A stretch of DNA of 40,797 nucleotides from an uncultured bacterium (GCA_946404285.1 CAMJDC010000005.1:1-40797); one strand, 5' to 3'; positions 1-40,797 are shown, numbered from the stretch's first letter. Numbers and translations are program-made. Notes: a model not told the origin generated them from the letters alone.

Positions 1-72
1 CTTAGGTAAAATTTGGTTGGCTCTTACCTTATATCAATATTTTCTCAAAAATCAAATATTTATTTTTTAGGC

Positions 73-232
73 AACCCCCTCCGGCTTTCAGCCACCTCCC
101 CCTAACAGGGGAGAAAATCAAAATTAAGAAATTTGCTCCCTGTGAGGGGAGCTGGCGAACAAAGTGAGACTGAGGGGTTACAAAACACAAAAAATCCACT
201 TACCTTCAGCCTCCCCTTTTTAAAAGGGAGAA
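73..232. repeat. Dispersed inverted-repeat element (GC-rich, non-coding)
   Basis: Two related arms face each other: 73-112 carries CCCCTCCGGCTTTCAGCC followed by CTCCCCCTAACAGGGGAG, and 135-179 reversed reads AACCCCTCAGTCTCAC ... CTCCCCTCACAGGGAG. Each arm has its own small stem (CTCCCC/GGGGAG type). A third partial copy lies at 204-232 (TTCAGCCTCCCC, then AAAGGGAG). The block is far richer in G+C than its surroundings. It looks like a mobile, non-autonomous repeat or an RNA-structure repeat. No coding frame was seen in it. Confidence 0.6.
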
Positions 233-450
233 CCTTTCATGTTAAAAAGATTCCTCCTCTAATAGAAAGAAATACATAATATGCATAATTACAATAGCAC
301 AAATGTCAATAACTTGTCAATTTCGTCTATCCCCGGAAGCAGTTTTGACTAATCAGAATTACAATCTACAAAGTTGACATTTCCCATATTTATGACAACA
401 ACTCGTCATTTTTTTCAAAATAAAAAAAAAGACCGAAAGATAAACTTCCA

Positions 451-468
451 GTCTAGGAGCTCCTAGAC
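451..468. repeat. 18-bp perfect palindrome
   Basis: GTCTAGGAGCTCCTAGAC is identical to its own reverse complement. It sits in a 300-base stretch (240-572) with no convincing gene. It could be a protein-binding site or a tight hairpin, but it has no U-tract on either side and so is not a normal terminator. Confidence 0.45.
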
Positions 469-572
469 CGCCAAGCCAACTCTTATAGATTGTGAGTTGT
501 ATAAAGAAATTTATTTTCACAAACCTCTGTATAGAACTCAAACCCTTCCACAACAAATAAACAAAAGGCGAT

Positions 573-785
573 CTAGATTAGATGCATCATCTCATCTTGG
601 GTAAGATTATCAAATGCTGAATAAACGACTTCCGAATACAGATAATCCTTTATCCAAATTCAAGCGAAAACGCTCAATTCTATGAACCCACACAAGTTAA
701 TCAGTCTTTTTTCCTTTTCAGGATTTTTTTGTTTTTTATTTACACCCCCAAGATAGATTAATCAAACAATTATACAAGAGAAAAT
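573..785 (-). pseudogene. Possible remnant ORF without start codon
   Basis: Read with TGA as glycine, this frame is open from a TAA at 786-788 to a TAG at 573-575. It gives about 70 residues: a hydrophobic stretch (CIIVGLIYLGG), a Lys-rich stretch, a second hydrophobic stretch (LINLCGFIELSVFAGIWI), and an acidic tail (FDNLTQDEMMHLI). The tail looks protein-like, but there is no ATG, GTG or TTG start in the frame. It may be the 3' end of a decayed membrane-protein gene, or chance in AT-rich DNA. Confidence 0.25.
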
Positions 786-934
786 TTAAAAAATGCTCTA
801 ACCATTAGTTCCCACATATCACAAATGTTGTCTACTTTAATATTTACATATTTTAGAAAAAAGACATTTTATTCAATATTAAACAACACAGAATAATAGT
901 CTGTTACTGCGATATTTAAATTTATTACAAAAAT

Positions 935-3900
935 TTACTCCCTATGCGCCTCAAGTATCTCTTCCTTTGTATTTCTCAATTTTTGGATTGTAGTAGCCTT
1001 ATCTCATAAAGTTGAATTTAAACTAGTTCAAATCTGATAAACCACATCATCAACAATCAAAAAACGGTCATGCAAATTTGCCAATGTACGCACAACTATA
1101 GGATTTCACTCTTGATCATTCTTACTACTCAACAATTCTGACAAAACATTTGTATTTCCCCCAACTTCTCCAGAATACAATGTTTTTCTTTTTTCATACG
1201 CAATAATTCACTTTACTCAAATTCTCCTATGAGACAATAAATCAAATGTTGCTCAATCTATATAAGGCTCTATTATCATCACAGATCTATTGGCTTTCCT
1301 AATTTTATTGATAATAAATTCATGTATTTCCTGAGTTTGTCATGCTTTAAATATATGACCATAGTTTCACTTTCATTCACCATTCTGATTTTCTTCAAAT
1401 TTTTTCATTTTAGCCTCCAACTCTTTTACCTTTTCTTCCAGACCTAGTATAGTTTTATTCTTATCATCAATTTCTGTTTCCATTTTGTGCTTCATTTCCT
1501 CTGCATTTTTTAACTTTTCTTTCGCTTCTAAAATCAACTCTTTATCTCACTGTTCTTTTGCTTCCTCTAATTGAATAAGTGCATTTTTATATTTAATTTC
1601 AACCTCCTCTTTTTGGATATTAGCATTCTTAATTTGTTCCTCCGCCTCTGTTTTTACTTTATCACTTCATTCTTTTAAAGCATCAATTACCTTCGACATA
1701 TCCTCAATTTTTAACTGCAAATCCAAAATAACCTTCGCCCTATTTGAAGCAATTTCTTCAGATTCTTTCTTCTCTTTTTCAGCTTTTTCCAATTTTTTTT
1801 CAGCTTTTAAAATCAGACTATCATTCCCCTCATTCTTTGCATGTTCTAATTCCTCAACCGCCTTTTTCAGATTTTTTTCAGCTTCTTCTTTTCACTTTTC
1901 AGCTAGTTTCACTTGTCATTCAGCATCTTTTACCAAGTTTTCATTCACAGAAACTTCATTAATCAACTCACTAATTCTACTTTGCTGAGAGATAATTTTA
2001 TCATTCAGATTTTCCCTTATTCTTTTATTTTCTTCTCTCAAAATTCTATTTTCCTTTTCAAAATCTACTCCAACCTCAAGTATATGATTCTTTATAGAAT
2101 CCTCATTAATAATCGACTCAACACTTTCTTTCCCAAATATTTTTATCTGCATATTTATCTCTTTCTGAGTTTTTTCATCCAAAATTTTAAATTTTCTAAC
2201 TTTACCATCTTTTCAATACACTTCCAATATTTCTCACTCAAAACATAAATCTGAGGCTTTCAATTGTGGTTTTAAAGACTCTGTATCCTCTATATCATCA
2301 AGTATTTCTATTTCATCCGATAATTCACACACATTAAATTTTTTATTTAATTTTGCATACGGAATATACAAACAATTTTTAGCTCTAGAAATTCATACAT
2401 ATCATACATTCAATTCATCAATTAATTCTGCCCTAGGTGATGGATATGTTCATTTATACATTCACAACAAAAACACATACTCCCACTGTAGTCATTTTGC
2501 TCAATGAATAGTCATACATTGAACTCATGTTTTATTATTTTCCACAAATTCCGTAAATTGTACCGTCTCGGAAAATACTGAAAAATCTCATTTCGCAACA
2601 TCCTCATTAATTGTAAAAAGTTTAGAAATAATAAGCTGATAATGTCACAAATTGAGTTTTTCACTAAAATTAAGATGCTTCAAAAATATTTTATCATAAT
2701 ATGAGAAAAGCAAATTACCCAACGTCATATCCCAAGTATCTGATATTATTCATTCGAGCAATTTTAAAAGTAATTTTTCTGGATCCAGATTTTGTTCAGT
2801 TATACACTTTATCAAATCTTTTACCGTCGTAATTCCATTCCACCTTATAGATTTTGTTATACTTTCACGACCATACAATCTTTTTTCTATCCCAGCAAGC
2901 TGCCACATATCTACATGATTTGGATTAAACACCATATCCAAAAAATTAAAAATCTCTCTAACAAATAGATCATCAATCAAATTACCAGATTTATAATTAC
3001 ATATAATTCATTTCGAACGTAATAAATTCACTATCACTCTAGTCTCATCCGATATTCTACTTCTAGAAAGAATAGCAATTTCACTAGGCTTCACCCCTTT
3101 ATTAAATACCAAATCCTCAATTTTATCAGCCACTGCCCTATCTAAAGAATATATACTATCAAAGGCATCAATAGAAAAATCTCATTCATATTGATTAAAT
3201 GCATTCAATTCATACTTACTCATATCTCATTGCAAACCTTTATAGTTATCCAAAAATACATTTATCTTATCTACTAATTTAGTTCAAGATCTAGAATTAT
3301 ATGTCAAATATTTTTTATCAATATTTTTAAATTCTTCTTCTGCCCATCTAAAGGATTCACTAGATGCACCTCTAAATCAGTAAATAGCCTGATGTTCATC
3401 TCAAACCAACGTAGTATAGAGACCTAACGCTTTAATTATTTCAAACTGAATATGTGATACATCTTGAAATTCATCCACCAAAATATGTGTATATCAAAGC
3501 TCTTTAAATTTTTCAAAAAAATCTTTATTCTGAAGCATTTCATACGTAAACAATAGAGAAAAATCATGAGTTAAATAGTCATTTTTTATCAAAAAATCTC
3601 TCAATTTTGAAAAAATTTCATGAATAAGCTCTCATTTACATTCATATTCCTCTCCAACGAAATACAACTCTCACTCATTAAATGATGACAAAATTCAATC
3701 ATATTTATTCACAACCATTCATACCATTCACTCCAACTTTCTATCGTATCAAAGCGTCTCAAGTATCTGACATAACTTGTAATCATCCACTATCACAGGA
3801 TTCTTAGAATATCATAAATAATCATAATATCTCAATTTTCTAAGCATATCATTACAAAAACTATGGATTGTTCCTACTTTTCATAAAATATCATTCATCT

Positions 3901-4753
3901 CAAACAAAGTATTCAATCACATCTCATTTAATTTCATATTCAGTTCCGCTAATATTCTCTGTTCTAATGATTCTGCTGCACTTTTAGAAAAAGTTATTGC
4001 TATAACTCACTTTCATGAATTATTTATTGTAACGCCTCATTTTTTAGAAGTACTTACTTTCACATCAATCAATTTATCCACAACTTTATGGATTAAAAAA
4101 TGTGTTTTCCCTGTCCCTGGACCCGCTTGAACAATTTGATTCTTTTTCAATGAAACATTTAATGCTTCCATAAATTCAGTATCTCTTGCTTCATTTCTAA
4201 CTGATTCTTTGTATATCATTTCCCACTTAGAAAGCCCCATTCTTTCCAATATTTTTTCCTCCACCAATCATTCAAAATCTGAAAAATTAATTACATCTAA
4301 TATATTATCCAACATACAAATACAGATCCCATTTTTATTATAAGATAATAAATTATTCTCAATTTCTGCCCCAGACCCAAAACAAATTATAGATTTAATA
4401 CAACGATTACTTTCTCTATTAGAATCCAAAAATTGATCCAATGCAACTTGTTGTTGTTCACACTGTTCTATCGGATTTTTATTATTATATATTATTTCTC
4501 AATTATTTTTCCAATTCCCATGTTCATCTCTACTTATTTTTCATGTCCAGTTTTTAAAATTCAAAATATAAAATGTGTTTCATACAACCACTAATCAATC
4601 AAACTCTACACCTCAAAGGATAAAAGCATCTGATAAATAAATCTGAGATTCCAACTTCACTACCTCTAGTTTATCTTTTATTTTTTCATAAAAAGTACTC
4701 TTTTCAGAGAATTCATATCATTTTCATGTCCAATAAGTTATGTTATTATTCAT
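935..4753 (-). CDS. NERD / UvrD-Rep-type SF1 helicase / coiled-coil / PLD-like fusion protein
   Basis: A 1272-residue protein, open throughout with TGA as Gly and ending in TAA. Order of domains: a NERD-like (nuclease-related) region, about residues 20-150, with GVEFDGLVV, FYILNFKNWTGKI and NNKNPIEQ; an SF1A helicase, about 200-800, with motif I AGPGTGKTH (~210), VGTIHSF, motif II LVDEFQD (~425), motif III VGDEHQAIYGFRGA, motif V TIHGAKGLQW and motif VI VGISRAKN; a long charged coiled coil, about 900-1120; and a C-terminal PLD-like region with MIIEPYIDG and HDRFLIVDD. The family unwinds DNA using ATP. The NERD Glu of the usual E-x-K is Asn (NFK), and the PLD box has HxR instead of HxK, so both nuclease-type domains may be degenerate. 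The ATG at 4751-4753 overlaps the end of the upstream nuclease gene by 8 bases, so the two are translationally coupled. Likely DNA repair or phage defence; function unproven. Confidence 0.9.
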
Positions 4754-5765
4754 GAGTTTTTTTCTTACATATACATCTAAAAGCACATGTTTCACATTTT
4801 TTACAATCCTCAGTTTCAGGAAATTTATCAATAGATACCGGATTATTATTCACTATATCATTATCAACCAAATTTTCACTAAGCTTCTCTATTTGTTTAT
4901 TTATCTCCATTTCATACGACTTAAAAGATTCTATTCAGATCTTATCTCATACTGATAATGCTCAGTTATTATCGAGATTTCCATAAAATCATTCTATTTT
5001 TAAGTTTTCATCTCAACCATTATCCGTATATATGCGATATCACTGAGCTAAAAGTTGTTCTGGAAGTCCTCAATCAAACGATGAAATGTCCCCAGTTTTC
5101 CAATCTACTACAATATATTTATCCTCTCATTTAACCTTTAAATAAAAATCTGGTTGCACATACAAATCAACATTTCAATCAGCTACATTCTCAGATCTAA
5201 ATTTCATCGCATTAAAATCTTTTTTTGGAGGTTCTGTATATATTTCATACTTGTCATAATTTTTTAAAATTTCCTGATATATTTGAGATTTACCGAAATT
5301 AAACAAAGAATTTCTTATGTTATCTATAATAATTTCCACATATTTATCATGTTGATCTTCTGGAATTTCTTTATAATAATGTTCTACCAATCAAATCATA
5401 TCTTTATATTTATCCTCACTCGCAATATATCACTTGCTATAATCTCTCTGAGCTGACAAAAAATAAGGTACCCTTATCTTAGCTTCGATCAGCTTATCCA
5501 ACCATTTTTCCTCATACTTTTCAATTGTAAACGTTTTATCCTTTTTCAATTCCAAAAAATATGACGCCAAAATACTATGAATAACATCTCACGTCCATCA
5601 TGGTATAGTACTTAATTTTTTTAAAAATAGTACAGTCCATTTATCTACTTTTTCTCAATTTATCTCCACTCAATCCAATTTATCCCAATAATAATTCAAA
5701 AAATACTTTCTATTACATCGATTGAATGTAGACATTCTACTTGGAGACCATGATAATCCTCACAT
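4746..5765 (-). CDS. Cas4/AddB-like PD-(D/E)XK nuclease with cysteine (Fe-S) cluster
   Basis: A 339-residue protein. The N-terminus SPSRMSTFNRCNRKYFLNYY matches the usual start of RecB-family PD-(D/E)XK nucleases, including the early Cys (~16). The core follows at about 200-225: QPDFYLKV (active Asp), then YIVVDWKTGD (D-x-K). A Gln/Tyr motif (QLLAQGYRIY) resembles the family's QxxxY. The C-terminus DCKKCETCAFRCICKKK supplies several cysteines; with Cys16 this is the arrangement that holds a 4Fe-4S cluster in Cas4 and AddB. There are no cas genes in the window. It is the first gene of an operon with the NERD-helicase fusion (8-base overlap), so it probably supplies the nuclease activity for that helicase, as AddB or RecB domains do. 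The start is the first ATG after an in-frame TAG (5793-5795). Confidence 0.88.
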
Positions 5766-5807
5766 CAGACTAATTTTTGAAAAAATAAAAACCTACTGAT
5801 TTCATAT

Positions 5808-5835
5808 ACTATATATAATTATAGTATAATGTCAA
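5808..5835 (-). promoter_or_regulatory. Promoter of the nuclease-helicase operon
   Basis: On the minus strand, TTGACA (5830-5835) is followed after 16 bases by TATAGT (5808-5813), 42 bases before the ATG at 5765. It separates the nuclease-helicase operon from rmuC, which ends at 5853. Confidence 0.6.
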
Positions 5836-5852
5836 TACTTTTTATAAATCAA

Positions 5853-7082
5853 CTACCCATCTAAAGATTCAAATTTAGTAATATTACTAAGCTTTTGATT
5901 CATCTTATTTGTCCTCGTTGTAACCAAAGTATTAATTTCTTCATCAACCTCTTTAATCTTTTTCTGAGCCTTTGCCAAAACCTCACCAAACTTTCAGAAT
6001 TCCGTTTTCACCTCTCATAGCACATTCCAAACTTCACTAGATCTCTTTTCTATAGCCAAAGTTTTAAATCACATTTGCAAACTATTAAGCATCGCCACTA
6101 AAGTTGTAGGTCATGCTACCATAATTTTCAATCATTTTTGAACGCTTTCCAACAATTCAGGAGACCTCACCACTTCAGCATACAGTCACTCAATAGGCAA
6201 AAACATAATTCAAAAATCTGTAGTATCAGGCACACTTATATACTTATCTCTAATATCTTTAGCAGATTTTTTTATTGCCAATTCAAGCTCTCTTGTACAA
6301 CTTTTTATAGCATCTTGATCTCAAGAATCATAAGCATCTACTAATTGATGGTATCTTTCCAATGGGAATTTTGCATCCACAGGAATATACACAGGTTTTC
6401 ATTCCTCTTTTCATGGGAGTTTTATGGCAAATTCCACCAAATCTTTTGAATCAGGTTTAGTTTTTACGTTCTTATCATACTGTTCTGGAGACAAAAATTG
6501 TTCTAAAATCTGCTCCAACTGAATTTCTCATAGATTTCCCCTTGTTTTTACATTAGACAATACTTTTTTCAAATCTCAAACTCATGTCGCCAAATTCTGC
6601 ATTTCTCATAGTCATTTATGCACCAATTCCAATCTCTCACTCACCTGTTTAAATGATTCTCAGAGTCTTTCATTCAAAGTTTTTTGTAATTTTTCATCGA
6701 CCACTAATCTCATTTTTTCTAGTTGTTCATTATTATCTTTCTGAATAGTTTGTAATTTTGAATCAACTTTTTCGGTCATAGATTCTATAGTTTTAGTCAC
6801 TTTCTCCATTTTATCATTAATTGAATTATTTAATGAATCCAACGTTTTTGTAATAGCCTCCCTCAAAAATTTTTCATTTTCCCTATTTTCCTTCAGTAAA
6901 TCAGCAAATTTAACATTCACTATATCAATTATTGAACTCTTAAACTCTCATAATTCCTTAATTACTGGAGTCATATCATCTCTTTTCCTAAAAATTATAG
7001 GAATCAGTTGCAAAATAATAACACATGCCAAAAGAATCGTAATCAATATCAACTCACCCGTCCAAGTTATTTGCATTTGCAT
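5853..7082 (-). CDS. rmuC: DNA recombination protein RmuC
   Basis: A 409-residue protein. It has an N-terminal membrane segment (about 8-30, LILITILLACVIILQLIPII), then a long coiled coil (about 45-190, with EKVDSKLQTIQKDNNEQLEK), then the RmuC core with GNLGEIQLEQILEQFLSPEQY, YIPVDAKFPLERY and FGIMFLPIEGLYAEV. Family members restrict recombination at inverted repeats and carry a PD-(D/E)XK-like fold; DAKFPL is the conserved region. The start is chosen at 7082 (MQMQITW) because the next upstream ATG at 7088 is followed at once by TAA; 7076 is also possible. No Shine-Dalgarno sequence is visible. It lies just upstream of, and on the same strand as, the nuclease-helicase operon, so 935-7082 is one block of DNA-processing genes. 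Confidence 0.93.
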
Positions 7083-7162
7083 TTACATAATATAATAAAC
7101 TAAAAAACAATATATTAATACCATTTTCTCTCAAAAATACAACCGCACTTAATATTGCAAAT

Positions 7163-7182
7163 ATGATAATATTTTTTATCAT
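7163..7182. other. Small hairpin in the rmuC / DUF4153 divergent intergenic region
   Basis: ATGATAA and TTATCAT flank a short T-rich loop. The 137-base gap between the divergent genes (7083-7219) shows no strong promoter consensus otherwise. Confidence 0.3.
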
Positions 7183-7219
7183 CGATAGCGTAATTTTTAT
7201 TTTTCATACAAAATAACTA

Positions 7220-8962
7220 ATGAAATTAAAAAAATTATTCTGAAATCGGACAAATGCCATCCAAACTTTTCCTGTTTCTCACATTTTGCTCATCACATTA
7301 ACCATCATTTGAATCTTACAAATCGAATGAATCATTGATTTAGATTCACCTGACTTGATACTATGACTAATTTTAGCATTCATAATTAGCTGTTATTGAC
7401 CATTATTTCTCATTCACAGTAAAATAAAAAATAAAAATCTGATTAATCGAACATTACAGATTTGATCCATAATTCTATGATGAATATACTACGTAATATT
7501 ATATAATACTGACATAGATAATCTTACATATTCTGAATGATTACTCTATTTACGAATTATTCCTCTTACTTTACTTTGAATCCCACTAATTATTGCATTA
7601 TTACACAAAAAACATGAACAAAAAATCCGATTTTCATGGACTAGTTTATTCGTTGCCATCGTTTTTTGATGAATTGCATGAAGCATTGTTCGATGATGAA
7701 TCTCCGGTGCTTTAGCTTCAATTGAAGCACTTTTTGATGTCAATATCGATTCAGATTTATACGGAGATATCTGAATGATTTCCATGGTTCTATTAGCATG
7801 ATCATTCGTATTTAATTATTATCTCACACTCACAGAAGAAATAAATAAAAAATCTGACTTTGAAATTAAACCATCTCGCTTAAGAAGAATTTTCTGATCA
7901 TTCATTTTCTTACCTCTTGCTCTAATCTATCTAGCAATTTTTGGAGCTTACGGAATCAAAATTCTTATTACATGAATTCGACCAAAATGAATCATCGTAC
8001 GACTTTGAATCTGATATTTTGCTTTATGAATAATCAGTTCATACCTAATCTTTCCAGACAAGACTAAAATTCATGAAATCATAAATAAAACATTATATGT
8101 GAGTTTCATTCTCATTTCATTTATGATGATATGAGCCATTGCAAAAAGAATCAATCAATATTGAATCACAATCAATAGATGTTTCGTATGCTATATTATC
8201 GCATTCATAATTATTTTTTCAGCTTTATCTCTTATTTTTACCAAAAAAAGACTGCTTACTTTTGTATCCACATTATGAATTTTAGCTTTTATTGCTGTTT
8301 ATGGACGACCCATAAATGCAAGCAATATCTCATTCAATTCACAAGTAAACAGACTTGAAACACTCCTATCCAAAGAGAATATTTCACTTCCACTTACTCA
8401 GTGAGCTCTAAAAGATGCAAATGAAGAATCTACTAAATTAATTATGTGAACCCTTGACTGACTGATGGAGAATTACAATAAAAACAAAATCATCAATAAA
8501 ATAATCAATTTCGAATACAAAGATACTTATCGATCTTCTCGCTATGATATCAGAGAATTTTTAGGTGTAAATACAGATTACGACTATTACTACCCTACTT
8601 ATAAATACCGAAGTTACAGGCAATACGGAAAGGAAAATCATTCAATAGATGTTACATGATATTCAAAAATACTATACTTTGAAAAATCTTATAGTAAAAT
8701 GAATGATTTCACTCTAAATATACAAGTAGACGACCAAGAATATAAAGTCGATTTGACCGATTATTTAGAAGAACTTAAGAAAAAATCTGATATTTATGCC
8801 AAATCTGAATTAACAGATGAAGAAAAGGAAATTTTAAGAAATCCAGCTTTAGTACTCACGGAACCTGATTATAAACTAATCATCAATAGTTTCGGAATAG
8901 AAGAAAATAGAGAATGAGAAAGTCAGATTTATAACGCAGAATGATATATTCTCATTAAATAG
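7220..8962 (+). CDS. Multi-pass membrane protein, DUF4153-like
   Basis: A 580-residue protein. The first ~400 residues form about ten hydrophobic segments (for example ILLITLTIIGILQIEGII, IIPLTLLGIPLIIALL, IIAFIIIFSALSLIF). The last ~170 residues are soluble and charged, with Tyr-rich YDYYYPTYKYRSYRQYG and LTDYLEELKKKSDIYAKSEL. The layout and the segment SFIFLPLALIYLAIFGAYG recall DUF4153 membrane proteins; the assignment is by pattern only and the function is unknown. TAA codons upstream in frame (7214-7216) fix the start at ATG 7220. Glycine is mostly TGA. It converges with the small membrane protein gene on the other strand, 3 bases apart. Confidence 0.8.
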
Positions 8963-8965
8963 TTT

Positions 8966-9379
8966 TTAAAATTTAAACTCCAAAAAAAACCAGTATCAAT
9001 TACGATACTGATTTTCTTCAAAATTTTTTAACTGCCACTTTGTATGAAGTCTGAGCAAAAATCCAAGGGATAAAAACAATGATAAAGTCACCGAAACTAC
9101 ATACATTATTCCCCAAAAGTTTTCCTCATTTACATATAAAGCTCCATATATCAAAGAAGCAGTAAAAAAAAGAAATCCAAACAATACTAGAATAGCGGTT
9201 CCTAATAAATGTTTAGAAGCCTTACCAAATAACATACTAGTTGATATACTCGCTAACAGAATAGGAACCAATAATCCAAGCGAATACCACGGAGAAATAC
9301 AAACAGCTAAAGCCATTAGCACTCCAAGAATAAAGCAACTAAAAACTATTAACAAATAATAGAATAAAATCCTTTTCAT
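8966..9379 (-). CDS. Small membrane protein, TGA-free; true end uncertain (TGA at 8996 or TAA at 8966)
   Basis: It encodes four hydrophobic segments (ILFYYLLIVFSCFILGVLMA, LGLLVPILLASISTSM, AILVLFGFLFFTASLIYG, IMYVVSVTLSLFLSLGFL) and a charged tail (KWQLKNFEENQYRN). No family was recognised. All of its glycines are GGN and none is TGA, unlike its neighbours. The first TGA (8996-8998) sits inside a terminator hairpin whose U-tract (minus strand) is at 8982-8989. Under table 25 the frame runs on ten more codons (GYWFFLEFKF) to TAA at 8966-8968, which is beyond the expected transcript end. With a TGA stop the protein would be 127 residues; under table 25 it is 137. ATG 9379 is preceded by GGAG at 9383-9386; GTG 9388 is an alternative start. 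Confidence 0.7.
8982..9014. terminator. Bidirectional intrinsic terminator between convergent genes
   Basis: CAGTATC (8991-8997) pairs with GATACTG (9004-9010). On the minus strand the stem is followed by a run of eight T (8982-8989). On the plus strand it is followed by ATTTTCTT. It serves the DUF4153-like gene and the small membrane protein gene, and it contains the first TGA of the latter. Confidence 0.7.
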
Positions 9380-9511
9380 ATACTCCACATTTTAGTTTTG
9401 TTTTTACAAAAAATATATAAACAAATTGTCAAGCAATTCAAGAATATTTAGCTCACCTCAAATATTTAGAACTTAAATAAAATCTGCATTAATAATAATT
9501 TTTACAGTACA

Positions 9512-10105
9512 CTAACCTGATTTTCTCATAGATATTTTCTTTGCCACCAAAAGTATATAACACATAACAAATCCTCATATCAATCATCCTATATGGGCTG
9601 TAAGTGATATTCATGGTAAAAATCAAGGAAGCAAAGCAAAAAATATAGATGATATAACCTGTCCTGTGTTCACTTTTCATTTTAATTTATCAGAGAAAAA
9701 CAGCACAAAAGCTAACCAAGCTCATAAAATTCAGAATATTGCTCAAGATGCTCATGCTCACAATGAAAAATCCTGAGTAACCGATTCCACTCCAAACACC
9801 AATAAATTTCCACAAATTCAACTAACTAAATAAAATATTAAATACTTCCATTTTCACATAATATGCTCAATTGCTGGTCAAATATTATACAAAGAAACCA
9901 TATTCATAAGTAAATGAGCCGATCAAAAATGCAAAAACATAGCAGTGAAAGCCCTCCAAGGTTGTGCTGCGAAAATTGGAGTAAACATAGCTCAAAAGCT
10001 AAATGCAACTTCAGTATTAGTACTTCATCACACCATTTCTTCCAAAAGAAAGATTACAATATTAATTACAATCAAAACATTAGTAACTGTAAGAATCTTT
10101 TTCAT
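9512..10105 (-). CDS. Rhomboid family intramembrane serine protease
   Basis: A 197-residue protein, about the size of the minimal six-helix rhomboid core. Signature parts: MFLHFGSAHLLMNMVSLY (loop 1/helix 2 His-Asn region), GASGAIFGILGAWLA (catalytic Ser in GASG) and LTAHIGGLIGGFV (catalytic His). Rhomboids cut transmembrane helices of substrate proteins inside the membrane; the substrate here is unknown. The glycines of GASG are TGA, so the gene is invisible to the standard code. It stops with TAG. No Shine-Dalgarno sequence precedes the ATG. It is divergent from the aquaporin gene. Confidence 0.92.
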
Positions 10106-10248
10106 ACAAAATTTTTAATAATAAAACACTCGTAAACTACAAATAACTACACATTTTTCAAGACAATTAAAAAACACTTAAAACATCTTGATTTTTTAAT
10201 TTAACTCAATATTCAATAATTGTATTTTTATTTTCTAATACACCTATC

Positions 10249-10890
10249 ATGAAAAAACTCATTGCTGAGTGCCTATGAACTATGGTTCTAGTTATCTTCT
10301 GATGTGGAGTAGCGGTGTGGACAAACGCAGACATCGTTTCGACAGCATTAGCTTTTTGACTTGTTATAGTAGCATTAGCCTACGCTATTGGTCCAATTTC
10401 ATGATGTCATGTAAATCCAGCTGTTAGCTTGTGAGTATTCTTAGCATGAAAAATGAAAGCCAAAGAATGCTGACTATACATGATTGCACAATTCATTTGA
10501 TGAATTCTCTGAGCTTTAATACTCTGAGTATTACTATCATCATTTGATAGCTTGTGAGCAAATGGATTAGATTGAGTTAATGGGAATGTTTGGTTAGGAT
10601 TACTAGCTGAAGTTATTCTAACTTTCGTTTTCGTTTTTGCTGTACTTTGAGCTACAAACAAATCCGAAAATGCATCCGTTGCTGGATTAGTTATCTGATT
10701 ATCATTAACACTAGTTCATCTATTATGACTATGACTAACATGAACTTCTGTAAATCCTGCTAGAAGCTTTGGACCTGCATTATTCCAAGATTGAGCAATT
10801 AGTTCAGTTTGGGTATTCATCGTAGCACCACTAGTTTGAGCTGCTTTAGCTGCTGGTCTATTCAATTATTTCTTCAAAAAAAGTAAGTAA
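10249..10890 (+). CDS. aqpZ: Aquaporin (MIP family channel, AqpZ-like)
   Basis: A 213-residue protein with the six-helix duplicated MIP fold. The first NPA half-loop is SGCHVNPAVSLG and the second is GTSVNPARSFGPAL; the second Arg after NPA is the selectivity-filter Arg of water channels. Length fits AqpZ (about 230). Most glycines, including several in helix-packing positions, are TGA. A terminator follows 20 bases after the TAA. In an obligate epibiont it would serve fast water flow in osmotic shifts; glycerol transport is less likely but not excluded. Confidence 0.95.
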
Positions 10891-10910
10891 TAATTAATCA
10901 TTACCAATTA

Positions 10911-10938
10911 AAAATCTCCCCTTATGTGGGAGATTTTT
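10911..10938 (+). terminator. Intrinsic terminator of the aquaporin gene
   Basis: AAAATCTCCC and GGGAGATTTTT form a strong stem around CTTATGT, followed by T-rich DNA. Confidence 0.85.
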
Positions 10939-11013
10939 ATTATTTAAATCAATTAGATAAATTTAGAAACTAAATAGGACAATCTAACATAATTCATCAA
11001 CACGAAATAACAT

Positions 11014-11044
11014 TAAAAAAAGAATGCCATTATCTGACATTCTT
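11014..11044 (-). terminator. Terminator of the first VWA surface-protein gene
   Basis: On the minus strand AGAATGTCA and TGGCATTCT pair (one T-G wobble), followed by a run of T. The same hairpin sequence follows the paralogous gene at 14528-14558. Confidence 0.8.
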
Positions 11045-11064
11045 CTTTTGAATTATATTCTTTT

Positions 11065-14000
11065 CTAATCAATCATTCACATCATCTTCGCTGCTCTATA
11101 TATCATTAATATTGCATATGACCTACGCTCTACTAAGTTTGGATTTATATCAGTTAATATTCAAGCAGCTTTCAATTTATTCAAATGCTCCACATAGTAA
11201 TATCTTGAATTCTTTTCTGCCTCGTATTTATCTCACCACAATATTCTAGACAAGATTGTTCCAAATTCTGCCCTACTTACAAACTTTCTAGGCATAAAAT
11301 CAGGGATTGGAGTATAATCTGCTGTATGAATTCACATTCTTAATAATTGACATGAAGTAATCATATAATTTTTCATCTCCTGATTATATCAAGCCATACT
11401 ATCTGCAAATGCTGAACAATCTTTACTTCTATCAGGCTGTGATCATAATTCTAACATTTCAAATACAGTAGTTATCTTCGCCATCTCAGCTCTATTTAAG
11501 AACTCTCATAATCTAGCTCACTGAATCGTATCACTCTTTATTATTCACTCCTGACATGCCCATATATAAGCTTCATTAACTTCAGCTGAATGTTTAGATC
11601 ATTCAATTGAACATTTTTTATCCGGAACTACTGGATCAGGAGTTGGAGTTGGATCAGGTTCAGGATCTGGATCTGGTTCAGGGTCTTTTCAACATTTTCC
11701 ATCACAACGATCTCATGAAAAATCACCATCAGGACAATCATCTTTTTTACATCATCCTCATCATGAACTTCATACTTTCTGCCATTGAGCATACAATATA
11801 ACTTCTCATTCAGTTGCTAAATTTTTAACAACTTGACCGTTTTTATAACTTGTTCAATCTCCTTCAGGTGAAGTGTTCCATCATAAGAATTTATATCAAT
11901 TTCTTGAATAACTATTTTTCGTTAATGATTTCTCCTGATTATAAGTCATTTCTAATCATGCCATTGTTCATGCTGTAGCCCCATTTCAATCAAATATAAT
12001 TGTATAATTATTTGGTGCCCAATGAGCATATAGTTTAACCACTCACGTAGTCGCCAAATTTTTAACTTCTGCTTCATCTAAATACCAAGTACCAGTTCAA
12101 TCTGGATTTCTATTCCATCCCGTAAAATGATATCACTCCCAAACAAAGGCATTAGGAGTCAATTTCTTTGTCTCATCATAAGGAATTGTCTGATTTAACA
12201 TCGTTCAAGTAGCATCATCTGCATTTTTATTAAACTCTACTTCATATGTTTTTGCATTCCACTGAGCATACAATGTAACTACTCATGTAATTGCAAGATT
12301 TTTCACCAATGCACCGTTAGCATATCAAGTTCAATTTCCGTCTTTTTTCGTATTCCATTCCACAAAATTAAATCATACTTTCCCATACTGATTGGCATGT
12401 AAATTCTCTGCAACATCATATGTTAATTGTTGATTTCACATAGTTCAATTTGTTGATCCATTTCAACTAAATACAATAGTATATTTATTTGGTTGTCGCT
12501 GTGCATACAACACAATTTGTCATCATGTCGCAAGATTTTTAACTTTGTCACCATTTGCAAATCAAGTTCATGATCAATCAGGTTTTGTATTCCATCATGT
12601 AAAAATGTATCATATTCTATCAAATTCATTAGGATTTAATGTTCATGTCTCATCGTAAGTTATAATTTGATTCGGCATAGTTCAATTTGTTGATCCATTT
12701 CAACTGAACACAACTGTATACGTATTAGGCTCCCATTTCGCACATAAAGTAATATCTCAAGTAACTACACCTGGAATGGTAAAGAAATCATCTCCATCAC
12801 AAGTTAATGTCCATCCCGTCAAAATATATCAAGTTTTTATTGGACTAGGAATCTGACCACCCGTTAAATTTTCTCACGATTCTACAACAACAGGAGAAAT
12901 AACTGGAGGTGTTCATCCATTTGGATCAAATGTTACTGTAACAGGTACACTTACTAATTCACATGTATTAGTCCCTGTATTTCAATTATAATTAGCATCA
13001 CTACACGACCACTCACACGCTCATGGAGCCGGATTGTTGGCAACATATGTCCACTCCTTACTTAAAGGTGTCAATTCTGTTCAATCTCATGTCCACTGTT
13101 GAGTAAATTCATCACTTCAAGTTACAACAAAACTTCAACTTGGAGAAATTCATCAACACTTAGGAAGATCCCAATATATTTGAGCTGTATCATTTGGAGA
13201 AATGTTCAAACTTTGAATATCTCCAGAAGAATCTCTATATCTCAATACTAATCAACTATTACTATTTTGAAATCACGACAAATCTGGTTTTATCTTTATT
13301 CTAAATGCATAGATAGTTCACTCCTCTGTAATAGAGTCTCATGACACATCCAAAGCTTCACCTCATACTCTAGACACTTCGCTTCATATCTCATCATCCA
13401 CATCAACAAGCATTCAAGCGTCTACTATTGGCTCTATTCCTCAAATAGCCTGAAATACCTCCTGTATATTAGAAATACTTGCATCATAATAATTTCAAGT
13501 AGAAGCCACACGTTCTAAAACTTCTCTTCCTGGATCCAAAACCTCATATCATATAGTATATATTATAACACCATTTTCTTTTAATTCATCTGCTTTCTCT
13601 ATAGCTTTTTCCTTCGCCATATCATATGGGGAAACATCATGCACAAGATCATTTCAACTATAATATTCAGTTGGAACTCAATCACTCATTATCACAAGAT
13701 TTTTCACCTCACATCCATTTGCACTCAACAAATTATTTCCAGCCCTAATCAATCAATGATGAAGATTAGTATATCACATAGAAAGTTCTCCACTAAAATC
13801 ATCAGCATCAAAGGCACTATGAATGAGTGATTGTTTAGCACTACTTTCAGCTTTTGTATTAAAAAATCGTAATCAAATTCTAGAATTTGGATTTGAATCA
13901 TAAACTGTTTCAGAGAATAAAATAGCTCCAGAAACAGCATTAGTCCATTTTATCAAAGTACCTGTGTTATAATGAGAAACCCCACCACTCAAACAAGTTC

Positions 14001-14412
14001 AATCTGGTTGTATCCATTCTTCTAAACAATCATGCATACTAGCTGAAGTATCAAATAATACCATTGTACAAGTATTCAAAGCATTTTTAGTAATTTTCTT
14101 TCACCTCACTCAAATATTTACATCATATACTCATGTAATATCTGTTGGCCACACTAGTTTTCTAACCTCTACATCTCATGAATTTGCAAAACTTCAAGCA
14201 CTTTGCCTTGCATCCCTAACACATCCACGAACGGCGTTGCCTTCCGCACAATTACAAGCTACTACATTTCCATCAGAATAACATACTGGTTCTAGACTAG
14301 CATCATCCCACAAAGAATTAAAGTCTTCTACTGAGATACTCTGTGCTAGTACGATACTTCATCATATAAGTAGCAGAAATCCAGCAACAAATAGCTTTAG
14401 ATTTAATTTCAT
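11065..14412 (-). CDS. Secreted surface protein: VWA domain, five InlB B-type repeats, SLH-like C-terminus
   Basis: A 1115-residue protein. A signal peptide (MKLNLKLFVAGFLLLI..., cut after VLAQ) is followed by a Cys-containing region (VCYSDG, CNCAEG, RGCVRDA). Next comes a von Willebrand A domain, about 115-310, with the MIDAS motif DTSAS (121-125) and MSDGVPT. A linking region with further Cys pairs follows. Then come five InlB/List-Bact B-type repeats (pattern: FSGNGSTNGTM ... TYD ... GWNT..DG.GT ... VKNLAT.G ... LYAQW), a Cys/Asp/Gly-rich and Pro-rich linker (DPEPDPTPTPDP), and a ~170-residue SLH-like region (EAYIWACQEGIIKSDTI, LNRAEMAKI, FVSRAEFGTIL, YYVEHLNKLKAAGIL). The likely role is metal-dependent adhesion, anchored at the cell surface. 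It is a paralogue of the adjacent gene. Confidence 0.92.
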
Positions 14413-14457
14413 GATACGAAATTAATATAAAATAAAAAAACATAAAATAATAATAAC

Positions 14458-14487
14458 ATTATACGCACAAAAATCAATCAAATTTTA
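14458..14487 (-). promoter_or_regulatory. Promoter/leader element of the first VWA gene
   Basis: On the minus strand TATAAT (14458-14463) lies about 46 bases before the ATG. It is preceded by TTTGATTGATTTTTGTG. The last 17 bases of that block recur upstream of the paralogue (17404-17425). Confidence 0.5.
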
Positions 14488-14527
14488 TAATAAATCTCAA
14501 CCAAAACTAATATTTTGTTACATTATT

Positions 14528-14558
14528 TAAAAAAAGAATGCCATCTTACTGACATTCT
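14528..14558 (-). terminator. Terminator of the second VWA surface-protein gene
   Basis: On the minus strand AGAATG and CATTCT form a stem around a 12-base loop, followed by seven T. It lies 21 bases after the stop codon and is nearly the same as the terminator at 11014-11044. Confidence 0.8.
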
Positions 14559-14578
14559 CTTAAAGAAAATATTATTTA

Positions 14579-17338
14579 CTAAATTTTTCACATCATCTTC
14601 GCAGCTCTATATATCATTAATATTGCATATGACCTACGCTCTACTAAGTTTGGATTTATATCAGTTAATATTCAAGCAGCTTTCAATTTATTCAAATGCT
14701 CCACATAGTAATATCTTGAATTCTTTTCTGCCTCGTATTTATCTCACCACAATATTCTAGACAAGATTGTTCCAAATTCTGCCCTACTTACAAACTTTCT
14801 AGGCATAAAATCAGGGATTGGAGTATAATCTGCTGTATGAATTCACATTCTTAATAATTGACATGAAGTAACCATATAATTTTTCATCTCCTGATTATAT
14901 CAAGCCATACTATCCGCGAATGCTGAACAATCTTTACTTCTATCTGGTTGTGATCATAATTCTAACATTTCAAATACAGTCGTTATCTTCGCCATTTCCG
15001 CTCTATTTAGGAACTCTCATAATCTAGCTCATTGAATTGTATCACTCTTTATTATTCACTCCTGACATGCCCATATATAAGCCTCATTTACCTCTGCTGA
15101 GTGTGTAGATCCTTCGATTGAGCACTTTTTATCCGGAACAACTGGTGTTGGCTCCGGTATAGGAGTTGGTTCAGGATTAGGTTCAGGCTCAGGTTTTGGT
15201 TCAGGATCCTTTCAACATTTTCAATCACAACGATCTCATGAAAAATCACCATCAGGACAATCATCTTTTTTACAACCTCATCCTCATCACGAACTTCATA
15301 CTTTTTCCCATTGAGCATACAATATAACCTCTCATTCTGTTGCTAAATTTTTAACGACTTGCTCATTTGTATAGGCAGTTCAATTTCCATCAGGAGAAGT
15401 ATTCCATCATAAGAACTTACTTCAGTTTTTTGAATAACTATTTTTAGTCAATTTTATATCAGTATCATATACGGCACCTAACGGAGACATTGTTCACGCC
15501 GTAGCCCCATTTCAATCAAATATTATTGTATAAGGATTAGGTTCTCGCTGAGCATACAAATCAAATTGTCATGTAGTCAACAGATTTTTAACGACTTGCT
15601 CATTTGTATAAGCAGTTCAATTTCCAACAGGAGAAGTATTCCATCATGTAAAATGATATCATTCTTTAACGAATTCATTATCATTCAAAGTTCAAGTTAC
15701 ATCATAAGTAAATTCCTGATTTCACATTACACCATCCGTTGAACCATTTCAATTAAATCTGACCTCATATACATTAGGTTTCCATGCAGCTTTTAGTGTA
15801 ATATTTCATGTTACAGTTCATGGAAGAATAAATTCTTCATTATGCAATGTCCATCATGTAAATTGATATCATGTTCTGATAGGCTGAACTGTAGGTTCTT
15901 CTGCATTCATTCAAGAAACAACAAGCTGAGAAGGGATATTACCCGTTCAACCATTTACATCAAAATCCACCTTTACCCATAATTCACATGTATTTGTAAT
16001 TGTATTTCATCAATAATTATTATCAATACAATCCCACTCACATTCCCCAGGAATTGAATTTGGTACATATGTCCAATCTTTAGACTCAGGAACTAACGCA
16101 TTTCAACTCCATGTTTGCTCAAATTCATCACTTCAAATAATTACAGAATTTCATCAAGGATAATTTCATCCACATTTAGGGAACTCCCAATAAATTTGTG
16201 CAGTCTGATCTATATTCAGAGATTGCGAAACATTGTCTACATCATCATACGTCAATGTTAATCAACTATTACTATCTTGGAATCATGTCATTCAAGGTTT
16301 TATTCTAATTTGAAAAGAATATACAGTTCCTGGATCAACTAACTGATTTTCAGTAGGCACATTAATATCACTTCAACTTAAATCAAAAGCTGATCAAATT
16401 CCATCATCGATAGTATAAGGAGTTCAAGCATTCAATTCAACAAAATTTCATATATTCAGAAATACATCAATTATATTTTCTGTCGTTGCTCCAGTATAAT
16501 GATCATTATCTTGTGCAATTGCTTTCAATGTTTTAATAGCCGTAGATGAAGCTTTCACATCATATCAAATAGAATATATAATAATTCATTTATTCTTCAA
16601 TTTTGTAGCTATCTCTTTTGCTTTTCATGGTCAAACCGAAGCTGAAGTTGGAAGATTTGCATCTCAATCACTCATCAAAACAATATATTTAGAATCACAA
16701 TCTTCTGCTCAATCCAGCATATTTTCAGCCTTTAACAATCAATCATATATATTTGTATTTCAAGAAGGTGTAAATCCTGTAAATAAAGATTCATCAAATA
16801 CCGCATTCTGCAATCACCTTCAAACACTTGCTGATGCAGCAAAGAATACCAATCAAATTTTATTATCTGTTCAATCAATCAACGAATTTGAAAATCCTAT
16901 AGCTCAAGACACAGCATCAGATCGCTTAGTTGGGCTACCTCCATTATATCAGTTTTTCATACTTCCAGATTTATCAAATACAACTACAGAGCATACATCC
17001 AAACTATTCACTGGCTGAGGTATACGCTTTCATCCAACCCAAATATGGACATTAAAAAGTCAAAGAACATCACTAGGCCATACTAGTTTTCTAACTCCTA
17101 CATCTCAGGGATTTTCAAATACTCATACTGATTGTTTTGCATTTCTCACGCAACCACGAACCGCATTACCTTCAGTACAACTACAACTTACAACACTAGT
17201 TCCAGAATAACAAACATCAGTAAGTCCATTATTCCAAATAGAATTAAATTGATCCACAGAAAGATTTTGTGCTGAAGCAAAATTTCACCAAGCACACAAC
17301 AATAATCATGCAACAAATAGCCTAAAATAAAATTTCAT
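14579..17338 (-). CDS. Secreted surface protein: VWA domain, three InlB B-type repeats, SLH-like C-terminus
   Basis: A 919-residue paralogue of the neighbouring surface protein. A signal peptide (MKFYFRLFVAGLLLC..., cut near FASAQ) is followed by the same Cys-rich region (VCYSGT, CSCTEGNAVRGCV). The VWA domain carries a full MIDAS DKSGS (about 122-126) and VLMSDGDAN. It has only three InlB-type repeats, against five in the paralogue, then a Pro-rich linker and the SLH-like C-terminal region. The N-terminal two thirds have diverged clearly, but the C-terminal ~180 codons are almost identical in DNA to those of the paralogue. It ends in TAG at 14579-14581. It presumably forms part of the same adhesive surface layer. 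Confidence 0.92.
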
Positions 17339-17397
17339 TACACACGATTATAATAAATAAAAACACAGAATATGAGAAAAAACAAATTAATAATACT

Positions 17398-17425
17398 ATT
17401 CTAAACACAAAAATCAATCAAAATT
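17398..17425 (-). promoter_or_regulatory. Promoter/leader element of the second VWA gene
   Basis: TAGAAT (minus strand, 17398-17403) with the upstream block TTTGATTGATTTTTGTG, identical to the block before the paralogue. The distance to the ATG is about 60 bases. Confidence 0.45.
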
Positions 17426-17489
17426 ATAGCTTTAAATTGACTTATTAAACTATTAATATTAAATATTTCAACAACATTTAACAAATTAA

Positions 17490-17525
17490 AAAAAAGAGGA
17501 AAAAAATCCAATCCTCTCTCTTTTT
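17490..17525 (-). terminator. Terminator after the 122-residue membrane protein gene
   Basis: On the minus strand AAAGAG...AGGATT and TCCTCTTTTTTT form a stem and U-tract a few bases after the TAG at 17531-17533. Confidence 0.65.
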
Positions 17526-17530
17526 AAAGA

Positions 17531-17899
17531 CTAGAATTTTAAATATAGCTTCTTAATCTTCTCATACAAGAAAACAAACCACCATACGAAAATCCCTATA
17601 AGAACAGCAAGAAACGAGCATTCCAGCGAAAGAATACACATTTTTATACCAATACCGCAATATAACCAATCTTGATACCGCCACAAAAAGAAAGCAAATG
17701 GAGGTAAATAAAGATAGAATAGTTCCCAAAGTCTATTTCTAACATTAGAAAGCATCTTCAGAATACAAACCATGTCAAACACAGTAAATACACTAACCAA
17801 GAAGACCTTCACAAAATAAGGCAAACCCAAGGAAGCACTAACTCCAACTCCAATACTGGCAATTACGATACTCAAAAAACCTTTTCCTAAATGAATCAT
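17531..17899 (-). CDS. Small membrane protein, TGA-free
   Basis: A 122-residue protein with about four hydrophobic segments (GFLSIVIASIGVGVSASLGL, FVKVFLVSVFTVFDMVCIL, LFYLYLPPFAFFLW, SFLAVLIGIFVWWFVFLY) and a Lys-rich C-terminus. No family was recognised. All eight glycines are GGN; none is TGA. It stops with TAG, so its reading does not depend on the code. ATG 17899 is chosen; TTG 17905 is an alternative. It lies downstream of another TGA-free gene. Confidence 0.72.
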   Translation of the reverse strand: MIHLGKGFLSIVIASIGVGVSASLGLPYFVKVFLVSVFTVFDMVCILKMLSNVRNRLWELFYLYLPPFAFFLWRYQDWLYCGIGIKMCILSLECSFLAVLIGIFVWWFVFLYEKIKKLYLKF

Positions 17900-17953
17900 A
17901 TTCAAAATTTTTATTTTTGTTTAACTCTAATAACTAAGTATATGAAAATGCTT

Positions 17954-18499
17954 TTAAAAATCCACAGTTTTTCAAAAAAAAAGGAGTCTGAAACAGATTC
18001 CTTTTTTAATAGAATTTCATGATTCTTGAGAAATAGAAGTAACAATAGCTCTTAGCTCCTCCAAAACTCTGATTAGTTCCGGATTAGAAATGTGATTTTC
18101 TAGAGGCTGATTCTTCTTGTACGATAATTCAATCACAACAGATTTGATACGTTCACGCAACTTTCCATTCGAAATTACCAGACCCAATCCAGAATCAATT
18201 TCTTCACTTTCCTGCTTTTTCTTTTGAGCATTTTCTATAGCTACTTGAACTTTTATACATTCATTCAAGTTATAGATTTTTTGTTCAAGCTCTTCAATTT
18301 TGAGCTTCCATTTCCAGCAATTTTCACGAAGCCTATTGTTCCTATCAATATGACTTGCTGAGAAAGATTTCCAATCTTTTCCCGATTCATCATTATCGAT
18401 AACTTCCGTAAGAGTTTTCAAGTCTTCTTTTAAACTTTCAAGTTTATTTTTCAAAACTACCTTTTTAGCGTTAAGCAAGTTCAAATCCAATTGTTCCAT
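17954..18499 (-). CDS. Coiled-coil protein, TGA-free; true end uncertain (TGA at 18017 or TAA at 17954)
   Basis: It is Lys/Glu-rich and helical (KNKLESLKEDLKTLTEVI, WKWKLKIEELEQKIYNLNE, RVLEELRAIVTSISQES). No family was recognised. It has no signal peptide or membrane segment. Its four glycines before the first TGA are GGN. That TGA (18017-18019) is followed directly by an intrinsic terminator (17973-18007). Under table 25 the frame would run through the hairpin and U-tract to TAA at 17954-17956, adding about 20 residues encoded by DNA that should not be transcribed. With a TGA stop the protein is 160 residues and ends where the terminator begins. The start ATG at 18499 has no Shine-Dalgarno sequence. 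Confidence 0.7.
17973..18007 (-). terminator. Intrinsic terminator after the coiled-coil gene
   Basis: On the minus strand GGAATCTG and CAGACTCC (with a G-T pair) surround a TTT loop, followed by a run of about eight T. It sits 10 bases after the TGA at 18017-18019 and before the next in-frame TAA. Confidence 0.8.
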
Positions 18500-18598
18500 A
18501 GCAATTATATTTATGTTTTCGTTTATTATAATTACATTTTAATGTTTTACGACAAAAATTTCAATAGAAAATTGACAAAGAAAATAGTCTAAATTTCA

Positions 18599-19933
18599 CT
18601 AAATAAAATCATATTTATTCTTGTCTTTATCATAAAAATGCCACCATTCACCTCAAATAGTTCAAAAACCTGCATCACTCATAGCCTTCTGTAAAATCTG
18701 TCAATTCTTTTTTTCTTCTCAAGAGACAGCAGAAAAATCAGACTTACATTTATCTTTATGATTAAAATCATCAAATTCTGATGGCATAGGAATTTCTGAT
18801 CCATCTGATTTAACCAAAGTAACATCTACTGCACATCATCTCGTATGATCAGATCTTCACTGAGCAACCAAATTTGGATCCTTAACAATCTTTTTAAACT
18901 TCTCTTGAGCCGATTGAGGTCTATACGCATCCCATATTTTCAAAGAGTATCATTGTTTTTTCAAAGCCTCTTGAGCATCACTCAATTTTTTAATAGTTCC
19001 ATACCTAAGCTTTGCCTCAGTACTATCATAAACTATTTCTCATGTAAAATTATTCTTTGTTGCATAACGCATATCAATTTTTATATCACTAATATATTTT
19101 TCAACAGAAACAAGTGCAGTATCTTCTGGCAATTTTTCTTTCGATTCTTGTGGTTTATTACCCTGTCCATCACTAGTTTTACCATCCGTTTTATTATCTT
19201 TATTTCCCCACCATTTTAATTGCTTACCCAAAAAATAAATTCCTCCTCACGCAGCAGATCAAAATCACAGCCATTTTAAAGTCTTTCAAAGTCAAGAATT
19301 CCAAAATGACGGTTCTTCTTCAGGCTCTCAAGGATTTTTTCCTTTTTCTTCTAATTGGTCTGCCCTTGTTTCACTACCATCTTCCTCTTCATCGCTTCAT
19401 AATCAAAATAAGCTTTTTATTCATTTATAACCTAAAGCTAGACCTCACACTCACGTAGCCGCAAATCATAATGTACGAAGAATATTAGTTCAAGGATTTT
19501 TATCCCATTCTTCCTTCTTTCATATATCACCCCATTGTTCTTTTATCCAATTCCATGTTTTTTTGAAAAAATTTTCCCCACTACTTGAATCAGTTGAAGC
19601 TGAAGAAGTACTTGAAGTTCACACAGACGAAGATCACAATGATTCTATTATACTATTATATAATTGACCAATTTCTTGAGTAGGCGTTTTTAAAGCATTC
19701 TCAATTTCTGCAGCTTTTTGCTTTTGTTGTTCAGTTGATGATTTACTTTCTTTCACTTGTTGAATTGCCTCTTTAAGTTGTTTTTCTTTAGCCTGCGCTT
19801 TTTCATTCAAATCATCAGCCTTTTTCTTAGTTTCAGAATCTGATTTATCTTTCAACTCTTTTTTCAATTCTTCCAATTGTTTTTTAATCCCTAAATACTC
19901 ATCTCTCAAGCTTTCAACCTGTTCTATTGTCAT
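18599..19933 (-). CDS. VanX/DdpX-type D-Ala-D-Ala dipeptidase with coiled-coil and membrane segments
   Basis: A 444-residue protein. Residues 1-90 are a Lys/Glu coiled coil (EQVESLRDEYLGIKKQLEEL). A Ser/Thr-rich linker follows, then a Trp-rich patch (KKTWNWIKEQWGDI) and two Gly-rich hydrophobic segments (LGFAATGVGGLALGYKGI, about 155-175; LKWLGFGSAAGGGIYFLG, about 220-238). A charged linker leads to an M15D peptidase domain, about 275-444, with WDAYRPQSAQEKF (catalytic Arg), SDHTRGCAVDVTLV (zinc-site SxHxxGxAxD) and GEWWHFYD (catalytic Glu and zinc His). VanX enzymes hydrolyse D-Ala-D-Ala; as an anchored protein it could act on peptidoglycan precursors, its own or a host's. Usual VanX is about 200 residues without such an N-terminus. 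It ends in TAG. Confidence 0.9.
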
Positions 19934-20146
19934 ATTTATGTATTTAAAGAATAAATAGATATAAAATCTGTTCCATCGACTTTCATTTCAAAACCACTAT
20001 TTTCTATACAATATTTGCTATATAAAAATTTCACAACATACATATTATAAACAGAAAAATAAAAAAAGCAAAAAAAATGCAACAAAATTTTCAACAAAAG
20101 AATAGCTTTAAAGATTACGAAAACCTCACAAACAATACACAATATC

Positions 20147-20172
20147 AAAAAAAAGGTGGTATCACTACCACC
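20147..20172 (-). terminator. Terminator of the DUF5684 gene
   Basis: GGTGGTA (20155-20161) and TACCACC (20166-20172) pair. On the minus strand they are followed by a run of T (20147-20154). Confidence 0.85.
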
Positions 20173-20196
20173 CTCATTATATAATTCCTAATTTCA

Positions 20197-20994
20197 CTAT
20201 GCTTCAACAATTGTTTCAGAATCTTTATCAGATTTTCATTGATATTTATAGTCTCAGAATCATAGTACTAACACAGCAATTCCGCTGAAGATTGCATATA
20301 AGATTGAGGCACTATTTCCTCGTCCAAATTTCTTTGCAAGAAGGAATCAAACAAGAATAATTATTACGGATACAATATCACCAGAAAAATTACTTATACT
20401 TTCTTCAAATGAAGGAAAAATCGCACCAATAATTGCTGCAATTAATATAACCAATAACATATACCAAAATCGATTTTTAATACCTGAAATCTTAAACACA
20501 ATATACAAGTTATATATAGGAATAAGAGATTTCCATTTTCATTCTCATGCTCTTCAGAAAATCCTCCATAATGCAATATGACAAAGGATTAACCAAACTA
20601 CACCAACAATAATACCTACGATTCCAAAAGCCAATAACAGTCAAATAATCCCTCAAAAAATTCATGCTGCTTCTACCTCAGTCAACCCTGCATCATCAAG
20701 TGCAGTCTTAACCTCATCATTTTCAAATATTGAATTAAAATCAAATTCATCTAAATTCATAGTGTCATCTAAAGCTTCTACAGTATCATCCACAGTTTCC
20801 GCTGTATCATCTACTACTTCTACCGTGTCATCAATAAATTCATCAACGACATCGACAGCATCATCCACAACATTTTCTGCTTCTAAAATAACATCTTCTA
20901 CCGCTAATTCCTCCTCTTGAGCATAAATTGGTGTTGCAACAAAAGCCAACAGCCCAGCCAACCCAAGTAAACTAAATAAAGATAACTTTTTCAT
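20197..20994 (-). CDS. Secreted/membrane DUF5684-type protein with acidic VDD repeats
   Basis: A 265-residue protein. A signal peptide (MKKLSLFSLLGLAGLLAFVATPIYAQ) is followed by an acidic repeat region, about 25-100, built on V-V-D-D-x-x-E/A units (VEVVDDTAETVDDTVEALDD). Then come a membrane segment (GIIGLLLAFGIVGIIVGVVW) and a DUF5684-like region with the typical GKSLIPIYNLYIVFKISG. Two more hydrophobic segments and a short Lys/Asp tail finish it. Its function is unknown; DUF5684 proteins are small membrane proteins of unknown role. The start MKKLS is chosen because it opens a clean signal peptide. Confidence 0.82.
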
Positions 20995-21032
20995 AGATAA
21001 AAAACTATAAAATAAAAACAATAAACAATCCT

Positions 21033-21063
21033 ATTATGTAATGGAATTGATTTTAAAATCAAT
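21033..21063 (-). promoter_or_regulatory. Candidate promoter with palindromic operator
   Basis: ATTGATTTTAAAATCAAT (21046-21063) is an 18-base perfect palindrome. It covers a minus-strand -35-like TTGATT (21057-21062). CATAAT (21033-21038) lies 18 bases further on as a possible -10, 39 bases before the DUF5684 ATG. A dimeric repressor could bind here. Confidence 0.35.
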
Positions 21064-21095
21064 AGAAAACTGAAAAAAAATAAAAAATATTTCAT

Positions 21096-21131
21096 AAAAA
21101 AGCTGAAAGGAAATCTCCAATCAGCTTCTTT
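21096..21131. terminator. Terminator-like hairpin
   Basis: AAGCTGA (21100-21106) and TCAGCTT (21121-21127) form a stem with a 14-base loop. It has T on the plus side and A on the other, so it could end transcripts on either strand. No clear gene ends here. Confidence 0.45.
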
Positions 21132-21199
21132 TTCCACTTTCTCCCTAAAAATGAGAGAATAAATAGAATAAGAAGAGTAAATTATGCACACACAATTTA

Positions 21200-21376
21200 A
21201 TGAATGGATGTTCTAATTGCGACCTGAGAGAATTTTCAGGCAATCCTAAAGATTCTCCCAATGAACTATTTATTTCACTTATCAATTTCTCAAGTACTTT
21301 TGAAAAGCTTACCTGATCCCTTTATTTTTTCCATAGCTATCGATGTCGAAAAAATGGAAATTCAGTAAATAAATAA
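21200..21376 (+). pseudogene. Possible decayed coding region (58-codon ORF)
   Basis: The stretch 21132-21837 has no confident gene. This ORF (M-N-G-C-S-N-C-D-L... to Y-R-C-R-K-N-G) has three cysteines in a weakly zinc-ribbon-like order. The same frame continues after two TAA codons with protein-like sequence to about 21510. The opposite strand (about 21150-21335) is also open without a start codon. It may be a broken transposase or another gene remnant. A GAGAAT/ATTCTC inverted repeat lies at about 21228-21255. Confidence 0.22.
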
Positions 21377-21837
21377 TTGAATGAATTGTAAGGAAGTTTC
21401 AAGTCAAAAAGTCTTTACCTAGATTTCTTCAAGAAATACAATTTAGTGAAAGGGATGATAGCGTTTTGTTTTTATTTTATGTACTTCTTTTTATTATTTC
21501 ATAAAAAATAACACGAAATAAGATAAAAAGTCTCAACCGATTAAATTCCTTGATTGCGTTGATTTTAACAACGAAAACCACAAATCATTCTGCATAATTT
21601 AAAGAACTCTTCTACTAATCAAATATCAAATGTAAAAAAACGAAAGATATTCAATCAGTAATCTAAGTATAATCCAATAGACCATTTTTGTCAAATTTTT
21701 TGCAAGATTTTTTATCACAGCTTTATACCTGCATTTTCACCACATTTTAGCGACCCTAAACAATTTTATCTCTTGTTTTTTACAAATATATTAATATTGT
21801 GTACTTAGTTAAATTTTATGATAAATTTTCAATCTTT

Positions 21838-22533
21838 ATGGGTAGATACAAAATGTTAATAAGACGAATATTTTGGATACTTATGATTATATTAGTTTGT
21901 TGCATAGCATTTTATAGATGCTACTTTTTACGCCAACCATATCGTAAAGTACCAAACGACGAAAACCTTTTTGTAAGTCCAGCTAACTGACAGATTATTG
22001 CAATCATCAAAAATCCAACAGATTATACTGTAATATACAAAGATAATAATGCTGTATTAGATCACTTTATTGACTGAATTGGTAGCTGAGCAACTATGGT
22101 TTCAATTATGATGACTCCCATGGATGTACATTACCAGCGCTCTCCAAGTAATGCAACACTTATAGAAGAAAAATACGTTCGCTGAAAAAAACGTAATGCC
22201 ATGAAAACTGACCCAACAATGAAATCAACTCTCCAAAATGAATATAATGCAATGCTATTTGAATCCAATAATTGAGTTCGTTATAGAATAGTACAAATTG
22301 CGTGAACTATGGCTAGAAGAATTGTTTCTTTCGTAGATATTGATGATGAAGTACAGCAGTGAGAAGTTATATGATTGATTAGATTTGGTTCACAAGTTAC
22401 AATTATATTCGATAGCAACGTTGAAGTAGTTGCAAAGATTTGAGATAAAGTGGTAGATGGCGAAACTGTATTAGCCAAAATGAAAATAGTTGAAGATTCT
22501 GATGAAATGGAAGTTTTTGAAGAAGAAGGATAA
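21838..22533 (+). CDS. Phosphatidylserine decarboxylase-like protein
   Basis: A 231-residue protein. It has an N-terminal membrane segment (IFWILMIILVCCIAFYRCYF), then RQPYRKVP and FVSPANGQIIAI (the family's FRDP.R and SPADG region), MTPMDVHYQRSPSNATL (the family's M..xDVH.nR.P), GTMARRIVSF, and near the end GEVIGLIRFGSQVTIIF. The Ser of this FGS is where family proenzymes cleave themselves to form the pyruvoyl group. The length fits the short archaetidylserine-type enzymes (about 210-230) rather than the long E. coli form. The product would be an ethanolamine-type phospholipid. ATG 21838 is chosen; ATG 21853 and GTG 21799 are alternatives. A terminator follows. Confidence 0.85.
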
Positions 22534-22562
22534 CAAAAAGCATAAAAAAACATTTCATATAA

Positions 22563-22594
22563 AAAAATCCGATTAAAAAAGTCGGATTTTTTTT
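22563..22594 (+). terminator. Terminator of the decarboxylase gene
   Basis: AAAATCCGA and TCGGATTTTTTTT form a strong stem and U-tract 30 bases after the stop codon. Confidence 0.9.
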
Positions 22595-22621
22595 GCATTT
22601 TTTTAGATTTTGGAATATAAT
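22593..22621 (+). promoter_or_regulatory. Promoter of the 844-residue protein / AMP phosphorylase operon
   Basis: TTGCAT (22593-22598), 17-base spacer, TATAAT (22616-22621). It starts inside the U-tract of the preceding terminator. The same TTGCAT-17-TATAAT layout precedes the GspE/PilB gene. Confidence 0.6.
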
Positions 22622-22650
22622 TAGTACATATTTTAACCATAAAAAATTAT

Positions 22651-25185
22651 ATGCCCACTCCCGCTGAATCAGTACAATCAACACGCGAATACTCCCCAGA
22701 AAATTTTTCTAATTTTAATGAAATTTCTAAAATTATATGAAGAAATAGTAATACTTTTATCCAAGAACTACCAGAAGAAGAAAGAGATGTTGCAAAAAGC
22801 TTATTACTAATCCCCAAAACAGGTAACCCTAAAACAGATACTAGAACAGTCAGAGAGAGATATCAAACGCTTCAAACATACCGTAAACAATGAAAAAGCA
22901 TTCCTGAAATAGAACAATTAATAAGAGAATGAACTGAATATATCGACAATAATATAAGTTCCCTAAATATCCAAGACCAACAAAAACAATATGTGTGAAA
23001 TGGACTAAAAAAGTTATGAGTTAGAAACGCTAATACAATAATAGATTTTATGAAAAATGAAAATGACAGAAACTATGGATTTATATTATTAGATGTCTTA
23101 ACATTTATAAAAGAAGATACATGAGATATTTTCAAATGAAATATAAGACTAAGTGATGACTGAATCGATGCTATAAAAGCCATATATCCAGACATCGACA
23201 CTAATCACATAACCCTTAGCCGATTAGACGAAAACTTACTTAAAGACAATGAAGAAATTGACAACATAACTAGACAAGCGATTGAAAGTACATTAAACGA
23301 AAGATTTTTGTCTACTTTGGATGAAGAAATACGGTATAACACGGACATTGAAACTTCAAACAACACTGTAGATAAAATAATAGAAAACCCTAATTCTTTA
23401 AGATTTTTCATTGATTATTATAACTACAAAAATCCTCAAAAAGCTCTGTGAATAGATCCAAACAAACCTATTCAACCAGAAGATAGAAAAAAGTTAGAAA
23501 AAGCTATTAAAGAAGAATTATATGAAAACTGATTCATTGTAGATTTAACAGATTCTGAAAAAGAGCAACTCGACATAGAAATCAATAATAAAATAATAAC
23601 TGCAAAGGAAAACATGAGATGATTTAGAAGATGAAGATGAGGAAATCTATGAAGATTCTTAGGAAAATTTAAAGACAACCCCGAATCATCTAACTACGAT
23701 GAAAAATCATGAAAACAAATTGCCTATGAACTAGGAATTTGAGAAGAACTAACAAAGACATTTACAAATACTAATAAAATTGATACTAACGATTCACAAA
23801 AATTCGAAAGGATATTCAATCATGCCCGAAGAAAATTTTGTAGAAATAATAGAGGTCTTTGATTATGACGTTTCACTCCAGAATTTATCAAAGAATTATA
23901 CCAAGAAACAAATAATTTCACAAATTTTGAAGGAAACTGAAAAAATCTAAAAGATTTCGAATTATCTTTTTGAAATAATAAATCAAAATTCAACGTAGCC
24001 CGTTCTAGTCTAAGATTATTCAATAATTATCTAAACAATGCACAAGACAAGGCAACAGAATTTCAAAGTGAAATAAATAAATCAATAAATACTAGAACAA
24101 ATAATAGTGCTATCGGTACTGTAATAGACTGAATTAGGTATATTTTTGCAGATTTATGAGAAGAGAACAACATTGATAACAAAATTCAAAATCTCGAACT
24201 TGATAAACAGAAGCCCGTTGAACTTGAAAACAACAATGAATGATTAGTCATCAATTGATTTTTCAAAGGGAATCCTGTAAGAATAAAATATGACTTGATG
24301 ACATGAGAAGTATATATGAATGCATGCATTAATAGAAAATTTCCATGAAATGACATTATATTCTGAAGAGATGAACCAGATTATTATATATGAAAAATAC
24401 CAAATTTTACAGCCATACTAAAAGGATATACAGCCACACCCGTTGAGACACAAAATGAATGAACCCCTAGCATAGAAGAAATGAAAAATAGAAGGAAATA
24501 TAGAAGAGAAAAAATTCAAGAATCTTTTGAAAGAGGAATAGATGAAATAAAAGACATAATTTGAGACCAGATAGAAACAAACCAAATAAAAAACGAAGTT
24601 TCTACCAACTTTCTAAAAGCACTTAGAATAATTGAAGACAAACCAAATTCCACTAGAACAAATTGAGAAGTAAATTTTGAAGAATGATCCGATGCCTATA
24701 ACGTCATGCAAATAATAAACAATTCAAAAAAAGAAGACATCATAATGTTAGAAAAAACAATGAACGCCCTTTCAATTTATTCATGAATTATTTGGGGAAA
24801 AAATGAAATGAATAAAAACTATACAGAATACAAAACTATAAATAATAATAATGAAATTCTTAATGAGGAAGGAAATGAACAACTAATAGATTTAAAAAAT
24901 TTTTGGTGAAACATTCAAAAATTTACATATTATGAATGAAGTCCTTGATCTAGACAAGAAAATCCAATTACTGAAAGATGATCAATTCAACCAGATTCTG
25001 AACAAAACGCTTGATTTATACCTAAAAATTATAAAAACTGACTTGCTACCGTGATTTATGAAAACTTTACAAATGGAGAAAGTAGTCCAGATTGGAAACT
25101 GGATAAAAGAAAAATGACAATATACGTAGAAAACATAGCAGAACAATATGATAAATTACATGCAGAATCTCTACTCAAACCTTAA
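22651..25185 (+). CDS. Large hydrophilic protein of unknown function (844 residues)
   Basis: No family was recognised. It is very rich in Asn, Lys, Glu and Ile, with no signal peptide or membrane segment. Several helical charged parts are visible (PEEERDVAKSLLLIPKTG, RYQTLQTYRKQGKSIPEIEQ, RREKIQESFERGIDEIKDII). A Gly/Arg-rich run RGFRRGRGGNLGRFLGKF sits near the middle. Glycine is mostly TGA, so it is native in code use. The stop is 26 bases before AMP phosphorylase, so both share the promoter at 22593. Large Asn-rich proteins of this sort also occur at 32768-36187; no clear sequence match between the two was seen by eye. It is likely cytoplasmic. Confidence 0.8.
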
Positions 25186-25211
25186 TCCTTTAAATACTAA
25201 TATAATATAAA

Positions 25212-26783
25212 ATGAAAGAAACAAAATTCCAAGACCCAAAAGAAATCTTCAGTGCAAAAATCGTTTCATTTGATATCAACTGAAGCTGAGACATTGTAAT
25301 GTTAAACTCAGAACAAGCTGCCGATTATTGAATTAAAGATAATGACAAAATTTCTCTAATTAGAAAAAATGAAGAATTTGTAGTTGATGTAACACTAACT
25401 GACAATTACGTCCAAGCAAATGAAATATGAGTCACTAAAGATTTTTTGGATGAATACCCTATAATGGAATGAGATACTGTTTTAGTAAGTTTTGTAAAGA
25501 GCAACCCACTTTCTATGCAGGCTATTAGAAAAAAATTGTTATGAAAAAAAATAACAATAGAAGAAATAGATGCCATCATCGAAGACGTAAAAAATAATAA
25601 AATTCATGATTTAGTTTTAGCCTATTATGTGTCCACCAGTTTTTTCTACAAATCTGACATACATGAACTAGCATACACAACTAAAGCAACAGCATATACA
25701 TGAGACATGTACCGTTTTCCATGAACTGTTGCCGGTAAATATTGCATTTGATGAGTGCCCGGGAATGAAACAACCATAATTGTAATTCCAATTTTAGCAT
25801 CTCTTTGAATTACACTACCAAAAACTTTTTCAAAAGCCATCACCTCCCCCGCTGCGACTTGAGAATGTGTAAACGTCCTAATGGATATTGAATTTGATAA
25901 ACAAGAAGTAATTAGAATTACAGATAAAGTTTGAGCTTGTTTGGTATGGAATGAAAAACTAAATTTAGCTCCAGTCAACGATAGAATCATAAAAGTTTCC
26001 GCTCCACTTTGAATGGAACCTTATGCCAGAATGATTTCCTCAATTATGGCAAAAAATTATGCAATGTGAATTAATCACTGCTTAATCGATATCCCAATGT
26101 GACCAACTGCCAAAGTTGCCACATTAAAAGATGCCAAAAGAGTTGCAAAACATTTCAAAGAAATCTGAGAATATTTATGAATCAAAATGGATGTTGAAAT
26201 CACCGATGGTAGCCAACCAATAGGTAGATGAATTTGAGCATGTTTACAAACGAGAGAAGCCTTAAGAATACTACAACAATACAAATATAAATCTGAAGAT
26301 TTAGAGAAAAAAGCCATCTTTCTCGCTTCTAAACTTTTATTACTATGCTGAAAAGCGAACAACATGAAAGATGCCAAAAATTTAGCAATAACTCAATTAA
26401 ATAATTGAAAAGCTTGGGAAAAAATGCAAGAAATAATTAAAGCACAGAATTGAAATCCAAATATAAAATCAGAAGACATCCAACTTGGTAAGTTTTCCCA
26501 TGATATAATTGCTGAAAAAGATTGTATAATTAGCAACGTTGATATGAAACATTTAAACACTATGGTTAGATGATTATGAGCCCCTAAAGAATATCAAGCT
26601 GGAATTTATTTATACAAAAAACTATGAGATAAAGTAAAGAAATGAGAAATTATTTATACGATGTACTCCCCTTCTGCAAATAAGCTAAACCTCGTAAAAG
26701 AAATGCAAGAACAAAAAGACTTCTACACATACTCTACAAAAACCACTGACAAAATCAAAAATATCATAAGAAAGCTGACTTAA
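25212..26783 (+). CDS. AMP phosphorylase (thymidine phosphorylase superfamily)
   Basis: A 523-residue protein, the length of the archaeal/CPR-type enzyme with its extra N-terminal domain (about 1-100, ISLIRKNEEFVVDV). The nucleoside phosphorylase core shows MYRFPGTVAGKYCIGGVPGNETT (phosphate/base site region), FSKAITSPAATGE, MEPYARMISSIMAKNYAMG and EITDGSQPIGRGIGACLQTREA. The C-terminal part (YLYKKLGDKVKKGEIIYTMYS) matches the PYNP-C domain. It converts AMP and phosphate to adenine and ribose-1,5-bisphosphate, feeding the AMP salvage route known from archaea and CPR; the isomerase and form II/III RuBisCO are not in this window. A deoA-type nucleoside phosphorylase is the alternative but is usually shorter. 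Confidence 0.9.
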
Positions 26784-26804
26784 ATTCGAAATCAGCTTTT
26801 TATT
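26768..26804. terminator. Shared terminator between AMP phosphorylase and RseP genes
   Basis: AAGCTGA...AATCAGCTTTTT forms a stem overlapping the AMP phosphorylase stop codon. The reverse strand has AAAAAGCTGA...TCAGCTTTC just past the convergent gene's stop. Confidence 0.65.
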
Positions 26805-26807
26805 TCT

Positions 26808-28040
26808 CTAAAATATCGCTACAATATAACTAACAAAAGAATCTCGAAAATTAAGAAACGAATCTCGGTAATAAACATAAAAATCTTTAACCCCAATTAT
26901 TATTCCAAGCAACAAAAGCAAATATAGGAACACTATATCTACATAATACTCTCATACAAAGAATTTTTTTGGCTTTATCTTTGTAATTTTTTGTAATATC
27001 ATTCAAATTGCTCTTCATCAATCAAGAACAGGAATTGGTAATACATTAAATATAGCTAATGCCAAAGATAACATTCCTGCAAATCATAAGTATGATAGCC
27101 ATCATCACATTTCGTATATAAGTCTACCTATTTCTACTGCTCAAACTGGTCAAGCTAAGGAATTAATTGCTTCTTTCATATCTCATTTTTTAAATGAAAA
27201 AAGTGCCTTACCTATTGTTCATAATGCATCCATTGTCAAATCCCATTCTGCTCAAATTTCGTGAAACGTTGCCAATATTGCTCATCAGAATGAAAATTTA
27301 ATATCATTTAATTGTAAATTTCAATTTTCTGATATAATTATATCAAACTTACAGGTTCAATCGCATTTGAATTCCTCTGTATCAAATTCTTGTTCTCATC
27401 TTTTTATTGTAAAACTATGAGTTGTGTCTGCTCACGATGCCATCAATGATAAAAAACTATCATATTCCAAATCTTCTCAATCAAATTTTAGTAATACATC
27501 GTTCGGTCTTAAATCTATCTTTTCTCATAGTCATCATTTATTTACTTCTTGAATTAATATTCAGTCCAACACCTCTCACGTTAAAAATCATTGTTCTCTC
27601 AAAAAAGTTGGGCTAGCCATCAGGTAACTCGTTGATCATTTATCTTCTGCAACCTGAGATACAGAAATTGGTTGTACTCAATGTCGAAAGAGAAATGTAA
27701 ATATAATAAATGCTGTTAAAAAATTCATTGTAACTCAGGCGAAGATTACAATCAATCTTTTCCATAATTTTGCAGTATACAAAGTATTTGGATTCTTATA
27801 AGTTTTGTCATCCATTGGATCATCTCATTCAAAAGAACAGAATCATCATAAAGGAATCCAATTCAACGTATATTGAGTTCATTTTTTATCTTTCCATAAA
27901 TTACAAATTTTTGGAGGCAATCATATTCAAAACTCAGTCACTTTCATTCAACATTTTCTTCATGCTATAAAATGACCAAATTCATGTAAAATTACCAAAA
28001 CCATAAATACAATAATTCCGATTATAATAAACCACCACAT
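26808..28040 (-). CDS. rseP: Site-2 metalloprotease, RseP/M50B family
   Basis: A 410-residue protein. The N-terminal membrane segment carries VLVILHEFGHFIAGRKCG, with the zinc-binding HExxH. It is followed by VTEFGIGLPPK and WIPLGGF, the family's G-x-G-x-P-P and PLGGF region. The middle has YTAKLWKRLIVIFAGVTMNF (second membrane segment with the AGP-like motif) and a PDZ-like part (VAEDKGSTSYLM, DLRPNDVLLKFDGEDL). Near the end is FNVLPIPVLDGGR, with the third zinc ligand Asp. The C-terminal segment (DIVFLYLLLLLGIIIGV) crosses the membrane. Family members cleave membrane-bound anti-sigma factors or leftover signal peptides. recX lies upstream on the same strand, 25 bases away. Confidence 0.93.
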
Positions 28041-28065
28041 TATTATTTAATATTTAATAAATAAA

Positions 28066-28512
28066 TTATCTTTCAAATCACTCTTTTATCACTGCCTTTA
28101 TATCAGCTAATTGATATCATCTTCTCATAAGTTTTTGAATACTATCAAACCCATCTACTCACTTTCTTTTGTATACATCCAATTCCTTCCTAATAGCTTT
28201 ACGCATTCATTTAGTCAACTCTTCTTGTTGTTCAGAGATTTTCTTGGATAATAATCATTTATCTACTCCACGCTGAATGAGTTTTTGCTTAATTATAAAT
28301 AATGGACGTCATTTTTTCTCTACCTCTGAATAAAGGAAACTATCAGCAAATTTTTCATCATTAATAAAATCATTCTTTTTCAAAACTTCTAAACAATGTT
28401 GAACATCTTCAGAATTATATCATTTTTTGTAAAGAATAATACGTATTTCTTGCTCAGTTTTAGGATAACGAGAAAGATATCATATTGCATAGTCGACAGC
28501 TGATTGAACCAT
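28066..28512 (-). CDS. recX: RecX-family regulatory protein
   Basis: A 148-residue protein, the usual RecX length. It is helical with family-like repeats: AIGYLSRYPKTEQEIRIILY, GYNSEDVQHCLEVLKKNDFI, NDEKFADSFLYSEVEKKGR, LIQRGVDKGLLSKKI. The pattern of short helical triplets with L-x-R-x-x-(S/T)-x-x-E-(L/I) is typical. RecX modulates RecA filaments; recA is not in the window. Ends in TAA at 28066-28068. Confidence 0.85.
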
Positions 28513-28605
28513 TTATCAAATTGCGTATCCAAAAATAAACTATGAAAAGATATACAAAAAGTTAAATTAAAAGCAAGAATAAAACAAAATTTTCTCTTTA
28601 GAAAT

Positions 28606-28634
28606 TTGACAAAATTAATGAAAATAAGTATAAT
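28606..28634 (+). promoter_or_regulatory. Promoter of the small acidic protein gene
   Basis: TTGACA (28606-28611), 17-base spacer, TATAAT (28629-28634), 27 bases before the ATG at 28662. An exact consensus. Confidence 0.75.
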
Positions 28635-28661
28635 TAAGTGTTTATTTAATATAAAACAATT

Positions 28662-28895
28662 ATGGATAAACAAAAAATTCTCAAAATTTTGAATGATTTA
28701 AAACCTCACTGGGAATTAGCAGAATGAATGATTGCACTAATTGATGCCTGATTTATGGATAAAGAAACTTATCAAAACATGCTTTTTATGTTTGCAACAG
28801 CAATAAAACAAATGCCAGAATGAGAAGAAAAAGAAAAACTAAAAGCAGAATTTGAAGAAATAAAAAAAGATGAGAAAAATGAAAAATCAAATTAG
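28662..28895 (+). CDS. Small charged helical protein (77 residues), unknown function
   Basis: Not recognised. It starts MDKQKILKILNDLKPHWELA, has a Met/Phe-rich middle (MLFMFATAIKQMPEGEE) and a Lys/Glu tail. Three glycines are TGA, so only the recoded reading keeps it open. It has its own consensus promoter and a terminator hairpin downstream. Confidence 0.72.
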
Positions 28896-28943
28896 AATTA
28901 AAATCTTTCAATGAATTTCGAATAAAATTATCTCGACTAAAAT

Positions 28944-28972
28944 TTGCATTTTAAAACATTTTCGAATATAAT
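28944..28972 (+). promoter_or_regulatory. Promoter of the GspE/PilB-like gene
   Basis: TTGCAT (28944-28949), 17-base spacer, TATAAT (28967-28972). AGGAGA at 29002-29007 lies 11 bases before the ATG at 29019 and is one of the few Shine-Dalgarno-like sequences in the window. Confidence 0.65.
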
Positions 28973-28998
28973 TAGACTGTGTTAGGTCTAATTTTTAT
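28970..28998 (+). terminator. Hairpin after the small protein gene, in the GspE/PilB leader
   Basis: AATTAGAC (28970-28977) and GTCTAATT (28986-28993) pair, followed by TTTATT. It overlaps the -10 box of the downstream promoter, so it can end the upstream transcript. Confidence 0.6.
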
Positions 28999-29018
28999 TA
29001 TAGGAGAATCTATTATTT

Positions 29019-30605
29019 ATGCCTAATCAACTAATAAACACAATCCTTGAAGTTAATGACGTGCAAGCATTGCAAGTAGATTTTTCTCAACTAAAAAAAA
29101 TTCCGCGCGAAAATGCACAAAACATCCAAGTAATTCTCTACTATAAAGATGAAGATAATTTTGTATACTTACTTACTACAAATAACCACCCAGAAGAATT
29201 AAAAAAAATAGAAAAACAATTGGAAAACCAATGACTAAAGACAAAAGTTTATTATACCTCTGTTGAATGATTTTTAGAATGAATGAAATGGTATGAAAAA
29301 CTTGAAGCAGAAGAAAAACAAGAACAGGAAGAACATGAGAAAAGAGAAAAAGCTGAATGAAATTCTGCAATTACTTTAATGAAACAATTTTTCCCAAAAA
29401 AAGATTCACTAGATCCTGGAGAATTTATTCTAGAAATGATTAGACTTTGATTTCAATCAGGAGCCTCAGATATACACTTTCAACCAGAATGAAAAAATAT
29501 AACTCTTCGCCTACGTTTAGATTGAATTTTACAAGACGTTGTTAATTTTGACGCTAAAGATTTTTGGAAATACTTACAAAAATTAAAATTCATATCTTGA
29601 GTTAAAATGAATGTAGATTATATTCCTCAAGATTGAAGATTTTCATTTGAAGCAACTAATCACAAATGAGAAAAGAAAAAAGTAGACGCCAGAGTTAATT
29701 TCATGCCATGAATGATATCTGAATCTACCGTAATCAGATTTTTAGATTCTGAAAAATGAATCACAACTTTTGAAGAAATCTGATTCTCAGATAAAAACTA
29801 TAAAATTCTAAAAAAATACATATCAAAAACAACATGAATCATCATTGTAACTTGACCGACTTGATCATGAAAAACCACTACATTATACTCAATTCTTAAT
29901 GAATTAAACAATTGAAAAAATAAAATAATAACACTCGAAGACCCTATTGAATACGAAATACCATGAATTCAACAATCACAAATAAACTATTCTAAAAATT
30001 ATGATTATGAAACCGGTTTGAAAGCAATTTTACGTCATGATCCAGATATTATTTTGGTATGAGAAACTAGATCCAAAGAAACTGCTGATATTGCAATAAA
30101 TGCTGCATTAACATGACATTTAGTATTTACTACATTACATACCAATTCTTCCGTTGCATCTATTCCTCGTCTACTTTCCATGTGAGTAGAACCATACCTA
30201 CTAGCACCCGCAATTCAACTTATTTTGGGGCAACGTTTAGTACGTAAGATTTGCCCTAATTGTGCGACAAAAAGACCAGCAAATTATGCAGAACAATCTG
30301 AAATAGAAGAAACTTTAAAAAGAATGGACAATTTAAATATTCCAAATTTACCAGTATTTGATTGAACATTGCTCGAATCTCATGGCTGTTCTCAATGTAA
30401 TGAAACATGATATAAATGAAGACTTGCAATTTTAGAAGCTCTAGAAATTACAGATGACATGAGAAATCTTATAATAGACAAAAACAATGAAGCATCAATT
30501 TTGATAAAGGCTCGTGAAAATTGATTTACAACATTAGTAGAAGACTGAATTATCAAGGTTTTAAAATGAGAAACGACATTGGACGAAATCCATAGAGTTT
30601 TATAA
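29019..30605 (+). CDS. GspE/PilB-family secretion/pilus assembly ATPase
   Basis: A 528-residue protein. The N-terminal part (1-120) is charged and not clearly of the usual N1 fold. The core shows GASDIHFQPEGKNITLRLR (start of the N2 domain), Walker A GPTGSGKTTTLYSI (about 278), LEDPIEYEIPGIQQSQ (Asp box), LRHDPDIILVGETR (Walker B), and TGHLVFTTLHTNSS (His box). A zinc site follows: CPNCATKRP and CSQCNETGYKGR, with the tetracysteine of PilB/GspE. It drives type IV pilus or type II-like pseudopilus extension by ATP hydrolysis. Three Walker A glycines are TGA. No other pilus gene is in the window. It ends 33 bases before the next ORF. Confidence 0.95.
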
Positions 30606-30638
30606 AATCCTTGCTTTTCTCCAAAAAATATATATTTT

Positions 30639-30842
30639 ATGAGTTATATTTATATCTTCTTCACAAAAATAATGTCCTCTTTTCTTACAATTTTGTGAAC
30701 ATGTGCTTATATTTTTCAATTTCTATGAATTATATTCATATTTTGATGATGGGAAACTATGCCGAAACGACTAAGAATCATTGTATGAGTTTTCCAATGT
30801 CTATTTCTCATGACTTGTGTATGACTAACTCTAAATTCATAG
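30639..30842 (+). CDS. Tiny membrane protein (67 residues)
   Basis: Open only with TGA as glycine. It is hydrophobic in two parts: FLTILGTCAYIFQFLGIIFI, and RLRIIVGVFQCLFLMTCVGL, with a charged turn between them (WETMPKRLR). It fits a two-helix hairpin in the membrane. It sits between the GspE/PilB ATPase and RNase HII on the same strand. Not recognised; it could be a small subunit of the pilus machinery or unrelated. Confidence 0.55.
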
Positions 30843-30876
30843 AATAATTATTATAACAACATATTTTTTACTTAAA

Positions 30877-31635
30877 ATGCAAAAACATAAATTTACCATA
30901 TATTTTGACGAAGCATGAAGATGACCATTAGCGGGTCCTCTTTTTGTATGACTCATTTACCCTACTGAAAAACTATCAAAGAAAGAGCTACTCCCCTTTT
31001 GTGATAGTAAACAAATCTCCGAAAACAAAAGAGAAGAACTTTTTGAATACATAGAAAAACTAAGATACAAATGAAAAATTATTCTTTCTCCCTCATGGAT
31101 GACAGCTGCTGAAATCGACAAATATGGGATGAGTAACGCCCTACACTGTGCAATTCTTAGATGAATGATTCAGATTTTTAATCAAATATTTCCCCATACG
31201 AAGATTCTTAACGAATTACCAAATCCATTAGCCACAAAAATCAAAACAAATCTGAAATATACAGATATTTTGAATTATTTTTGAGAATTAAATTCACAAT
31301 GAGTTAATATAAAAATAGTTATGGATGGAAATCGTGATTTTGGATTAAAAAAAATGTTCCCATTTTGGGAAATTGAAACTATAATATCATGAGATGCAAA
31401 AGTAAAAGAAATCTGAATGGCCTCAATTGTTGCAAAAGTTTCCCGTGACCGTATAATGGAATCTCTACCCACAAAATATGCTAAATATAATTTCAAAAAA
31501 CATAAATGATATTGAACAAAAGAACACAAAGAACTACTAAAAAAACATTGACCAAGTGATATCCACCGTAAACTATTTCTAAAACGAATATTCCCTAAAC
31601 ATAAAATTTCAAAGGAATTGCCAAAAAAATTTTAA
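30877..31635 (+). CDS. rnhB: Ribonuclease HII
   Basis: A 252-residue protein. Signature YFDEAGRGPLAGPLFVG (active-site Asp-Glu), FCDSKQISENKREELF, VMDGNRDFGLKKMFP (third Asp), ISGDAKVKEIGMASIVAK (fourth Asp) and KHKGYGTKEHKELLKKHGPS (C-terminal conserved block). It removes RNA primers and single ribonucleotides from DNA. Stops with TAA, 4 bases from the convergent PH-like gene. Confidence 0.96.
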
Positions 31636-31639
31636 CACT

Positions 31640-32497
31640 TTACGCCATAAGTGAAACATTAAATCACTCTTTTGATTTTTCAATATAATTATTCAACTTT
31701 TTAGTCAAAGATTTTGGCTTAGGCACATAGTATAACTCAATTGCTTTTGATCATTTTGACATATCTCACTCAGGATGAATAGAAACCTTACCGTAATTAA
31801 ACAAAGATCATAAAAATCAGCTCTTAGACTCCCTTACTATTTTTATAGTAGATGTCGAAATGTTCGTGCTCTCTGTCTTGAAAAATCAATGCTGACGAAA
31901 TACCATAAACTGATCCACAGTAAATATATTAAAATCCATTTCATAATCGATAATTCTATCCAAAACTTTATACAACAAAAATATGAAACCAATATTCACT
32001 AAAACTCACACCACGTTAAACAATAAATTTGAAGTTGCATCAGTTTCTGCAAAAAATGCCGCAAACGAGTTAATAATCATCAATATTATTTGCAACAAAG
32101 CTGACACAAAAGTATGTTTCAAAAACAGTTCGTATTTTCAATCTTTTAAATCACTTTTATCAATAGTATCAATATATCCGTTCTTATTATTAACTTGACT
32201 CCTAATATCATACACAATCATCATAAAACTATGCATAGATCGCGTCAAAGTTACCAACGAATATAAAACTGTCATAATCCAAAAAATCCACATATATTCA
32301 TCATTATAAAACTGCTTATAAGCAAACCAAATCAAAAGTCAGAATGCAATAAAAGCAACCAGCATCCACAACATGGGTCGAATCAAATAAATCCAGTGTT
32401 TTTTCGTTAAAATTGCATTTCACTGTCCATTAGCCTGGATTGCATCATACAATTCATGTTCATCAAGTTTTGTGTTAAAACTTCATAATATTTTCAT
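31640..32497 (-). CDS. Membrane protein with bacterial PH-like domain
   Basis: A 285-residue protein. The N-terminal soluble part (TKLDEHELYDAIQANGQG) is followed by four membrane segments in two pairs (LIRPMLWMLVAFIAFGLLIW, IFWIMTVLYSLVTLT, FVSALLQIILMIINSFAAFF, LLFNVVGVLVNIGFIFLLY). The C-terminal domain (VDQFMVFRQHGFFKTES, GFLGSLFNYGKVSIHPEGD) matches the YdbS/bPH2 pattern in which a beta-rich PH-like fold follows membrane helices. Function unknown. Confidence 0.75.
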
Positions 32498-32767
32498 CTA
32501 TAATGATGAATTACAAAATAAAACCAACTTAACTAAGGTCAGTGTAAAAAATTCTATATAAATGTCAAACGTTTTCTTTGTCCTAAATAAAAAAAAACTA
32601 GCAAATTTAATCAATCATTAAAATAGCGAATAAAATAGACAATACAACGGGTAGAATATAATTTTAAAATTTTCATGTCTGCATCAATTAAAGGAGTGTC
32701 CCATTTATTAAATTTTAGAAACTATTCGTGCAACAAAACATTGATAAAAACTTTTCGATACTAGTAT

Positions 32768-35700
32768 CTATCACGGAGAACCACACTTTATCAAATAATT
32801 CCCAAATTCAGAACTAGTTAATTTAATATCTTCATTTTTATCTTCATTTTTAACTTTACAATAATATTCTCCTTTCTTTTTATTAAAATCAAATTCACTA
32901 ACTCTTTTAAACACATTTCTGACAAAAGTTTTATCAAGTTTCGCACTACTATTAAGCAATTGTCAACAAAAAGCTCAAAGGACATAAGCTACATCAAACT
33001 CATTAGGAGAAAATGCAAACTGAAATGTTGCTGTTCAAACCATATCCTGAACTCCACCTTTCCAAATTATATCACATATCTCCTGCGTCCCCACCTGAAA
33101 AGAATTAGTTATTCCATTATAAACTTTATTCACTGCTACACTACAGACCTTTTTTTTAATCACATTTTTAAAATCTTCTGTAAAATTGGTATCCAACAAA
33201 GCATCTATAGGATTGTTTCAATTCATTCGCGAATTAAAAACTTTTCAAGCTTCCATTGATATAAACTCTCCTGAAGTTTTATCAACAGTTTTTGCCACTT
33301 TAGCCAATCCTAATCTTGCAGTTTTACTTTCAGAAAACTTTATCAATCCATTCCTAAAGTTCGCCCACCTAGGCCCCATACTTTCAAAAATTTTTGTTGC
33401 ATGTTTTCACCATTTTCCCAATCTATTCGCAAGGGCTACAAGTTTCGCTCACAATTTTAAGGTTGAAAATGCACCTCATACTCAAGCTGACACAAACCAT
33501 CAAATAGCTTCCTCAGATATCACATTAATAACTTCTTTAATTATCTGTATCGTCCTATCAGACAGTCCCCCACCTTTTAATCATTTTATATCATTATATA
33601 TTTCTATATTCGTTACTCCTGTTATCTCCGCATAGCAGGAAGAGATTCATCAGAAAATTAAATCATCAATACCTGTATAAAACATCATTGTTTTCATGTT
33701 TTCAAATGCAATTTTTTCAATTTCAAGTCCCACCATTGGGTTGGCCTTATATATTTGCAGATTTTGATATTCTATCTTCTCTGCTTCATCAGACAAAGCT
33801 CCTTTTTCTTCTTTTTTTTTCAATTCATCAATTCTTAATTCTCGTCTTTTTTGAACTGCATTAATGTCATATGAAAACTTCAAATTTTTATTTTTTTCGA
33901 GTCTACTTTTCAAAGAAGTTTTAATTTTAGAAATACATTGTTGAATTTTCTCTACATATTCTTTTTCAGTCTCATCTTCTATATCACCAAAATTAATACC
34001 TGAATCATTATCAAAATATTTACTATAATATTTCGGTAAAACACCATTAGCAATTAAGATTTTTTCAAAATTTACACCGTCATAAGTATGTAGATTTGCA
34101 AATTTTACAAGTAAGTCATTATTCATACACAATCTTCCTTCACCATCATAACAAAGATCTCTATCACTCAATTTGAATTTATTCAAATTATTAATACAAT
34201 CATTATAATTTACATATTTTTTTTGTTCTTCCAGAGTTCTACCAAACTTTAGCATATAATTTCAATTAGCATCTTTTTGATAAAGCAATCTCATTGCTTG
34301 CCTTTCATTCCCCACATAATTATAGTACTCTGATAGTCTCCTATAACAATCTTCCACATAATTTGGATCATACTTCCCCGTTTGGGAATCTTTAACTCCA
34401 AAAACAATTCAATATATCAAGTTAACAAACTCATTTTCGTTTCAAATATTTTTTTCAATTATATTTCAAACTTCTACAACAAGATCACTTATAGCTCCAC
34501 GATAAACGGGCTCTCCATTATTTTTTTTACGATTAATCATTTTAATTACTTGGTTAATCCTATAATAACATAGTTCATGGTCATCAGTTTTATCTTCTGA
34601 ATAAAGCAAATCCTCAAAGAATCCACTTAATATATTCAATCAACTTGTTACGTTTTCAAGTTTATCATCTGACAATTCATCACGTCAAAATTCACTGTGA
34701 TATTCATAATCATCCTGCCTTAACTCATCCGTTTCGTCATATTTAGATTTTATACTATTATTCAAATACTCAATGTATTCTTCTTTAAGATCATCATCAT
34801 TAAATATAAAATTATATAAATCATCTCACAAACATAAAGTTTCAACATCAGAACCATCTGAACATTTACTTTGTTTAGGCCAAATATTTATCTTAACAGG
34901 CTGTGTAAAATTATTCATCATATAATGAACTCCCCCATTTTTATCAACAGGATTTGGCAATCTTATTACGCCATTTTTAGTATTTATTTGTCTAAGCACA
35001 GTTCTTACCGCATTTTCAGTCGCTACAATAAAACGATTATAGTAATAATTATAACTACGTTCACCAATACTTATTTTAGTAGGTTCAAGATCTTCAAATC
35101 TTCTTTCAGCCATATTTCATCGATTTTTATTAATTTTTTCATAATCATCAACTCACTCCAATATATTTTGGAGTTTGGATTCCCTAGGAAAAAAATCTAT
35201 ATATTTTCGAAGCTCTGGTTTTTCCGCCGGAGATATCTCCCAATCTCATCCATCAATCCTTCATAAAGTTTCCTGCCTCAATTCTTCTTGTGCTCTTGCT
35301 GATCTCACAGAAAAACCTGCCTCATATGACGATTTTTCATAGATTTTAAGACCAGAACATAACGGAAATTCATTCATAGATCTTCAATCATTCCAGTCAC
35401 TTTCCCCAAAATTTTTACACCTAAATCTATATCAATTTGTAGTTTTTTCAACACGAACAACAATTTTAGAAATAGCATAGTTATTAGGATCTTTCTGTTC
35501 CTCTTCTCTAGTATGCTCAACATATTTTCGATTTGCTGTAACCACTGCTTCATCTAACTGATGACTAATAGGGCTCATTGCAGCATCTCTGTCTTCATCT
35601 CAACATTCGCTATAATCCAATATAAATTCATTATTCTCTCAGATAACTTTACGTTCACTTGTCCATCCATTTGGTGTATTTGTTCATGGAGTTACATAAA

Positions 35701-36187
35701 ACTCATGCACCGAACGATTAGCAAATGGCACTAAATCCGATAAATTTCCCTTCGCTCATTTTCCAAAAACAACACCACCATCATCGCTATAACTATAGTT
35801 GCTAAATCAAGCTCTTCTTACCATATCTCTCACCAACCATGTACCTCATTCATATATGAGATTATTCAAGGTTTCATTTTCAAATCTATCTATTATTCTC
35901 GCCAAATTTCGCAAATCAGCTTTCGTCCACTCATCTTTTAAATCTTGACTATATTCCAATTCTCTTTTCAAATTCGTTCGTACAATAGTCAAATGGTTAG
36001 TATCAGTTCAATTAGCTAGTCTAAAACTTAACTGCTCAGTTTCTACCATTTTAGTAGACATTTCTTTTAACAAAGCATCTCATGATTCGTACAAAGCCTT
36101 TACATCTTTTCAACGTGCTTTTGCTTTTGTCTCCAATTCACTTTCAATTTGCCCTTGGGTCATACCTCAGGATTCCCAATTTTCATA
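32768..36187 (-). CDS. Very large protein of unknown function (1139 residues)
   Basis: Open throughout with TGA as Gly; stops at TAG 32768-32770. No family was recognised. It has no signal peptide. Residues 1-850 are hydrophilic, Asn/Asp/Glu/Lys-rich, with many Tyr and coiled-coil-like stretches (IESELETKAKARGKDVKALY, AVQKRRELRIDELKKKEEKG). Residues about 860-960 hold the only hydrophobic, Gly/Ala-rich part (ISEEAIGWFVSAGVGGAF, STLKLGAKLVALANRLGKW), followed by another charged end. This could be a membrane-inserting part, as in some effectors, but nothing proves it. ATG 36187 is preceded by GGTGTGAT; ATG 36163 is an alternative start. It is 47 bases downstream of a 118-residue coiled-coil gene in the same operon. 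Confidence 0.82.
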
Positions 36188-36233
36188 TCACACCATTTTA
36201 TTTAGCTCATAAATAATAAAATTAAACAGATTC

Positions 36234-36590
36234 TATATTTTCTAATTGAGATTCAAGTAACAGATCCTCACTAAGAGAAGCCAATTCTCTTTTTGTCTCT
36301 TTTTCTAAATCTTCCAAAGACTTTATAAAATCGTATTCACATACTATTTGCTCGTATGTCATTTGCATTCTTTTTTCATTTTGTTCAAGTTCATTTTCCA
36401 GATCTTCCCGAGTTTTACGTCAAGTTAGCAAATTAATCAACAAATTAAGTTCTTCATAACCATAATCCATAACAGAAAAATTTTTCTCTCACTTTAAGTG
36501 ATTATCTATAATTTTTTGTACCTCTGTACGCATATGATTCAATAAAGAATCCTGATTTTTATCTGGCGACCTATGAATTTCAACACTCAT
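36234..36590 (-). CDS. Coiled-coil protein (118 residues), unknown function
   Basis: It starts MSVEIHRSPDKNQDSLLNHM and is almost all charged helix (RKTREDLENELEQNEKRMQM, DFIKSLEDLEKETKRELASL). It is the first gene of the operon with the 1139-residue protein. Small acidic helical proteins encoded upstream of large secreted or toxin-like proteins are sometimes chaperones; that is only a suggestion here. Stops at TAG 36234-36236. Confidence 0.75.
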
Positions 36591-36624
36591 TTATAAATTA
36601 TTACTCCTTTAAAAAACACACACT

Positions 36625-36652
36625 ATTTTATTCATTTTAAAAAATTTGTCAA
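36625..36652 (-). promoter_or_regulatory. Promoter of the 118/1139-residue protein operon
   Basis: On the minus strand TTGACA (36647-36652), 16-base spacer, TAAAAT (36625-36630), 34 bases before the ATG. AGGAG (36604-36608) follows, 13 bases before the ATG. Confidence 0.65.
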
Positions 36653-36761
36653 AAATTCTTAATGTTTTTTCATCTATTTGAAATTTTCATAAAAAAATTT
36701 ATAAACAATCACCACATATTTTTGTGTACACTACATTTTATGTTATTAAAAATAATAATTT

Positions 36762-38792
36762 ATGAATCTATCAAAAAAAATCTGATTTTTTTCTTTATTA
36801 GCCATTCGACTTTTTATCTGAAATATTTCTAACGCTTGAAATTGGAATTTAACTTGAGTAACTATAATTTCTCGTGCACAATGGTGAGCTGATGAATCAA
36901 TTAGATTTCGTAGCACTCCTAGACCTACCAGCAATTCCCAGAAATGAGAAAAAACTGCAGAACAAATAAAGGCTGAAAATATTTCAAAAATTCGCAATAA
37001 TTGGATGGCCAGAAATTTTCCATTAGAACGAAAATATGAATGATCAAACACTATGTTTTGAACTCACTACTTAATTTATCCAGATTATTACAATCATCAC
37101 AAAAACAAAATAATAATCCACCATACCGCTGGAAATTACAATCCTAATTGGACTATTAATGATGTAAAAAAGCAAATTCAAGATATTTATAAATACCACA
37201 CAATAAACCGTGATTTTGGAGATATTGGATATAACTTTTTAATTGATCAAATGGGGAACATTTATGAATGACGTGCCGGATGAGAATGAGCAGTTTGAAT
37301 GCATGCATCAAGTAATAACGTATCTTCTATCTGAATTTCATTGATGTGAAACTTTGAAAACGATAATCCAACAGTTGAGCAAATGGAAGCCCTCGTAATT
37401 TTAACTACAGCAGTTGCCAGATATTATCATATAGATCCTTATGGATACACATACACTTTTTCAACTAATAGCACGAAAGAACCTTACGTAACAGCTACCA
37501 AAAATCCAAACATCATGTGACATAAAAATGTAAAATCAACTGCCTGTCCATGAAAAAATTTATATAAATATTTACCTAGCATCAGAAAAGAAGTTTTAAA
37601 CAGAATGAAAAAATGAACTATCGGAAATGCTGATTTGCCTTCAGATTTCAAAGATTTAAAGAAACTTGCAGACAAACAATATAACCCTGACAATACCAGA
37701 AAAGCAAGTACAAAAAGCACAACAAACGAAGTAACTACTCCTGTTATCGCAGATTTTTCTAAACGTCTATCTGATTTAAACTGAAAAGACCCTCAAGTTC
37801 TCCAAAAAGCAGTTCAAATCGCAAAAAATAATTATAAATGAAAACTAAGCAAAGCTACAAATCAAATGTCCAAAATTACAAAAAAATATACAATCAATGA
37901 AATAAAAAATCTAGTAAATCAACAAATTTCCGTATTGTTATACGAACTCACAACAAAATATGATAGTTTCGAAATTAAATGTGATACAAGATGCATATTT
38001 ACCATAGATGGTATAGATTATAGCCGGACTTGAGCCACTTTAACTTTCTTATCAAATAAAATTCAAGTCGATGCTGACCGCAGTTTATCTGTAAATGAAG
38101 TTTTTGTAAGATCTGCGAATAAAGATTGAACTGTCGAAATATCAAACTATAACCGTAAATCTTATAATTGAATCCCTTGGAATAAATTTAAAGGAAGTTT
38201 ATATTTTGAGAAATGAATATATCCTACACTAAACGGAGAACAAAAATCTGACTTTATTGTAGTGAATACTCTCCCATTCTCTGAATATATGAAATGAATA
38301 GTTGAAACCAACGATACTGAAACATTAGAAAAGAATAAAGTAATGGCTATGATTTCCAAAAATTATGCACTATTCTATATGAATAAAGCGAACAACCACC
38401 CAAGCATTTCAACAAATGCAAATTATACCGCAATTGATGATCCAAATTTCTTTCAAAAATATGTATGAGCTGGATTAGAAAGTACACTAACTAAACGATA
38501 TCAAGCATTAAATGCAACAAAAAATCAGATTGTAATGTACGATAATTATCTACCAATTTTACCATATTTTAACTGTTCCCCAGGATTCACTTTATCTGCA
38601 GAAGAAAAATGGTGATGGAACGATACACCATATTTAAAATCTGTATATGACTTTGACGTCTGTAATGATTTTGCATGACACGGAGTTGGATTAGCATGAA
38701 AATGAGCTGAACGATTTGCTAAACAATGAATGACTTATAATCAGATTTTGAAATATTATTATGATGGAATTGAGATTGTGAATATAAATTAA
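36762..38792 (+). CDS. N-acetylmuramoyl-L-alanine amidase (PGRP type) fused to SpoIID/LytB-like domain
   Basis: A 676-residue protein. A signal-like hydrophobic start (KKIGFFSLLAIRLFIGNI) and a linker precede an amidase_2/PGRP domain, about 105-270: IIIHHTAGNYNPN (zinc His), GYNFLIDQMGNIYEGRAGG, SIGISLMGNF, IMGHKNVKSTACPGKNLY (zinc His and Cys). After a Lys/Thr linker comes a SpoIID-like region, about 380-676: SLYFEKGIYPTLNG, VVNTLPFSEYMKGIVE, MAMISKNYALFYMNK, and CNDFAGHGVGLAGKGAERFA with YNQILKYYYDGIEI. The usual EW before the Ala-rich helix is TN here. Amidases cut the stem peptide from MurNAc and SpoIID acts on the glycan strand, so the fusion could open peptidoglycan completely. It ends in TAA. 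Confidence 0.92.
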
Positions 38793-38808
38793 ACAGCAAA
38801 TTTTTATC

Positions 38809-38836
38809 TTGAAAACAAATAGCACATTTATATAAA
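38809..38836 (+). promoter_or_regulatory. Promoter of the EF-G gene
   Basis: TTGAAA (38809-38814), 16-base spacer, TATAAA (38831-38836), 39 bases before the ATG at 38876. Confidence 0.6.
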
Positions 38837-38875
38837 TGAAAACGACAAATTTTATTATCTTTAATTTTTAAAACT

Positions 38876-40797
38876 ATGACAGACATTACACCACTTGAAA
38901 AAGTGAGAAACCTAGGTATCATGGCGCATATTGATGCCTGAAAAACTACTGTAACTGAAAGAATTCTTTTCTATACAGGAAGAACACATAAAATCTGAGA
39001 AACTCACGACTGAGAATCTCAAATGGACTGGATGGACCAGGAAAAAGAAAGATGAATTACTATTACATCAGCTACTACTGTATGTTTCTGGAAGGGGCAT
39101 CATATTAATATTATCGATACTCCAGGACACGTTGACTTTACAATTGAAGTAGAAAGATCTCTACGTGTACTTGACGGTGCTGTTGCTCTATTGGATGGAC
39201 AGGCTTGAGTAGAACCACAGACTGAAACTGTATGGAGACAGGCTGACAAATATAACGTTCCTAGAATGATCTTCGTAAACAAGATGGATAAAATGGGAGC
39301 TGATTTCTACAATTCAGTTGAAACAATTAAAGAAAGATTAACTGATAAAGCAATTCCTATCGAATTACCAAATGGTGCTTCTGATACTTTTGCAGGAGTT
39401 GTAAGTTTAGTTAACATGAAATACTACACTTTCGAGGGAGAAAAATGAGTAAATGTAGTAGAACACGAGATTCCTGAAGAATTAAAAGCCAAAGCTGAAG
39501 AATATAGAGAAGCTTTGATAGATAGAGTTTCACTTTACGATGATGAATTAGCAGAAAAATTCCTTGAAGGAGAAGAAATTCCTGTAGAATTACTCAAAAA
39601 AGCTATCAGAATCTGAACTTGTAGCTGAGACTTATTCCCAGTTATGTGTGGATCTGCTCTTGGAAATAAATGAGTTCAATTAATGATTGACGCTGTAGTT
39701 GATTTCTTACCTTCTCCATTGGATAGAGGTGAAATCGTTGGAACTGATCCAGATGATCCAGAAAAACAAATCACTAGAAAATCTGATGTAAATCAACCAG
39801 CTTCAGCTATCGCTTTCAAGATTATGACTGATCCTTTCGTAGGTACTTTAACTTACGTTAGAGTTTACTCAGGAGTTATCAAGTCTGGAGATATGCTTTT
39901 GAATCCTATTACAGGACAAAAAGAAAGAGTTGGAAGACTTTTGATGATGCACGCCAATAAGAGGGAAGAAATTACTGAAATATCAGCTGGACACATTTGT
40001 GCTTTCCTATGACTTAAAGATACTAGAACTGGAAACACGTTATGTGATCTCAAGAATCCTATAGTTTTAGAAAGTATGACATTCCCTGAGCCAGTTATCT
40101 CAATCGCAGTTGAACCAAAGTCAAAAGGTGATCAAGAAAAGATGTGACTCGCTCTTGCAAAACTATCATACGAAGATCCTACTTTCACATACCATTCAGA
40201 TGAAGAAAGTGGTCAGACCATTATCTCTGGAATGGGAGAATTACATCTAGAGGTACTTATTGAAAGGATGAGGAGAGAACATAAAGTAGAAGTTAATACT
40301 GGAGCTCCTCAGGTAGCATACAGAGAAACTATCACTCAAAACGTTGAATGAGAATGACTATTCAAGAAACAGTCATGAGGACGTGGACAGTACGGACATG
40401 TTGTATTGAAACTTGAAAAGAATGATGAAAAGATTTACGATTTCGAATCTCAAATTAAAGGTTGAGTTATTCCTAACGAATTCATACCTGCTATCGATAA
40501 AGGAGCTAGAGAAGTTGTTGCTCAAGGACTTTTAGCTGGATATCCAATCATCAACGTAAAAGTTATTCCTTTCTTCGGATCTTACCATGATGTGGATTCT
40601 TCAGAAGTATCATTCAAGGTTGCAACTCACAAAGCTATGAAAGATGCATTCTTCAAAGCTGGTCCAGTTCTTCTAGAACCTATAATGTCAGTAGAAGTTG
40701 TTACACCTGAAGAATATGTAGGTACAGTTATGGGAGATATTAGTTCTCGTAGATGACTTATCCTTGGACAAACTCCAAGAGGAAATGCTACTGCTAT
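38876..40797 (+). CDS. fusA: Elongation factor G (3' end cut by the window)
   Basis: About 640 residues of the usual ~700 are present. G1 [15 protein letters not shown] (its P-loop Gly is TGA), G2 RGITITSA, G3 DTPGHVDF, G4 [10 protein letters not shown] and G5 CGSALGNKG are complete, followed by domain II ([20 protein letters not shown]), III ([16 protein letters not shown]), IV ([28 protein letters not shown]) and the start of V ([20 protein letters not shown]). It moves tRNA-mRNA through the ribosome. Codon use is less AT-biased than elsewhere and mixes GGA with TGA for Gly, as expected for a highly expressed conserved gene. It is the strongest single proof of TGA = Gly. Confidence 0.98.

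What the first reader, a model, noticed from the sequence alone, without database searches (positions are those of the whole stretch)
935..5765. Cas4/AddB-like nuclease coupled to a NERD-SF1 helicase-coiled coil-PLD fusion
A two-gene operon with 8-base overlap and its own promoter pairs a cysteine-cluster PD-(D/E)XK nuclease with a 1272-residue helicase carrying two more nuclease-type domains. I do not know this exact architecture. It resembles AddAB/RecBCD in logic but lacks their layout, and there are no cas genes. It may be an anti-phage system or a replacement for RecBCD in a reduced genome.
Basis: partly seen in the sequence, partly recalled or inferred. Interest (0 to 1): 0.8.

Follow-up and report, generated by a model that had tools for sequence, protein, structure and literature searches.

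The report
Accessory nuclease–helicase cluster in a Gracilibacterium
A tiny bacterium that reads the stop codon TGA as glycine carries a cluster of three genes (two nuclease-family proteins and a four-part helicase) that none of its sampled relatives has as a cluster; the parts resemble those of anti-phage systems, but no function has been shown.

Summary
Under code 25 there is a 339-aa Fe-S-type PD-(D/E)XK nuclease and, overlapping it by 8 bases, a 1272-aa NERD / UvrD-helicase / coiled-coil / PLD-fold protein. Three corrections. (1) RmuC, the gene just upstream, belongs to the same accessory set: it occurs in 2 of 49 genomes of the order, and no other genome of the order carries the full-length helicase protein. 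(2) The NERD has N where the catalytic Glu/Asp of ExK should be, and the PLD has HxR instead of HxK (in its whole family), so only gene A and the helicase motor look clearly intact. (3) The PLD tail is of PADLOC candidate PDC-S05 type. In 84,980 species genomes that tail was otherwise found on RhuM/ORF6N-type or short unassigned proteins, except in one other Gracilibacterium, where it ends a 2034-aa RecQ-UvrD protein beside Cas12a-Cas4. A congener shows about 0.25 kb where this genome has 6.3 kb with exactly the three genes. Best reading: an accessory DNA-degrading helicase-nuclease system against foreign DNA. This is inferred; no infection data exist. It fails membership of Mokosh, Gabija, AddAB/RecBCD and Cas4.

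The parts
4746..5765 (-). Gene A: 339-aa PD-(D/E)XK (PDDEXK_1, AddB/Cas4-like) nuclease with four Fe-S-type cysteines; G59/H63, D206, D221-W-K223, Q237 motifs present
   Evidence: Pfam PF12705 3.9e-13; motif G/H/D/DxK/Q and the four aligned Cys positions conserved in all 31 aligned relatives
935..4753 (-). Gene B: 1272-aa NERD / SF1A UvrD helicase / coiled coil / PLD-fold protein; overlaps gene A by 8 bases
4379..4675 (-). NERD (nuclease-related) domain of gene B; catalytic ExK reads N-x-K (ILNFKNW, residues 63-69)
   Evidence: PF08378 2e-12; alignment with eight other NERD domains
2351..4168 (-). SF1A (UvrD/PcrA-type) helicase core, residues 196-801, motifs I (AGPGTGKT) to VI intact
   Evidence: PF00580/PF13361, motif positions
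1394..2080 (-). Predicted coiled coil, residues about 892-1120
   Evidence: Charged, helix-like composition; weak SMC matches
938..1366 (-). PLD-fold C-terminal domain (residues about 1130-1272) of the PDC-S05 type; LHDRFLIVDD (HxR instead of HxK)
   Evidence: PADLOC PDC-S05 3e-25; H, D, R, D, G, S invariant in 41 sequences; model pLDDT 81.6; PDB PLD folds
5853..7082 (-). RmuC-family protein (409 aa), N-terminal hydrophobic segment and coiled coil; same strand, 87 nt upstream of gene A; part of the accessory cluster
   Evidence: PF02646 3.6e-77; present in 2 of 49 genomes of the order, absent from 7 of 7 congeners
5808..5835 (-). Candidate promoter TTGACA-16-TATAGT for genes A-B
   Evidence: 11 of 12 matches; consensus match only
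7220..8962 (+). Conserved flank: DUF4153 membrane protein, 75-92% identical in three congeners; its 5' neighbour differs in all four genomes
560..870 (.). Left flank: conserved non-coding block (candidate RNA gene), next to DUF4153 with about 0.25 kb between them in congener G035

Best explanation
It is an accessory three-gene DNA-processing cluster (RmuC + Fe-S PD-(D/E)XK nuclease + NERD/SF1A-helicase/coiled-coil/PLD protein) that most likely acts against foreign DNA. Proposed mechanism, inferred from anatomy: B loads on a DNA end, gap or fork, using its NERD-like and PLD-like end domains for binding or recognition and the coiled coil for oligomerisation or reach; the UvrD-type motor translocates 3'->5' and unwinds; gene A, made from the same message with overlapping reading frames, supplies the clearly intact nuclease that degrades the exposed strands, a division of labour like AddAB/RecBCD but with motor and nuclease on separate chains; RmuC, probably membrane-tethered, adds a further DNA-cleaving activity. 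Shown here: genes, domains, motif state, sporadic distribution, variable site. Inferred: complex formation, polarity, DNA target, anti-phage or anti-plasmid role.
For: Full-length B in 1 of 49 genomes of the order and in none of the other genomes of a 380-genome phylum sample, nor in plasmids, phages or 84,980 species genomes. RmuC in 2 of 49. Gene A is a long branch, 26-31% identical to the vertically inherited paralogue family. Congener G035 has about 0.25 kb between the left block and DUF4153, where the window has 6.3 kb with exactly these three genes. DUF4153 has a different 5' neighbour in all four congeners; in G039 that side carries a type I-like MTase/specificity/AAA cassette, and OLD-like ATPases lie on that side in G040 (Pfam, PADLOC) and in G039 (by sequence likeness). 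Another Gracilibacterium (G025, UR.bin133) has a UvrD-CC-PLD half homologous to B (residues 978-1268, 31% identity, E 4e-25) in a 2034-aa RecQ-UvrD protein next to Cas12a (3.6e-186) and Cas4 (4.5e-69). Parts match defence models: PDC-S05 tail, NERD to PDC-M16A and MkoA. An RmuC domain mediates phage defence in Shield (PMC10270631).
Against: No other genome carries A and B together, so co-function rests on overlap and strand alone. PADLOC hits to GajB and RTasHel reflect the common UvrD fold. NERD (NxK) and PLD (HxR) may be non-catalytic. No integrase, att site or target duplication was found, and the left flank is a repeated element, so the gap comparison could reflect rearrangement. Codon use is host-like (TGA/Gly 0.63-0.81), so there is no sign of a recent donor with another code. 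No infection or biochemical data.
Confidence: 0.5

Rival explanations
1. Accessory DNA end-resection/repair complex: a split AddAB/AdnAB-like machine (SF1A motor B, Fe-S nuclease A, RmuC limiting recombination) gained by this lineage to process its own broken DNA or incoming DNA for recombination.
For: SF1A motor plus AddB-like Fe-S nuclease is the AddAB/RecBCD part list; RmuC is classically tied to recombination (established knowledge); host-like codon use.
Against: Present in 1 of 49 genomes of the order, with no trace in congeners at 71-87% identity in the flanking gene; AddA/RecB equivalog scores far below cut-off; NERD and PLD ends are not known from repair AddAB enzymes.
Confidence: 0.25
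2. Cargo or core DNA-processing genes of a mobile element or decayed provirus integrated beside DUF4153, serving the element's own replication or competition with other elements.
For: Variable site and absence from congeners; the closest whole-core PHROG is a phage helicase (phrog_1967, 1.6e-63); the candidate RNA element is repeated in the genome.
Against: No integrase, capsid, relaxase or transposase among the ORFs of the window by sequence inspection; no full-length match in 50,697 phage or 72,556 plasmid records or in IMG/VR.
Confidence: 0.17
3. Unrelated accessory genes that lie side by side: RmuC, a duplicated nuclease and a chimeric helicase, with no joint function.
For: Genes A and B are never linked in the other 29 order genomes that have an A-type nuclease.
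Against: 8-base overlap of A and B, common strand, only 87 nt between RmuC and A, and all three missing together in congeners.
Confidence: 0.08

Closest known systems
Mokosh (types I and II)
   Same: Combines NERD, an SF1 helicase and a PLD domain; the only plasmid protein hit by the window NERD (Pseudomonas luteola, E 2e-3) is a full MkoA next to MkoB. In type II a helicase is N-terminal and a PLD C-terminal in one protein (PMC11672841).
   Different: Mokosh uses a COG1112-type helicase, and type I also a Ser/Thr kinase; here the helicase is UvrD-type, there is no kinase, a separate Fe-S nuclease and RmuC are added, and no Mko model covers the protein.
PADLOC candidate PDC-S05
   Same: The C-terminal PLD(HxR) domain is of this type (3e-25).
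   Different: Most members found are RhuM or ORF6N-type DNA-binding domain + PLD of about 290 aa; here the same tail is fused to a helicase.
G025 (Patescibacteria UR.bin133) RecQ-UvrD-CC-PLD protein beside Cas12a-Cas4
   Same: Homologous UvrD-CC-PLD half.
   Different: The N-terminal part is an extra segment plus a RecQ helicase instead of NERD; no overlapping nuclease gene.
AddAB / RecBCD / AdnAB
   Same: SF1A motor plus Fe-S PD-(D/E)XK nuclease logic.
   Different: Nuclease and motor on separate chains, no AddB helicase-like half, NERD and PLD ends; sporadic, not housekeeping.
Shield (ShdA) and other RmuC-containing defence systems
   Same: RmuC-family protein with an N-terminal hydrophobic segment in an accessory cluster; RmuC domain shown to act in phage defence (PMC10270631).
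   Different: No ShdA model hit at E <= 0.1 (best RTasRmuC 1.4e-13); the partners differ.

Membership tests
Mokosh | COG1112-type SF1 helicase | tested here: not met
   Helicase is PF00580/PF13361 UvrD-type
Mokosh | Ser/Thr kinase (type I) | tested here: not met
   No kinase domain in A or B
Mokosh | PLD nuclease | tested here: inconclusive
   PLD fold present but HxR and PDC-S05-type; MkoB match only 0.005 and mainly on the coiled coil
Gabija | GajA OLD-family ATPase/TOPRIM partner of a UvrD-like GajB | tested here: not met
   GajB models hit through the UvrD core (8.3e-47); no ATPase/TOPRIM match in gene A or RmuC
AddAB/RecBCD | AddA/RecB with C-terminal nuclease; equivalog score | tested here: not met
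   addA_Gpos 51.5 bits against cut-off 707.65; recB 65.3 against 696.05; C-terminus is CC-PLD
Cas4 | Cas4 family with cas genes nearby | tested here: not met
   PADLOC Cas4 E 0.0093, 339 aa; no cas gene recognised among the window ORFs by inspection
PDC-S05 | PLD(HxR) domain | tested here: met
PDC-S05 | Stand-alone protein of about 290 aa (typically RhuM/ORF6N-type N-terminus) | tested here: not met
   Fused to NERD-UvrD; contrast
   Full-length B 1 of 49, RmuC 2 of 49
Anti-phage defence system | Reduces phage infection | not testable with these tools
   Needs an infection assay
NERD nuclease | D...(E/D)xK active site | tested here: not met
   First Asp kept (EFDGL, residues 50-54), ExK is NxK

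The most novel reading that the evidence does not exclude
A new type of modular anti-MGE machine of code-25 Gracilibacteria in which an SF1A helicase-coiled coil-PLD(HxR) chassis takes interchangeable N-terminal modules (NERD here, RecQ in UR.bin133) and works with separate nucleases (Fe-S PD-(D/E)XK and RmuC here; Cas12a-Cas4 as neighbours there).
Probability: 0.25. Interest if true: 0.75.

Novelty: new variant of a known kind. Interest (0 to 1): 0.5.

Why it matters
Defence in reduced, host-dependent CPR bacteria is little known. If true, this shows a large multi-domain DNA-degrading system being gained by a 1.15-Mb genome, a defence-type PLD tail moving from small RhuM/ORF6N-type proteins onto helicases, and a variable site in congeners where more such systems can be sought.

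Tried and rejected
Direct scans with the whole 1272-aa protein found no relative in genome contigs or IMG/VR; UvrD hits in plasmids and phages cover only residues about 124-809. Gene A finds nothing in phages or plasmids. Short NERD matches in 191 of 380 phylum genomes are mostly 60-95-residue stretches in ORFs of about 120 aa, probably YraN-like (inference), and were not counted as NERD-helicases. The 'RmuC is a housekeeping neighbour' idea was dropped. The idea that G039/G040 show 12-20 kb inserts between orthologous borders was toned down: the left-hand RNA block has a second copy in the own genome, beside NifU-like and PDDEXK genes as in G039/G040, so only 'the 5' side of DUF4153 differs in all four' is claimed. 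A first gene-A tree with unturned loci was discarded. Rfam gave no family in the window.

Full report
What is there. The window needs NCBI table 25 (TGA = Gly). On the minus strand, gene A (5765-4746, 339 aa, 16 TGA-Gly) overlaps gene B (4753-935, 1272 aa, 52 TGA-Gly) by 8 bases. With table 11 the region falls apart, so the long frame itself is evidence for the code. Gene A is PDDEXK_1 (3.9e-13); gene B is NERD (2.1e-11) plus UvrD-helicase (2.5e-35) plus UvrD_C (2.7e-18), a coiled coil, and a C-terminal domain that matches PADLOC PDC-S05 (3e-25). Folding that domain with 40 relatives gave pLDDT 81.6, and Foldseek found PLD-fold proteins (TrmBL2, NucT, FAM83, Nuc, phosphatidylserine synthase, PLD6). 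The PLD call, weak by Pfam (0.024), is therefore sound as a fold.

Active sites. Gene A keeps the RecB-type motifs GxxxH, PD, DWK and Q, plus the N-terminal Cys and three C-terminal Cys aligned with those of 30 relatives; these positions are invariant in all 31. The helicase keeps motifs I to VI. The NERD keeps the first Asp, but the ExK motif reads NxK. The PLD has HxR where the classical motif is HxK; the R is invariant in all 41 sequences of its family, so it is a family trait and not decay. 'Two more nuclease-type domains' is right by fold; catalysis is open for both.

Distribution. Gene B full length: only this genome among 49 of the order, and none of the others in a 380-genome phylum sample; UvrD-only hits elsewhere. 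Gene A-type nucleases occur in 30 of 49 genomes, and this genome has a second one at C7, which is the vertically inherited copy (88-89% to three close congeners); gene A is a long branch at 26-31% to all. No A-type nuclease in another genome of the order lies next to a helicase or RmuC within the fetched 1.5-kb flanks. RmuC, 87 nt upstream and co-directional, is in 2 of 49 genomes and in no other member of the genus. So the unit to consider is RmuC-A-B, outside the finding's coordinates.

Site. The divergent DUF4153 gene at 7220-8962 is 75-92% identical in congeners G039, G040 and G035 (protein alignment; 71-87%), which also shows that the contig belongs to this genus. On its 5' side the window has RmuC-A-B, G035 has only about 0.25 kb before a block homologous to window 726-863, G040 has a decarboxylase, and G039 has small ORFs followed by a type I-like methylase/specificity/AAA_15 cassette; OLD-like ATPases are also on that side in G040 (AAA plus OLD-like TOPRIM by Pfam) and in G039 (by sequence likeness to it). 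The left block has a second copy in the genome, so insertion against rearrangement cannot be decided, but gain or loss of exactly these three genes near DUF4153 is clear.

Relatives of the parts. A scan of 84,980 species genomes for the PLD(HxR) tail gave 76 loci; by ORF analysis most are RhuM-type, others carry N-termini that look like ORF6N ('RGQQVMLDxDLAxLY', by eye) or are short or truncated ORFs; the only helicase is L161, Patescibacteria UR.bin133 = G025 (the scan uses short peptide patterns and will miss divergent copies). G025 encodes a 2034-aa protein with RecQ and UvrD helicases, a coiled coil and the same PLD tail; B residues 978-1268 align at 31%, E 4e-25. Its downstream neighbours are Cas12a (3.6e-186), Cas4 (4.5e-69) and a Cas1-like partial ORF (by eye). 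This is the only defence linkage found for the chassis. NERD plus SF1 helicase without PLD also occurs in G031 (helicase motifs by eye). The NERD's only plasmid hit is an MkoA beside MkoB, i.e. Mokosh type I.

Interpretation. Sporadic presence, a variable site and defence-type parts favour an accessory anti-foreign-DNA role; the motor-plus-nuclease logic is AddAB-like but membership fails. Mokosh and Gabija membership also fails. Literature used: Shield shows an RmuC domain in phage defence (PMC10270631); NERD and PLD domains recur in Mokosh, with NERD also in Nhi-like systems (PMC10952713); a Mokosh domain summary is in PMC11672841. That NERD-helicase fusions have long been known is from my own knowledge. 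Everything on mechanism is inference.

Noticed in passing
window 430-775 (minus strand): Candidate structured RNA of about 340 nt with no long ORF: TGTATAAT-like start, 10-bp stem plus T-run terminator at 454-430, fold z-score -4.6, conserved at 77-82% in congeners, second partial copy at G000:C19:7390-7490, no Rfam match.
   Followed up: partly
L140 (G025:C11:38000-52000): Gracilibacterial Cas12a-Cas4 locus with a Cas1-like partial ORF next to a 2034-aa RecQ-UvrD-CC-PLD protein; near-identical short HTH (transposase-like) ORFs lie on both sides of that gene.
   Followed up: partly
L240:11437-16752 (G039): Type I-like defence cassette (HSDR_N_2+N6_Mtase, Methylase_S, AAA_15 ATPase) a few kb from the DUF4153 gene in a congener; it also matches MADS proteins mad2, mad3 and mad5.
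   Followed up: partly
window 11065-17338: Two adjacent large secreted-type proteins (VWA-like start, repeat region, near-identical C-termini by eye), probably a tandem duplication.
   Followed up: no
window 38876-40795: The EF-G gene (cut by the window end) uses TGA for only 29% of glycines, against 43-85% in the other genes tabulated.
   Followed up: no
window 76-210: Short palindromic segment near the start of contig C5 (...CTCCCCTGTTAGGGGGAGGTGGCTGAAAGCCGGAGGG...), possibly a dispersed repeat that ended the assembly.
   Followed up: no
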